A DNA stretch of 64,000 nucleotides, from assembly GCA_025937895.1 (NCBI GenBank), contig JAICQL010000012.1:1-64000 (forward strand), read 5' to 3'. The notes under the pieces are model-generated. The model was not told the DNA's origin and ran no database searches. It worked only from the letters and a program-made list of their open reading frames with translations. The stretch comes from Polyangiaceae bacterium (lineage in GTDB: Bacteria; Myxococcota_A; Polyangia; Polyangiales; Polyangiaceae). This document shows, in pieces, positions 1-64,000 of this stretch. Within the stretch, counting starts at the first letter, position 1, and each line of letters begins with the position of its first letter. The translations under genes were made by a program, and so were the position numbers.

Positions 1-1
1 C

Positions 2-55
2 CTCGACCACCTCGTCAACTGGGACTTCGCCGCGAAGAACCTCGCGGGCGCCTGA
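2..55 (+). CDS. C-terminal end of an upstream gene (partial)
   Basis: Open frame from the window edge ending in TGA: LDHLVNWDFAAKNLAGA*. Confidence 0.35.
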   Translation, partial: LDHLVNWDFAAKNLAGA

Positions 56-86
56 GCGCGAGGCGCCGGCAGGGCAATCAGCATCA

Positions 87-125
87 CTCCTCGTCCTCAC
101 TCCTCGTCCTCACTCCTCGTCCTCA
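87..125. repeat. 13-bp tandem repeat, 3 perfect copies (CTCCTCGTCCTCA)
   Basis: Direct reading; intergenic. Confidence 0.95.
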
Positions 126-169
126 CTTCTTGCTGCAACGGGCATGCCGAGCAGGCATCGAGGTCACGC

Positions 170-802
170 ATGAAGCAGCTGCACCAACCCAATCTGTGGA
201 GCTGGTCGCTCTTCAACGAGGAGCGGGATCTGGATTTTCATAGCGTCTTCTGGCGCCGTCCTGCCGGCAACGTCGTCATCGATCCGTTGCCGCTCAGCGA
301 GCATGATGCCGCGCACGTCGCGCGCCTGGGCGGAGTGAAGGAGATCATCCTCACCAACTCCGACCATGCGCGCGCCGCCAGCGCGCTCGGGCAGCAGCTG
401 CACGGCTCCCCTGGCGGCGCGCCGCGGCTCTGGGGGCCCGCGCTGGAGCCCGAGTTTCTGGCCAGCCTGGGCGCTCAGCCCCTGCGCCCGCAGCACCAGC
501 TCGGCGCGGACCTGCAGGTGCTCGAGCTGCGCGGTTCGAAGACGCCGGGCGAGCTGTGCCTGATCCTGGAGGGCCACACGCTCGTCACCGGGGACCTGAT
601 CCGTGGCCACCGCGCAGGGCGGCTCAACTTGCTGCCCGATGTCAAGCTCTCCGACAAGGCGCAGGCCATCTCTTCCCTCGCGCAGCTGGCCGAGCTGGAG
701 CAGCTGGAAGCGGTGCTGGTGGGGGATGGTTGGCCCGTGTTCCGCGCGGGCGCTACAGCCTTGCATGAGCTACTGGTGGAGCTAGGTCGCTCACCGGATT
801 AA
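170..802 (+). CDS. Metallo-beta-lactamase-fold-like hydrolase
   Basis: 210 aa; VVIDPLPLSEHD, IILTNSDHARAA, LVTGDLI and LVGDGWPVF resemble MBL-fold motifs. Confidence 0.6.
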   Translation: MKQLHQPNLWSWSLFNEERDLDFHSVFWRRPAGNVVIDPLPLSEHDAAHVARLGGVKEIILTNSDHARAASALGQQLHGSPGGAPRLWGPALEPEFLASLGAQPLRPQHQLGADLQVLELRGSKTPGELCLILEGHTLVTGDLIRGHRAGRLNLLPDVKLSDKAQAISSLAQLAELEQLEAVLVGDGWPVFRAGATALHELLVELGRSPD

Positions 803-844
803 CGAAGGCACGTGGCGTTTCGCCGAAGGCACGTGGCGTTTCGC
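803..844. repeat. 21-bp perfect tandem duplication (CGAAGGCACGTGGCGTTTCGC x2)
   Basis: Direct reading, immediately after the stop codon of the preceding CDS. Confidence 0.95.
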
Positions 845-980
845 CGCGTCCGCTGCCGAGGTGCGGTGCAGGTTGCAACGCTCCTGCGTTGCCGAAAGTA
901 AAAGTCCGATGGGACCCGGGTGCATGGGGCCCTGCGGCATATAGGGGACTGCGACGGCTGCCGCTGCCATCCACGGCGCA

Positions 981-2522
981 ATGGTGGCAGAGGCGCAACC
1001 CGGGGCAGAGGACGTGGGGGTGGTGGATGGCGAGTCCGTCACACCGGAGCCGTCGACTGCCCTCGCTGGGACGCCCGCCCGGCTTGGCGCATTCACTCGC
1101 ATCGTGCTGACCGCGGGTGTGTACTGGCTCGCGGCAGAGGCCGCGCTGGGGCTCGCGATCGATCCCGGGTTTGCGTCGCCGGTGTGGCCGGCGGCCGGCT
1201 TTGCACTGTGCGCGGTGCTGCTCTGGGGCAAGCGCGTGGCATCGGGCGTGATGCTCGGCTCCGCTGCCGCGAACTTCAGCACCAACGTCGGCGCCGAGCA
1301 CTCACTCGGATCGCTGCTCTCGGTGGCGGTCGCCGGTAGCCTCGGCCTGGGCGCCGCGCTGCAGGCCTTGCTCGGCGCGCGGCTCGTCGAGCGGCTCGTG
1401 GGCTTGCCCATTCCGCTGGAAGACAGGAGCGCGCTCGGGCGCTTCACCTTGCTGGGCGGGCCGCTCGCCTGCGTGGTCGGCGCCAGCGTGGGGGTCACCA
1501 CCCTGCTCTTGACGGGTCTGGTGGATGGCTCGCGTGCGCCCTTCACCTGGGCCACGTGGTGGGTGGGCGACTCGATCGGAGTAGTGATCTTTGCCCCGCT
1601 GAGCTGGCTGTTGATCTCGAACCCCGGGCTCTCGTGGCAGCGCAGCCGCAGCTCGCTGGCGCTGCCGCTGCTGGGCAGCTTCCTGGTGGTGGTGCTGTTG
1701 TTCTGGCAGACGCGCGTTGCGCTGGCCGGCGATCAGCCGGGCTGGCGCTCCTGGCTGGTGCTGGGGGTGGGGCTCTGGTTCATGCGCGTGATGAGCGTGC
1801 ACACGCTGGTCTCGCTGGGCAAGGTGTCACGGGCGCAGCGCAGCGTGGTGGAGGGCAAGCGCCGCAGCCTGCAGCTGGAGGAGCGGGTGCGCCAGCGCAC
1901 CGCAGAGCTCAGCGCCACCCTGCGCGAGCGCGAGGTACTACTGCAGGAGATCCACCACCGGGTGAAGAACAACCTGCAGGTGATCTCCAGCTTGATCAAC
2001 ATGCAGGTGCGCCGCCTGGAGGATGAAGCCAGCCGCGAAGCCCTGGTCGAGTGCCAGTCGCGCGTGTACACCATCGCGCTCATTCACGAGACGCTGTACG
2101 AGTCGCACGACTACTGCGAGATGCCGTTTTCGGACTATGTCCGCAGCCTGGCCAGCAGCGTCTTTCACCTGGCTGGATCGCCCTCGTCCATCTCGCTGCA
2201 GCTCGAGCTGGCTCCTGTCAGCTTGCCCGTGGATCGCGCCATTCCCTGCGGGCTGATTCTCAACGAGCTGATCGTCAATGCGCTCAAGCACGCCTTCCCG
2301 GACGGGCGCCGCGGCACCATCCGGGTCGAATTGCGAGACCTGGGTGCGAGCCGGGTGGCGCTGTGCGTGTGTGACGACGGCATCGGGGTGCGCGACGCAC
2401 CCTCGGGGGGAGAGCTGGGGCTGCAGCTGGTGCACACACTGGCGCAGCAGATTCATGCGGATCTGTCCGTGAAGCACGCGGCAGGGACGGCCGTCGAGCT
2501 GGAGTTTGTGGGGAGGGGATGA
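981..2522 (+). CDS. MASE1-domain sensor histidine kinase (HisKA_2-type)
   Basis: Multi-TM N-terminus with PVWPAAGFAL; EIHHRVKNNLQVISSLINMQ H-box; C-terminal HATPase. Confidence 0.85.
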   Translation: MVAEAQPGAEDVGVVDGESVTPEPSTALAGTPARLGAFTRIVLTAGVYWLAAEAALGLAIDPGFASPVWPAAGFALCAVLLWGKRVASGVMLGSAAANFSTNVGAEHSLGSLLSVAVAGSLGLGAALQALLGARLVERLVGLPIPLEDRSALGRFTLLGGPLACVVGASVGVTTLLLTGLVDGSRAPFTWATWWVGDSIGVVIFAPLSWLLISNPGLSWQRSRSSLALPLLGSFLVVVLLFWQTRVALAGDQPGWRSWLVLGVGLWFMRVMSVHTLVSLGKVSRAQRSVVEGKRRSLQLEERVRQRTAELSATLREREVLLQEIHHRVKNNLQVISSLINMQVRRLEDEASREALVECQSRVYTIALIHETLYESHDYCEMPFSDYVRSLASSVFHLAGSPSSISLQLELAPVSLPVDRAIPCGLILNELIVNALKHAFPDGRRGTIRVELRDLGASRVALCVCDDGIGVRDAPSGGELGLQLVHTLAQQIHADLSVKHAAGTAVELEFVGRG

Positions 2523-4159
2523 TGGAGCCGGCACGGGCCAAGCGCCCGAGTGTGTTGATCGTCGAGGATGAGGCGATCGTCGCGCAGGACCTGCGACAGA
2601 CCCTGGCGGAGCAGGGCTACGACGCCTTCGCCGTGGCCACGTCTGCCGAGGAGGCGCTGGCGCGCGCGTCGGATCGACGGCCTGACGTGGTGCTGATGGA
2701 CATTCGCATCCGCGGCGACGCTGACGGCATCGCTGCCGCCCGCGCGCTGCGCGAGCGCTTCAACACCCCGGTCATCTTCCTCACCGCGCACGCGGATGCG
2801 CGGACCTTGGCTCGCGCCAAGGCCACCGAGCCCTCGGGCTACCTGCTCAAGCCGGTCAAGAGCAGCGAGCTGAAGATCACCATCGAGCTGGCATTGCACA
2901 AGCAGGCCTCGCGCGAGCGCCTGGAGCGCAGCGTCGAAGATGAGCGCCTGACCCGCGAGCGAATCGACTCGGTGGACCGCCTGGCGTCGCTGGCCCGCAT
3001 GGCGGCCGGCGTGGCGCACCAGATCAACAATCCGCTCACCGTGGTGCTGGCCAACGCAGAGCTGGTGGCGCGGGAGCTGGAGCGCCACCGCTCCGGCGCT
3101 ACGCCCTCCGCGGTGGGGGAAGCGGGCGCGCGGCAGCGCCTGGACGAGACGATCCAGGTGCAGACCGAGCTGCGCCTGGCGGCAGAGCGCATTGCCCGCA
3201 TCGTGGCCAGCATCGGCTTCTTCTGCCAGCCCTCGCCCCCCGCCTCGGCACAGGCCGATGTGCGGCGCGCCGTGGATCGAGCCGTGCGCCTGACCACCAG
3301 CGAGATCCAGTCCCACGCCCGCTTGATCCAGGAGCTGCGGCCCGTGCCCAAGGTCAGGACGTCCGAGAATCACCTGACCGAGGTGCTCAAGCAGCTGCTG
3401 CTGAACGCTGCCCAGGCCATGGAAGGGGCCGACTCCCGCCAGCACGAGATCATCTTGCGCACCGCGATGGCAGAGGATGGTCAGGTGCGCATCGACGTGC
3501 TCGACAATGGCTGCGGGATCCCGGCGGAGGTGCGACAGCGCATCTTCGAGCCGTTCTTCACCACCAAGCCCGTCGGCGTGGGCACCGGGCTCGGGCTGTC
3601 GGTGTGTCACGGCATCGTCAGCGCTGCCGGTGGCCAGCTGCGGGTGGAGTCGCGCCCGCAGGGGGGCACGCACGTGTCCGTGCTGCTGCCCTCGGTCGAC
3701 CGCATCTCGGGCTCGCTCCCGCTCTCGCACGTGGCTGCCCCCACGGCAGCCCGCGGCGGAGGCTTGCTGCTCTCGCACGGCAAGAGCGCGGCCCGAGCGC
3801 AGCGCCGCATCCTGATGGTCGATGACGAGCCGATGCTGCTGCGCAGCGTGCGCAGGCTGCTGCCGGAGTACGAGCTGGTGTGCGTGGAGAGCGCGCGCAA
3901 GGCGCTGGAGATGCTGGACGCCGGCAAGCCCTTCGACCTGATCGTGAGCGACGTGATGATGCCGGAGATGAGCGGCATCGACTTCTACGAGGTGCTGCGC
4001 AAACGCTACCCGGAGGAGGCGCGACGGGTGGTGTTCGTCACCGGCGGCGCGCTGGGGCACCACGTGGGCAGCTTCCTGGGCTCGGTGCCCAATCAGCGGC
4101 TGGAGAAGCCGTTTGCGGCGGCCGATCTGCGGCGGGTGATCGAGCAAGCGCTGGTCTGA
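2519..4159 (+). CDS. Hybrid histidine kinase/response regulator (REC-HisKA-HATPase-REC)
   Basis: N-terminal [17 protein letters not shown]...VVLMDIRI; H-box [19 protein letters not shown]-terminal [14 protein letters not shown]...[13 protein letters not shown] overlap with upstream kinase. Confidence 0.88.
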
Positions 4160-4197
4160 GCCCGAGGGCGCGGCCGCGCCCTGCCCGGAGCGCCGCT

Positions 4198-5073
4198 TCA
4201 GTCTTCCTCGCGCGCAGGCAGCTCTGCCGCGAGCTCCAGCGCGCGCTGATATAGCTCGCGCCGTGGCTGCCCGCTGGCTTCGGCCAGGGCGCGAGCGATG
4301 TGGCTGGGGTTTGCGCCGCACTCCAGGGCCGCGCGCAGCGCCGCCTCCACCAGGCGTGCGCGCTCCTCCTCGGCGCGCGAGTCCGGCTGCCCCGCGTCCA
4401 CCACCAGCACCAGCTCGCCCCGCCACTCACTGCCGCGCGCAGCCAGCTCCTGCAGGGTGCCGTGCAGGCCCTCTTCGTGCAGCTTCGTCAGCTCGCGCCC
4501 CACGAAGGCGCGCCGCTCCGGCATCAGTTGCGCCAGCTCCGCCAGCGTCTCCGCCATGCGCGGCGGCGCCTCGAACAGCACCACCGGCTCCGCGCTGAAT
4601 CGCAAGCGCGCGAGCGCCGCCTCGCGATCGCCGCCGCGCCGCGGCAAGAAGCCGAGGAAGGCGAAGGGACCATCGACCATCCCGGACAGCGCCACTGCCG
4701 CCGTGACCGCGCTCGGACCCGGCACCACGCGCGTGATCATGCCGCGGGCCGCCGCGCTGGCGACCAGCGCGCGCCCCGGATCGCTGACGGCGGGGGTGCC
4801 CGCGTCGGTGACGTAGGCCACCGTGTCCCCGTTCGCCAACCGTTCCACGATCTGTTGCACGGCGTGCTCCGAGCCATGCGCGTTGAGGGAGCGCACGTCC
4901 TTGCTGCCGATCGCCAGGTGACTGAGCAACGCGCGCGTGCGCCGCGTATCCTCAGCGACGATGACATCCGCCGCCTGCAGCGTCTCCACCGCCCTGCGCG
5001 TGATGTCGCCCAGATTGCCGATGGGGGTGGAGACGACGTACAGGGTGCCAGCCGTCATTGTGCCAGCCGTCAT
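4198..5073 (-). CDS. rsmI: 16S rRNA (cytidine(1402)-2'-O)-methyltransferase RsmI
   Basis: TLYVVSTPIGNLGDITRRAVETLQAADVIVAEDTRRT is typical of RsmI; exact start among several in-frame ATGs uncertain. Confidence 0.9.
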   Translation of the reverse strand: MTAGTMTAGTLYVVSTPIGNLGDITRRAVETLQAADVIVAEDTRRTRALLSHLAIGSKDVRSLNAHGSEHAVQQIVERLANGDTVAYVTDAGTPAVSDPGRALVASAAARGMITRVVPGPSAVTAAVALSGMVDGPFAFLGFLPRRGGDREAALARLRFSAEPVVLFEAPPRMAETLAELAQLMPERRAFVGRELTKLHEEGLHGTLQELAARGSEWRGELVLVVDAGQPDSRAEEERARLVEAALRAALECGANPSHIARALAEASGQPRRELYQRALELAAELPAREED

Positions 5074-5088
5074 TGTGCAGCCGTCATT
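5045..5088. repeat. 15-bp tandem repeat (GTGCCAGCCGTCATT x2 plus one 14-bp copy) over the rsmI start region
   Basis: Direct reading. Confidence 0.95.
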
Positions 5089-5160
5089 GTGCGCAGATGA
5101 TACCGGCAACTGACGGATACCGGGAGCCGAGGAGCCAAGGAGCCAAGGAGTCAGGGGGGA

Positions 5161-5763
5161 GTGCCGGAGAGAACTGCTTCATATCGTATCCGAACGTTCC
5201 GTGACTTGGTCGTGTGGCAACACTCGTTTGCTCTGTGCGTCGAGATCTATCGCGCAACAGACGCTTTTCCAGGTCACGAGCGTTATGGTTTGGCAGCTGA
5301 GCTTCGCAAGACGGCAAGCTCCATCCCGTACAACATCGCCGAGGGTCATCGGCGCCGGAGTACCCTGGAGTACGTGCGATTTCTCGACATCGCTAGTGGC
5401 TCTGCGGCTGAGCTGGAAACCCAGCTGCTGCTCGCCTCGACTCTCGGCTACCTCTCTAAAGTCACCTCTGCGAACCTCCTGACGGCACTGGGCAACATCG
5501 ACAGAATGCTCGCCAACAAACTGCCCGGCCCAACGCCACCAACCAACCCTCACCCCTTTCCGTCAAAATCCTCCCCCATCTCCTGCTTCAGAAACGTGCG
5601 GAGCTTGCCGGCGATGCGGGCCTCGAGCTGGCGGACGCGCTCGCGGGAAACGCCGAACTCGTCGCCGAGCTCCTGCAGGGTGAGGGGATCTTCGGCGATC
5701 ATGCGCTTGTCGAAGATGATGAGGTCTTTGCCGGTCAGGGTGGTGCGGAAGCGTTGCAGCTGA
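5161..5763 (+). CDS. Four-helix bundle (23S rRNA intervening-sequence-type) protein with C-terminal read-through
   Basis: FRDLVVWQHSFALCVEIYRAT...YGLAAELRKTASSIPYNIAEGHRR...LGYLS is typical; about 75 extra residues overlap the rpoH-like gene antisense. Confidence 0.8.
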   Translation: MPERTASYRIRTFRDLVVWQHSFALCVEIYRATDAFPGHERYGLAAELRKTASSIPYNIAEGHRRRSTLEYVRFLDIASGSAAELETQLLLASTLGYLSKVTSANLLTALGNIDRMLANKLPGPTPPTNPHPFPSKSSPISCFRNVRSLPAMRASSWRTRSRETPNSSPSSCRVRGSSAIMRLSKMMRSLPVRVVRKRCS

Positions 5764-6626
5764 TCTTTGAGGATCTCGTTGAGCTGGGCGTTGGTGGTGT
5801 CGTGCTCGGGGCCCTTGCCGCCGGAGGGCAGCAGCTCCACCCTGGCCACGCTGGAGCTCTCGCCATCGCCCACGGGGGAGTCGAGTGAGGCGTCGCCGCG
5901 CGAGAGCCGGCGATCCATCTCGATCACCTCCTTCTCGTCGACGTGCAGGCGCTCGGCGATCTCGGCGGGCGTGGGCTCGATGCCGAGGGCGCTGAGGCGC
6001 GCCTTCTCCTTGTTCAGGTTGAAGAACAGCTTGCGCTGGGCCTGGGTGGTACCCAGCTTCACCATGCGCCAGTTGTTGAGCATGTAGCGCAGCATGTAGG
6101 CGCGGATCCACCAGGCGGCGTAGCTGGAGAGCTTCACGCCCCGGTAGGGATCGTAGCGCTTGACCGCCTGCATCAGCCCGATGTTCCCCTCCTGGATCAG
6201 GTCCATCATGTTGCGGTAAGCGCGCCGGTACTCGTAAGCGATCTTCACCACCAGCCGCAGGTTTGCGGTCACCAGGCGCGCCGCGGCGTCCAGGTCTCCC
6301 GCCTTCACGTAGCGGGTGGCCAGGTCGTGCTCTTCCGCCTTGGTCAGCAGAGGGTGCTGCTGCACCTCGCGCATGTACGCTTGCAGCGGATCGTATTTGG
6401 CGATCGAGCCGTCAGCCCCGCCGCTCTGCTGCACGAGCACCGGCATCGGGGCGTTCTCCAGGTCTTCATCGCCTTCGAAATCGCTCGAGACCAGCTCGGC
6501 CTCGGCCAGCACGGTGTCGTCATCGAGTTCCGGCTCGTCAGCCTGCTGGGGCTCGCCCTCCGACTCGGGTGCTTCCTCGTCCAGCACCTCAGTGTCCCTG
6601 GAGCTTTGTTTCTTCTTGGAATTCAA
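5550..6626 (-). CDS. RNA polymerase sigma-32 (RpoH-like) factor with acidic N-terminal extension
   Basis: LRLVVKIAYEYRRAYRNMMDLIQEGNIGLMQAVKRYDPYRGVKLSSYAAWWIRAYM (region 2) and ELGDEFGVSRERVRQLEARI (region 4). Confidence 0.92.
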   Translation of the reverse strand: MNSKKKQSSRDTEVLDEEAPESEGEPQQADEPELDDDTVLAEAELVSSDFEGDEDLENAPMPVLVQQSGGADGSIAKYDPLQAYMREVQQHPLLTKAEEHDLATRYVKAGDLDAAARLVTANLRLVVKIAYEYRRAYRNMMDLIQEGNIGLMQAVKRYDPYRGVKLSSYAAWWIRAYMLRYMLNNWRMVKLGTTQAQRKLFFNLNKEKARLSALGIEPTPAEIAERLHVDEKEVIEMDRRLSRGDASLDSPVGDGESSSVARVELLPSGGKGPEHDTTNAQLNEILKDQLQRFRTTLTGKDLIIFDKRMIAEDPLTLQELGDEFGVSRERVRQLEARIAGKLRTFLKQEMGEDFDGKG

Positions 6627-6927
6627 GGCCGGCCGCTCGCGTCTATCAGTACTTCATGAGGGGCGGGATCGCCCGCTCGAAAAATCGACTCTAGCAGGCT
6701 CGGGTGGCACGGGGGGAACTGCTCAGGCTTCGGGGCGCCCGGCGAGCCAACTTGCCCCGCGCGCGGCCGGCGTCAAACCTGGGGCCGCCCGGGGCCAGAT
6801 TCTTTACCGGCCGCAGCTTCGTTGGGTACCTGGGCAGGTCTATACCCTCTGGGGCTGCCCGTTGCCGTATCTCTCGCTGGCGCCCGGGCAGGGGCGACCG
6901 GGAGCCGACCCGGAACGAAAGGAAGGC

Positions 6928-9900
6928 ATGACCTCGAGTATCGAAATGCTCAAAGTCGATCTGGTCGATCAGCTCGAGCAGATGGCGCGCTTTCGGGTGG
7001 ACCCCGCGCAGGCGGATATCGTGGTGCCCTTCGTTCGCAAGCTGTTTGCCGACGTGGCGCCGAGCGAGCTGGTGCCGGAGCGCCCGGAGGAGCTGATCGT
7101 GGCGGCGCTCTCCTCGTTCGAGTTGCTGCAGGAGCGGCCGCGCGGCACCGCCAAGGTGCGCGCGTACGAGGCGCGCAGCGCGCTGCGCTCCGATCACCGG
7201 CACACCATCATCGATCTGCTCAACGATGACATGCCGTTTCTGGTGGACTCGGTGCGCGGGCTGCTGGAGCGCATGGGCTTCAGCCTGCGGCTGATGCTGC
7301 ACCCCATCCTGGAGATCGAGCGGGATGCACGGGGCGTGCTGCAGCGGCTGCGCGTCGCGGAGTTTCCTGCGCCCGGCTGCGCGGAGAGCGTGATGCTGAT
7401 CTGGGTGAACGGGGTGGCTCCGGGGGAGCTGCCCGAGCTCGAGGCGCGGCTGCGCAGCGTGCTGGAGGACGTGCGCGCCACCGTGCAGGACTTTGCGCCC
7501 ATGCGCGATCACTGCCTGGCAGAGGCGCAGGATCTGCGTGCCGGCAGCCTGCCGCCGGCGATCCCCGGGGAGTCGCGCACGGGGGCGAGCGCGGAGGAGG
7601 CCTCGCTGTTTCTGAACTGGCTCGCCGACGCCCACTTCGTGTTTCAGGGCTACAGCTACTGCCGCTACGAGCGCGCGCCCGTCTCCTCCCGCCCGCTCGC
7701 GCTCACCGGGCGCATCGCCGCCAGGCCCGAGAGCGACTCACTGGGCGGGGTGCGCTTTGATCGCGGCAAGGGCCTGGGCATCCTGCGCAACCCGGAGCGC
7801 TCGATGTTTGATGTGTTCGAGCCGCCGCGCAAGCGCGAGCTGCTGCGCGTGCTCAAGGCCAATCGGCACTCGACGGTGCACCGCACCGTGCACCTGGACA
7901 CGGTGCTGGTCGCCGACTTCGACCGCACCGGCGCCCAGCTGGGGGCGCACATGTTCGTGGGCCTGTTCACGGCCTCCGCGTACACGTCATCCGCCACCAG
8001 CATCCCGGTGCTGCAGCACAAAATCGCGGGAGTGATGGCGCGCTCCGGCTTCTTGCCGGGCAGCTACAACTACCGGCGCCTGCACTACATCCTGGAGACG
8101 TACCCGCGCGACGAGCTTTTCCAGATCTCTGACTCGGATCTGTATTCCATCGCGCTCGGTGTGTTCCACCTGCAGGTTCGCAAGCGGGTGGCGCTGTTCG
8201 CGCGGCGCGATCCGTTCGGCCGCTTCATGTCCTGCCTGGTGTACCTGCCGCGCGATCGCCTGGAGGCCGCGCTGCGCCACCGCATCGAGGACATCCTGAC
8301 CCGGGAGCTCGATGGCTCGCTCAGCGCCTACTACCCGGTCATCGGTGATGATCCGCTGGCGCGCCTGCACTACATCATCAAGACGCCGCGAGGCACGCCC
8401 GAGCAGCTGGATTTCGTGGCGCTCGAGCGCCACATCGAGACCACCACGCGCTCCTGGCAGGATCGTCTGGCCATCACCCTGCCCGATGAGCTGGGCAGCG
8501 AGCGAGGCATGGCCCTGCTGCAGCGCTACGCCGAGGCCTTTCCCCCCAACTACCGGGAGGACTTCGACGAGGTGATCGCGGTCAGCGACATCGAGAACAT
8601 CGAGGCGGCGCTGGAGAGCAGCAGGCTCACCCTGCAGCTGTACCGGGTGAAGGATGCGGAGCAGCATCAGCTGCGCTTCAAGGTGGTCTCGGCCGACGGC
8701 TTCGTGGCGCCCAGCGATATGCTGCCCATCCTGGAGAACCTGGGCCTGCGGGTGGTGGGGCAGGTGCCGTATGAGATCCAGCTGCCGGAGCGCAGAGACC
8801 CGGTGTGGCTGCACGACTTCTCCCTGGAGGTGGAGGACCACGTCGGGGTGGATCTGGACCAGAGCAGCGAGGCCTTCTACGAGGTGTTCTCCAAGACGTG
8901 GGACAAGCGTGCGGACGACGACGCCTTCAACAAGCTGGTGTTGCACGCGGGCCTCGCGGCGCGCCAGGTGGCGCTGCTGCGCGCCTACGCCAAGTACCTG
9001 CGCCAGATTCAGGTGCCCTTCTCCGAGGGGTACATGCAGCAGACCTTGCGCCGCAACCCGTCCATCACGCGCGGCGTGGTGGCGCTCTTTGAGGCGCGCT
9101 TCCACCCCGAGTTGCACGACAGCGCGCGCGCGGCAGAGATCGAGCGGCAGCTCTCGCGCGAGCTCGACGCGGTGCAGAGCCTGGACGAGGATCGCATCCT
9201 GCGGCTCTTCCTGGGCGTGGTGCGCGCGACGGTGCGCACCAACTTCTGGCAGGCGGACGCTGCCGGAGAGCTGAAGGATCACCTGGCCTTCAAGCTCGAC
9301 TCGGGGCCCTTGCCGGAGGTGCCCAAGCCCGCCCCGTTCCGGGAGATCTTCGTGTCGGGGCCGCGGGTGGAGGGGGTGCACCTGCGCTTCGGAGAGGTGG
9401 CGCGCGGTGGGCTGCGCTGGTCCGATCGCCTGGAGGATTTTCGAACCGAGGTGCTCGGGCTGGTGCGCGCCCAGCAGGTCAAGAACGCGGTGATCGTGCC
9501 GGTGGGCTCGAAGGGGGGCTTCGTGGTCAAGCGGCCGCCGCTGGATGCGGGGCGCGACGCGCAGCGGGCGGAGGGCATTGCCTGCTATCAGGTCTTCGTC
9601 TCCAGCTTGCTGGACCTGACCGACAACCGTCGCAACGCGAGCAGCGGCGGCAATGGCAGTGGCAGCAGCGCTGGCAATGGCGGTGGCAGCAGCGCTGGCA
9701 ATGGCAGCGGAAGCGGCGCCAGGCGCCTGAGTCTGCCGCCGGGCGATGTGATCGTGCCGCCCGCGCTGACGGTCTGCCACGACGGCTTCGATCCGTACCT
9801 GGTGGTGGCCGCCGACAAGGGCACCGCCACCTTCTCCGACATCGCCAACGAGCTGTCGCAAGCGCGCGGCTTCTGGCTAGATGACGCCTTCGCGTCCGGT

Positions 9901-11958
9901 GGCTCTGCCGGCTACGACCACAAGAAGATGGGCATCACCGCGCGCGGTGTGTGGGAGTCCGTCAAGCGCCACTTCCGCGAGCTGGGCAAGGACATCCAGC
10001 GCGAGGACTTCACCTGCACGGGCGTGGGCGACATGAGCGGTGACGTGTTTGGCAACGGCATGTTGCTCTCGCGCCACATCAAGCTGGTGGCCGCCTTTGA
10101 TCACCGCCACATCTTCCTCGACCCCACACCGGACCCGGAGCGCAGCTGGTACGAGCGCCGGCGCCTGTTCCAGCTGGATCGCAGCTCCTGGGACGACTAC
10201 GACCGGACCTTGCTGTCCCCCGGCGGCGGCATCTATCCGCGCTCGCTCAAGCGCATCCCGCTCTCGCCCGAGGTGCAGGCGCTGCTGGGCGAAACCCAGG
10301 CCGAGCTGGACCCTGCGCGCCTGATCCAGGCCATCCTGCGCGCGCGGGTGGAGCTGTGCTTCTTCGGCGGCATTGGCACGTACGTCAAGGCGGGTACGGA
10401 GAGCGACGTGCAGGCGGGAGACCGCTCGAATGATGCGGTGCGCATCAACGGCGCCGAGTTGCGCGCCGCGGTCGTGGGGGAGGGCGCCAACCTGGCCATG
10501 ACCCAGCGGGGCCGCATCGAATACTGCCGCGCGGGCGGCCGCTGCAACACCGACTTCATCGACAACTCGGCGGGTGTGGACTGCTCCGATCACGAGGTGA
10601 ACATCAAGATCTTGCTCGGTGACGTGGAGCGCCGCGGGCTGATGACTCGCGATGATCGCAATGACCTGCTGCGCGAGATGACGGACGACGTGGCAGCGCT
10701 CGTGCTGCGGGACAACTACTTGCAGTCGCAGACCATCAGCGTCAGCACCCAGCTCAGCCAGCACCTGACCGATCGCATGGCGCGCACGATGCGCAAGCTG
10801 GAGAAGGCGGGCAAGCTGCACCGCCGGCTCGAGTCGCTGCCCGACGATGACGTGCTCAACGATCGCCAGCGCGTGGGCGCAGGCTTTGCGCGGCCCGAGC
10901 TGTGCGTGCTCTTGGCTTACGCCAAGAACTCGCTGGCGGAGAGCCTGCTGAGTGCCGAGCTGCCGGATGATCCGCTGCTGAGCAAGGACTTCTTCGAGTA
11001 CTTTCCGGCGCCGCTGCGCGAGCGCTTCAAAGACGCGATGCTGGGGCACCGCTTGCGGCGCGAGATCCTGGCCACGGTGCTGACCAATGATCTGGTCAAC
11101 CGCGTGGGCATCGCGTTCGTGGACGAGGTGGGTGAGTCCACCGGAGCCTCGCCCGCGGAGGTGGTGCTGGCGTACGTGGCAGCGCGCGAGATCGTGGGTG
11201 CGCGCGAGCTGTGGGCGCAGATTGAGGCGCTCGATAACGTGGCTCCGGCGCACACGCAGGGCGAGCTGCTGGTGGAGATCTCGCGGCTGCTCGAGCGGGT
11301 GACCAGCTGGCTGCTGCACGAGCACATGGGCGCGGAGCCGCAGGCTCTGTGCGCGCGCTATCGCGCCGGCGTCCAGGCGATGCACGCGGCGCTGCCCAGC
11401 TTGCTCACCAAGGGTGAGGTGGCGGCGCGCAGCGAGGTGGCGCGCGGCTGGAGCCAGGTGGGGGTGCCGGAGGCGCTCGCCGAGCGGCTGGGTAGCTTGC
11501 AGTACCTGCTGCCCGCGGTCGACATCGTGCGCGTGGCCGAGCTGGGCAGAGTCAGCCTGGACGAGGCCGGGCAGCTCTACTTCAAGGTGGGCCGCAAGTT
11601 TGGCTTCGAGTGGCTGCGCAGCGCCACGCGCGCGCTGCCGACTCGGCGCGCCTGGGATCGTCAGGCCGTGGCGGCGCTGCGCGACGAGCTGTTCGCCAGC
11701 CAGCGCGAGGTCACTCTGGCCATCTTGCGCAGCACGCCCGCCGATCAAGACAGCCAGGCCCGCCTGCTCGCCTGGGGCGGCGCGCGGCACTCGGCCCTGG
11801 CGCGCTCCGAGCACCTGGTGGCGGAGCTGCGCGCCACGCAGACCCCTGACTTTGCGATGCTCACCGTCGCGGCTCGCCAGCTGCAAGCGCTCGCGGCGGG
11901 TGCGACCGCGAGCGCAGCGGGTGGAGCGCTCGAGCGGCCCAGCGCGCCGCCGCCCTGA
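6928..11958 (+). CDS. NAD-specific glutamate dehydrogenase (large type, about 180 kDa)
   Basis: [81 protein letters not shown]; ATG at 6928 preceded by AAGGAAGG. The ORF track start (6316) is too far upstream. Confidence 0.93.
   Translation: [1676 protein letters not shown]
9649..9720. repeat. 24-bp imperfect coding repeat (GGCAATGGCAGTGGCAGCAGCGCT, about 2.5 copies)
   Basis: Direct reading; encodes [24 protein letters not shown] inside the GDH. Confidence 0.9.
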
Positions 11959-12046
11959 AGCGGCGCTACGTGCAGCTCGCCGGGCCGTCGCAAGCGGCGT
12001 AGTCGTCTCGAGCGGCGAGCCACCGAGGTGACGATGTCCTGCAGCG

Positions 12047-12077
12047 AAGCTCACTGAGTGAGCTTGGCGAGCTCGCC
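12047..12077. repeat. Two abutting palindromes: AAGCTCACT-G-AGTGAGCTT and GGCGAGCTCGCC
   Basis: Direct reading; both arms perfect. Confidence 0.85.
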
Positions 12078-12231
12078 GTGGGGGCGCAGTAGCCTCGAGG
12101 CGGCGTGCCCGGGGGAGCCGATCTTGACGGGACGTGACAGGCCCGGCAAGCTGCCGCGCTCAGTGGACGGGGCCTTCCCGACCGGTGAACGCCGGGGGGC
12201 GGTTACGTACGAACTCTGAAGGAGCTGGCTT

Positions 12232-13266
12232 TTGTCACCACCCCTCGATTGTCCTTCGCCCTGGTTCCGCCACGGCCGAGCTAGCTGCTTCTCTGCGGCG
12301 CGCCGCCTTGCGGGGCTCAGGCTCGCGTGTTTTGCCGTGTGCTTGGCTCCCGCCCTGTGCTTGGCTTCTTCTGCCTTCGCGCAAGAGCCCGAGCCGGCAG
12401 AGGAGCCGCCGCCGGCGCCCGCTGCTCCGCCGTTGCCCCCGTCCCCTCCGCCTGCTGGCCTCAGCAATCAGGCTCCGGCCACCACCGGCTCCACCGTCGT
12501 GGTGCAGGAGGGTTTTCAGGCGGTCGCGGTGCCCGCTGCCGATAGCAAAGACAGCACCACCTTCAAAATCACGGCGGGTGGCTTTCTCTCCGCGGGTAAC
12601 TCGCGCTCCCTCGCGCTCACGGGCATGGCGGACTACTTTCTGCGCCGCGGAAACAGCCAGTTCGGTGCGCAACTCGCCGCGAACTATGGCCAGGCCGCGG
12701 CCGGGCCCACCGGCACCTTCGAAAAGACGGTGGAGAACTATCAGGCGCGCCTGCGTTATGACCACTTCTTCAGCGGCAGCCTGGCGGGCTTTGCCAGCGT
12801 TCAGGGCCGCAGGGACGAGTTTCAGCAGCTCGATCTGCGCCTGAACTTGGACCCGGGCCTCGCGTATTATTTCGTGGACGAAAAGGATCAGCGGCTGTGG
12901 GCAGAGCTCGGCTATGACCTGCAGCACGACATTCGCCGGCAGGAGTTGGTGGATGCCACGGTGGCCGATCCGCTGGTGGAAGACGTCGAGCGCAGTGAGA
13001 CGCGCCACAACGTCCGCGCCTTCGTCGGCTACGTCAATGAGGTCATGGCGGCGGTGAAATTCAATGCCGGCGTGGAGTACCTGCAGAACGTCCCGGAGAC
13101 GGAGAACGCCCGCATCAACGTCGACCTGGGCCTCACCACCCAGCTGAACACCAGCTTTTCGATCGCCACGACCGTGTCCATCAAGTACGACAACAACCCC
13201 CTGCCGGCGGTCGACAGCACCGACGTGGTGACGGCTCTGAACCTGGTCTACACGCTGAGCCAGTGA
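12232..13266 (+). CDS. DUF481-family outer-membrane protein
   Basis: Signal-like N-terminus then GGFLSAGNSRSLALTGMADYFLRRGNSQ...AELGYDLQHDIRR; start (TTG) uncertain. Confidence 0.72.
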   Translation: MSPPLDCPSPWFRHGRASCFSAARRLAGLRLACFAVCLAPALCLASSAFAQEPEPAEEPPPAPAAPPLPPSPPPAGLSNQAPATTGSTVVVQEGFQAVAVPAADSKDSTTFKITAGGFLSAGNSRSLALTGMADYFLRRGNSQFGAQLAANYGQAAAGPTGTFEKTVENYQARLRYDHFFSGSLAGFASVQGRRDEFQQLDLRLNLDPGLAYYFVDEKDQRLWAELGYDLQHDIRRQELVDATVADPLVEDVERSETRHNVRAFVGYVNEVMAAVKFNAGVEYLQNVPETENARINVDLGLTTQLNTSFSIATTVSIKYDNNPLPAVDSTDVVTALNLVYTLSQ

Positions 13267-13508
13267 CCCCGAGCACGGCGGCGAGCTTGCCCCGGGGTGC
13301 GAGCGGGCGCAGACAAGCTCGCCACAGGGCGCCGAGGCTGTGGCGGAGCCAGTGCGGAGCTGGGGCCATCGCCAGGCGCGAAGCGCTGCCGCAAGCGTCG
13401 CGGCAACAGCGTGAAACAGCACGGCCGCCGGGCGGGGAGAGCTGTCGTGCTCAGGCAGCCGCTTGACCAAGGCAACCAGAGCGATACGCTCGCAACAACG
13501 GTCGAGCC

Positions 13509-14855
13509 ATGTACCCACTCCCGCGTGCTGGCTCGCCTTTTCGCCAGCGCTTTCGCCACCGCCAGCAGCTGCTGCTGAGCGCCGCCGCATTCTGCAGCGG
13601 CTGGAGCTTCGCTTGCAGCCCGGGCGCGGCGGATCCCACTCCGCACCGCGCGCGCGTTGCCGAGGCCGCGCCGGCCGCCGTCGAGCCAGCGCCCGAGCCC
13701 GCGGCGGACCCAGCCGCGTCGCCCGCCACGCCCGAGCCCGAGGGGGAAGCGCGCGACACCAGCGCGGAGGAGCAAGCAGCGGCGTTGCCCGCTGCTCCCT
13801 CTGGCGCAACGCCACCTGGCGCATCGCCCAGCCCCGCAGCATCTCCAGCCGCCTCTTCCACAGCTACTCCTCCGGCTGCTTCCACAGCTACTCCGCCCGC
13901 TACTCCCCCTGCTACTCCGCCCGCTATTCCCCCCGCTCCGGATGCGCCCGAGCGCGGCGCCGCCGAGCACGCAGCAGAGCCGGAAGCACCACCCGCCGAT
14001 GGCCATCCGCCGACGCTGTACGTGCGCCTCGGAGACGTGCTGGTGCCGCTTGCCTGCCGCCGCCCACGGGGCTGGCGTGCTGGAGCTGCGTGCCTGCCCG
14101 CGGATGACACGCGGGTGCAGCTGCAGCTGCACCCGACCCTGCAGGGCGAGTCTGCGACCCGCACGGGCTCCGTCACCGAGCTGCCGTTCGTGCTCGCGGG
14201 CACCACCGAGCGCGGGCTCTCGCTCGTGAAGAAGGAGCGCGAGACCACGGAGGCCAATCGCCCGTTGCTCGGTTTTGGCACGGTGGGGAGCACCAGCCCG
14301 GTGCGCTTTACCAGGGCGGGCGCCCAGCGCATCCAGCAAGAGGCCGGTGGCTGGTGCGCATCCTCCAGAGGCATTTGCCGCGGCGTGGCGGAGAAGTCGC
14401 TGCAGCGCCTCAGCTCTCGCGCGGTCAAGCCGCGCGAGCAGAATGATCTGGTGGCCCAGGTGCGCCAGGCCATCGCACCCCTGGCGGAGACCTTACCCAT
14501 CAAGGTCGTGGCGCTGTTCAATGTCTCGGTCGGCGGGCGCCAGCAGCGCATCGCGGACGTGGAAGTGGACACGACCAACGCCACCAGCCCCAAGGCGGCC
14601 GAGCTCCAGCTGCCCGACAGCGTCCACTACCTCTTCACCGAGACCGCACGCGGCTTCAAGCTCTCCAGCGTCGCGCGCGACGACGGCTTCGGTCTTGGCG
14701 AGGCCGGTGAGCTGCTCGCCGCCATCGATCTCGACGCCGACGGCACCGACGAGCTCATCGTCTCCTGGATGTACTCCGAGGGCCGAGCCTGGCAGCTCAT
14801 CCGCCGCTCCGGCGAGAAGCTCCTCTTCGTGGGGGGCTTCACCGACGGCGCCTGA
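13509..14855 (+). CDS. Hypothetical secreted or lipoprotein with Pro/Ala/Thr-rich linker
   Basis: FACS lipobox-like N-terminus; ATPPAASTATPPATPPATPPAIPPAP linker; C-terminal DLDADGTDELIVSWMYSEGRAWQL. Confidence 0.7.
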   Translation: MYPLPRAGSPFRQRFRHRQQLLLSAAAFCSGWSFACSPGAADPTPHRARVAEAAPAAVEPAPEPAADPAASPATPEPEGEARDTSAEEQAAALPAAPSGATPPGASPSPAASPAASSTATPPAASTATPPATPPATPPAIPPAPDAPERGAAEHAAEPEAPPADGHPPTLYVRLGDVLVPLACRRPRGWRAGAACLPADDTRVQLQLHPTLQGESATRTGSVTELPFVLAGTTERGLSLVKKERETTEANRPLLGFGTVGSTSPVRFTRAGAQRIQQEAGGWCASSRGICRGVAEKSLQRLSSRAVKPREQNDLVAQVRQAIAPLAETLPIKVVALFNVSVGGRQQRIADVEVDTTNATSPKAAELQLPDSVHYLFTETARGFKLSSVARDDGFGLGEAGELLAAIDLDADGTDELIVSWMYSEGRAWQLIRRSGEKLLFVGGFTDGA

Positions 14856-14886
14856 GCCCCACTGGCATGCGGCAGGGCGGCGCAGG

Positions 14887-15885
14887 TCAGGGCAATGGCG
14901 CTGCTGCCGCTGCCGGAGAAGAGCTGGTCCAGCTGCGCTCGCGCTCGAGCAGCGCGAAGACCTCGGGCCCGAACGTCGCGAACACTTGCCCGTTGTCGCA
15001 CTGGGAGCGGGCGGAGTTGGCGCCACCGGAGACCACTCCGAAGACCTCGAACGTGCCCTCCGGAGTGAAGCGCCCGAGCGGGCCGCCCGAGTCGCCCTCG
15101 CAGCTCTGCGTGTCCCCGGGGGCGTTGCCGGCGTACAGCTCGTATTCCTCGAACAGCCGCCAGCGCTCGTATTCGGCAAGCAGCGCCGCCAGCTGGGCGG
15201 GCGCGGGCGCCAGCGCTGGATCGGTGACGGCGTCGGCGCTGGTGGTGGCGCCCGTGAGCTGCCACTCCACGAAGCTCTCGAAGTCTCCCAGCATGGCCTC
15301 GTAGATGCGGCCGCGAGTGGCCACCACCGTCTCGCGGCCGATGCGGCGCCAGCCATCACTGGCGCCGGCGGCGCTGGAGACGCCGAAGCCGATGGTCACC
15401 AGCGACTGTCCGAGCAGCTCGTGGCTGAAGGGCATCACCCGCGCTGGAGCTACCTGCGCCGGGCGCTCGAGGTGGAGCACGGCCACGTCGGCGCCGTAGC
15501 CCAGCGCGCCGCCGTCCGGGAGCGGTGAGGGGATGAAGCCGGCGAGCGGCAGCTCTTCGTCGGGGGAGCGGTAGTTGGCACCGCGCACCCACGTCACGTC
15601 GATGCCGATGCGCGCGAAGGTGGCCAGCGGCGCCACGCAGTGATTGGCAGTGGCGAGCGTCTGCGGGCCGATCAGGGTGGCGCTGCACAGCAGCCCGGTC
15701 GCGCCGCTCTCGCGCACGTGGTAGACGAGGCCGCCAGTGTGATCCAGCTCCGGGCTCGGTGCGCGCAGGCCACCGATGATGTCAAAGCTGCGCTCCACCG
15801 GGAGCTCGCGCACCTCGACGGGGGCGGAGCAGGCGAGCAAGGCTGCAGCAGCGAGCGTTGCAGCAAGCCGTGGCGTGGCGAACAT
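14887..15885 (-). CDS. Trypsin-like (S1) serine protease, lipoprotein signal
   Basis: MFATPRLAATLAAAALLACS; IIGG; TANHC (His), GADVAVL (Asp), GDSGGP (Ser). ATG at 15885; longer ORF start not needed. Confidence 0.88.
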   Translation of the reverse strand: MFATPRLAATLAAAALLACSAPVEVRELPVERSFDIIGGLRAPSPELDHTGGLVYHVRESGATGLLCSATLIGPQTLATANHCVAPLATFARIGIDVTWVRGANYRSPDEELPLAGFIPSPLPDGGALGYGADVAVLHLERPAQVAPARVMPFSHELLGQSLVTIGFGVSSAAGASDGWRRIGRETVVATRGRIYEAMLGDFESFVEWQLTGATTSADAVTDPALAPAPAQLAALLAEYERWRLFEEYELYAGNAPGDTQSCEGDSGGPLGRFTPEGTFEVFGVVSGGANSARSQCDNGQVFATFGPEVFALLERERSWTSSSPAAAAAPLP

Positions 15886-16535
15886 CAGGGCGCCTCTCCA
15901 GCGCCACAGGCGGCGCCGCAGCGCGCGCTCGCCAGGTTGACGCAGCTCTGATCGAAGCGCAGCTGACAGCAAGCGGGATCGACCTCGCACACGCAGGCCA
16001 GCAGCGCCGCGGAGCTGCAGCCCGCGCTGGCGCTCGGCGTGCAACAATCGTTCTGTGCCGGGGGCGGCGTGCACTCCAGCCCGCACGAGCTCACCGCCTC
16101 GCGCACGCAGAGCTCATCGTGCTGCTGGCTGCAGCAAAAGGGATCGAGCTGGCACAGACAGACTGCCACTGCCGGCTCGGCGCAGCCTGGCGCGCCGCTG
16201 GCGACACAACAGCTGGCCGCGCTGCCCGGCGCTGCCAGCATGCCCGCATCCGCCTGGCTCCGCGCGGCAGCGTCGCCCTGCGTGCCAGCAGCGAGCGCGC
16301 TCCCCCCATCCTGCGCTGCGAGCGGGAACACGCGCGCGACCACGCCGGGGCTCTGTGGCGCTGAAGACTCTGCGCAAGCACAGGCAATTGCCGCCAGCAG
16401 CGTGCTCACGCCGTGGCTGCTCCACCACCTCATCTCGCGGACGTTAGCACCCGTGCGCGGTGCCGCCAAGGCACGCCACGGCTCTCTGTCCATTGACCCG
16501 CCAGCGCGGATCCAGCCCGTCGAGCTCGGCGGCAA
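15885..16535 (-). CDS. Cys-rich secreted protein with two about 46-aa repeats
   Basis: CCVASGAPGCAEPAVAVCLCQLDPFCCSQQHDELCVREAVSSCGLEC and DCCTPSASAGCSSAALLACVCEVDPACCQLRFDQSCVNLASARCGAAC; TGATG junction with the protease; true start probably internal (MRWW). Confidence 0.75.
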   Translation of the reverse strand: MPPSSTGWIRAGGSMDREPWRALAAPRTGANVREMRWWSSHGVSTLLAAIACACAESSAPQSPGVVARVFPLAAQDGGSALAAGTQGDAAARSQADAGMLAAPGSAASCCVASGAPGCAEPAVAVCLCQLDPFCCSQQHDELCVREAVSSCGLECTPPPAQNDCCTPSASAGCSSAALLACVCEVDPACCQLRFDQSCVNLASARCGAACGAGEAP

Positions 16536-17640
16536 GACCCGGGCGCAGGCCAGCGATGGCGTCGCTCTTGAGCGTGCGCAGCGCGAGCAGCGGCGCGGGG
16601 AAGTAGCTGGTCACCTGCGCGAACGGCGCGTCGGGCGGCCACAGCGCGTCACCCACCGCACGGCGATAGTGCAGGTCGCCCTTGAGGATCACCAAGCGGG
16701 CGGCGGCGAAGCGTGACTCGAGCTCCGCTGGACACTCCCACAGCGAGCGCGGCCCATTCCAGAAGGCGTGCTCCGCCACCTCCAGCTGACCCGTGGCGAG
16801 CGCGGCATGCAGCCGCTCGCGGCAGGCGCGCGCAGCGGGGCTGGCCTGCTCCCACAGCTCGCGCGCGGCGGCCTCTTCCGCCGCGATGAACCAGGTCAGA
16901 TCCGCGGGGATGGCGTCGCTCACGAACGCCGGATGTTGCTTCACGTGCAATACCAGCGGCGCCGCCGAGAGCTCCAGCAGACGCGCGGCCAGCACCAGGT
17001 CCACGCTCAGCTCCGTACCGGCGTTGTCGATCAAGATGTGCACGACGCCGGAGCCGCCGAGGAGCAGCTCGCGCGCTCGCGCGCGGTCATCGATCAACAG
17101 ATCATCCTCGTGGGCTGCCACACCGCGCTCGAGCGAGGCCGCAAAGCTCAGATCGATGCGGTTGCCGAACACCGATCCGAGGAGCAGCTGCTCCAGTCGC
17201 TCCGCGGGTGGACCATCGAGCGCCACCGCGGCCTCGAGCGCCTGGCGGTGCTGGGCGCTGCGATACTCCTCGCGCTTGACCGGCAGGAACGGATCGCGCC
17301 GCAGCTCCCAGAAGTCGCACGCCTCCGCCAGGCAGCGATACACGTAGTTCTCGGCGAAGAACCAGTCGCAGCTGCCCCAGCTCTGCCCCGTGCGGCTCGC
17401 CAACGTGGCGCGCCACTCGCCCGCGTGTGGCGCAGCGGCGGGCAGCTCCGGCAGGGGCGCGCCCGCCGCTATCTGCGTGCGCAGTCTGGCGATGCGCTCG
17501 CGCTGCTTGGCGGGCAGCTCTGGATTGCGCGCCAGCACCTCGCCCAGGATGGCGGGCACGCGTACCGCCATGGTGTGCTGCGCAAAGGCGTTGCTCTGAT
17601 CGGTGCGGATACGCGGCGGCAGGCCGGCGGGCGCGCGCAT
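16444..17640 (-). CDS. ARMT1/DUF89-like damage-control phosphatase family protein
   Basis: SNAFAQHTM; HILIDNAGTELSVDLVLAARLL; LVILKGDLHYRRAVGD. Start at 17640 via TGATG junction. Overlaps the long start of the neighbouring Cys-rich ORF. Confidence 0.75.
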   Translation of the reverse strand: MRAPAGLPPRIRTDQSNAFAQHTMAVRVPAILGEVLARNPELPAKQRERIARLRTQIAAGAPLPELPAAAPHAGEWRATLASRTGQSWGSCDWFFAENYVYRCLAEACDFWELRRDPFLPVKREEYRSAQHRQALEAAVALDGPPAERLEQLLLGSVFGNRIDLSFAASLERGVAAHEDDLLIDDRARARELLLGGSGVVHILIDNAGTELSVDLVLAARLLELSAAPLVLHVKQHPAFVSDAIPADLTWFIAAEEAAARELWEQASPAARACRERLHAALATGQLEVAEHAFWNGPRSLWECPAELESRFAAARLVILKGDLHYRRAVGDALWPPDAPFAQVTSYFPAPLLALRTLKSDAIAGLRPGLAAELDGLDPRWRVNGQRAVACLGGTAHGC

Positions 17641-18671
17641 CAACGCTCGAGTGCTTCGTCGATCAGACGGGCCACCAGCTCGAACTCGGTCGGATTGGGC
17701 ACGCGCTTGCCGTTGATGAACACGGTGGGCGTGCCGTTGACCTGCACGTCTTCGCCCAGCTTCACGTCCGCGTCCACCGCCGCCTTCTCCGTCTTGGCGT
17801 CCAGCGCGCGCTGCAGCTCCGGCAGGTTCAGCTTGGCCTGCTTGGCGTATTGCTCCAGCGACTCGCGCGTGAGCGCATCCTGATTGGCGAACAGCAGATC
17901 GTGAAACTCCCAGAATTTGCCCTGCCGCTGCGCGGCCAGCGAGGCCTCTGCCGCGAGCTGCGCGTCGGGGTGCATCGGCAGCGGGAACTGCCGGAACACG
18001 AAGCGCACCTTGTCCGAGTAGCGTTCGCGGATCTTGCTCACCACCTCCGACGCACGCGCGCAGTACGGACACTGGAAGTCCGAGAACTCCACGATCGTGA
18101 CCTTGGCGTTCTCCGGGCCGAAGCTGGGCGCGTCCTTGGCGGCGATGCGCGCCTGCGCCTCCGGCGACAGCGGCTGGTTCATTGCCTCTTGCTTCTGTAG
18201 CTGCGGCAAGACCTCCTCGTAGTTTCGGGCCAGCTCCTCACACTGCTCGCGCGGGAACTGCGGCGTCTCCGCTCGCACCATGGCGCAAGTGGTGGTGTCC
18301 GGGCCCAGGTCCTTGCACAGCCGCTCGGCGAGATCGCTGCAGACCTTGCGCTCCACATCCATCTGGCGCTCCACCTGCGCAAAATCCTGCAGCGCTGCCA
18401 CGCAGGCGCTCTGCGGCAGCACGCGCCCCAGCTCCTTCGCGGAGGCGCACAGCGCCGACTCCGAGCTGCCGCTGCGCTCGCACAGCTGCACCACCAGCTG
18501 ATCGCACGAGCCGCCCTGCGCCGCGGCGACGGGCGCCCTGGCGCTATCCGTCGGCGTCTTCTCCCGACAGGCGCTGGCAGACAGCCAGGCCCCGGCCACG
18601 AGCGCCAGCAGCACAAAGCGTCCACCAGCGGCGTGCAGACGGCCCCCACGAATCGATTCCTTCATTGCCAT
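17640..18671 (-). CDS. DsbA-like thioredoxin-fold lipoprotein with N-terminal Cys-rich domain
   Basis: Lipobox LSASAC; VTIVEFSDFQCPYCARASEVV; VNGTPTVFINGKRV. Confidence 0.88.
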   Translation of the reverse strand: MAMKESIRGGRLHAAGGRFVLLALVAGAWLSASACREKTPTDSARAPVAAAQGGSCDQLVVQLCERSGSSESALCASAKELGRVLPQSACVAALQDFAQVERQMDVERKVCSDLAERLCKDLGPDTTTCAMVRAETPQFPREQCEELARNYEEVLPQLQKQEAMNQPLSPEAQARIAAKDAPSFGPENAKVTIVEFSDFQCPYCARASEVVSKIRERYSDKVRFVFRQFPLPMHPDAQLAAEASLAAQRQGKFWEFHDLLFANQDALTRESLEQYAKQAKLNLPELQRALDAKTEKAAVDADVKLGEDVQVNGTPTVFINGKRVPNPTEFELVARLIDEALER

Positions 18672-18891
18672 TCTCCGACCGCGCGGCGCCAGACCGTGTT
18701 CAGGCGCAGCGGCCGCTTCACCATAGCCCATCACTTCCGGGGGCACGTCAGGATCACGACCGGTAAAGCGAATTTTGACCCAAGGGGTGAAGGGCCGCCT
18801 GAGCCGTTCGTCAGGCCGCGAAGGGGGGCGGCTTGCCTCACGGCAGCTTCTCAGGATCCAGGCGGGGCAGCTCTGCGCGCTGGCAGGAGTT

Positions 18892-20022
18892 TCAGGCTCG
18901 CCGCGGGCGCCGGGGGGCAACGCCTCGTTCGCGCTCCAGCAGCGCCTGCTTGCGCTCCAGGCCCCAGCGATAGCCAGAGAGGCTACCATCGCTGCGCAGC
19001 ACGCGATGACACGGCACAGCCACGGCGAGAGGGTTTGCCGCGCAAGCGCTCGCTACCGCGCGCACGGCGCGAGGCACGCCCAGCGCCTGCGCTACCTGCG
19101 TGTAGCTCTGCGTGCTACCCGCCGGGATGGCCTGCAGCGCGCGCCACACGCGCTCCTGAAAGGCAGTGCCGCGCACGTCCAGCGGCAAGCTCAGCCCGAG
19201 CCGAGGCTGCTCCACGAAGGCCACCACCGCTGCCAGCCGCTCTCGAAAGTCAGCGCCAGCCGCGCTCACCCGTGCGCTCGCGAAGCGCTCGCGCAGGTCG
19301 CGCTCCAGCTCCGCCGCGTCGGCTCCCAGCAAGATGGCGCACAGCCCGCGCTCCGTGGCGGCCACGAGCAGCGCACCCAGCGAGCACTGTCCCACCGCAA
19401 ACTCGATCTGCTCGCCCTCGCCGCCGGCGCGGTAGCGGCTGGGGGTCATGCCCAGGCGCTGGCGCGAGGCGGAGTGCAGCCGGCTGCTCGAGCCAAAGCC
19501 CGCTCGGTACGAGGCCGAGGTCACGCTCGCATCGCTCTCCAGCTCTGCGCGCAGGCGCCGCGCCCGCTGTGCCGCGGCGTACGCGCGCGGTGTCAGACCG
19601 GTGACAGACTTGAAGGCCCGGTGCAGGTGGTGTGGGCTCTGCCCCGCGTGCTCTGCCAGCTCCTGCAAGCTGGGCACCGCGCCTGCCTCCGCCAGTGAAG
19701 CATCGATGAAACGGCACAGCTCCGCCACCTGCTGGGCACGCCGCTCTGCCGCTGGCGCCTGCTCCGGCTTGCAGCGCTTGCAGGGGCGAAAGCCCGCGGC
19801 CGCCGCCTCCGCCGCGCTGGCGTAGAAGCTCACGTTCTCGCGCCGCGGCAAGCGTGCCGCGCAGCTCGGCCGGCAGAACACGCCGGTGCTCGCCACTGCA
19901 TAGTAGAACCTGCCGTCCGCGCTGGCGTCGCGCGCCTTCACCGCGCGCCAGCGCGCCTCGCTGCCGTCCGCCGCGGGCGGCTCGGTCTGCCGGGCCCTGT
20001 CGGGCATGTTTTCGTGGAACAT
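18892..20022 (-). CDS. ada: Ada: bifunctional transcriptional activator/O6-methylguanine-DNA methyltransferase
   Basis: FYYAVASTGVFCRPSCAARLPRRENV; FRPCKRCKPEQAP; AraC HTH; AVAVPCHRVLRSDGSLSGYRWGLERKQALLERE. Confidence 0.93.
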   Translation of the reverse strand: MFHENMPDRARQTEPPAADGSEARWRAVKARDASADGRFYYAVASTGVFCRPSCAARLPRRENVSFYASAAEAAAAGFRPCKRCKPEQAPAAERRAQQVAELCRFIDASLAEAGAVPSLQELAEHAGQSPHHLHRAFKSVTGLTPRAYAAAQRARRLRAELESDASVTSASYRAGFGSSSRLHSASRQRLGMTPSRYRAGGEGEQIEFAVGQCSLGALLVAATERGLCAILLGADAAELERDLRERFASARVSAAGADFRERLAAVVAFVEQPRLGLSLPLDVRGTAFQERVWRALQAIPAGSTQSYTQVAQALGVPRAVRAVASACAANPLAVAVPCHRVLRSDGSLSGYRWGLERKQALLERERGVAPRRPRRA

Positions 20023-20254
20023 CTCGCGTCCTCGCTTTCTGCGACGATTTGCTCCAGACAGCGTAGCCATCAGCGCAGCCTGCCGCACTCCGGGGCTTGC
20101 TTTCAAATCTGCAGCGAGGCGCCGAAAAAAGTCGGGAGTTTTGCGGGGCTCGGCGCGGAGCGGAGCCGTGCGGCGCCAGGAGAGCCCGGCTTTGCGCCCG
20201 GCGCGGGGCCGTGGTTGCGCTGGCGGCGGGCTTGCCGGCAAAGTGGTCGCCGTC

Positions 20255-20755
20255 ATGGCCATTGCACCGCTGCAGCCGGCAGCCTATGCCTGCGCCTCAC
20301 CTGAGGTCTTGCAGATCAACGTCAGCAACGGTGGCGTGCCAAAGCTGCCCATCGGGCGAGTGATGGTGGACGAGCTGGGCATCGTCGGTGACAAGCACCG
20401 CGACTTGAAGCACCACGGCGGCCCCGAGCGTGCGCTGTGCCTGTATGCGGTGGAGATCATCGAGGCCCTGCGCGCCGAAGGTCACCCGATCGTGGCCGGC
20501 GGCAGCGGCGAGAACCTCACCACCCGCGGGCTCGACTGGTCGCGGCTGGCGCGCGGTCGCAAGCTCGCCATCGGCGAGGTGCTGGCTGAATTCACGGACT
20601 GGGCCACGCCCTGCGCAAACATCGCGGGCTGTTTTCAGGGCGGCGTGTTCAATCGCACCAGCCACAAGCTGCACCCGGGGTGGAGCCGCGCGTACGCGAA
20701 GGTGCTGCGCGGCGGCGTGATCGTGGTGGGGGATCGCGTGCAGCTCGTGGAGTGA
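20255..20755 (+). CDS. MOSC domain-containing protein
   Basis: VLQINVSNGGVPKLPI...GIVGDKHRDLKHHGGPERALCLYA...GGSGENLTTRGLDW. Confidence 0.88.
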   Translation: MAIAPLQPAAYACASPEVLQINVSNGGVPKLPIGRVMVDELGIVGDKHRDLKHHGGPERALCLYAVEIIEALRAEGHPIVAGGSGENLTTRGLDWSRLARGRKLAIGEVLAEFTDWATPCANIAGCFQGGVFNRTSHKLHPGWSRAYAKVLRGGVIVVGDRVQLVE

Positions 20756-20772
20756 GCTCCGAGCTCAGGCGG

Positions 20773-21585
20773 TCACAGGAACCACTGCAGCTCGAGCTCG
20801 ATCTCGGCGGACAGGCGGTGCGCGCGCTGACTGCCGGGAGCCGCGAGCCCGGCTCCGTCCCAGTGCCGGAGCAGCACTCTCAGCCGTGGCGCGAGGCGCA
20901 GGTAGCGCGCGAGCAGGCGATCGCGCCGGGCGGCAAACAGGAGCTGCCGGCGCAAGAAGGACGCGCGCTGTTGCACGGCAACGGGCGGCGCTCGCAGGAT
21001 GGTGGCCGCCTCCGTGACGCTGCTCGGGCAAAGCTCCAGCAGCGCAAAGGCGAGCTGCTCCTGCGGTCGGGCTGCGCGCAGCCACTGGTGCAGGTGCGAG
21101 AGCACCTCGCGCAGACTGCCAGGCCGCGCCAGCGCGGGCTCACCTCGGCCTTGCTCGCCGCTCTTCAGGTGGCCGAGCGCGACAGCGGCGGCGATGCCCT
21201 GACCCCAGAGCGGCATCGCTTGATCGCTGCGCGGCGGCCAGGAGCTGAGCGCCTCAAAGAGCGCGCTCTCCAGCAAGGGCTCGAGCGGAGCATCGGGCCC
21301 GAGCAGGCGCTGCAACGTGCGCTCCAGCACTCTGCCCACCCACTTGCGCCACTCGGCGCCCGGGTGCCGCGTGCCTCGCACCGCCAGCTGTACGGGCAAC
21401 GTCGCGGGCTCGTCCGCCAGCGCTCCCGGCACCGCCAGGGGCTCGACGGGGCGCGTCAGTCCGGAAATCACGGCCCCGGAGCGGCGCTCCGGCGGAATGT
21501 TCTCCACGCGCGAGACCTCGTCGTCTCGCTGTGGCAGCGCGACCACGGCGCTGATGGGATCCAGTTCGAAGAAGCTCGAGCTCAT
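20773..21585 (-). CDS. Hypothetical protein with possible sigma region 4-like HTH
   Basis: 270 aa; RPQEQLAFALLELCPSSVTEAATILRAPPVAVQQRASFLRRQL. Confidence 0.55.
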   Translation of the reverse strand: MSSSFFELDPISAVVALPQRDDEVSRVENIPPERRSGAVISGLTRPVEPLAVPGALADEPATLPVQLAVRGTRHPGAEWRKWVGRVLERTLQRLLGPDAPLEPLLESALFEALSSWPPRSDQAMPLWGQGIAAAVALGHLKSGEQGRGEPALARPGSLREVLSHLHQWLRAARPQEQLAFALLELCPSSVTEAATILRAPPVAVQQRASFLRRQLLFAARRDRLLARYLRLAPRLRVLLRHWDGAGLAAPGSQRAHRLSAEIELELQWFL

Positions 21586-21766
21586 GGGCGGCGATCACTC
21601 CTGCCGCTTGCGGGTGCTGGACCAAAATGATCCAGCGACGCGCAGCACCGGCGACTACAGGCTCACTTGTCAGTGTCGGTGTGCGCCAGACTTTATTGAC
21701 TCGCTGCGTAGAAAACAGAGCCCATCTGGCACTGTTCGGTGGGACACAGGCGGCACCATGCCCATG

Positions 21767-21857
21767 TGGAATGTGCCGGAAGAGCGGGATGCTCGAGGGG
21801 ACGTTCCAGAGTGGCATGTGGCTGGCGAGAGGGGTGCTCGAGGGGGACACTCCAAGG
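21767..21857. repeat. About 45-bp imperfect tandem repeat, 2 copies
   Basis: TGGAATGTGCCGGAAGAGCGGGATGCTCGAGGGGACGTTCCAGAG / TGGCATGTGGCTGGCGAGAGGGGTGCTCGAGGGGGACACTCCAAGG. Confidence 0.75.
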
Positions 21858-21872
21858 CGGAATAGGTCGCGC

Positions 21873-22631
21873 TCAACGAGCCGCTGCAGCGCGTTGTGAG
21901 CGCTTGCCGTACAGCGAGGGCACGCGGCGGTTGGCTTGCTCGCGGCCGTGCAGCAGCTGAGCCGCGCGGCGGAGCTCTGCGTAGTCTCTCAGCAGGACGG
22001 TGAAGAGCCGCTGGCGCTCGCGCAGCGCCGCGGCCAGCGGGGTGCCAGTCGAGCTGTGATCCTGGAGCGAGGAGTAGCGTCGGGCCAGCAGCAGTGCGTG
22101 CTCCAGCTCCGCCGTCTGGATTGAAGTGTGTTCGCGCACCTGCTCCCAGTGCGCCAGATATACGCTCACCAGGCCGCAAACGGAGCGCGCCAGCGCTCGC
22201 TGGCCGTGCACCCGCCGGTGGGGCTGAAGTGTCTGTGCCGGGAGCGCGCCCGCGCCGACCAGCGCGCTGGCGCTGCGCAGCAGCCCGTTTCGCAGCTTTG
22301 CCAGCTCCTCCACCACGGAGGAGGTGGAGGGCGAGTGCGCTTGCAGCTGGCTACAGACTTCATGCGCCTCGCGCAGGGCCTTTGCGCCTTGCTCCAGCCG
22401 CTCCACCCTGCCAGGCGGCGCCGCAGCGCGGACCTGCAGCTCCGCCTCCAGCTGGCGCAGCTCCGGTGCGCGGGTGAGGAGTTGCTCCACGAGGCTGGGA
22501 ATATCGAGGTTGACCACCAGCAGCTCGTGCTCGGCGAGCGCGCTCTCGCCCGTGGCGGGCCTCCGAGCAGAGGCAGGGGATACGTGGGGGCGGGCCGCAG
22601 CGGGGGCCGCGGAGCGAACGCGCGTTCTCAT
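21873..22631 (-). CDS. Hypothetical helical protein
   Basis: 252 aa ORF, coherent amphipathic composition; no recognised family. Confidence 0.55.
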   Translation of the reverse strand: MRTRVRSAAPAAARPHVSPASARRPATGESALAEHELLVVNLDIPSLVEQLLTRAPELRQLEAELQVRAAAPPGRVERLEQGAKALREAHEVCSQLQAHSPSTSSVVEELAKLRNGLLRSASALVGAGALPAQTLQPHRRVHGQRALARSVCGLVSVYLAHWEQVREHTSIQTAELEHALLLARRYSSLQDHSSTGTPLAAALRERQRLFTVLLRDYAELRRAAQLLHGREQANRRVPSLYGKRSQRAAAAR

Positions 22632-22852
22632 GGAGCCAACCTTTCAGGTCGCCGGAGGTCGGCGACCGCCGTGCCATCGGACACGGCGGAGACGGATTGC
22701 GAGCTTCCGCGGCCGCGAGCGACGCTCGGCGAGCATCAGGGCTGGGGTGGATGCACGAGCCGCCGCAGCCCCGCGTCGCATCGAGGCAGAGCATGCCATG
22801 ATAGTTGGCGCCTGCGGGCGAGGTCGCTAAGGTTCGCCGGGGGCATCACTCG

Positions 22853-24034
22853 ATGAGCCATCGCTTGCAGACTGCAGATCGCCCAGCGCTGCGCGCTCTG
22901 GGCGCCGGGCTGGCGCTGTGGGTGGCTTCGAGCTCTGCGGGCGCGCAGACGGCGCCGTCCAGTCACTGGGGCGCGTTGATGTTTCCGGATATGGAGCCTG
23001 CGAGCCGGGTGGGCTTTCAGATCCTGGCGTTCACGGAGTTTGGTAAGGATACGACGGAGGCGGGGCTGCCGGTGGGGCGTGCGGAGTGCGCGGCGGTGCG
23101 TGGAGATAGCGCGAGCACGCCGTGCGGGGCTCGCGACCGCTACAATGATATCGATGAGACGGTGGGGCTCAATCTGCTGACGTATTCGCTGACACGGCCG
23201 CTGCAGCGCTACAAGACCCGCGGCAGCAATCTACTGTACACGCACCTCGTCAGCGTGGGCTGGATCAATGACTGGATCACGGAGAGTTACCAGAACGATG
23301 CCATTCACGAGCTGGCCAACTTGCAGTCGATTCCGCGCGAGGACCGGGCCTGTCATGAGCAGCCGAGCTGGAGCTATCTGAGCTGCCTGGTGCTCAGCTA
23401 CTCCGGCGCGCTGAACTATCGCTTTTACGCCTTCGACAGTGATGCCATCGGCGTTCGTCTGCAGCCCACTCCGCTGTTTGGTGGCGCCGGCTTCGTCGTC
23501 TCCACGCTGGAGAACGACCTGTACGGTCAGTTCGGCATCCGCGACTTCGATCTCACCGGGCCACTCGGGCCAAGCTTTGCGCGCCAGCTCTATGTGACGC
23601 TCTCGGCGATGGTGCGGGCAGGCGTGCTGTACCCGGGGGTGAGCTCGAAGCTCGGCCATGGCTTTCCGAACCTGGCCAGCCACTACGTCTCGGCGCAGGC
23701 GAGCCTCGGGCTGCACGTTGCTCGGTATGCGTGGCCTGTCTCCCTGGAGCTGGGGGCGATGGGCACGACAGGTCAATTCCTCTCGCGGGACCGCACGCGA
23801 GTGGCGGGCAGGCCTGTCGAGTCGGAGGCGCTCGCGCCGGCTCTGACGCAGCAGTTCTGGAGCCTGCGGCTGGAAATTGGCGCCTTCGGTTTCGAGACCT
23901 TCAACGATCAGCTGGGCGGCACCGACAAAGGCCCGAGCTATGGCGCCATGATCACGTATTCGCTGAGCCAGGGCGAGTGGAGCTGGGCGGAGTTCTCGGA
24001 TGCGGCCGAATACTGGAGCTCGGAGGATGACTGA
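22853..24034 (+). CDS. Hypothetical secreted/outer-membrane-like protein
   Basis: Signal peptide ALGAGLALWVASSSAGAQ; many aromatic/beta-like segments. Confidence 0.7.
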   Translation: MSHRLQTADRPALRALGAGLALWVASSSAGAQTAPSSHWGALMFPDMEPASRVGFQILAFTEFGKDTTEAGLPVGRAECAAVRGDSASTPCGARDRYNDIDETVGLNLLTYSLTRPLQRYKTRGSNLLYTHLVSVGWINDWITESYQNDAIHELANLQSIPREDRACHEQPSWSYLSCLVLSYSGALNYRFYAFDSDAIGVRLQPTPLFGGAGFVVSTLENDLYGQFGIRDFDLTGPLGPSFARQLYVTLSAMVRAGVLYPGVSSKLGHGFPNLASHYVSAQASLGLHVARYAWPVSLELGAMGTTGQFLSRDRTRVAGRPVESEALAPALTQQFWSLRLEIGAFGFETFNDQLGGTDKGPSYGAMITYSLSQGEWSWAEFSDAAEYWSSEDD

Positions 24035-24719
24035 CGGGGTGGTGGCCGGGCGGGCGGGCCTGCGTTGCTGGCTGAAGCGGGCGCTGGTTACGGCTGGCTC
24101 GCTCGCGCTGCTGCTGCAGACCCAGTGCGTGCGTTTCGTGGCGGTGGAGACGTTGCCGGCTTACCTGAGCCTGGCTTCACCTTTTCAGCTGGTGTCACAG
24201 GGCGCGCACCCCATCGTGTCCGAAGATCGCAGGTGCATGCTGCTGGAGCTCGAGCTGCTGGAGCAGCTGACGGACGATCGGCCGCGCAGGGAGCTCACGC
24301 CCAGGTTTCAGCTGCTCGATGCCGCGGGTCGCGCAAAGGATGTGCCGCTCGCTTGCATGGCGTTCGCTGAGCTGCCCTTTCCCGCAGCAGGCGCGAGCGA
24401 CATCGATCAGGCCTGTGCGGCCTTCACCACGAGCTGGCCGCAGGCCACCGACTGCACGGGGCCGCACATGCAGGTGCCCGCCGCCACTGGCCGTGATCCG
24501 GAGCGAAAGCTGTACTTGTGGCTGCGCTGGGCCGGCACCACCGGCGCCGACACCGGCAATCAGCTCTTTCCGTCGCAGCTGCGGCGCGGCGACGCGCTGC
24601 GCTTTTCCATCGACGGCATCGACATCGCTGACCTGCGGCTAGTGACGCAGGCGGGGCCCATCACGTCGTTCGTCGTCGGCGCGGGGCTGGTGTTTGCGTT
24701 CACGGTGGTCGTGTTGTGA
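24027..24719 (+). CDS. Hypothetical membrane-anchored protein
   Basis: 8-bp overlap (ATGACTGA) with upstream gene; N-terminal and C-terminal hydrophobic segments. Confidence 0.65.
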   Translation: MTDGVVAGRAGLRCWLKRALVTAGSLALLLQTQCVRFVAVETLPAYLSLASPFQLVSQGAHPIVSEDRRCMLLELELLEQLTDDRPRRELTPRFQLLDAAGRAKDVPLACMAFAELPFPAAGASDIDQACAAFTTSWPQATDCTGPHMQVPAATGRDPERKLYLWLRWAGTTGADTGNQLFPSQLRRGDALRFSIDGIDIADLRLVTQAGPITSFVVGAGLVFAFTVVVL

Positions 24720-24908
24720 GCCGCGGGTGCTCTGGTTCCTCTAGACGGTAGCGGGGCGGAGCTGTCGCACCAAGGGCCGCCGCTGGTCTTCAGCGAGCGC
24801 GGCAGTGGCCAGGCGACGATTCCCAGGCGACCCTCCCCAGCGGGGTTCGTCGAACCCCTGGAGCAAGGCGAGCGGCGAACGGCACCGCTGCGGGCCGGAG
24901 GTAACGAT

Positions 24909-26210
24909 ATGGAGTCGGGCGAGGTGGTTCAGCAACCTCTGCAGCAGCTGCAGAAGCGACAGACGAATGGGGCCGGCGCAGGGTTCCCACCTGGCGGCGA
25001 CCTGCGCAGCGAGCGGGTCGCGGTCGGAGCGCTCAGGCGGAGGCACGACAAGCCGGCCACGGATGGCTTTGGCTCGGTCTGGACGTTCCTGGCCCTGTTT
25101 GTGGTGGTCGGAGTCGGGCTGGCCTGCATGCTGGCGTCGAGCTCCAGCTACATTGCCGGCTTTGCCTGTTGCCTGCCGCCGGCCTTGGCAGGGCTGACGC
25201 TGCTGCTGATCAACCGCAGCACGCAGATGGACCATCTACAGCCCGACTTCTGCGAGCAGCTCGAGCGAGGGCTGGCGCCGTACGCGGAGCGAGCCAGGTC
25301 CATCTGGCTGTACGAGCGCGAGCGGGCCCGCTCGGCGCTGACGCGCGCAAACATCTCTGCAGTGCTCTGGGGCGCGGTGGCCTCGCTCTCGCTGATCGGG
25401 GCGGCAGCTTTTGTGCGCGGAGAGAGCGAGGGCAGCGCGCAGCTCATCGCGCTGACGGTGATCGGCGCCGTGGCCACGCGCTTCATGATCGATCTGGGCA
25501 GCATCGCCGTGCGCATCTCCAACACCGATGTCACGCGGCGCATGTTCGCGGAGGCCGTCCGCGGACTGATCGGCTCGCTGCTGGCGGCCGGGGTGCTGGT
25601 GATGCTGCTCGACGTGCTGGATCTTCAGCAGCTCGAGCAGGCCCTGGTGAGCCGCGGCGCCGCCGCAGCGCTGGGCCTGGGCTGCGCCGTGGCGTTCATC
25701 GGCTCTGCCGCCTTCGACTGGGTGCAGGCGCGGCTGCGCGTGCTCTTCGGCATGGGCGAGAAGCTGGCGACTGGAGGCACGCCCCTGACCACGCTCGAGG
25801 ACATCGGTGAGACGGAGCTGGAGCGCCTGCGGGAGGAGGGCATCCGCTCCGTCGAGGCGCTGATCGCCACCTCCGTGCCGCGCCTGTTCTTCGGGACCAG
25901 GTTCAGCCTGCAGCGCATCATCGGCTGGCATGATCGCGGCCTGCTGCTGGTTCGCCTCGGCACGGATGCCGCCAGGGAGCTGGGCACTCGCTGGGGCCTG
26001 CGCGGCTGTATCGAGGTCCTGCGCGCTTACGAGAGCGGCGACCGCTTCGGTGCCGCGGCCACGTTGAAGGCGGTGTTTCAGAAGACGCTGCGCGTCGACA
26101 ACGAGGCCGAAGCAGAGATGGTCGTCTGGCAGATCGTCCAGGATGACCGGGTCAAGCTGGTGCAGGTCATGCACCACACCCTGGTCGAGCAGGAGACGCC
26201 GGCCGAGTGA
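24909..26210 (+). CDS. Hypothetical multi-pass membrane protein
   Basis: 433 aa; several TM segments; HhH-like LEDIGETELERLREEGIRSVEALIA. Confidence 0.65.
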   Translation: MESGEVVQQPLQQLQKRQTNGAGAGFPPGGDLRSERVAVGALRRRHDKPATDGFGSVWTFLALFVVVGVGLACMLASSSSYIAGFACCLPPALAGLTLLLINRSTQMDHLQPDFCEQLERGLAPYAERARSIWLYERERARSALTRANISAVLWGAVASLSLIGAAAFVRGESEGSAQLIALTVIGAVATRFMIDLGSIAVRISNTDVTRRMFAEAVRGLIGSLLAAGVLVMLLDVLDLQQLEQALVSRGAAAALGLGCAVAFIGSAAFDWVQARLRVLFGMGEKLATGGTPLTTLEDIGETELERLREEGIRSVEALIATSVPRLFFGTRFSLQRIIGWHDRGLLLVRLGTDAARELGTRWGLRGCIEVLRAYESGDRFGAAATLKAVFQKTLRVDNEAEAEMVVWQIVQDDRVKLVQVMHHTLVEQETPAE

Positions 26211-26250
26211 GCAGCAGCGTGCCGCGGGGCCCCGCAAACGCGAGGTGGTG

Positions 26251-27450
26251 TCACGCTTCTACGCCTGTCGGGCTCGCCAGCAGCGGTTGCAACGCCAGCT
26301 CGGCAGCGCCGACCAGCAGCAGATCGGAGCCGAGGCGCGCCCGCTCGATGCGCAGACCCTCCGCCAGCGGGGACATCGATGACTGCGACACACAGGCCTG
26401 CAAGCGCTCGGGCAGAGCGCGGTACAGCGCACCGAGGAAGCCACCGAGCAACACCAGCTCCGGGTTGAACACCGAGGCGAAGCCCGCGATGGCCTGGCCG
26501 AGCCAGTCGATCTGGCGCCGCATCTCTGCCTTCAGCGCGCGGTCGCTGGTGCCGAGCAGGGTGAGCTCGAGCTGATCGGCGTCGAGCGAGCCTTCGCCGA
26601 GCACCGACAGCAAGCGGCCGAGGCTCACCTCGGTCTCCAGGCAGCCGCGCCGGCCACAATCACACGCGGAGCCACTGGAGTTGATCAAGGTATGCCCGAG
26701 CTCGGCAGCGAAGCCGCGCGCTCCCCACAGCGGCCTGCCACCGCACAACACGCCCGCGCCGATGCCCGAGGTCGAGCCGTTGAGGTAGATGAGGTCGCTC
26801 ACGCCCTGACCGGCGCCGAACAGCGTCTCGGCGATGAGCCCCAGCTTCGCGTCATTCCCCGCCACGGTGGCGTAGCCCGTGACCTGTGCCAGCTCGGCGG
26901 CGAGCGGCTCCTTCTGCCAGCCGAGGTGCGGCGCCAGGGTGACCAGGCCGCTGGGCGCCTCCACCAGCCCAGGCACGGCCACCCCCATGCCGACGACGCG
27001 GCACTCGCGCGCCCCGGCGCACAGCTGCTCGGCGAGCTGGCACACGATTTTGATCGCGCGCGCCGCGCTGGGCGGTGCCTTCAGCGAGTAGCGCAGGCGC
27101 CGGTGCACCACTCCGCCGAGGCCGACCAGCCCCACGATGATGGCGTCCACGTCGGGATTGACCGCGAGCGCGCAGACCTTGGGGCTGGCGTGCACGAGCG
27201 GGCTCGGGCGGCCCACGCCGGCGCGCGCCGTGTCGAGCGTCTCGTACACGAGCTCTGCCTCGGTGAGCTCCGTCACCAGCGCGCTGATCGTGGAGCGGTT
27301 CAGGCCGGTGCGCCGCGTGAGCTCCGCGCGGGTGAGTGGCCCGGAATGGTGCAAATGGGTGAGCAGCACCGAGAGATTGTGCTGGCGCGTCTGCACGTTG
27401 CGCGTGCCCGTATCGGCGCGCAGCGAGGCCGGCTCGGCTCGGTCAACCAT
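26251..27450 (-). CDS. ROK-family transcriptional repressor (XylR/NagC type)
   Basis: N-terminal w[29 protein letters not shown] motif [17 protein letters not shown]; divergent from xylA. Confidence 0.9.
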
Positions 27451-27474
27451 TTACAAGGGTAGGCTACCGGAATA

Positions 27475-27488
27475 TGTTGCCGGCAACA
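27475..27488. promoter_or_regulatory. 14-bp perfect palindrome TGTTGCCGGCAACA, candidate ROK operator
   Basis: Located between the divergent ROK gene (start 27450) and xylA (start 27536). Confidence 0.6.
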
Positions 27489-27535
27489 ACAAATTCATTC
27501 ATACAGCCAGTATCCCTGTTTCGAGAGGTATTCCC

Positions 27536-28726
27536 ATGAAGCTCACTCCCACCCCTGCAGACAAGTTCACCTTCGGCCTCTGGACGATCGGCTGGGCCGC
27601 GCGCGATCAGTTTGGTGTTGCCACCCGGGCGCCGCTCGATGCGGTGGAGGCCGTGCACAAGCTCGCCGAGCTGGGCGCGTACGGGATGACGATGCACGAT
27701 AACGATCTCTTCCCCTTCGGCTGCTCCGCCGCCGAGCGCTCCAAGGCCATCAGCAACCTGAAGAAGGCGCTGGAGTCAACCGGCCTGAAGATGCCGATGA
27801 TCACGACGGATCTGTTCTCGCAGCCCGTCTTCAAGGACGGTGGCTTCACCTCGAATGATCGCGGGGTGCGCCGCTTCGCCCTGCGCAAGGTGCTGGCCAA
27901 CCTGGATCTGGCGGCCGAGCTCGGTGCCACCACGTTCGTGATGTGGGGCGGCCGGGAGGGCGCGGAGTACGACGCGGCCAAGGACGTGCGGGTGGCGCTC
28001 GAGCGCTACCGCGAGGCCGTGAACGTGCTCACTCAGTACGTGACCGACAAGGGCTACAACATCCGCTTTGCGATCGAGCCCAAGCCGAACGAGCCGCGCG
28101 GTGACATCCTGCTGCCCACGGTGGGCCACGCGCTGGCGTTCATCAACACGCTGCAGCACCCCGATCTCGTTGGCCTCAACCCCGAGGTGGGCCACGAGCA
28201 GATGGCGGGCCTCAACTTCACCGCCGGCATCGCGCAGGCGCTGTACCACAGCAAGCTCTACCATATCGATCTGAACGGCCAGCGCGGCATCAAGTACGAT
28301 CAGGACCTCGTCTTCGGGCACGGCGACCTGCACAACGCCTTCTCCCTGGTGGACCTGCTGGAGAACGGCGGCCCCGGCGGCGGCCCCGCCTACGACGGCC
28401 CGCGCCACTTCGACTACAAGCCCTCGCGCACGGAAGACTTCAACGGCGTGTGGGAGTCCGCGGCGGCCAACATGCGCATGTACCTGCTGCTCAAGCAGCG
28501 CGCCAAGGCGTTCCGCGCCGACCCCGAGGTGCAGGCAGCGCTGAAGGCGTCGCGCGTCGACGATCTCGCCCGCCCCACGCTCGCCGCCGGTGAGAGCTAC
28601 CGCGACCTGCTCGGCGATCGCTCCGCCTACGAGGAGTTCAACGCCGACGCCTACTTCAACGGCAAGGGCTTCGGCTTCATCCGGCTGCAACAGCTGGCGA
28701 CCGAGCACTTGATGGGCGCGCGCTGA
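27536..28726 (+). CDS. xylA: Xylose isomerase
   Basis: [91 protein letters not shown]. True start 27536, not the track start. Confidence 0.96.
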
Positions 28727-28776
28727 GCAGCGCGCTGACCGGGTGACGCGAGATCGAGGGGAAGGAGCTTGCCATC

Positions 28777-29370
28777 ATGAAGAGCCTGGAGGAGCTGGAG
28801 CGGCTGTGGTCTGCGCATCGAGCAGGCGGCAGCCGCCCACCAGTCGGGCAAGGCGTGGTGCGGTTGATCTCGCGCCGCCTGGGCGGCGGCGTGCATGAAG
28901 AGCTCCAGCGCGCGGAGGTGAGCGTGGAGCACGGGCTGGTGGGCGATAGCTGGAGGGCCCACCACGACCCCGAACGACTCTGCCAGATCACCTTCATGAG
29001 CGCGCTGGCTGCCGAGTGCGTCGCGTACCCGGGGCAGCCAGCGAGCGCAGCGGGTGACAACTTCTTCGTGGAGCTCGACCTCTCCGAAGCGGCGCTACCG
29101 CCGGGCGCCCACGTGCGGGTGGGCGGCGTGCAGCCCGGCAAGGGCGGCGGTGTGCTGCTGGAGGTCACCCCAGAGCCCCACCTGGGCTGCGCCAAGTTCC
29201 GCGAGCGCTTCGGCACCGACGCGCTCCGCTGGGTGAACAGCAGGGAGCATCGCGGCGAGCGCCGGCGCGGGGTCAACCTGCGGGTGATCGAGGGTGGCTG
29301 GGTGAGTGTGGGGGATGGGATTGTGGTGATGGGCGGGGTTGAGTTGAGCTCAGCTGGGCTCGGCAGCTGA
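28777..29370 (+). CDS. MOSC-like domain protein
   Basis: VEHGLVGDSW...DNFFVELDLSEAALPPGAHVRVG...GCAKFRERFGTDALRWVN. Confidence 0.72.
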   Translation: MKSLEELERLWSAHRAGGSRPPVGQGVVRLISRRLGGGVHEELQRAEVSVEHGLVGDSWRAHHDPERLCQITFMSALAAECVAYPGQPASAAGDNFFVELDLSEAALPPGAHVRVGGVQPGKGGGVLLEVTPEPHLGCAKFRERFGTDALRWVNSREHRGERRRGVNLRVIEGGWVSVGDGIVVMGGVELSSAGLGS

Positions 29371-29379
29371 GCTACGATC

Positions 29380-29696
29380 CCGTCAACCTGCGCGATCAAC
29401 GAGGCACGATCGTAACGGCGCTCGTGGCCGGGTGCGCGCTGGGCGGCTGTATCGGTGACCACGTCCCGCCGGAGATGAGCTATCCGCTGAACTGGGAGCT
29501 CACGGTGCCCGGGGGAACGGTCAGCGTGGGGGCGGGGGGCAAAGTGGAGCTGGACGCGCCAGCGCGGTCGTGACGTTCCGCATCGCCGGGGGAGCAGCTG
29601 GACGTACGGAGCAAAGCCGGACGCGTACCATCACGGAGCATGTGCTGGAGCTCACGCAAGGTGATGGCGCCATTCGGCGTCAACTCGCTTGCTAGT
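29380..29696 (+). pseudogene. Frameshifted small lipoprotein remnant
   Basis: IVTALVAGCALGGCIGDHVPPEMSYPLNWELTVPGGTVSVGAGGKVELDAPARS* then, after a frame change, AVVTFRIAGGAAGRTEQSRTRTITEHVLELTQGD...; no start codon in frame. Confidence 0.35.
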
Positions 29697-29858
29697 TCGT
29701 TCCAAATCGGTCCCTGAACAGCCGTGCTCGTCGGATGCTCTCCGACTGCAAATCGGGATTCATCAAAATCCAACGGCGGACTGGGCCGTACTGTGGCTGA
29801 GCGCGCCTGCGCCGATGTTGCAGCGGTGCGCGTCGTGGCCTGCGGCGCGTCGGGTATC

Positions 29859-32552
29859 ATGCATCCTGTCGTCGGTCTGCAGCTATCGGGCAATATCCTC
29901 ACTCCTCTGGACGATGAAGTGGCCGGGCACCTGGGGCGGCCGCTCTGGGATGGGCGGGGGCTGCTGGAAGATCTGGAGCTGCGGCTGGGGTTGCGGCAGG
30001 CGCCGGTCTCTTCGGGCGTGCGGGTGCAAGCATGGTCGAAGCGGCTGGCGCAGCTGGTGGCGGAGTGTGGCGCGGCAGCTCCGTACTTCGCCGCTGCCTA
30101 TCGTGTGGATCCGACGGGCACGGCGGCGCAGCTCCTGAGGCTGCGGGATGAGCTGGTGGACGCGGGCTGGAACGGTGAGGCGCTGTCTGGCTCCGAGCGG
30201 CTGGTGGCGCTGTCACGGCTGGCGGCGATGCCGGCGCCGGTGTTGCCTCCGGGGCGCGCAGACCGTCTGGCGGCGGTGGAAGCAGAGCTGAGCCGGATGA
30301 CGTGGTCTCCGTACGCGGCGCTGGACCTGGTGGACGCGCCCGAGCTCTGGCCCGGTCGCTGGCGGCGCGTCTTCGCGCGCCTGTCGGCGCTGGGGACGAA
30401 GCTAGGCACGCTGCGATTCACGCCGGCGACGCCGGCGGGCGGCAGTGATCTGGCCCGCTTCCAGCGTGCTCTGCAGGGTGAGCCGCAAGATCGAGCTCAG
30501 CCTCTCGCGGGGGATGGCTCGCTGGTGCTCTTGCGGGGCACCACGTCTTCACTGCTGGCCGAGCCGGTTGCGGCGCTGCTGGCGGGTGATCGCGAGGCTT
30601 CCACCGTCGTCATCCGCGGTGCGGACTCGAGCTCGCTCGACGCTGCGCTCGCTCGGCAAGGGCTGGCGCGCCAGGGCACGCTCGAGAGCAGTCGCTGGCG
30701 CCCCGCGCTGCAGGTATTGCGGCTGGGGCTCGCGGTCGCATTCGTGCCGCGCGATCCGCAGCGAGTGCTGGAGCTGGTGGCGCTCACGGCGGGGCCGTTT
30801 GCGGGCAGGGCGGGGCACCTGCTGGCAGCGGCGCTCTGCGAGCGACCGGGGCTGGGCAACGAGAAGTGGAACACGGCCAAGAGCGAGCTCTCACCCGAGC
30901 AGCGCGCCCGGGTGGAGCAGTGGCTGGAAGCGCCGCGTCTCGATCCGAAAGGAACACCGCGCGAGCTGGTGCTGGAGGTGGCGGAGCGGGTGCTGGAGTG
31001 GCTGAGCGCGCGGAGCTTTGTCAGGCCGGAGCCAAGCTGGCAATCGGCCACGCAGCAAGCGCGGGCGTTCGCGGAGGCGCTGCGCGTCGATCTGCGAGCG
31101 CAGCTGGATCGTCCTGCCATCGAGCAGTTGCTGCAGGACCTGACCGAAGAGCGCGCCACGTGCGTGGCCCACCCGGAGGAGGCGGGCCGTCTGGAGCACG
31201 TGGATTCACCGGAGCGCCTGCTGGTCGCGCGGCAGCGCGTGGTCTGGTGGGGCTTTGCCGGTGAGCAGGCTGCCCAGCGCCCGCTGTTCCGTGCCGCGGA
31301 GAGCGAAGCGCTGCGCCGCGCCGGCATCACCCTGCTCGATCCGGCACTGACCTTGCGCGCTCGCTTCGCAGGCCTGCAGCGGGCGGTGCTGGCCGCGCGC
31401 CAGCAGCTGCTGCTGGTGCTCCCGGAGCAAGTGGCGGGTGAGGTCTGCACGCCGCACCAGCTGCTCGACGAGCTGGTGGGGCGCTTGCTTCCGAACGAGC
31501 AGGGGCTAGCCCCGATCACGCTCGGCGTGGAGGAGCTCGCCCGGGGCACTGGCCTTGCTGCCCGGCTGCCGCAGGTAGCGCTGCAGCCAGCGGATTTCGT
31601 GCCGCTCCCGCCCGCTCGGCGGCAGTGGCACATCGCTCCGGAGCTGATCCGACCGCGCGAGGCGGAGTCAGCGCACAGCCTGGAGCGGCGCATCGGCTGT
31701 CCGCTGAGCTGGGTGTTACAGTATCAGGCAGGCCTGTACACGGCCAGCCGCGGCGGGGTGCCGAGCGGCCCGCTGATCGCGGGCAAGCTCGGCCACCGCT
31801 TGCTGGAGGAGTTGCACCACGCCGGCCGCTTCAGTGGCACGCGCGAGCAGGTGCGGGCGGCCGCGGAAGAGCTGTTCGAGGCGCTGCTGGAGAGGGAGGG
31901 GGCAATGTTGCTGGCGGCTGGCCACAGCGATGAGCACAGCCAGCTGCGCTCCGAGCTGGTCGACTCGAGGGTGGAGCTGTCTGCGATGTTGCACGACGCA
32001 GAGCTCGAGATCATCGGAGTGGAGGAGCCGGTGACCGGCACGCTCGATGGCACGCCGCTGCGCGGCAGCATCGACCTGCTGCTGCGCACCACCGGCGGAG
32101 CAGAGGTGGTGCTCGACCTGAAGTACGGCAGCAAATCATACCGAGACAAGCTGAAGGACGGGCGAGCCATCCAGCTGGCGCTGTACGCGGAGGCGCGCCG
32201 CCAGACCAGCGGCGCACAGAGCCCGCCTCCGGCCGGCTATTTCTCTCTCAAGAATCATCGTCTGCTCGCCACCGACGCGGCCGGCATCTTCGGCCAGCGC
32301 AGGGAGCCCGGCCCTAGCATGAGCCAGAGCTGGAGCCGCGCCCATAACAGCCTGGCCGCGATCGCGCGCGCCTTTGCCAGCGGTCGCATCCTGGCGGGGG
32401 GAGTGCAGGCCACTCTCGACGCGGGCTATCTGAAGGTGCTTGGGGTCGAGCCGGCCCAGCAGGCCGCACACGTCGAGCTTCCTGCGGACGAGACCTGCAA
32501 GTATTGCAGCTTCAGCGCCGTCTGTGGCCGCGCCTGGGAGCAGTCATGGTGA
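29859..32552 (+). CDS. AddB-like PD-(D/E)XK nuclease family protein
   Basis: C-terminal GTLDGTPLRGSIDLLLRTTGGAEVVLDLKYG with QLALYAEARR; Fe-S Cys set RRIGCPLSW ... CKYCSFSAVC. Confidence 0.82.
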   Translation: MHPVVGLQLSGNILTPLDDEVAGHLGRPLWDGRGLLEDLELRLGLRQAPVSSGVRVQAWSKRLAQLVAECGAAAPYFAAAYRVDPTGTAAQLLRLRDELVDAGWNGEALSGSERLVALSRLAAMPAPVLPPGRADRLAAVEAELSRMTWSPYAALDLVDAPELWPGRWRRVFARLSALGTKLGTLRFTPATPAGGSDLARFQRALQGEPQDRAQPLAGDGSLVLLRGTTSSLLAEPVAALLAGDREASTVVIRGADSSSLDAALARQGLARQGTLESSRWRPALQVLRLGLAVAFVPRDPQRVLELVALTAGPFAGRAGHLLAAALCERPGLGNEKWNTAKSELSPEQRARVEQWLEAPRLDPKGTPRELVLEVAERVLEWLSARSFVRPEPSWQSATQQARAFAEALRVDLRAQLDRPAIEQLLQDLTEERATCVAHPEEAGRLEHVDSPERLLVARQRVVWWGFAGEQAAQRPLFRAAESEALRRAGITLLDPALTLRARFAGLQRAVLAARQQLLLVLPEQVAGEVCTPHQLLDELVGRLLPNEQGLAPITLGVEELARGTGLAARLPQVALQPADFVPLPPARRQWHIAPELIRPREAESAHSLERRIGCPLSWVLQYQAGLYTASRGGVPSGPLIAGKLGHRLLEELHHAGRFSGTREQVRAAAEELFEALLEREGAMLLAAGHSDEHSQLRSELVDSRVELSAMLHDAELEIIGVEEPVTGTLDGTPLRGSIDLLLRTTGGAEVVLDLKYGSKSYRDKLKDGRAIQLALYAEARRQTSGAQSPPPAGYFSLKNHRLLATDAAGIFGQRREPGPSMSQSWSRAHNSLAAIARAFASGRILAGGVQATLDAGYLKVLGVEPAQQAAHVELPADETCKYCSFSAVCGRAWEQSW

Positions 32553-35500
32553 GCGCCAGCCACACGCTCGGCGAGCTGGCACCCGCCGAGGGCCTGCACG
32601 TGACCGGTGCCAGCGCGGGCAGCGGCAAGACGCATTGCTTGACCCAGGTGGTGGTGGACGCCCTGGCGGGCCGCGGCGCAGCGCCCCTGGACGTGGAGAG
32701 CCTGGTGGCGGTTACGTACACCACTCGCGCAGCCACGGAGCTGCGCTCCCGCATCCGCCAGACGCTGGTGAGACACGGCGACAGCGAGAGCGCGCTGCGC
32801 TTGCCGCTGGCGCGCCTCGGCACCGTGCACGCCGTCTGCCTCTCCTGGCTGCAGGACTACGCCATCGACGCCGGCTTGCCTCCCGACATCCGCGTGCTGC
32901 CCGATGATGGTGGCCTGCAGTTTCGCAGCCTGCTCGAGGCGGCCGTGCCGGGCGAGCTACGCGAGCGCCTGGGCGAGCTGGCCAAACGTCTCGCAGTGAA
33001 CTGGGACAACCAGCGCAGCCGCACGGACTGGATGCTGCGCGTGTTCGAGCTGATCGATCTGGCACGCGCCAACCGCATCGCTGCCGAGCAGCTGCCGGAA
33101 ATGGCGGCGCGCTCGCTCGCACAGATGGCAGAGCTGCTGCCGCCACCTGCTGCTCACGATCTGGATGCTACGCTGCTGGCCGCGGTGGTGCGCGCCGAGC
33201 AAGATCTCGCCGCCGCAGAGGACACGACGAAGCTCACCCGCGAGGCCCGCGACGAGCTGCGGAAGATCCACCGCAAGCTGAAGCACGGCTGGGCCAGCTG
33301 GAGAGACTGGGCCACGCTCGCCGGCCTGAGCCCCGCCAAGAAGTCGAGCGCCCTGGTCGCAACGGTGATCGACCTGGCGAGCAAGTTCGAGGCTCACCCC
33401 CGCTTTCAGAGCGAGCTGCGGGAGATGATCGAGGGCGTGTTCGAGTGCGCCCGGGTCGGCCTCTTGCGCTATCAGGATCACAAGGCGCGCCTGCGCCTGG
33501 TCGACTATGTGGACATGCTCGAGCGAGCCCTGCGCTTGCTCGAGCAGCCCGAGATCGCTGCCGACCTCGCCGGACGTTTGCGCTTGCTGGTGGTGGATGA
33601 GTTTCAGGACACCAGCCCGATCCAGCTCGAGCTCTTCTTGCGGCTACACCAGCTCGCCCGCCGCTCCACCTGGGTCGGCGATCGCAAGCAGTGCATCTTC
33701 GAGTTCGCGGGCGCCGACCCACAGCTGATGGACAGCGTGGCTCGCTGGGTCGTGGCCAGCGGCGGCCAGACCGAGCAGCTGCCAAACAACTATCGCTCAC
33801 GTCCCGAGCTGGTCCACTTCTGCTCCGAGCTCTTCAGCCGCGCGCTCGAGCCTCACGGCTACAGCCGCGCGGAGGTCGCCGTCACCCCACGGCGCAAGAC
33901 CCCAGCAGCGCTCGGCAGCTTGCCACCACTCGGCATCTTTGCGCTGCGCCCCGGCAAGGCTGCGCAGGTGCCCGCCGCCATCGCCCTGGGCGTGCAGCGC
34001 CTGCTGGCCGCGCCCGATCAGACGCCCATCGTCGACCGCCACAGCGGCGAGCTTCGCCCCGTGCGGCCCGGTGATATCGCCGTGCTCGTGCGCACCAACG
34101 ACGAGGCCGAGGCACTCGCCAGTGAGCTCGGCCGCCTGCGCATCCGCGCCGCTCTGGCGCGCCCCGGCTTGCTCCACACGCCCGAAGGCACGCTGCTCGA
34201 CGCCGCCATCTCCTATCTCGTCGATCGCCGGGACGGCGTGGCGGCCGCGACCCTGGACGCCCTGCATGGCTTCGGCGGCAGCGAGCCCGATGAGTGGCTC
34301 AGCGAGCGCATGCGCGCCCATCACCAGCGCGCCGATGCCCGGCACGGCAGGGCCTCGCCGCAGGGCGGAGGCATGGGGCCCGGCGAAGCCGCCAACGACG
34401 TGGAGCCAGCAGCCCGCGGCGGCTGGCAAGCCGCGCTCGACACCCTCGCGCAGCAACCGCGCCAGATGTCTCCTCGCGAGAGCGTGGACGCCGTGCTGCA
34501 GACGCTCGACGCCGAGCGCCTCGTGCTCGGCTGGCCCGATCCCGAGCACCGCAGCGGCAACCTCGACGCGCTGCGCGCTCTCGCCAGCCACTACGAGGAG
34601 ACCTGTCGCGTCACCGGCGCCGCCGCCTCGCTCGCCGGCCTGCTCCACTACTTCGATCAAGCCCGGCAGGCGCGCTGGAACGGCACCGAGCTTCGTGCCA
34701 CTGACGAGCAACACTTCAGCCAGGGCCCAGGGGCCGTCGCGCTGTGCACGTATCATCGCTCGAAGGGCCTGGAGTGGCCCATCGTCATCCTTGCCAGCCT
34801 GGATGCAGCAGCCCGGGCCGACGCCTTCGGCGTGAAGATCCAGTCGCCGCAGGGTCCGCTGGATCCCGAGCAGCCACTGCGAGACCGCTGGATCCGCTAT
34901 CTGCCTCGGCCGCTCTCGGGTCAATCGAAGAACCTCGGCTTCGTCGAGCGCGAGAAGCAGTCGGCACAGGGGCTCGAGGCGCGCGACGACGAGCAGCGCG
35001 AGAGGGCGCGCTTGCTCTACGTTGGCTTCACCCGCGCCCGCGATCACCTCATCCTCGCCGCCTGCTGCAAGGAGGACAAGGTGAAGGCGCAGTGGCTGGA
35101 CGAGCTGCGCGGAGCCGATGGTGAGCCGCTCTTGCGCTTGCCCGCCTGCGAGGCCGCTGAATCCCCAACCCTCGGCGTCAGCGGCGCCGCAACCCGGGTC
35201 GTCTGCCGGATCTGGGAGCTCGATCCCGAACAGCAGGCACCCGCTGCGCCCGAGAACGACGTCACGCAGCTCCTCACCTGGCGCCGCCCTCCGGCGAGTG
35301 CAGCGAGAGCGCCGTTTCTGCTCACACCGTCGAGCGGCGCCGAGGGCTGGCCCGGCCTGCCGCAGCTTCGAGTGCGAGGGCTCGTGAGAGTGGGCTCGGC
35401 GCTACCCGTGCAGCGCGCTGGCAGCGTCGACTGGGCCGCCTTTGGAACGACCGTCCACGGCTTCCTCGCGGCAGATCGTCCCCAGGATGTGCCCGCCGTG

Positions 35501-35911
35501 CGACGGGAGCGCGCGGCGCGGCTGGCGCAGAGCTGCGCCTCTGGCGCCAGCATCAGCCCAGAGGCACTGATCGCGATGGCGAACGCGTTCCACGACTTCG
35601 CCGCGCAGCGCTGGCCCGGAGCACGCTGGCAGCGCGAGGTGCCAGTGCGCGTGCGCATCGGCGCAGGCGACGCCGCGCGGCGGGTGAGCGGGACGATGGA
35701 CCTGCTGCTCGAGACTGCGGACGGCTACGTCGTGATCGATCACAAGACGTTCGGCGATCCAGGCGAGGCAGCGATCCGCGCCGAGGCGGAGAAGTACCTG
35801 GGGCAGCTGGCGGCGTACGGCGAGGCGCTCGCGGCGCTCGGCGGAAAGCCAGCGCGGGAGTACTGGCTGCACCTGGCAGTGGCGGGTGTCGTCGTCGAGT
35901 GCGGACCGTGA
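32546..35911 (+). CDS. UvrD/AddA-like ATP-dependent helicase-nuclease
   Basis: GASAGSGKTHCL (Walker A), VTYTTRAATELRSRI, LLVVDEFQDTSPIQ, YHRSKGLEWPIVIL, LYVGFTRARDHL, C-terminal GTMDLLLETADGYVVIDHKT nuclease motif; 7-bp overlap with upstream gene. Confidence 0.92.
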   Translation: MVSASHTLGELAPAEGLHVTGASAGSGKTHCLTQVVVDALAGRGAAPLDVESLVAVTYTTRAATELRSRIRQTLVRHGDSESALRLPLARLGTVHAVCLSWLQDYAIDAGLPPDIRVLPDDGGLQFRSLLEAAVPGELRERLGELAKRLAVNWDNQRSRTDWMLRVFELIDLARANRIAAEQLPEMAARSLAQMAELLPPPAAHDLDATLLAAVVRAEQDLAAAEDTTKLTREARDELRKIHRKLKHGWASWRDWATLAGLSPAKKSSALVATVIDLASKFEAHPRFQSELREMIEGVFECARVGLLRYQDHKARLRLVDYVDMLERALRLLEQPEIAADLAGRLRLLVVDEFQDTSPIQLELFLRLHQLARRSTWVGDRKQCIFEFAGADPQLMDSVARWVVASGGQTEQLPNNYRSRPELVHFCSELFSRALEPHGYSRAEVAVTPRRKTPAALGSLPPLGIFALRPGKAAQVPAAIALGVQRLLAAPDQTPIVDRHSGELRPVRPGDIAVLVRTNDEAEALASELGRLRIRAALARPGLLHTPEGTLLDAAISYLVDRRDGVAAATLDALHGFGGSEPDEWLSERMRAHHQRADARHGRASPQGGGMGPGEAANDVEPAARGGWQAALDTLAQQPRQMSPRESVDAVLQTLDAERLVLGWPDPEHRSGNLDALRALASHYEETCRVTGAAASLAGLLHYFDQARQARWNGTELRATDEQHFSQGPGAVALCTYHRSKGLEWPIVILASLDAAARADAFGVKIQSPQGPLDPEQPLRDRWIRYLPRPLSGQSKNLGFVEREKQSAQGLEARDDEQRERARLLYVGFTRARDHLILAACCKEDKVKAQWLDELRGADGEPLLRLPACEAAESPTLGVSGAATRVVCRIWELDPEQQAPAAPENDVTQLLTWRRPPASAARAPFLLTPSSGAEGWPGLPQLRVRGLVRVGSALPVQRAGSVDWAAFGTTVHGFLAADRPQDVPAVRRERAARLAQSCASGASISPEALIAMANAFHDFAAQRWPGARWQREVPVRVRIGAGDAARRVSGTMDLLLETADGYVVIDHKTFGDPGEAAIRAEAEKYLGQLAAYGEALAALGGKPAREYWLHLAVAGVVVECGP

Positions 35912-36201
35912 CGCAGCGAGCTGAGCCGGAATGACGCCGATCACCGTGGGGTGATGGGTAACTGTCGGTATCGGCCCCATTGGGTCCATTCTGGTTGTGT
36001 TTCGAGCTTTCTGGTGAAGGAGTGCTATGCTGTCCCTCCCCCAGAAATCTCCCCCTGCGCGATCGTCGCGGTATCGGCCAAGGTGCGCTTGGTACGATAG
36101 GGTCGGCTGACAGATGCGCGAGGCAGCGTGCGCTGCAAGGCAGCTGTCTCGAGGCCACCAAAGGTCTGCTATCCGGGAAGATTCAACGAGCAGGAGTGCC
36201 G

Positions 36202-36381
36202 ATGGCGACGACGTTTGCAAAGCGCAGCAAGGAAAAGCAGCGACAGGAAAAGAAGAGCGCAAAGGCGATCGAGCGGCAGCAGCGCAAGCTGGCGCGCAAG
36301 AACGCTCCGCCGCGCATCCCGGGCGAAGACCCGGACATTGCCGGAATTATCCCGGGCCCCCAGCCGCTGGTGTTCGAATGA
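36202..36381 (+). CDS. Small highly basic protein (59 aa)
   Basis: MATTFAKRSKEKQRQEKKSAKAIERQQRKLARKNAPPRIPGEDPDIAGIIPGPQPLVFE. Confidence 0.7.
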   Translation: MATTFAKRSKEKQRQEKKSAKAIERQQRKLARKNAPPRIPGEDPDIAGIIPGPQPLVFE

Positions 36382-36764
36382 GGTGGGGGGGGAAGGATCG
36401 CGAGGCAACGCGCCGCACGGCCGAGCGGCGCCAGCGTGAAGACGAGGCGCCGAGGCTAGCGGCCGCCATACCCACGCTCCAGGGGCTGCGCCTCGAGGTC
36501 ATGGAGCGCAGCGCGAGCATCTCGCATCCCCAGCACGCCCACGTGCGTCACGTCGTCGTGGCCAACGCGCCCGCGTTGTTCATCCTGCCTTGCCACGACA
36601 CGCAGTGCAAAGACGGCGGTCACGATCTCACGCAGGAAATCTTGTCCGCTCTACGCCACCGCAACGCACGCTTCGAGGGCGAAGACGCCTGCCGCGGCAC
36701 GGTGGGCAGCGCCAATTGCTCGCGCGTCCTCGGGTACGTTGCCGTGGCGACGTATCAGGTCTAG
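36378..36764 (+). CDS. Small Cys-containing protein (128 aa), translationally coupled
   Basis: ATGA overlap with upstream CDS; FILPCHDTQCKDGGHDLTQEIL...EDACRGTVGSANCSRVL. Confidence 0.65.
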   Translation: MRWGGKDREATRRTAERRQREDEAPRLAAAIPTLQGLRLEVMERSASISHPQHAHVRHVVVANAPALFILPCHDTQCKDGGHDLTQEILSALRHRNARFEGEDACRGTVGSANCSRVLGYVAVATYQV

Positions 36765-36877
36765 CCCCGGGCCCCCGGCCTGCGGTGATTCAGCCATTCT
36801 TGCGAGCCCCGTCAAACGAGGAGCTTCCTCGCTCGAGGTCATAGCCAGGCGCTCCGGCAGGGCGTTACCCTGCTCAA

Positions 36878-37810
36878 ATGGCGAGTGCAAAGAAGAGAGC
36901 CGCGGCCCCAGCGCTCGATGAGGCACAGATTGCCGCGGCCCTGACCACCTGGCGCCGGAGATTGCTGGACGAAGGCGGCGTGAAGCTGTCGGCGGTGAAG
37001 CCCAAGGCGCTGGCGGAGCGGCTCGTACCTTTGCTCGTGGCGGAGGGCTTCGAGAGGGGCAGCAGCTGGCTGCGGCGGCCGCTGAGCGATCAGCTGGAGG
37101 GAGCGCTGGCGCACGGCGCAGTGCTCGCTCGCAAATCACTCGCTGCGCAGGTACGTGGCGCGAGCGCGGCGGAGTTGCAGAAGGCGCTCGCGGAGGCGGA
37201 GCGCGCGGGCAAGCTGAGGCGCGTGCTGCGCGGCAAGGTGGAGCTCTGGGTGGGGAGCTCGACGCCGGTCGTGAGTGGAGCGGAGTTGCTACGGCTGCGA
37301 GCGGCCGTCTCGGCGCTGGACAAGGCCCTGGCCCAGGCCGCGCGCAAGAAGGGGGCGGCATTGCTGGCCAGCGATGTGCAGCAGGCGCTGGCGGAGGTTC
37401 TGCAGATGGCGCCCCGGGCACCACATCCGGCTCCGGTCGAGGAGCTCGCCGCGCCCACGCCATCGCCCGCGCGGGAGCGTCGGGCTGCCACCGGCAGCGG
37501 CCCGCCCGAGCGCGAGGGAGCGCCCAGCCAGGAGCAAGCGATTCGGTCTGTCGTGGCTGCCGTGGAGGCGGCACGGGACGAGCGCACGGGGCTAGCCTTC
37601 GTGCCCGACATCGTGCGTAGCCTATTGCCTGGGATGCCGGCGGCCGTCGCACTGGACATGCTGCTGCTGGCGGCGAGCAGAGAGTTGGTGGAGCTGAGGC
37701 CGGAGGGCGGCCTGGGCCGCTTGCCACCCGCCGATCTGGAGCTCTGCCCGCCGGGCCCGGCACAGACGCGGCTCTCTTACGCGCGCTTGCTCGACGGGGG
37801 CCCGCAGTGA
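36878..37810 (+). CDS. Uncharacterised protein, first gene of the nuclease-translocase operon (winged-helix-like character possible)
   Basis: 310 aa; overlaps next gene by GTGA. Confidence 0.65.
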   Translation: MASAKKRAAAPALDEAQIAAALTTWRRRLLDEGGVKLSAVKPKALAERLVPLLVAEGFERGSSWLRRPLSDQLEGALAHGAVLARKSLAAQVRGASAAELQKALAEAERAGKLRRVLRGKVELWVGSSTPVVSGAELLRLRAAVSALDKALAQAARKKGAALLASDVQQALAEVLQMAPRAPHPAPVEELAAPTPSPARERRAATGSGPPEREGAPSQEQAIRSVVAAVEAARDERTGLAFVPDIVRSLLPGMPAAVALDMLLLAASRELVELRPEGGLGRLPPADLELCPPGPAQTRLSYARLLDGGPQ

Positions 37811-39882
37811 CCGTCGGCCTGCTGGATGCGATCCACGCCGATCCCTGGGCGCAGGACTTCCTGGATCTGCCTACCTTGAACGCTCGCGCGAGCGGCGCTG
37901 TGGAAGCCGCCATCGAGTCCGTCCATCAGACCTCGCGCGCGGCGCCCCAGCTGCTGCGCTCGACGTCGCTGGTGATCCTCGGGCCGCCAGGGGCTGGCAA
38001 GACGCACCTGTTCGCCCGGCTGCGCCGGCGCGTCGGGCCGCGGGCGGTGTTCGTGCACGTGCGGCCGCTCGTGCACGCGGAGATGAACGCGCGGTTCTTG
38101 CTTGGAGAGGTGGTTCGTCAACTCGGCTTCCTCACTTCGCAAGGTATGCCGCAAGCCAGCGCGCTGGTGGGCTCGCTGCTGGGCTATCTGGGCGGGGTAG
38201 GGCCCGAGTTTCCCTCCACGGTGCTCGCTGAATACGCGCATCTATCCGCGACAGCTCGCGAGGCTCGCCTCGATCTGGAGCTCGAGCGGCTGTTCGCGCT
38301 CTGGCCCGAGCTGGACGAGAGCTATTTGCGGCGCCTGCTGGCCGTGCCGTTCGCTGCGCCGTCCACCGGCCGCGCGCTCTTGACGTGGCTCTCGGGGCGC
38401 GATTGCGACGTGGCGCAGTTGCAGCGGATCGGCGCCACGGCGTCGCTGGGTGAGGAGCAGGCGTTCGCTGCACTGCGCACGCTGGCGGCTGTCGCCGCGC
38501 TGGGCGCCCCGCTGGTCATCATGTTCGATCAGCTCGAGAACCTGATCGACGCAGAGGGCGCGGGGCCGCGCCTGCGCGCGTACGCGCACCTGGCTTCGGA
38601 GTGCGTCGACACGCTGCGCGGCACCGTGGTCGTCCATCTGGCGCTCGATAGCGAGTGGCAGCGGGGCATCGAGCCCACCTTCAATCTCTCGCAGCGTTCG
38701 CGCATCGTGATGGGGCGTGAGCTCCTGGAGTTGCCCCGCGCCGCGGAGCGCGAGGAGCTGCTACGGCGCTTTCACGAGCACGCCCCCGGGCTGCAGCAGC
38801 CCTTCCCGTGGCCGCTCGGCGAGCGGCGTCTGGGGCGCCTGCGCGCAAGCGCCGGTATCACGCCGCGCATGTTGCTGCTCGAGTTCCGCCGGGCGCTGGA
38901 CGGCGAGCTCGACGAGCTGGATGTCGAAGGTAGCGCCGCTCCAGAGCAGCAGCCGAGTGCGGCTCCTGCTCCGCCCGCGCAAGCAGAGGAGCGAGACCTC
39001 GACGGTGAATGGCAGAGCCAGCTGCAGGCAGCGCGCGAGTTGCTGCAGCGTGCGGGTGAAGAGCGGCAGCCGCTGGACGCGGCGCGCCTGGCCGATGGCC
39101 TGTTCGCGTGTGCGCCATTTCTGCCCGGTCTCACCCTGCGTGCCGGCGCCAAGGCTCCCGCACAGCTGCTGCTTCAGCGCGACGGCGGTCGGGAGGCGCT
39201 CGCGCTCGTGCAGGAGGCTCACCCGCGCAGCGCGGTAGCCGTGCTCAACAAGCTGATCGCGCTGAGCAGCAGCGTGCCCGTCGTCGCGGTGCGCGAGCAG
39301 GCTCGCGAGTTTCCTCCGACCTGGAAGGAGACGCTGCGCAAGCAAGCCGCGCTGCTGGAGACAGGGCGCGCACGCTGGATCGATCTGTCGCCACGAGATT
39401 GCGCCCGTCTACTCGCGCTGGCCGCGCTGCTGCAGGCAGCGCGCTCGGGGGATGTCAGCGACGCCAGCGGCCATCAGGTCACCGAGGCAGAGGTCGAGGC
39501 GTGGGCCAAGAGCGCGCTCGACCTGCCCAGCTGGCCCATCGCGCAGGCCTTGCAGGGGGCCAGCGAGGCCGCGGGGGCTTCGCAGCAGCTCGCAGAAGAA
39601 ACCGACGTGCCCTCCGTGCCCTCCGCACTGGTGCACACGCCACCACCGACCGAGCGCCTGCCCGCCGCCACGCTCGATGCGAGCCCGGTGCCTCACCCGA
39701 GCGGTAGTGCGCTGGCTATCCTCCGCCGCCTGCGTGTGGCGTCGTTCGAGCGCCTCGTGCGCGAGGTGAGCCGGCTCGAGCCGACCACCTCGCGCGCCAC
39801 GATCCAGGCGGAGCTGGAGGCGGCGGGTGAACGCATCCGCTGGTTTGGCCGGTCCATCGTGTTCTTCAGGAGCGGCGAATGA
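37807..39882 (+). CDS. AAA/STAND-like P-loop ATPase with possible C-terminal winged helix
   Basis: SLVILGPPGAGKTHLFARL (Walker A), APLVIMFDQLENL (Walker B), C-terminal RLRVASFERLVREVSRLEPTTSRATIQAELEAAGERIRWFGRSIVFF. Confidence 0.82.
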   Translation: MTVGLLDAIHADPWAQDFLDLPTLNARASGAVEAAIESVHQTSRAAPQLLRSTSLVILGPPGAGKTHLFARLRRRVGPRAVFVHVRPLVHAEMNARFLLGEVVRQLGFLTSQGMPQASALVGSLLGYLGGVGPEFPSTVLAEYAHLSATAREARLDLELERLFALWPELDESYLRRLLAVPFAAPSTGRALLTWLSGRDCDVAQLQRIGATASLGEEQAFAALRTLAAVAALGAPLVIMFDQLENLIDAEGAGPRLRAYAHLASECVDTLRGTVVVHLALDSEWQRGIEPTFNLSQRSRIVMGRELLELPRAAEREELLRRFHEHAPGLQQPFPWPLGERRLGRLRASAGITPRMLLLEFRRALDGELDELDVEGSAAPEQQPSAAPAPPAQAEERDLDGEWQSQLQAARELLQRAGEERQPLDAARLADGLFACAPFLPGLTLRAGAKAPAQLLLQRDGGREALALVQEAHPRSAVAVLNKLIALSSSVPVVAVREQAREFPPTWKETLRKQAALLETGRARWIDLSPRDCARLLALAALLQAARSGDVSDASGHQVTEAEVEAWAKSALDLPSWPIAQALQGASEAAGASQQLAEETDVPSVPSALVHTPPPTERLPAATLDASPVPHPSGSALAILRRLRVASFERLVREVSRLEPTTSRATIQAELEAAGERIRWFGRSIVFFRSGE

Positions 39883-41864
39883 GCGAGCGGGTGAGCGTGA
39901 CCGAGGTGCGAAATGCGCTGCGTTGCCCGCGCCTGTTCGCGCTGGGCCGCAGCCTGGGCCGCTCGGTCGCGTTCCCGGTCGGCTCCTCCTGCCTCGGGGC
40001 GAGCTTCCACCGTGTGGTTGAGCGCTTTGCTCAGACCGTCAGCGCCCCGCCGGCGCGCTTTGCCCAGCTGCCCAGCGGCGCGGCGCGCGACGAGGTGCAG
40101 GCGCAGCTTTGTGACTGGTTGCTGGAGCTGTTGATGGACGAGCTCGAGCAGGACCCGACGTATGCGTCCATGCCCGGCGAGGTCGATGATCTCGCCGAGG
40201 CGCTGCGCGAGCTCGGGCGTCATCTCTCGGCCCGCCTCGACCCCTTCACCGGCCCCCCTGCGCAGGCGCTGAGCGCCCTCATGCACTCGGGCGAGCAAGC
40301 GATCGAGGCTCGCCTGAACGGCACGGGCCCTATCGTCAGCGGCCGGCTCGACGCGCTGTACGCCGACGAGCGAGGCCGTATCGATGTGATCGAGTACAAG
40401 CTCACCGATGAAGCGAACGACGAGGTCGATCGCGCGCAGGCCGCCCTGTATCGAGAGATCTTGCGCGCCGTGCGCGGCGTCGACGCGCGCCCTGTCGTGC
40501 TTCGCTTTTCGCCGCTCTTGCGCGAGGTCTCCATGCGGCCCGAGCACGCGGACGAGTTTCTGCGCACGCGCGTGCTGCCGCTCGTGGAGCGTATGCCCGA
40601 CTGGGCGAGCGAGCCCGCGCTCGCGCCCGAGACCCCTCGCCAGGATCTGTGTGCTGCTTGTCCCGTTGCTCGCGAGTGCAAGGAGAGCTACCCGACACGC
40701 CTGCCCGCGCGGGACGACCCACCCGTGGGCGCCGCGCGCCCCCGTCCGGGGCCCAGCGCGGGCCTGTGCCCGCCGGAGCCCCTGCCCGAGCCCGAGCCCA
40801 GCGAGGAAGACGCGGTCGGCCGCCGCGAGGCAGAGGCGCTGAGCGCCCGCATCCTCAAAGAGCTCGAGCGCCAGGGCACCAGCGCCGTGTGTCCGCACCC
40901 GCCGGTCGTGGGTCCCACGCTATATCTCATCCAGGTGGCGCGCCCCCGCGGCGCCGTGCGACACCTCGACAGCGCCGCCGAAGACGTACGCCATCGCCTG
41001 GCATCGCAAGACGGCGTCGAGGTCGAATACGAGAAGCGCGGTGGCCATCGCCGCTTCATCGTGCGGCGGCTCCAGCCGCGGCCCGTGCGTCTCGGACCTC
41101 TGTTGCTCCGGCGGCGCGAGTACCTGACCGAGCGCCCGGGGCGCTTCATCGTCGGACAGTGCCCCGATGGCGAAGTGCTGTGTGGTGACCTCTCCGACGC
41201 CAGCACTCCACACCTGCTCGTCGCGGGCCAGAGCGGCAGCGGCAAGTCAGTGCTCCTGCAGTCTCTGATCGCGAGCCTCGTCCAGTACCATCCGCCCGGC
41301 GCCATCCGCTTTACGCTCGTTGATCCCAAGCGAGTCACCTTCAATGGTGCCGCTTTCCGCGGCGCCGTGTCCGCTCATCTCGACGGCCCCGTGCGCAGCG
41401 AGGTCGAATACGTGCTGCCGGTGCTCGAGCAGCTCATCCAGCTCATGGAGGAGCGCTATCGCCTGTTCGAACGAGCCCAGGTCAGTGACATCGGCGAATA
41501 CAACGAGCAGGTCAGCCCCCCCGAACGCCTCGAGCGTCGAGTGCTCGTGATCGATGAGTTTCAGGACCTGATCACCGACAGAGCCAGCACCCAGGCCTTC
41601 TTCGAGAGCATCCGCCGGCTCGGCGCCAAGGCACGCGCCGCCGGCATCCACCTCATCCTGGCCACCCAGCGCCCGGACCGCAACGTCGTGCCGCCCATCA
41701 TTCGCGCCAACCTCGGCGGGAAGATCGCTCTGCAGGTCGCCTCGGCCACCAACTCGCGCATCATCCTGGATGAGGGCGGCGCCGAGAAGCTCCTGGGGAA
41801 GGGGGATTTGCTGGCGAGTCTGGGCCGTGGCGTGGTGAGGGCGCAGGGGCCGCTGCTGGGCTGA
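39879..41864 (+). CDS. Cas4/RecB-type Fe-S PD-(D/E)XK nuclease fused to FtsK/SpoIIIE-type DNA translocase
   Basis: N-term: LRCPRLF, GASFHRVVERF, SGRLDALYADERGRIDVIEYKL, QAALYREIL, LCAACPVAREC. C-term: LLVAGQSGSGKSVLLQSLI, RVLVIDEFQDL, ILATQRPDRNVVPPIIRANLGGKIALQVASATNSRIILDEGGAEKLLGKGDLL; ATGA overlap with upstream gene. Confidence 0.9.
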   Translation: MSERVSVTEVRNALRCPRLFALGRSLGRSVAFPVGSSCLGASFHRVVERFAQTVSAPPARFAQLPSGAARDEVQAQLCDWLLELLMDELEQDPTYASMPGEVDDLAEALRELGRHLSARLDPFTGPPAQALSALMHSGEQAIEARLNGTGPIVSGRLDALYADERGRIDVIEYKLTDEANDEVDRAQAALYREILRAVRGVDARPVVLRFSPLLREVSMRPEHADEFLRTRVLPLVERMPDWASEPALAPETPRQDLCAACPVARECKESYPTRLPARDDPPVGAARPRPGPSAGLCPPEPLPEPEPSEEDAVGRREAEALSARILKELERQGTSAVCPHPPVVGPTLYLIQVARPRGAVRHLDSAAEDVRHRLASQDGVEVEYEKRGGHRRFIVRRLQPRPVRLGPLLLRRREYLTERPGRFIVGQCPDGEVLCGDLSDASTPHLLVAGQSGSGKSVLLQSLIASLVQYHPPGAIRFTLVDPKRVTFNGAAFRGAVSAHLDGPVRSEVEYVLPVLEQLIQLMEERYRLFERAQVSDIGEYNEQVSPPERLERRVLVIDEFQDLITDRASTQAFFESIRRLGAKARAAGIHLILATQRPDRNVVPPIIRANLGGKIALQVASATNSRIILDEGGAEKLLGKGDLLASLGRGVVRAQGPLLG

Positions 41865-42069
41865 GCGCCAGCGATGAGCACCCGCGCTGGTGCACCACCA
41901 GAATCTCTCTCGGGTGACGAACTGATTGAAATTCACCGGTAAATACTGAGTGGGCAGGCGCAGAGCCGCGGGAACGGCAGTTGCACGGAGCCTCTCGCTC
42001 AGCTCGGAGCGGATGCACAGCGCCGAGATTGAGATGACGCCCCAGGCGAGCTAACTTCGGGCAGCTGGG

Positions 42070-43614
42070 ATGCCCGCAGCGCGGCACGCCCGGGATATCC
42101 TCATGGGTCGAAGCGCAAAACCTCATTTCTTCCCCTTCGCGCTGGTGGCGGAGCTCGACGAGCTGTGCGTGGAGCGCGAACAGGCAAGGGGTATGGCCCA
42201 GGGCCTCGGCGACAGCTATCGAGAGCAGCGCATTCAGGAGCTGCAGACGGCGCTGCTCGGCCTCCCGCAGCCACAGAGTGGCTCGGTCCTGGCTGGCGCT
42301 CGGCTGGAGCGCGTGCGCGACGTGGGCAGTAGCGCCAGCGTGTGGCGTGCCACGCGGCTCGACTCGGGGGAGGAATGCGCCGTCCAGGTGTTCCACCTGA
42401 ACTGCGCCGCTCGCGGCCGGATGTTGCGGCACTTTCGCCAGGGCATCAGCGCTCTCCGTGCTCTGACGGCAGCCGGGGCGCCGGCGTCCATCGTGCGTTT
42501 CCATGCCGCGGACGAGAGCCAGCTCGCTTTCTCCACGTCGCTCGTGCAAGGCAGCAATCTGACGGACATCGCCCGGCGAGGCTGGTCGATCGAGAAGAAG
42601 ATGCAGATCTTCTCCGGCGTCTGCGACGCGCTGAAGTTTGCTCACGACCACGGCATCCTGCACCGCGATCTGCGCCCGGCGAAGGTGCTGTACGATGAGA
42701 GAGCCGAAGGCCCTGTGCTCGAGGATTTCGATCTGGCAGAGGCGCCAGACCCGGGAGACTGGTGGTACGCGGCTCCCGAGCGCAGGCAGGGCGCTGGAGA
42801 GCGGCTGCGCGAGAGCGACATCTACAGCCTGGGTCGCCTCCTGCAGTTCATGATCACCGAGCAGAGCTCGGAGCAGGGCAGGGGGCTCGCAGTCGGAGAT
42901 GAGACCATCGCCCGCATCATCGCCACGTGTACGCGCGACGAGCCGGGGGAGAGATACGGCGACGTGGCGGAAATTCAGACCGAGATCCGTCGCTGGAGAT
43001 CGGGGCTGAGCATCGCCGCGGTTCGCCAGAGCGTTCATCCCCCCACTCGCGTCTCACCCCAGAATGTCGAGGCGCTCAGCCCTCGAGACAAGCTCGCCCT
43101 GCAAGAGGGCGGGGAGGGGAGCTCGTGGGGTAAACCATTGATCCGGTACGCTGCGGTGCTAGGCGTGCTCGGGAGCCTGGCGGTCTTTGGATGGAATCAT
43201 CGCTCGGAGCTGGGCTGGGGAGCTACCGCTGCGCTGCCAGCGGCTGCGCCCGACGCCGGAGTGGCCAAAGTGCCCAAGAAGAAGAAGCGCTCGACCCGGA
43301 AGCGGGCATCGAGCCAGAAGAGCGAAGGCGCCGTGAACCTGTCGGATGCCATCAGTCGCTTGTTCACCGATCACAACGCTGTCTTTGCTCGCTGCCACTC
43401 GGGGGGAGATTGGCAGCCGGAGGAGCTGCAGGGGCGAGTGGTGACCCAGTTCAAGGTGGACGCCGACGGCGTGCTGTCCGGAGCGCGCTTGCAGGAGAGC
43501 AACATTAAGGCGCGCGGGGTGGCGAAATGCATAGTCGCTGCCCACAACGGCCTGCGCATCTACAAGAAGCCGGGGCAGCCGATGGACGGGCAGAGCCGCT
43601 ACGAGATCGAGTGA
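42070..43614 (+). CDS. Ser/Thr kinase-like (predicted pseudokinase) with TM helix and AgmX/PglI-type C-terminal domain
   Basis: GSSASVWRATRLDSGEECAVQVF, HGILHRDLRPAKVLYDE, LEDFDLAEA; TM YAAVLGVLGSLAVFGW; C-term GRVVTQFKVDADGVLSGARLQESN...VAKCIVAAHNGLRI. Confidence 0.78.
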   Translation: MPAARHARDILMGRSAKPHFFPFALVAELDELCVEREQARGMAQGLGDSYREQRIQELQTALLGLPQPQSGSVLAGARLERVRDVGSSASVWRATRLDSGEECAVQVFHLNCAARGRMLRHFRQGISALRALTAAGAPASIVRFHAADESQLAFSTSLVQGSNLTDIARRGWSIEKKMQIFSGVCDALKFAHDHGILHRDLRPAKVLYDERAEGPVLEDFDLAEAPDPGDWWYAAPERRQGAGERLRESDIYSLGRLLQFMITEQSSEQGRGLAVGDETIARIIATCTRDEPGERYGDVAEIQTEIRRWRSGLSIAAVRQSVHPPTRVSPQNVEALSPRDKLALQEGGEGSSWGKPLIRYAAVLGVLGSLAVFGWNHRSELGWGATAALPAAAPDAGVAKVPKKKKRSTRKRASSQKSEGAVNLSDAISRLFTDHNAVFARCHSGGDWQPEELQGRVVTQFKVDADGVLSGARLQESNIKARGVAKCIVAAHNGLRIYKKPGQPMDGQSRYEIE

Positions 43615-43632
43615 GCGCGGGGCGGGACTGCG

Positions 43633-45165
43633 GTGAAGAAGAGCTGGGCGTGGGGGATCGCTGCGCTTGCGCTTGCGCTGGAGCTGGTCGGTGCTGCCTT
43701 TGGCCCGTATGGCTGGTTCATCGATGAGCTCTATTATCGGGCATGCGCAGAGCGGCTGGATTGGGGGTACGTAGATCATCCACCGCTGTCCGTCGCGGTG
43801 CTGGCCGCGTCCCGCGCTCTGTTCGGGGACTCGCTGCTGGCGATGCGCTTCTGGCCGGCGCTGGCGCTGGCTACCACGGCGCTGGTGTCGAGCGCGCTCG
43901 CCCGGCGCCTGGGCGGCGGGGGCTTTGCGCAGACGCTCGCGGCATTGAGTGTGGTGTCGAGCCCGGTTGCCTTGCTGCTCGGCAGCTTCTTTTCGATGAA
44001 CGCCCTCGAGCTGCTGCTCTGGCCGCTGTGTGCGCTCGTCTTTCTGCAGGTGCTGGAGCGGGGCGGAGCGCTCTGGCTGGGGTTTGGCGCGCTGCTGGGC
44101 CTGGCCGTCCTGAACAAGCACACCAGCGCAGTGTTCGGTGTGGCCCTGCTCGCTGGCGCTCTGCTCACCCCTGCACGTTGGCAGCTTCGCACGCGCTGGC
44201 CCTGGCTCGGTGGATTGACGGCCGTGCTGGTCATTGCGCCCAATCTTCTCTGGCAACAGGCTCACGGCTGGCCGTCGCTCGAGTTCTACGAGCAGGCGCA
44301 GAGGCTCAAGAACGTGTACACCCCCGCCTTCCAGATCCTGGCCAGCCAGGCCCTGGTAGCGGGCCCCACGGCGCTGCCGCTTGCCATCGCCGGCGTGGCT
44401 GCGTTGCTTCGTGAGCGGGCTCGTGCAGCCTCCTTCGCGCTGGGCATCGCCTTTCTGGGCTTGCTCGCTGGGCTGGTGCTCTCGCACAGCAGCCGCTTCG
44501 AGCGCCTGGTCGGCTACTATCCGATCCTGTTCGCCGCCGGGGCCGTGGCGCTGGAGCGCGCGGCGCAACAGGGCAGGGCCTGGCTGCGCGCCCTGTCCCT
44601 GGGCCTGGTTCCACTCGGTGCCGTCGCGCTCGCTCCCATCTCGTTGCCGGTCTTTCCCGTCTCGCTGGTGCAGGCGTACGCCGCCACCCTGGGCATCGTT
44701 CCGCAGATTGAGAAGAACCGCGCCAGCGCACTGCCGCAGTGGTTCGCCGATCGTCTGTCCTGGCCGGAGCTGGCCCAGGAAGTGGCGCGTGCGCAGCAAG
44801 CCCTGACGAGCGAGGAGCGCAAGCGCGCACTGCTCTTCGCGACCAGCTATGGCGAGGCCGGAGCGCTCGAGCTCTGGGGGCCCGCGCTCGGGCTGCCGCC
44901 CGTGCTCTCCAACCACAACACCTACCATCTCTGGTCGCGCTCATTGCTCGAGCAAAGAGAGGCGCAAGAGGCCGGAGCGGCTGTCTGGATCAGCCTCGGT
45001 GTTCCGCCAGAGCGGCTCGCGCGCTGGTTTGAGCGTGTGGAGCCGATCGGCGCGTTCGAATGCGCGGACTGTATCGACTGGCGGCGTCGCCGACCCATCG
45101 TCGTGGCACGTGCGCCCAGGGTCCCGCTCCTGCAGCTCTGGCCAGAGCTGAAGCACTTCGAGTGA
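43633..45165 (+). CDS. Glycosyltransferase family 39-like membrane protein
   Basis: YGWFIDELYYRACAERLDWGYVDHPPLSVAVLA...; GLAVLNKHTSAVFGVALL; multi-TM; GTG start. Confidence 0.85.
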   Translation: MKKSWAWGIAALALALELVGAAFGPYGWFIDELYYRACAERLDWGYVDHPPLSVAVLAASRALFGDSLLAMRFWPALALATTALVSSALARRLGGGGFAQTLAALSVVSSPVALLLGSFFSMNALELLLWPLCALVFLQVLERGGALWLGFGALLGLAVLNKHTSAVFGVALLAGALLTPARWQLRTRWPWLGGLTAVLVIAPNLLWQQAHGWPSLEFYEQAQRLKNVYTPAFQILASQALVAGPTALPLAIAGVAALLRERARAASFALGIAFLGLLAGLVLSHSSRFERLVGYYPILFAAGAVALERAAQQGRAWLRALSLGLVPLGAVALAPISLPVFPVSLVQAYAATLGIVPQIEKNRASALPQWFADRLSWPELAQEVARAQQALTSEERKRALLFATSYGEAGALELWGPALGLPPVLSNHNTYHLWSRSLLEQREAQEAGAAVWISLGVPPERLARWFERVEPIGAFECADCIDWRRRRPIVVARAPRVPLLQLWPELKHFE

Positions 45166-45225
45166 AGCAGCGGCCGCGGCGATTTGCTGCTGGCGCGCCC
45201 GTGCTGACTCGGCGAGGCTACTGCG

Positions 45226-47019
45226 ATGGCGCGCTTCGACCCCCATTCCTGGTGTGACAGCGATCAACCCGAGACAGAGTCGCTCGATCTGGAGCTGCGC
45301 GTCGACTTTGACAGCCACACGCTCGCGGGCGAGGTGAAGCTCCAGCTACGCGCCAGCTCGCTCTCGGCCCACGGCGGCCCGCTGGATCTGGACACGCGCG
45401 AGCTGGCCATCGTCTCCATCGACAGCACCGCGGGCAAGAAGCTCCCGTATTCGCTCGAGCCGCTCGACCCCATCCTCGGCGCCCGGCTGCGCATCGACCT
45501 GCCCGCCGGGGTCGACGGGGTGCGCATTCGCTACCGCACCTCGGAGCGCGCCTCGGCGCTGGGCTGGCTGGAGCCCGCTCAGACGGCGTCCGGCCAGCAT
45601 CCGTACCTGTTCTCGCAGTGCCAGGCGATCCATGCGCGCTCCATCGTGCCACTGCAGGATACGCCGCGGCGCCGGGTGACGTTCGCGGCGCGTCTGGATG
45701 TACCCGCCGAGCTGCGCAGCCTGATGGCGGCCCGGTTTGTCGCCCGGCAACCCGGGTCTGCCGGGCGCGCCATCGATCACTGGCAGATGCCGGAGCCGAT
45801 TCCACCCTATCTCCTGGCCCTGGCCGTGGGCGATGTCGCGAGCCGCGAGCTGTCGCCGCGGGTGCGCGTGTGGGCCGAGCCGGCGCAGCTGGAGGCGGCC
45901 GCCCGCGAGTTCGAGGCGGTGGAGTCGATGATCGAGGCCGCCGAGCGCCTGTTTGGCAGCTACGACTGGGAGCGCTTCGACTTGCTCGTCATGCCGCCGT
46001 CGTTCCCGTATGGCGGGATGGAGAATCCGCGCCTCACCTTCCTCACTCCGTCGCTCATCGCTGGCGATCGCTCGCTCGTCAACGTGGTGGCGCACGAGCT
46101 GGCGCACTCCTGGACGGGTAACCTGGTCTCGAACGCCACGGCAGAGCACTTCTGGCTGAACGAGGGCTTCACCGTGTACGCCGAGCGCCGCATCCTCGAG
46201 GCCCTGGAGGGGCGTGATGTGGCCGAGTTGCACGCGGCCGTGGGGCGCCAGGCCCTGGAGCGAGCGCTGCAGCGCCTTGCGGCGCAGCCACAGCTGACCC
46301 GGCTGCGCACGCAGCTCGGCGGCGTCGATCCCGACCACGCCTTCAGCCTGATACCGTACGAGAAGGGCTACCTCCTGCTGCGCGCGCTGGAGGAGTCTGA
46401 AGGGCGCGAGCGCTGGGATGCATTTCTGCGCCAGTACATGCGCCGCTTTCGCTTCTGCTCCATCACCACGGAGGAGCTGACCGAGCTCATCGAGGCAGAG
46501 CTACCCGGCGCGCTGGAGCGCGTGAACGCGCGTGCCTATCTGCACGGTGAGGGGCTGCCCCCTGGCGCGCCGGCGGCACGCTCGCAGCGCCTCGCCCAGC
46601 TCCGGGCGCTGCCGCCCGCTCTTCCCGATGCAGCCAGTGGGCTCACCCTCTCGCCGCTCGAGTGGCCGCTGTACCTCGACCACATGCCGCGCCCCACCTC
46701 GCAGGAGACATGTGCGGCGCTCGACCAGCGCTTTCAGCTGAGCGCGAGCCACAACACCGAGATCCTCTCGGCCTGGCTGCAGCTGGCGCTGGAGTCTGAA
46801 TATGCGCCCGCGCTGCCGCGCGCCGAGGCGTTTCTCGGCGAGGTCGGGCGCATGAAGTACCTGCGGCCGCTGTACCGCGCCCTGGCACGGCGCCCGCACA
46901 CGCGCGAGCGAGCTCGGGCGCTCTTCGCGCGGCATCGCCCCGGCTACCACCCCATCGCGTGCCACGTGATCGAGCAGGTGCTGCGCGAGGCCGAGGCCGA
47001 GGTGGCGGGCACGCCCTGA
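45226..47019 (+). CDS. M1-family aminopeptidase (LTA4H-like)
   Basis: SFPYGGMENPRLTFLTPSLI; NVVAHELAHSWTGNLVSNATAEHFWLNEGFTVYAERRI. Confidence 0.92.
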   Translation: MARFDPHSWCDSDQPETESLDLELRVDFDSHTLAGEVKLQLRASSLSAHGGPLDLDTRELAIVSIDSTAGKKLPYSLEPLDPILGARLRIDLPAGVDGVRIRYRTSERASALGWLEPAQTASGQHPYLFSQCQAIHARSIVPLQDTPRRRVTFAARLDVPAELRSLMAARFVARQPGSAGRAIDHWQMPEPIPPYLLALAVGDVASRELSPRVRVWAEPAQLEAAAREFEAVESMIEAAERLFGSYDWERFDLLVMPPSFPYGGMENPRLTFLTPSLIAGDRSLVNVVAHELAHSWTGNLVSNATAEHFWLNEGFTVYAERRILEALEGRDVAELHAAVGRQALERALQRLAAQPQLTRLRTQLGGVDPDHAFSLIPYEKGYLLLRALEESEGRERWDAFLRQYMRRFRFCSITTEELTELIEAELPGALERVNARAYLHGEGLPPGAPAARSQRLAQLRALPPALPDAASGLTLSPLEWPLYLDHMPRPTSQETCAALDQRFQLSASHNTEILSAWLQLALESEYAPALPRAEAFLGEVGRMKYLRPLYRALARRPHTRERARALFARHRPGYHPIACHVIEQVLREAEAEVAGTP

Positions 47020-47031
47020 GGTCGGGCATCA

Positions 47032-47046
47032 GCGCCGTGCCGGCGC
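47032..47046. terminator. Short GC hairpin GCGCCG-TGC-CGGCGC after the M1 peptidase gene
   Basis: Perfect 6-bp inverted repeat 13 nt after the stop; no clear U-tract. Confidence 0.25.
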
Positions 47047-47205
47047 GTCTCAGCGTGGCGGTTTGTCAGCGCGGCAGGCTGACGAGCGCAGCAACAGTCG
47101 GTGGATAGTGCACCCCTGGGGTAGGGGAGCGCGCTCTCTTCGCGCTATGACGCGAAGTAGCCGCGGGCGAAGTGCCCGGAAACCCCATCGAGGGAGGAAC
47201 GTGGG

Positions 47206-50016
47206 ATGGACCGTCAACTGCCGATACCCCCATGCCCGAGCGCAACGTACCGGCTGCAGTTGCACGCCGGGTTCAAGCTGGCCCAGGCCACGGAGCTCGT
47301 CGACTACCTGTCGCAGCTCGGCATCACCCATGTGTATGCCTCGCCGGTCCTGACGGCGCGCCCGGGCTCGACTCACGGCTATGACGTGATCAACCACGAT
47401 CAAGTCAATCCGGAGCTGGGCACCGCGCAGGACTTTGACCAGCTAGTGGCTGCCCTGCAGGCGCGGGGGATGGGTCTGATCCTGGACATCGTCCCCAATC
47501 ACATGGGGGTGGGCGGCAATGATAACGCCTGGTGGCTCGACACGCTGGAGTGGGGAGAAGACTCGCCGTACGCCCGCTTCTTTGACATCGACTTCAAGAC
47601 CAAGCGGCCGGGGCTACGCGGCAAGGTGATGATCCCTGTGCTCGGCGACCAGTACGGCAAGGTGCTGCAGAGCGGGGAGCTCACGTTGAGCTTTGATGCC
47701 GTCGCGGGCAGCTTCAGCGCCTGGTACTTCGACCATCGTTTCCCCATCGATCCGCGTACGTACAGCCAGATTGTCGGGGCCGGGGCGAGCTTGCCCGCCG
47801 CGCAGCGCGAGCTCTTGCAGCGCTTTGAGGCGCTCGCGGCGCTCGAGGGCGGGGTGTACGATGCAGGGCAGGCGCTGAAGGCCGAGCTCGCGCGGCAGGT
47901 GGGGCGCGATGCAGGCCTGGCAGAGCAGCTCGGGGCAGCGGCTCGAGCGCTGCTGGGCACGCCGGGCGACCTTGGTAGCTGGCAGCGGCTGCACGAGCTG
48001 CTGGAGAGTCAGAGCTATCGCCCCACGTACTGGCGCGCGGCCGCGGACGAGATCAACTACCGGCGCTTCTTCAACATCAATGACCTCGCGGGGCTCCGCG
48101 TGGAGCTGCCGGAGGTGTTCGAGGCGACACACCGGCTGGTGTTGCGCTGGGTGGCGGAAGGCAAGGTACAGGGCCTGCGCATCGATCACATCGACGGGCT
48201 GTTCGATCCGAAGTCCTATTGTGAAGTCTTGCGGGAGCGGGCGCAGGGGCCGGCAGGGCCGGCGTACATCGCCGTGGAGAAGATCCTGGCAGCGCACGAG
48301 CGCCTGCCCGCCGAGTGGCCCATCGCCGGCACCAGCGGCTATGACAGCGTCAGCTTGATCAATGGCCTGTTCGTGGACCCGGCGGGTGAGCGCTCGCTGG
48401 ACCGCGTCTACCGGTACGTCGCCGGGCGCCAGGAGAGCTTTGACGACGTGCTTCAGGCTTGCAAGCGCCTGGTCCTGCAGAGCGCGTTCGCCAGCGAGCT
48501 GACCGTGCTGGCCAACGCACTGCACCGCGTCTCCTCGTCGAGCCTGCTGACGAGAGACTACACACGGCGCGCGCTCCGCTCGGCGATCGAAGACATCTTC
48601 GTGCAGCTGCCGGTGTACCGCACGTACGTCACGGCGCAGGGCGCGTCCGAGCAGGATCGGCGCTACCTGGACTGGGCCATCGGCAAGGCCAGGCGCGCTG
48701 CCACCACCGCAGACACCAGCATCTTCGAACTCCTGCGCACCGTGCTCATGGGCCATGCGCCAGAGGGCAGCGAAGGTGGCGGCAGTGAGCTGGCGGCGCT
48801 GGCCATGCGGGCGCAGCAGCTCTCGGGGCCGGTGATGGCGAAGGGCATGGAGGATACGGCCTTCTACCGCTACCACCGGCTCATCTCCCTGAATGAAGTG
48901 GGGGGCGATCCACGTCGCTTCGGCGTGACGTTGGCGCAGTTTCACGCGGCCAACACCGAGCGGCTCAGCCACTGGCCCAGCACCATGCTGGCCGCCTCGA
49001 CCCACGACACCAAGCGCGGCGAGGACGCCCGCGCGCGCATCAATCTGCTCAGCGAGCTGCCACGCCAGTGGCTGCGCCAGGTCGCGCTGTGGATGCGGGT
49101 GAACCGCAGTCGCCGCCGCGAGCTCGAAGGCGCGCGGCCCGCGCCACACCCCGTGGACGAATACCTGTATTATCAGACCCTGATGGGGGCGTGGCCGGCC
49201 GAGCTCGGAGCGAGCGATGAGGCTGGCATGCTGGCTTTTGCAGAGCGCGTGGTGGCGTTTCTGCAAAAGGCCGTGCGCGAGGGGAAAGAGCGCTCCAGCT
49301 GGGACAATCCAGACAGCGAATACGAGCAGGCGCTCGAGCAATTCGTGGGTGAGACCTTGCGTCCGTCCAGCACGAACCCCTTCCCCGAGCAGATGGCGAG
49401 CTGGGTGGCGCGCATCGCGCGCTGGGGCGCGATCAACAGCCTCAGCCAGAGCCTGTTGCGCCTCACGATTCCGGGAGTGCCCGACACCTACCAGGGCAGC
49501 GAGCTGTGGGAGCTCAGCATGGTCGACCCCGACAACCGCCGCCCCGTGGACTACGCTACCCGGCGCCGGCTGCTCGAGCTCGCCTTGCGGGTGGAAGCGG
49601 CGAGCCTGCGACCGGGCGAAGGCCAGCGCGCCTTGCAGGAGCTCACCGCACACTGGCAAGACGGACGGGAGAAGCTGTATCTCTTCCGGCGCGTGCTCAC
49701 TTACCGCCGCGAGCACGCGCAGCTGTTTCAGAGTGGCAGCTACGTGCCGCTGGCCACGGCGGGTGCCGCCGCCGAGCACGTCTGCGCCTTCGCGCGCCAG
49801 TCAGCGAGCGAGAGCGCCATCGTGCTCGTCCCGCGGCTGCTGGCGAAGCTCCAGGGCGACCCGGCCACGCCGCCGCGCTGGCAAGATACGACCGTGGCCG
49901 TGCCCAGCGGGCGTTATCGCTGCCTGCTGAGCGGAAGCTTGCTCGATGTGACCGAGCCCCTGCCCGTCGCGCGCGTGTTCGAGAGCTTTCCGGTGGCGAT
50001 GCTGGTCAGCACGTGA
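47206..50016 (+). CDS. treY: Malto-oligosyltrehalose synthase
   Basis: ATYRLQLHAGFKLAQATELVDYLSQLGITHVYASPVLTARPGSTHGYDV; GLILDIVPNHMGV; KGMEDTAFYRYHRLISLNEVGGDP; STHDTKRGEDARARI. Confidence 0.95.
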   Translation: MDRQLPIPPCPSATYRLQLHAGFKLAQATELVDYLSQLGITHVYASPVLTARPGSTHGYDVINHDQVNPELGTAQDFDQLVAALQARGMGLILDIVPNHMGVGGNDNAWWLDTLEWGEDSPYARFFDIDFKTKRPGLRGKVMIPVLGDQYGKVLQSGELTLSFDAVAGSFSAWYFDHRFPIDPRTYSQIVGAGASLPAAQRELLQRFEALAALEGGVYDAGQALKAELARQVGRDAGLAEQLGAAARALLGTPGDLGSWQRLHELLESQSYRPTYWRAAADEINYRRFFNINDLAGLRVELPEVFEATHRLVLRWVAEGKVQGLRIDHIDGLFDPKSYCEVLRERAQGPAGPAYIAVEKILAAHERLPAEWPIAGTSGYDSVSLINGLFVDPAGERSLDRVYRYVAGRQESFDDVLQACKRLVLQSAFASELTVLANALHRVSSSSLLTRDYTRRALRSAIEDIFVQLPVYRTYVTAQGASEQDRRYLDWAIGKARRAATTADTSIFELLRTVLMGHAPEGSEGGGSELAALAMRAQQLSGPVMAKGMEDTAFYRYHRLISLNEVGGDPRRFGVTLAQFHAANTERLSHWPSTMLAASTHDTKRGEDARARINLLSELPRQWLRQVALWMRVNRSRRRELEGARPAPHPVDEYLYYQTLMGAWPAELGASDEAGMLAFAERVVAFLQKAVREGKERSSWDNPDSEYEQALEQFVGETLRPSSTNPFPEQMASWVARIARWGAINSLSQSLLRLTIPGVPDTYQGSELWELSMVDPDNRRPVDYATRRRLLELALRVEAASLRPGEGQRALQELTAHWQDGREKLYLFRRVLTYRREHAQLFQSGSYVPLATAGAAAEHVCAFARQSASESAIVLVPRLLAKLQGDPATPPRWQDTTVAVPSGRYRCLLSGSLLDVTEPLPVARVFESFPVAMLVST

Positions 50017-50041
50017 TGGCAGCGGAGCTGCCCGGCAGCTC

Positions 50042-53000
50042 TCAGAGCGGCTTGCGCCCAGCCTCGCGGGCCAGCTGCGCCAGCCGCTCCGTCGTCTCGC
50101 GATCCGCCGCCAGCTGCTCGACGCTCATCGGCATGCGATAGCACCAGTTCGCCGGGTCCACCGTACCCGGCGTGTTGATGCGCTCGCGCGTGCCCAGCGC
50201 ATCCTGCAGGGTGACGAGCGCGAGCGTGGAGGGGGAGCAATACAGGGCCGCCAGCAACACATCGCGCACCTTCGGATCGAACGGCGCCTCTGGATCGAGC
50301 GAGGCGAGCGACGGGATCTTGCGTAGCTCCTCGCGCTCCTCGCGCGAGAGCGCGTCGTACCAGTCCGCCGTGGTGTCCGTATCGTGGGTGGAGTTGGTGC
50401 ACGCGGAGATCTCGGGCCAGGACGCCGGGTCCCGATAGGTGCTCTCATCCTTCTCCCAGCGCAGCACGCGATAGCCGGCCACACAGATCTTGTCGAGCGA
50501 CGGGCGCAGGAACGGCGGCACCGTGCCCAGGTCCTCTGCCACCACCTCTGCCCAGCGAGTCATCAGCCGCATCACGTGCTCGCCGAGCGAGACCTGCGCC
50601 AGCTCTTGCTCCGGGGTGAAGCCGCTCGAGTGCCCGTCGGTGGAGCGGAAATACGTGCGGTAGAAGCCGATGGCGTGATCGACCCGGTAGATGCTGAACA
50701 GCGAGCCCGCGCGCATGGCGCGCGCCTTGATCCAGGCAAAGTCCGTCTGCTCCAGCAGATGCCAGTCATACACCGGCAAGCCCCAGTCCTGGCCGTCCTC
50801 GCAGAAGTCATCGGGAGGCGTGCCCACGTGCAGGTCGGTCCGGAACAGCTGGCGGTTGGCCCAGACATCTGCCGAATCCATGCCCACCGTGAAGGGCAGG
50901 TCGCCCATGAGCTCCACCCCGAGGCTGCTCGCCTGCCGCCGCGCGCGCCGCCACTGCAGGTCGAGCTGCCACTGCAGCCACTTTGCTCGCAGCAGCGCGT
51001 CTTCGTGCCGCTTCGTCGCCTCTGCCAGAGCCCCGGGCACCCTGTCCCGCAGCCCGGCAGGCCAATCCAGCCAGCTCTTGCCGAGCTCATCGTGCAACAC
51101 GCTGAACAGCGCAAAGTCCTGCAGCCAGGGCCGGTGCTCCTTGATGAAGGCCGCCAGCTGCGCGGCGCGCGGCGTTTGCTTGCGCCACTCCTCGCGCAGG
51201 AAGTGCTCAAAAGCGCGCTCCGTCGCCTCGCGCTTCGCGGCGCGCACATCGGTCCAGCTCACCAGCTGCGCGCTGCTGGCCGCTTCCAGGCGCGCGCGGC
51301 CCTCCGCAGAGAGCGCGTCGCGCCCCCCCGCTGCGCGGAAGTCCTCACACTCATCAAACGAGAGATAGATCGGGTCCAGCGCAAAGGCAGAGAGCGCCGC
51401 GTACGGGCTGGGGTCGTAGCCGGACACCATGTTGACCGGCAGCAGTTGCACGACGGAGAAGCCGGCCCCGTGCGCCCACTCGGCGAAGCGCGGCAGATCC
51501 GGGATCTCGCCCAGCCCCCAGCCAGCGCCCGAGCGAATCGAGAACAACGGCACCAGCACCCCGGCGCGGCGGCGCCGCCGCTGCGCTTCGCTGCGCAGCA
51601 CCCGAGCAGGAGCCGCCTTGGCCTCGCGCGCGGCCTCCGCTGCCAGCGGCTGCCGGAACACCGCCAGAGCCCGCCCGGCGACCTCGTATTCTCCGGAGCA
51701 CTTGGCGTCGCTCGGCTTGCTCGGATCAGAGCTGTCGAGCTCCAGCAGCCAGTCGCCACTGCCCTCTTCCGGCAGCTGAAACTTCACCGGCTCGGGGTGC
51801 GCGTTCATGAGCATCAGCAGACTGTCACCCACCAGCCGCTGCCCGCGCTCGTCGAGCGCGCGGATCGCGTCCCCGCCGAGCAGCAGCCCAAAAGATGAGA
51901 TCCACGGCCGCTGCCAGTCCTCGGGGCGCATCTCGTCGCCATCCGGCCGCAGCCAGGCCAGATCCTTCACCTCGGAGTGCCAGATGTAGTCGCCGGTCAA
52001 GAACCGCGTGTGTCGCAGCACCGGGTGCTTGCGCCGCAGCGCCACCAGCCGGCGCACCTGCTCCAGCAGCCGCTTCCGACGCTCGTCCAGCTTCCAGTCC
52101 ACCCAGGAGAGCTCGTTGTCCTGGCAATAGGCGTTGTTGTTGCCGCGCTGCGTGCGACCCATCTCGTCGCCGCCGAGCAGCATGGGCACGCCCTGGGAGA
52201 GCAGCAAGGTGGCAAGCAAGTTCAGCTTCTGCCGCTCGCGTAGCTCCACGATGACAGGGTCGTCCGTCTCACCCTCCACCCCGTGGTTCCAGGACTGGTT
52301 GTCGTCAGCACCGTCCTGGTTCTGTTCGCCGTTATCGGCGTTGTGCTTGTCCTGGTAAGTGACGAGATCGTGCAGGGTGAAGCCATCGTGCGCGGTGATG
52401 AAGTTGACCGTCGCCTGCGGCCGCCGCCCGCCATCCTGGTACAGATCGGACGAGCCGCTCAGGCGATAGCCCACCTCCGACGCCAGGTTTTCATCACCCT
52501 TCCAGTAGCGCCGGATGGCGTCGCGGAACTTGCCATTCCACTCGCGAAATGGCGCCGGAAAGTTCCCCACCTGATAGCCGCCGAGCCCGCAGTCCCACGG
52601 CTCCGCGATCAGCTTCACCCGCGACAGCAGCGGATCCTGATTGATGATCTGAAAGATCGGCGCATGCCGGCTGAACTCACCCGCCTCCACCCGCCCCAAC
52701 GTGCTGGCCAGGTCGAAGCGGAAGCCATCGACGTGCATCTCGCTCACCCAGTAGCGCAGTGAGTCCACGATCAGCCGCGCCGTCTCCGGCCGCGAGGCGT
52801 TGATGCTGTTGCCCGTGCCCGTGAAGTCCAGGTAGTAGCGAGCCTCCGGCATCAGCCAGTAGTACGTGGCGTTGTCGATGCCACGCAGGCTCAAGGTCGG
52901 CCCCAGGTGATTGCCCTCGCAGCTGTGGTTGTAGACCACGTCCAGGATCACCTCGATGCCCGCGGCGTGCAGCGCCTTGACCATCGCCTTGAACTCCTGG

Positions 53001-53758
53001 ACCTGAGCCCCCGGAGCCCGACTGCTCGCATAGCGCTGCTCCGGAGCAAAGAAGCACAGCGTGCTGTAGCCCCAGTAGTTCCGCAGCGACCGATCCGTCA
53101 GGAAGCTATCGTCCGCAAACTCGTGCACCGGCAGCAGCTCCACTGCCGTCACCCCCAGCTGCTTCAGGTGCTCGATCACCGCCGGGTGCGCCAGCCCCGA
53201 ATACGTGCCCCGCAGCTTCTCCGGCACCTCCGGGTGCAGCTTCGTCAAGCCCCGTACGTGCGCCTCGTAGATGAGCGTGTCATGCCACGCCACATCCGGC
53301 GGCTCATCATCACCCCAGTCGAACCTCTCGTCGACGATGACCCCCTTCGGCACCCCCGCCGCGCTGTCCTGCCGATCCAGCGCCAGATCCCCCAGCTCGT
53401 GCCCCAGCTCATAGCCAAACACCGGCTGCTTCCAGTCGATGGCACCAAAGAGCGCCCGCGCGTACGGATCCACCAGCAACTTGTGCGGATTGCAACGATA
53501 CCCTCGCTGCGGCTCATACGGGCCATGCACCCGCAACCCGTACAAAGTGCCCGGCTTCAGCCCCGCCACATAGCCGTGAAAGACGTGCGCTGCCCCCTCG
53601 TGCAGCGCAAAGCGCTCCACCTCGCGAGCGGGGTCCTCCGCGTCGAACAGACAGACCTCCACCAGCGTCGCGATCTTCGAGTAGACGGCAAAGTTGACCC
53701 CCTTGCCGTCGAAATGTGCTCCACGAGGAAAAGGCTTACCGGGGCGAACTTCACGCAT
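50042..53758 (-). CDS. GlgX glycogen debranching enzyme fused to MalQ 4-alpha-glucanotransferase
   Basis: N-term Glg[73 protein letters not shown]-term Mal[74 protein letters not shown]. Start probably 53758. Confidence 0.93.
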
Positions 53759-54002
53759 CGCACGTGTCTTGGGCTGCGCCCGTGCGAGCCACAAGCGCGT
53801 GTTGCTTGGTGCAGCGGAAAAGCGCGCCTCCAGGCCTGGTGGCGAGGCGAAGTGACACGGGGTTGGAGAGCTGGGCGAGGGGCGCGCGTGTGGTGGTGGG
53901 GCGGGTTGGCTGCCGGTGCGGGACGACCGCACCAGCCTCGCCAGCGGATTGGCCTCGAGGTGCTCGAGCTCTTTCGGGAGTGACCGCTGACATCGCGCTC
54001 CC

Positions 54003-54698
54003 TCACCCCCTCAAGTGCTCCACCGCCTGCATCCAGGCCGACAGCGAGGCCCGCACCCGAGCAAACAGCTCGCGCAGCATGTCGTGTGGCCCTTCGTCGG
54101 GCTCGCCGGGGCAATCCAGTAGCCTTGGAAGCTCGATGATCTGCATGGCGGCGATCGTGACGGCCTCGAGCGCGAGCTCGCCCGTGGGCGTGCACACCGT
54201 GGTGACCTTGGGGTTGCCCTGCCAGGCCAGCACTTCGAGGCGTCCGGCGGCGTTCTCGCGCGTCATCTCGTCAGGCAGCAGGCGCTCGCTGCTCTGCAAG
54301 CGCTCGACCGTCTCGCGAAACCAGCGCTGCCAGGTGGGCTGCGGGGGCATGGGCAGCGGCTCGTCGTAGGGTGCCCTGGCGCGGAGCTCGATGTCGACGC
54401 GCACGGCTGGCTTCTCGCTGACGAGGCCTGCTGCCTGATCGCGCCCCACCATCTCGGCCAGGACATCCTCATCGCAGAGCTGGCCCCGTATGGTGTTCAG
54501 GTTTGTCCATCGCCAGGACAGCTGGGCGGTGACGTGGAATGGTGGCGCATCCTGACCACCGAGCGGCTCGACGTAAACTTCGTAGCCCCTGTCGAGATTG
54601 CGGAGGTCCAGTGTCTCGCGCGGTGCCGATCCGATGGTCTGCAGCCGGACGGCGTGGCGCGCTTCCTCCCACGCGGCTCGGAAGAACTCGTAATCCAT
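54003..54698 (-). CDS. Hypothetical protein
   Basis: MDYEFFRAAWEEARHAVRLQTIG start at 54698; 231 aa coherent ORF. Confidence 0.6.
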   Translation of the reverse strand: MDYEFFRAAWEEARHAVRLQTIGSAPRETLDLRNLDRGYEVYVEPLGGQDAPPFHVTAQLSWRWTNLNTIRGQLCDEDVLAEMVGRDQAAGLVSEKPAVRVDIELRARAPYDEPLPMPPQPTWQRWFRETVERLQSSERLLPDEMTRENAAGRLEVLAWQGNPKVTTVCTPTGELALEAVTIAAMQIIELPRLLDCPGEPDEGPHDMLRELFARVRASLSAWMQAVEHLRG

Positions 54699-54937
54699 GT
54701 TCGCTCTTATCACGAGTCGTGTGCGTGCTGCGAGCACGGTGCCCAGCATGTCAACGCCGATGGCGACGAGATGTCCATCGTCCAGCGCGCTCCTGAACGC
54801 CAGTAGGATGCCCATCGAATACACGGCGCCGAGAGGCAGCAACTACTTGGCGCGCGCGCACCTTTGCGAGACTCGGGCGAGGCTGCGCGCGGCGTGCACG
54901 GCGCTCTGACAGCCGGAATGAGCGGCGCCGAGGATTG

Positions 54938-55323
54938 ATGCTGGTCGTGGAAGAGAAGGTGGACGGCGCCAACCTGGGCCTGTCCGTGGCGGAGGACGGC
55001 AAGCTGCGCGGCCAGAATGTTTACGACCGAGCCCAGGGCACGTTCTGGAGCGTAGAGCGCCGCAACGAGCTGATGAGGCAGCTGGATATCGCCGTGGTTC
55101 CCGAGCTGGCGGGCGGCCGCTTCGATCTCGACCGCCTGCAACAGCTCCTGGGCCGCTCCAAGCTGAGCGACGGCCCCGCGGAAGGCCTCTACCTGCGCCG
55201 GAAGAGAACGCGACCCTCGTCGGTCGAGCCAAGCTCGTGCGCGCCGAGTTCGTGCAGAACATCAGCGAGCACTGGTCCCAGCGCCGGCTCGAAGTGAACC
55301 AGCTGGCGCGCGGTACCCCGTGA
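54938..55323 (+). pseudogene. RNA-ligase-family remnant (internal deletion plus frameshift)
   Basis: VVEEKVDGANLGLSV ligase motif I-like start; YDRAQGTFWSVERRNEL...GPAEGLYLRR then a shift into ENATLVGRAKLVRAEFVQNISEHWSQRRLEVNQLARGTP*. Confidence 0.65.
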
Positions 55324-55569
55324 GACCCACGCCACGAAGCACGGCTGCATCATGATCCATCGTTCGACCCTTCCAGTCGTCCGGGTTCGAGCCGGAGGAC
55401 TCCAGCGCGAGGAGCTGGTGTGCGGGGCGCGGTCGGGTACGCGGGCTCCACCTTCGCGCAGGCGAATGCCTGCGGGATGAGGGCGCAGAAAATCAAGTGA
55501 TTCAGTCAGTTGTGCTCGCCCAGGGAGTCCGAATGGGCTCCATGCGTCCTCGTCATGCTAGAATGCCGC

Positions 55570-56148
55570 ATGTCCGATGCGGCGGCGCGCCTGGCCACCT
55601 TTGAAGACCTCCTGAGGCTGCCGGATGATGTCCGTGCGGAGATCCTGCAGGGGCAGGTGATCACCGCCCCAGCACCACTGCCGAAGCACTCGAAGGCACA
55701 ACGAGCGCTGGGCAGCTTCATTGGGCGTCCCTTTGACGACGACCATGGCCATGGGGGGCCGGGGGGATGGTGGATCTTCGTCGAGGTGGACGTGCAGCTC
55801 GGGCTGCATGACATCGTTCGTCCCGATCTGGCGGGCTGGCGCCGCGAGCGCCTGCTCAATCCTGGCGAGCAGCGGCCTATTCTGGTGGCGCCAGATTGGG
55901 TCTGTGAGGTGCTGTCGCCCAGCACGGCCGCGCACGATCGAATCACCAAGCGCAACCTGTATGCACGCAGTGGCATCGGCCACTACTGGATCGTGGATGT
56001 CGACGCGCGCACGCTCGAGGTGTTCGAGCGGCATGGCGAGCACTGGTTACTGCTCGGCGCGCATGGCGATGGCGACGTTGCGCGACTGAAGCCTTTCGAC
56101 CAGATCGAGGTCGACGTCGGGCGCCTCTTCCTTCCAAGAGCAGAGTGA
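55570..56148 (+). CDS. Uma2-family (DUF820) endonuclease-like protein
   Basis: TFEDLLRLPDDVRAEILQGQVI; DIVRPDLAGWRRERL; APDWVCEVLSPSTAAHDRITKRNLYARSGIGHYWIVDVDARTLEVF. Confidence 0.88.
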   Translation: MSDAAARLATFEDLLRLPDDVRAEILQGQVITAPAPLPKHSKAQRALGSFIGRPFDDDHGHGGPGGWWIFVEVDVQLGLHDIVRPDLAGWRRERLLNPGEQRPILVAPDWVCEVLSPSTAAHDRITKRNLYARSGIGHYWIVDVDARTLEVFERHGEHWLLLGAHGDGDVARLKPFDQIEVDVGRLFLPRAE

Positions 56149-56279
56149 CTACGCCCGAGTCGTAGCCGTAGCGCATCTCACCTGCCGCAGTTCTCGAAGA
56201 TCAGTCCGCCCAGGCCGTCGCAATTGGCTGCGTAAGGCGGAAACCGACTCAGCGACTCAGCGCCGACGCCTGAGCAGGC

Positions 56280-56440
56280 TCGATACGCTTCAGGTCAGGA
56301 ATTACATCGAAGTCCCGGTCGACGGAGACCAGCAAGTGGAGATGCGCGTTCTTCATGACGGCAGCGCGGGAACGGCAGCGCTGCGGGGCCGAGGCTCGCG
56401 CCAGCCTCAATCCTGCGTGGTCCCGGACTCCGGCTGGCAA
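56280..56440 (-). pseudogene. Possible C-terminal remnant of a PIN-domain-like toxin
   Basis: MKNAHLHLLVSVDRDFDVIPDLKRIEPAQ resembles the C-terminal end of PIN proteins; no upstream domain. Confidence 0.3.
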
Positions 56441-56779
56441 GCTCGGGTCGGCGTACCTGTCGGCCTACCCCCACTTTCGGCGGCGCCGGTGGCCTCCTGC
56501 GTGAGTCGCTTCCGAGCCGTGGCCTCATATGTCGCGTGATGAGCCGGCCGCGGTTTCGCAACCGTGGCGGTCGACACAGCGGACGCTCGAACGAGAGCGG
56601 CCGCCGCCCCGACCCAGCGCCACCACCTTCGAAGAAGTGCCACGCGTTCAGGGTCAAACCGGGGAGGACAACTACGCCGAATCCGTTACCATCAGGGTGC
56701 CAGGGCGCCAGCGCCTCGTGGCGAGAAACGCCAACCGCGCCCGGACTCCCGCAGCGCTGCGCGCTACGGTGCAGCACCC

Positions 56780-56980
56780 ATGTCAACCTGCTTCGATTTG
56801 CTGTGGGCCACCGACGTTCACCTGGACCATCTCCGGCTCCGCGATGCGCCCTTCGAGTTCGGGCGCGCCCTGCGCAGCGAACAGCCGAATAGCCGCGGCG
56901 CCATCCTCAGCGGCGACATCGGGGAATCGGCTACGGTCGAAGGCATCCTCGTCGTGGTCGCCAAGTACGATGTCGTTCCG
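56780..56980 (+). pseudogene. N-terminal fragment of a metallophosphoesterase
   Basis: LLWATDVHLDHLRLRDAPFEFGRALRSEQPNSRGAILSGDIGESATVEGIL, then no GNHD-type motif. Confidence 0.5.
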
Positions 56981-57097
56981 CCGTCGCCCCGCAGCGTGCT
57001 GGAGCTGTTGCCCAAGGCGCGCTTTGCTGGAGCGCTTGCGCAGGCGCCTCACGACCTGCAACAGCAACGCCAGACGGCGGTCACGAGCGCTCCGAGC

Positions 57098-58252
57098 TCA
57101 ACGCCTCACTTGCTCATACCGGTCCCGCCCGATGCGCAAGGTGAACGCTTGCCTGCCGTCCTCCGTCTCATGGAAAGAGAGGCTGACATTGGTGCCCTCG
57201 GCATAGAAGTCAGTCTCGCTGGCTGCGTAGAAGGTGAGCCCCCAGGACTCGCCATCTTGCAGGATGTAGAGCTCGCCATTGCCTGCTTCGATGGTCAGGT
57301 CCGGTAGCTCGGGAATCGAGGGCTCGAAGTATGCGCCTTCGTACTGCTCGAGAAAGGCCTCGTTCAAGGCCAGCTTCGGGCGTTGAAAGGCGTGCAGCAA
57401 GCCGCGGGTGTAGGCGAAGGGTTCGTTGCCGGTGTGCCCGACGCCGGGCACGATGTCGAGGGCGATTTCCGGAGTGTCACCCAGGATGGCCTCCAGCGCG
57501 CCAACGAAGCTCCTCACCTCGGGCTCGTTGTCGTAGAGCGCACCGGCGGTGAAGTAGGCGCGCTCTTTCGCCAGTAGCTCGGGTGTGACCTCTGTTAGCC
57601 GGCGAGTGAAGTAGCCTGGCGCGAGCCCCGTGGCTGCCGAGGAGGCAACATAGCCGAGGAAGAGGTCGGGGCGCTCCAGCAGCGCGTACGACACGAACAG
57701 CCCAGCGAGGCTACCGCCCGTGAGTACGCGAGTCGTGCTCGCGCGATACTGGGCCTCTACCAGCGGGAAGACTTCGGTCTCCAGCACCTTCATGAACTTG
57801 GCGCCGCCGCCTGAGCCAGGCAAGCCGGTGTTCGGCTCGGGAGTGAAATCTCGCAAGCGCTCCTGGCTGGGCTGGAAGCTCGTGTCAGCCCAGGTAACTC
57901 CGACGACCAGGGCCTGCGGAATCAGGCCGTCGAAGGCCAGCTTGCCGACGATATCGCTCACCAGCGTGAAGTTCCATTGACCATCGAGCACGTAGATGAC
58001 GGGGCGCAGTTCCTGATTGTCTTCGTAATCTTCCGGGGTCGAGATGCGCAGCTCGTACACGTCATCGACGATCTTGGACTGGAGCTGGTGCACCGCGCTG
58101 CGTGTCACGGTGACGGGGCCTAGCGGAGCGCCCGAAGGGGGCTGAGGCTCGACGGGAGGGCTGCCGGCGTCCGGCGCCGGCTGCACCGGTGACTCCGGAA
58201 TGATGCAACTCAATGACCAGGTCAGGCTCGAAAGGAGCACCCAAGGCTTCAT
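57098..58252 (-). CDS. Alpha/beta-hydrolase fold esterase (esterase D/IroE-like), lipoprotein
   Basis: Lipobox-like LTWSLSC; VIYVLDGQWNF; VLTGGSLAGLFVSYALLERPDLF. Confidence 0.82.
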   Translation of the reverse strand: MKPWVLLSSLTWSLSCIIPESPVQPAPDAGSPPVEPQPPSGAPLGPVTVTRSAVHQLQSKIVDDVYELRISTPEDYEDNQELRPVIYVLDGQWNFTLVSDIVGKLAFDGLIPQALVVGVTWADTSFQPSQERLRDFTPEPNTGLPGSGGGAKFMKVLETEVFPLVEAQYRASTTRVLTGGSLAGLFVSYALLERPDLFLGYVASSAATGLAPGYFTRRLTEVTPELLAKERAYFTAGALYDNEPEVRSFVGALEAILGDTPEIALDIVPGVGHTGNEPFAYTRGLLHAFQRPKLALNEAFLEQYEGAYFEPSIPELPDLTIEAGNGELYILQDGESWGLTFYAASETDFYAEGTNVSLSFHETEDGRQAFTLRIGRDRYEQVRR

Positions 58253-58437
58253 GATTCTGTTCCCTCTCCCCCTGAGGCCATCCTCGCACTTCGAGCGGTC
58301 GAAGTCTTCTCGACGGTACTCGGGGTGGTCTCATTTCGCCGTGGTCCACTCGGTGGTGTCTTCCAGAGCGGACACTCTGACCCTGGAAAGCCGCGTTGCA
58401 CGCCGTGCGTCACGGGCTATTCCAGGCTGCTCCGGGG

Positions 58438-58454
58438 TGCGTCATCCTGACGCA
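58438..58454. promoter_or_regulatory. Inverted repeat TGCGTCA-TCC-TGACGCA upstream of the RegB-like gene
   Basis: Perfect 7-bp arms; same half-sites recur at 61234-61274. Confidence 0.55.
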
Positions 58455-58617
58455 GGCCCACCGTCGCTGCGAGTGGTACGCTGCGGCGTGGCCCTCGTCG
58501 GTATTTCGGACACTGGTAGCTCGAGCTCGAGTCTCCCGGAACGGAGCACCCGGGAGCTGAATGCGCCGCCAGGGTGGCGCGGCGCTGGGGCCACTACGGG
58601 CGTCGAGGCTGCAGTCA

Positions 58618-59864
58618 TGGCGCGCCTCTCTCCCGGGGCCATGGTGGCCTACCTCACGCACCTGCGCTGGCATGCTGTGGCCGGTCAAGCGGTGGCCATT
58701 GCCGTTGCCGCGTTCGCGATGGATATCGCGCTGCCGCTGCCGGCGTTGTGTGCGTGCGTTGCCGCCCTGGCCGCCTCGAACGTGGCGCTGGCCAGGGTCG
58801 CACGCCACCAGCCGAACGCGGGCAGCGTGTGGATCTCGGGCGCGCTGGCCTTCGACGTGCTGCTGCTGACGATCGAGCTCGGGCTCTCGGGCGGTGCCAG
58901 CAATCCGTTCACCATCTTCTACCTCGTGCCGATCCTGGTGGCAGGCTTGCTCTTGCCCAGGGCCTGGCTGGGCGGCATCACCTTGCTGGCGGTGGCGAGT
59001 CATGCCTGCCTGCTCTCGTGGTCAGCACCCGCGCAGCTCGCCTCGGGGGAGCCACCGAGCTTCGTGGGTCCGTGGCTGGCCTTCCTGTTCCTGGCGTTCT
59101 TCACCGCTCTCATCACGGCGCGTACGGCCGCGGCCCTGCGCTCACGCCACGCGGAGCTCCTGCGCAGGCAGCGGATCGCCTCTCACGCGGAGAAGCTCGC
59201 CTCGTTGAGCACGCTCGCTGCAGGTGCCGCGCACGAGCTCGGCAGCCCGCTCGGCACCATCGCAGTGACCGCCGAGGAGCTGGACGGGCTGATCCTGGAG
59301 GCGCCCGAGGAGGCGATCGAGGACGCGCGGATCATTCGTGAGGAGGCGGCGCGCTGCCGCGAAATCGTGCACCGGATGAATGCGCGCGCGGGTCAGCTGC
59401 TCGGCGAGCTGCCAGAGCGCACGACCACCAGCGCGATCTTGAGCGACCTTCAGGCACAGGCCTCGCCAGCCGAGCGCGCGCGGCTGGTGGTGATGAGTGG
59501 ACCCGACGAAGCGATCGAGTGTCCCACGCGCGGGCTGGTGCGGAGCCTGGGCAATCTGGTCAGCAATGCTCTCCAGGCGAGTGCAGCTACGGGCGCAGAG
59601 GTGCTGGTGTCCGTCCGCAAGGTCGCCGGTCGGGTGCAGTTCGTGGTCGATGATCGGGGCAGCGGCATCCCTGCGGAGGTGCGCTCCAGGCTGGGAGAGC
59701 CGTTCGTGACCACGAAGGCTCCGGGCGAAGGCATGGGACTGGGCCTGTTTCTGGCGCTGGCCTACGCCGAGCTGTGCGCGGGCCGCCTCGAGCTGTCTCC
59801 GCGCGAGGGCGGGGGCACCACCGCCGTGCTGGAGCTGCCATGTCAGGCGAGGATGCAACGATGA
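58618..59864 (+). CDS. RegB/PrrB-type redox sensor histidine kinase
   Basis: GLSGGASNPFTIFYLVPI (GGxxNPF motif), multi-TM, H-box AAGAAHELGSPLGTIAVTAEEL, HATPase. Confidence 0.85.
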
Positions 59865-60397
59865 ACCCAGAGGGCTCGACGTTCCTGTTCGTCGATGACG
59901 ACGAACGCTACATGTCACAGATGAAGCGTGCGTTTGCGCGCCGTGGCTTCACCTGTCACGTCGCCACGAGTGGCGAGGAGGCACTGGTGCTCGCCGCTTC
60001 GTGCGCCTTCAACTATGCCAGCGTCGACCTGCGGATGCCGGGGATGAGTGGGCTGGATGTGGTGCGCGAGCTCGTGCGGCGGGTGCCCGGTATTCATATC
60101 GTGGTGCTGACCGGCTTCGGCAGCATCGCCACCGCCGTGGAGGCCGTACGTCTGGGGGCCAAGCACTACCTCACGAAGCCGGCGGATGCCAACGACCTGC
60201 TCGCCGCGTTTGCACGCACGGAGTCAGCGCGGGTGCCCATTTCCCATGAGGTGCCGTCGCTGGCCCGTGCGGAGTGGGAGCACATCCAGCGGGTCCTGGA
60301 CGATTGCGGCGGAAACATCTCTCAGGCCGCGCGCCTGCTCCGCATCGAGCGCCGCAGCCTGCAGCGAAAGCTCGCCAAGCATCCGGTGCCCAAGTAG
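59861..60397 (+). CDS. RegA/PrrA/ActR-type response regulator
   Basis: FLFVDDDERYMSQMKRAFARRGF; SVDLRMPGMSGLDVV; HTH GGNISQAARLLRIERRSLQRKLAKHP; ATGA overlap with the kinase. Confidence 0.9.
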   Translation: MNPEGSTFLFVDDDERYMSQMKRAFARRGFTCHVATSGEEALVLAASCAFNYASVDLRMPGMSGLDVVRELVRRVPGIHIVVLTGFGSIATAVEAVRLGAKHYLTKPADANDLLAAFARTESARVPISHEVPSLARAEWEHIQRVLDDCGGNISQAARLLRIERRSLQRKLAKHPVPK

Positions 60398-60426
60398 CTC
60401 ACTGGCTCTGCGGCGCCGGGTACCGA

Positions 60427-60732
60427 TCACCCGCCGCGAGCGCCGAGGTGACGCAGGAACAAGAAGCTCCCTCCCGGAACCATCGCGGCCAGCACCGCGA
60501 CCGCTGCCAGGCGGCCCGTCCAGCGCCGCGTGGCGAAGGCGTCCAGCACGGCAGCGACGTAGGCCAGGAAGGCAATGCCATGCAGCGGCCCCACGATGGT
60601 GGTCGCGATGGCCACGTCAAAGACGTGCTTGAGTGGCACGGCGACGCCGACCAGAACGAGCAGAGAAGTACCCTCGATGATCGCGAAGAGCTCGAGGCGG
60701 CGGGGGTTTTGGGTGAGAGCTGTCATTGCCAT
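60427..60732 (-). CDS. DUF3817-type small membrane protein
   Basis: RRLELFAIIEGTSLLVLVGVAVPLKHVF...VGPLHGIAFLAYVAAVLD. Confidence 0.8.
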   Translation of the reverse strand: MAMTALTQNPRRLELFAIIEGTSLLVLVGVAVPLKHVFDVAIATTIVGPLHGIAFLAYVAAVLDAFATRRWTGRLAAVAVLAAMVPGGSFLFLRHLGARGG

Positions 60733-61199
60733 GGAAACCGGGTGAGAGGGCGGCCGTAGGTCAGAAACGGCCAGGGAATCGCCAGCAGGATGAGCACGAT
60801 CGCGGCGAGAATGCCGAGCCCGAGCCGGCGGAATGGTTCGCGCGTTGCATCGTCCGTTCGCCGCGCCCAGACCCACGAGGCGTGAGCGATGGCGGCCGCG
60901 GCCAGCATCGAGAGCGGATGCTGGATGCCGAAGAAGCGGAGCGAAGGGTCACTCCAGGCGGCTCGCAGGCTCTGCCGCGCGATGGCAGCCTGCGGACTGG
61001 CGAAGAAGTACAGCAGCATGCCGAGCAACACCTGCGTGTCGAGCACGCTGACCCAGACGCGCGCACGTGCCGCGTCCCTCTGTGACCAGCTCTTTCCTGA
61101 CGCCCAGGCCCACGCACACCGCGCCCCCACTACGAGCGTGGTGACGACCACCGCCCAGCGAAACCAGGAGTGAAGCCAGAGCAGCAAGGCATGAAGCAT
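60723..61199 (-). CDS. Small multi-pass membrane protein
   Basis: LHALLLWLHSWFRWAVVVTTLVVG...; several TM segments; overlaps the DUF3817 gene. Confidence 0.75.
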   Translation of the reverse strand: MLHALLLWLHSWFRWAVVVTTLVVGARCAWAWASGKSWSQRDAARARVWVSVLDTQVLLGMLLYFFASPQAAIARQSLRAAWSDPSLRFFGIQHPLSMLAAAAIAHASWVWARRTDDATREPFRRLGLGILAAIVLILLAIPWPFLTYGRPLTRFPWQ

Positions 61200-61233
61200 C
61201 ACTGGCAGTCTAGATGCGAGGAGCCTCCACCGC

Positions 61234-61274
61234 CTGCGTTCGATTGACGCAGGGGGCTGCGTCACCACGACGCA
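61234..61274. promoter_or_regulatory. Cluster of interleaved TGCGTCA/TGACGCA inverted repeats in a divergent promoter
   Basis: CTGCGTTCGATTGACGCAGGGGGCTGCGTCACCACGACGCA. Confidence 0.6.
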
Positions 61275-61342
61275 GGGCAACGCGCGTGAGGCGCCCTACG
61301 CTCTGACTTCTGTCTCACTCCTGCGATGGACGGTGACTGACG

Positions 61343-62293
61343 ATGTTCTTGCTGCTGATCCTGCTGTTCTGTGGCTGCTCACGGCAGCGCCCCGAGCCGG
61401 AGTTGCACGGTGGGCTGCCAGCCCGTCTCTCCGAGCTCGACCTGTACTCCGACCTGCACGCGGGCAGCGTGGTGGCGGACGTGCGGCCCTACGAGCCCAC
61501 CTTCAGCTTGTGGAGCGACGGAGCTGCCAAGCGCCGATGGATCCGTCTGCCAGTAGGCGAGGCCATCGACACCTCGGACATGGATGCGTGGCGCTTTCCG
61601 GCGGGGACCGAGCTCTTCAAGGAGTTCTCGGTGGCGGGCAAGCGCATCGAGACGCGAGTCTTGCGCAAGGTGAGCCCGGAGGACGCCGGCTGGGCGGCAA
61701 TGAGCTACGCCTGGAACGACGCCCAGGACGAGGCCGTTGCCGCGCCGGACGGCGCCGCCGACGCACTCGGGACCCAGCACGACATACCGTCAGCGCGCAC
61801 CTGCATGATGTGCCACGGCGGGCGCCGTGAGCGCGTCCTCGGCTTCGGAGCAATCCAGCTCGCCCACCCGGCAAACTCAGAGAGCGACGTCACCCTCGAA
61901 CGCCTCACCCTAGAGCGCCGCCTCTCGCATGAGCCGCGAGCGCCGATGGCTCTCGCAGGCCCACCCGAAGACGTGGCCGCAGTGGGCTACCTCCACGCCA
62001 ACTGCGGCCACTGCCACGACGGAGGCAGGCCGCCGCAGCCGCAGCCTCTTCGTCCACCCACGTACGTGGACTTCAGCCTGCGGGTTCAGGATCTGTCCTC
62101 CGTGCAGGCCACCCGAGCACACGCAACCGCCCGGCTGCTCGCGCTGGGCCAGCCTGCCACCCACCACCTCATCCTCCGGCGCATGACCACCCCCGGCGGA
62201 CCGTTGCTGCGCCGGATGCCACCTCTCGCCACGGAGATCATCGACGATGAGGGGCTGAGCCTCGTGCGGGAGTGGCTGCAGCGCGTGCAGTGA
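61343..62293 (+). CDS. Diheme c-type cytochrome-like lipoprotein
   Basis: Lipobox LLFCGC; two heme motifs CMMCH and CGHCH. Confidence 0.8.
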   Translation: MFLLLILLFCGCSRQRPEPELHGGLPARLSELDLYSDLHAGSVVADVRPYEPTFSLWSDGAAKRRWIRLPVGEAIDTSDMDAWRFPAGTELFKEFSVAGKRIETRVLRKVSPEDAGWAAMSYAWNDAQDEAVAAPDGAADALGTQHDIPSARTCMMCHGGRRERVLGFGAIQLAHPANSESDVTLERLTLERRLSHEPRAPMALAGPPEDVAAVGYLHANCGHCHDGGRPPQPQPLRPPTYVDFSLRVQDLSSVQATRAHATARLLALGQPATHHLILRRMTTPGGPLLRRMPPLATEIIDDEGLSLVREWLQRVQ

Positions 62294-62320
62294 GCCTGCG
62301 AGTCCCTCGTCATCTCCTGG

Positions 62321-62343
62321 TGATCTGCGCTGCGCGGAGATCA
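62321..62343. terminator. Inverted repeat TGATCT...AGATCA after the cytochrome gene
   Basis: Hairpin with GC-rich interior 27 nt after the stop; no U-tract. Confidence 0.25.
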
Positions 62344-62502
62344 GTCGAGTGATGCGCTGCAGTTGAGGTCGACCCAAGTCAAACTGGTATGCCCAGCTGG
62401 CCCGCTGTAGCAGTGAGACACGCCAGTGATGCAATTGGCTCCGAGCTGAGCTTCGCCACGTAAACCAGCGTTAGCGGGCACATCCGTTGCTTGTACGAGA
62501 GC

Positions 62503-62904
62503 ATGGAAACTCTAGCAACTTCCGCCGTCGAGCGTCGTTGGGGCCGCGCTCGGTCTTCTCGCCATGCTGCTACTCTGCTTGCAGGTGCAGTCTGCCTCGG
62601 AGGCGTGAGCACCGTGTCAGCCGCGCCACAGGCTGAGCCCGCTCCGGCGGCTCCCCGCATCGTGGAGCCTGCGCGGGGCTCTGGCTTCGTGGATCCTGCA
62701 ACGCAGCCGCAGGCCGGCGAGACCGCGGTTCAGGTGCCTGACCCAGTCACGGACCGCGACATCCAGGGCCAATACGGGCTCGGTATCATGCTGCTGGTGA
62801 TCGGCGGCTTGCTCTGCACTGCGCTGGTCATCGCCCTGTTCAGGATCGTGATGCGTCGCAGCTGGGAGTCCCACGACGGCCCGGCGAGCCAGGCCCGGCA
62901 CTGA
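62503..62904 (+). CDS. Small single-TM secreted/membrane protein
   Basis: Signal-like N-terminus; TM GLGIMLLVIGGLLCTALVIALFRI. Confidence 0.6.
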   Translation: METLATSAVERRWGRARSSRHAATLLAGAVCLGGVSTVSAAPQAEPAPAAPRIVEPARGSGFVDPATQPQAGETAVQVPDPVTDRDIQGQYGLGIMLLVIGGLLCTALVIALFRIVMRRSWESHDGPASQARH

Positions 62905-62952
62905 TCAACCTAAACGGCTGTGCCCCGGGGGGGCGCGCGCTATCCTGGGCCC

Positions 62953-63150
62953 GTGTCCGCGCCCCGCACGCCGTGCCCGTCTGACGATACACTGGCGGCT
63001 TTCCTTCTCGCGAGTGACGCCGCTGCGGCCTCGGAAGAGTTCGAGCTCGAAGGCGTGATCGGCCGGGGAGGGATGGGCAGTGTGTGGCGTGCTCGCGACC
63101 GCCGTACCGGGCAGCTGGTGGCGCTCCACCTGCGCTGGGCCGTTGCCACC
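62953..63150 (+). pseudogene. N-terminal remnant of a Ser/Thr protein kinase
   Basis: EFELEGVIGRGGMGSVWRARDRRTGQLVAL then kinase similarity is lost. Confidence 0.45.
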
Positions 63151-63292
63151 GCGCGCGATAGCCTCGGAGCGCTCGAGTTCAGGGGCCCGCCCCGGCAGAT
63201 TGAGCGACGTTGCTCGGCCTGGCACAACCAGGCTGCTGGCGGCGCTTCGGTGGGGCTTGAAGAGCGCAGAAAAAGCAGGAAGAACGGGGGGC

Positions 63293-64000
63293 ATGCGAGG
63301 CGTCTCGAAGTTCTTGTTGGGCACGGTTGCGTCGGCGTGTGCAGCCACTCCGGTGCCAGGCTCATCGGCTCCAGCTGGCGAACACTCTGCCGAGCGCGTG
63401 ATTCGGGTCGATGCCCGCTCGCCCACTGGTCCGCGGGAGCGCTTCACCGACTTCTCGGTGGGGTCGGATTATCCGGGCACGCTGCTTCGGGACGACAGCC
63501 TGGCACAGCTGCAGCTCGTTCGGGAGGAGCTTGGCTTTCGGTATGTGCGCTTCCACGGGATCTTTCACGACGTTCTCGGCACGTATCGAGAGCAGGACGG
63601 GCAACCCGTCTACAGCTGGTCCAAGATCGATCTGCTCTACGATCGCCTGCTGGCGATGGGGATTCGCCCCTTCATCGAGCTGGGGTTCACGCCCGATGCG
63701 ATGAAGACGTCCGAACAGACCATCTTCCACTGGAAGGGCAACACCTCGCATCCGGACCTCGAGAAGTGGACGAAGCTGGTCGGTGCCTTCACTCGTCACC
63801 TGCTCGAGCGCTACGGGCGGGACGAGGTTCGCAGCTGGTTCTTCGAGGTCTGGAACGAGCCCAATCTGGACATCTTCTGGGAGCGCGCCGATCAGGCCGC
63901 GTATTTCGAGCTGTACGCGCGCACGGCGCGCACCTTGAAAGCCATCGATGCGGAGCTGAAGGTCGGTGGGCCCTCGACCGCCGGTGCGGCATGGGTGCCG
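63293..64000 (+). CDS. GH39-family glycoside hydrolase (beta-xylosidase-like), truncated by the window end
   Basis: MRGVSKFLLGTVASACAATPVPGSS...FTDFSVGSDYPGTLLRDD...YVRFHGIFHDVL...RSWFFEVWNEPNLDIFWERADQAAYFELYARTARTLKAIDAELKVGGPSTAGAAWVP; absent from the ORF track because it has no stop in the window. Confidence 0.85.
   Translation, partial: MRGVSKFLLGTVASACAATPVPGSSAPAGEHSAERVIRVDARSPTGPRERFTDFSVGSDYPGTLLRDDSLAQLQLVREELGFRYVRFHGIFHDVLGTYREQDGQPVYSWSKIDLLYDRLLAMGIRPFIELGFTPDAMKTSEQTIFHWKGNTSHPDLEKWTKLVGAFTRHLLERYGRDEVRSWFFEVWNEPNLDIFWERADQAAYFELYARTARTLKAIDAELKVGGPSTAGAAWVP

Follow-up and report, generated by a model that had tools for sequence, protein, structure and literature searches.

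A RegBA-type pair next to membrane-protein and cytochrome genes

The window (the whole stretch of 64,000 nucleotides analyzed here, from a Polyangiaceae bacterium) contains adjoining genes for a sensor kinase and a response regulator of the RegBA type, followed by two divergent units: a leftward one encoding two membrane proteins and a rightward gene for a diheme cytochrome-like lipoprotein (Table 1). The kinase was best matched by the NCBIfam family ActS/PrrB/RegB (NF033792; E = 5.2e-69), with a score of 233 bits where the equivalog cut-off is 350 bits; it is therefore of RegB type but falls outside the equivalog curated for proteobacteria. The quinone-binding GGxxNPF motif of the membrane domain is present as GGASNPF; the motif is invariant in this protein and in four of the five aligned RegBs shown in alignment A1, throughout which the H-box (AAHELGSPLGT) and the redox Cys290 (ERCR/ARCR context) are also invariant. 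In the regulator, the receiver is accompanied by a C-terminal Fis-type HTH_8 domain alone and the gene adjoins regB, as is expected of a RegA/PrrA/ActR response regulator. Its best match was ActR/PrrA/RegA (NF033791; E = 1.8e-48), with 165 bits again under the equivalog cut-off (250 bits). As glutamate replaces the histidine of the canonical recognition helix (RIERRSLQRKL as opposed to x-[ILMV]-H-R-R-[ST]-LQR), the protein was filed as a RegA-type variant. Among solved proteins, a RegA-like one of Burkholderia type (3rqi) comes closest, and the nearest relatives are Polyangiales (‘Myxococcales bacterium 68-20’, RegA 82% identical; Labilithrix, 76%). A second regBA pair is encoded elsewhere in the genome (contig C392, 10703-11233; locus L075), with a helix of the canonical His type (GMHRRTLQHKL).

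The HSWxRW protein of the leftward unit had no match in Pfam or NCBIfam; it represents an unnamed family kept together with DUF3817 proteins and RegA boxes across Polyangiales and Myxococcus. The cytochrome aligned with nearly the whole TIGR03806 model (E = 1.6e-36), but its 126 bits compare with a cut-off of 313, making it similar to the SO2930 family without being a member. Its CxxCH motifs and the lipobox-like cysteine are conserved in alignment A2. Further along the window, positions 62953-63200 resemble the beginning of a Ser/Thr protein kinase, cut short ahead of a gene that looks glycosidase-like, and may be a gene remnant.

Table 1. Genes, candidate RegA boxes and −10-like hexamers at the regBA locus.
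Feature	Position	Strand	Remarks
RegA box 1, TGCGTCATCCTGACGCA	58438..58454		regB promoter; perfect TGCGTC-N5-GACGCA match
−10-like hexamer TACGCT	58477..58482	+	22 nt after box 1
regB, RegB/PrrB/ActS-type sensor kinase	58488..59864	+	HisKA + HATPase_c
regA, RegA/PrrA/ActR-type response regulator	59840..60397	+	Response_reg + HTH_8
DUF3817 membrane protein, second gene of leftward unit	60427..60729	−	PF12823 (E = 1.4e-20); TIGR03954
HSWxRW integral membrane protein, leftward unit	60723..61199	−	ATG at 61199
−10-like hexamer TAGACT, read leftward	61207..61212	−	22 nt from box 2; 7 nt before ATG 61199
RegA box 2, TGCGTCAATCGAACGCA, read leftward	61235..61251		membrane-protein unit promoter; one mismatch
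RegA box 3, TGCGTCACCACGACGCA	61258..61274		cytochrome gene promoter; perfect match
−10-like hexamer TACGCT	61297..61302	+	22 nt after box 3
Diheme c-type cytochrome-like lipoprotein	61343..62293	+	two CxxCH; resembles SO2930 family

Three palindromes at a constant distance from a −10-like hexamer

An original prediction, made from the letters of the window, had proposed inverted repeats of TGCGTCA and TGACGCA at the regB and cytochrome promoters as RegA sites. All sequences it quoted were found where it had placed them, and the unit is to be redrawn: instead of TGCGTCA-N2..5-TGACGCA, the candidate RegA operator is a 17-bp palindrome, TGCGTC-N5-GACGCA (6 + 5 + 6), whose five-base spacer separates 6-bp half-sites rather than 7-mers, and which is present in three copies. 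Likewise, the 41-bp run described for the divergent promoter exists, but it consists of two complete 17-bp boxes and not of four alternating half-sites; these (boxes 2 and 3) lie 6 bp apart, each facing one of the two divergent genes. The additional TGCGTCA at 58406, which it had listed with them, lacks a partner half-site; its membership in the array was rejected for this reason, and it is probably a chance occurrence.

Exactly 22 nt beyond each of boxes 1, 2 and 3 lies a TAnnnT hexamer (TACGCT, TAGACT and TACGCT, respectively; the composite match of box, N22 and TAnnnT for box 2 spans 61207-61251 on the minus strand). The same offset stood out among the boxes of relatives: of 89 oriented flanks, 17 had TAnnnT at offset 22, compared with zero to four at any other offset. 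When the transcription start is inferred by placing TAnnnT at −12 to −7, the box occupies −51 to −35 (centre about −43), and no −35-like (TTGACA-like) hexamer was found past the boxes. Class II activator-dependent promoters have the site of the activator at about −41, together with a −10 and no −35 element. The start codons of regB (GTG 58488) and of the membrane-protein gene follow the hexamer after only 5–7 nt, so that both mRNAs are expected to have little or no leader; for the cytochrome mRNA, a leader of about 33 nt is predicted. An ATG at 58617 is also in frame for regB; the start is probably the GTG, and the GTG start pattern recurs at loci L061, L155/L237 and L235.

The composite element is rare and lies outside genes

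On its own, the 7-mer TGCGTCA shows no enrichment in the window (11 occurrences versus 12.0 expected). Its inverted pair TGCGTCA-N0..12-TGACGCA, in contrast, occurs a single time in the genome (8.57 Mb, about 92% complete, 7.7% contamination), at the regB promoter. The shorter GCGTC-N5-GACGC is found at 19 places, two of which are the regB and cytochrome promoters, most of the others that were checked being coding. Perfect TGCGTC-N5-GACGCA sites number three in the whole genome; two belong to the window, and the third (C220:13356) lies 22 bp past a gene end, without a −10 at N22. No perfect box was found beside the second regBA pair on contig C392. With N22-TAnnnT appended and up to one mismatch allowed, the pattern occurs at three places in the genome, namely boxes 1–3; permitting two mismatches added three further, unconvincing places. 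The loose form TGCGNC-N5-GNCGCA is not enriched in this genome (39 matches versus 43 in the reversed control), and its matches are mostly coding, with GC cores. Over 59 genomes, the loose box combined with the −10 gave 37 matches and no excess over a reversed control whose composition was poorly matched; only local clustering, the spacer and coding DNA serve as informative controls.

These latter controls were applied to 155 regBA loci of relatives, retained once near-copies had been removed, with genes called by a home-made codon-usage finder. Perfect TGCG-N-C-N5-G-N-CGCA boxes were found 73 times in wholly non-coding DNA (302 kb) versus eight times in coding DNA (1.35 Mb). Equal frequency inside genes, which the original prediction had named as speaking against it, was thus not seen: the motif is about 40-fold enriched outside them. 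In non-coding DNA, N5 yielded the 73 boxes and every other spacer from 0 to 15 between zero and four; in coding DNA, N5 was not outstanding. The symmetrised core of the boxes reads A/G-A/T-N-T/A-T/C. A perfect box is present in 55 of the 155 loci, which come from several phyla. His-helix loci account for 42 of these (out of 140) and Glu- or Gln-helix loci for 13 (out of 14); the remaining loci use degenerate boxes or none.

The box accompanies the same genes in relatives

In relatives, the box recurs at regB, at the diheme cytochrome, at the HSWxRW membrane protein and at DUF3817, even where these are unlinked from regBA. Positions orthologous to that of box 1 carry a box in L061, L068, L235 and the Myxococcus loci L157/L160; boxes homologous to box 2 are present in L235 (position 7986) and L311; and a counterpart of box 3 precedes cytochrome homologues in Myxococcus and Labilithrix (G002:C428). 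HSWxRW homologues adjoin a RegA box in L155, L235, L157 and L311. The arrangement varies. In the window, regBA is followed by the membrane-protein/DUF3817 unit divergent from the cytochrome, with one box each. In L155/L237, the cytochrome is divergent from regB and both share one box (one mismatch), with N22-TAnnnT on both sides. Myxococcus and Pyxidicoccus have a box at regB and a second one (N22-TAGGGT) before a cytochrome-membrane protein operon directly after regA, and L235 (genome G145) has boxes at regB and at the membrane protein with DUF3817.

Whole-genome scans of ten relatives yielded 0–5 sites of TGCGTC-N5-GACGCA per genome. G002 has only two perfect sites, one at regB and the other on a different contig, immediately ahead of a cytochrome homologue (59% identity). 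G025 likewise has only two, one at regB and one 16 kb from it, immediately ahead of the membrane protein with DUF3817. The only two of a Myxococcus genome of 9.1 Mb (G496) mark regB and the cytochrome operon.

One base of the candidate operator tracks one residue of the recognition helix

The variable base of the operator is the fifth of each half-site (±4, when the G at the second position of the box is −7). At the boxes of RegAs with a His helix (x-I-H-R-R), the two bases were AG in 34 cases, AA in eight, GG in six, AT in four, CG in one and TT in none; at those of Glu/Gln-helix RegAs, they were TT in 18 cases, GT in one and AT in one (Fisher p 3e-15, uncorrected for descent). The RIE/RIQ RegAs form one supported clade, on which the association mostly rests. 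Outside it, A/T boxes accompany the single GLQ regulator (L241) and two of three RMH loci, which gives partial independent support to the covariation. For a test of independent pairs, three pairs could be used; each agreed with the association or was neutral (p at least 0.25), so that the covariation is not phylogenetically proven. A phylum-wide search with the HTH domain returned no new independent case of a Glu/Gln helix among the sequences fetched. Paralogous regBA pairs keep different boxes within one genome: RIE with TT and GIH with AG in G002, and RIE with TT and RMH with AA in G145.

In Fis, Arg85 reads the G at ±7, and Asn84 touches ±4 and discriminates against one thymine there (PMC4784862). 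An ungapped alignment places the glutamate of the window RegA on residue 84 and the next arginine on residue 85 (at a weak E-value of 0.79). There is a slightly better than even case that the RegA branch comprising the window, Labilithrix-like and Myxococcus/Pyxidicoccus proteins has switched its DNA specificity. Histidine would have been exchanged for Glu/Gln at the equivalent of Fis Asn84, and glycine for arginine two residues before, with operators changing in step from TGCGRC-N5-GYCGCA to TGCGTC-N5-GACGCA. Such a regulator would be insulated from the second RegBA pair, and a global redox regulator would have become a local one for the diheme cytochrome/membrane-protein module.

Proposed mode of regulation and its alternatives

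The rarity of the boxes, their fixed geometry, their recurrence at the same genes in relatives and their covariation with the helix strongly support the original prediction of candidate RegA sites, of autoregulation of regBA and of control over a neighbouring redox gene. We infer that the three palindromes are operators of the RegA encoded between them, mediating autoregulation of regBA and local control of an electron-transfer module, probably by activation from a class II position; the probability of this reading is put at about 0.87. A RegA dimer would read TGCGTC-N5-GACGCA via its Fis-type helix-turn-helix and, at about −51 to −35, would adjoin RNA polymerase on a promoter that has a −10 but no recognisable −35 region, where it would most likely activate transcription. 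Box 1 would serve the autoregulation of regBA, consistent with its position at the regB promoter and its recurrence at regB in relatives; boxes 2 and 3 would serve the divergent units, the membrane protein with DUF3817 and the cytochrome. RegB, with its quinone-binding motif and redox cysteine, would supply the redox signal. That the boxes are RegA operators is proposed with high confidence; activation is proposed with moderate confidence.

Autoregulation may instead be negative, since in published systems RegA/PrrA can repress its own kinase gene: such negative autoregulation is reported for R. sphaeroides, and for Brucella it has been suggested (PMC5435760). Together with the fact that the box abuts the footprint of RNA polymerase, this would fit RegA boxes that act as repressor operators, with negative feedback on regB and a module repressed under aerobic or oxidised conditions. 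This arrangement is rather unlikely, given that the box does not cover the −10 region but keeps a constant distance upstream of it and is followed by no −35 hexamer. The constant 22-nt spacing is what polymerase contact would demand, whereas repressors tolerate variable positions; in At. ferrooxidans, too, the place where RegA binds is upstream of that of the polymerase (PMC5506826).

As RegA autoregulation is deduced from the position of the box, the box could instead belong to another transcription factor that controls both regBA and the cytochrome module, RegA being merely a target. This is improbable: boxes in the same frame cluster at regBA operons in 55 of 155 loci from several phyla, the base at ±4 shifts with the RegA helix and differs between paralogous pairs in one genome, and the frame equals the published RegR/RegA frame (PMC5506826). 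Chance palindromes in GC-rich intergenic DNA, or terminator or hairpin sequences, would suit the chance frequency of the 7-mer and of the loose box but can practically be dismissed, as the box with its −10 is unique genome-wide, spacer-specific and kept at orthologous genes including unlinked ones. A further reservation about the preferred reading is that the second RegBA pair could cross-bind the boxes.

Relation to known RegA-type operators

Published motifs for RegR (GNGRCRTTNNGNCGC), RegA (SSGNVRDNHYSNCSS) and PrrA (YSCGGC(5)GWCRMA) have been called degenerate and dissimilar (PMC5506826); the RegR consensus given in the original prediction is quoted identically there. The claimed fit to this consensus holds for the 15-bp frame GNGNC-N5-GNCGC, with two departures: a single core base, and the fourth position, where the consensus has R. 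In terms of GNGRC-N5-GNCGC, frame and spacing are present and the R position is T in boxes 1–3, a clade-specific change of the whole Glu/Gln-helix RegA clade and not noise. The Bradyrhizobium RegR box (sites in PMC4064962) has this frame and the DNA-binding family in common with the window boxes, which differ from it by the T for A/G at the fourth consensus base, the outer T/A pair, near-perfect symmetry and fixed spacing. The Rhodobacter RegA/PrrA sites (GCG inverted repeats with variable spacer) likewise share the inverted GCG repeat, the Fis-type HTH and respiratory and electron-transport targets; they are, however, described as degenerate and serve a global regulon, whereas the consensus of the window group is tight and its regulon apparently tiny and local (1–5 perfect sites per genome). 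For R. sphaeroides PrrA, ChIP-seq gave no strong consensus (PMC4263372), and for At. ferrooxidans RegA no motif was found (PMC5506826); spacers of 0–10 have been used in motif searches (PMC5435760). ChIP sites of R. capsulatus, such as GCGACCGTTCGTCGC before ccoN, have the frame in common with the window boxes (PMC5359404). E. coli Fis operators (15-bp core; PMC4784862) resemble RegA boxes in the HTH_8 fold family of their protein, the G at ±7 and the discriminated base at ±4, but Fis reads poorly related sequences mainly by shape, whereas in RegA boxes at least 10 bases are invariant, and RegA, unlike Fis, is a phosphorylation-controlled response regulator. For myxobacterial RegBA, the only literature found was one genomic survey, which lists two PrrA-family regulators per Myxococcus genome (PMC7694542).

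What is new here is a tight operator of fixed geometry in this group, a tiny local target set in the clade and a probable specificity switch. Regulons of RegA/PrrA have needed experiments, since their operators were described as degenerate and difficult to predict; with a tight 17-bp palindrome and a fixed spacing to the −10, targets in this group become readable from sequence. One operator base that tracks one helix residue gives Fis-type response regulators a recognition rule that can be tested, and offers a natural example of the insulation of paralogues. In addition, an uncharacterised diheme cytochrome and two orphan membrane-protein families would be tied to redox control in myxobacteria.

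Boxes of other RegA clades

In other RegA clades, boxes precede MbnP (TIGR04052, equivalog cut-off passed) in operons of the MbnP-MbnH-regBA type, YtkA-like proteins, and a multiheme cytochrome that opens a complex resembling alternative complex III. Periplasmic electron transfer and copper proteins are the common theme of the boxed genes, and the operons with MbnP suggest that RegBA controls MbnPH in some relatives. L069 (G018) and L083 (G058) have the RegA box before genes for copper-binding MbnP, the order in L069 being MbnP, the diheme enzyme MbnH, others, regB and regA. In L241 (G132), an intermediate type of box, TGCGACAATTTGACGCA, is found some 653 bp past the regA start; it precedes a multiheme cytochrome and a large iron-sulfur/molybdopterin-like protein, with likeness to subunits of alternative complex III. 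L088 (G019) has two more boxes (positions 12267 and 12346), separated by about 80 bp within a single intergenic region that is 5 kb away from regA.
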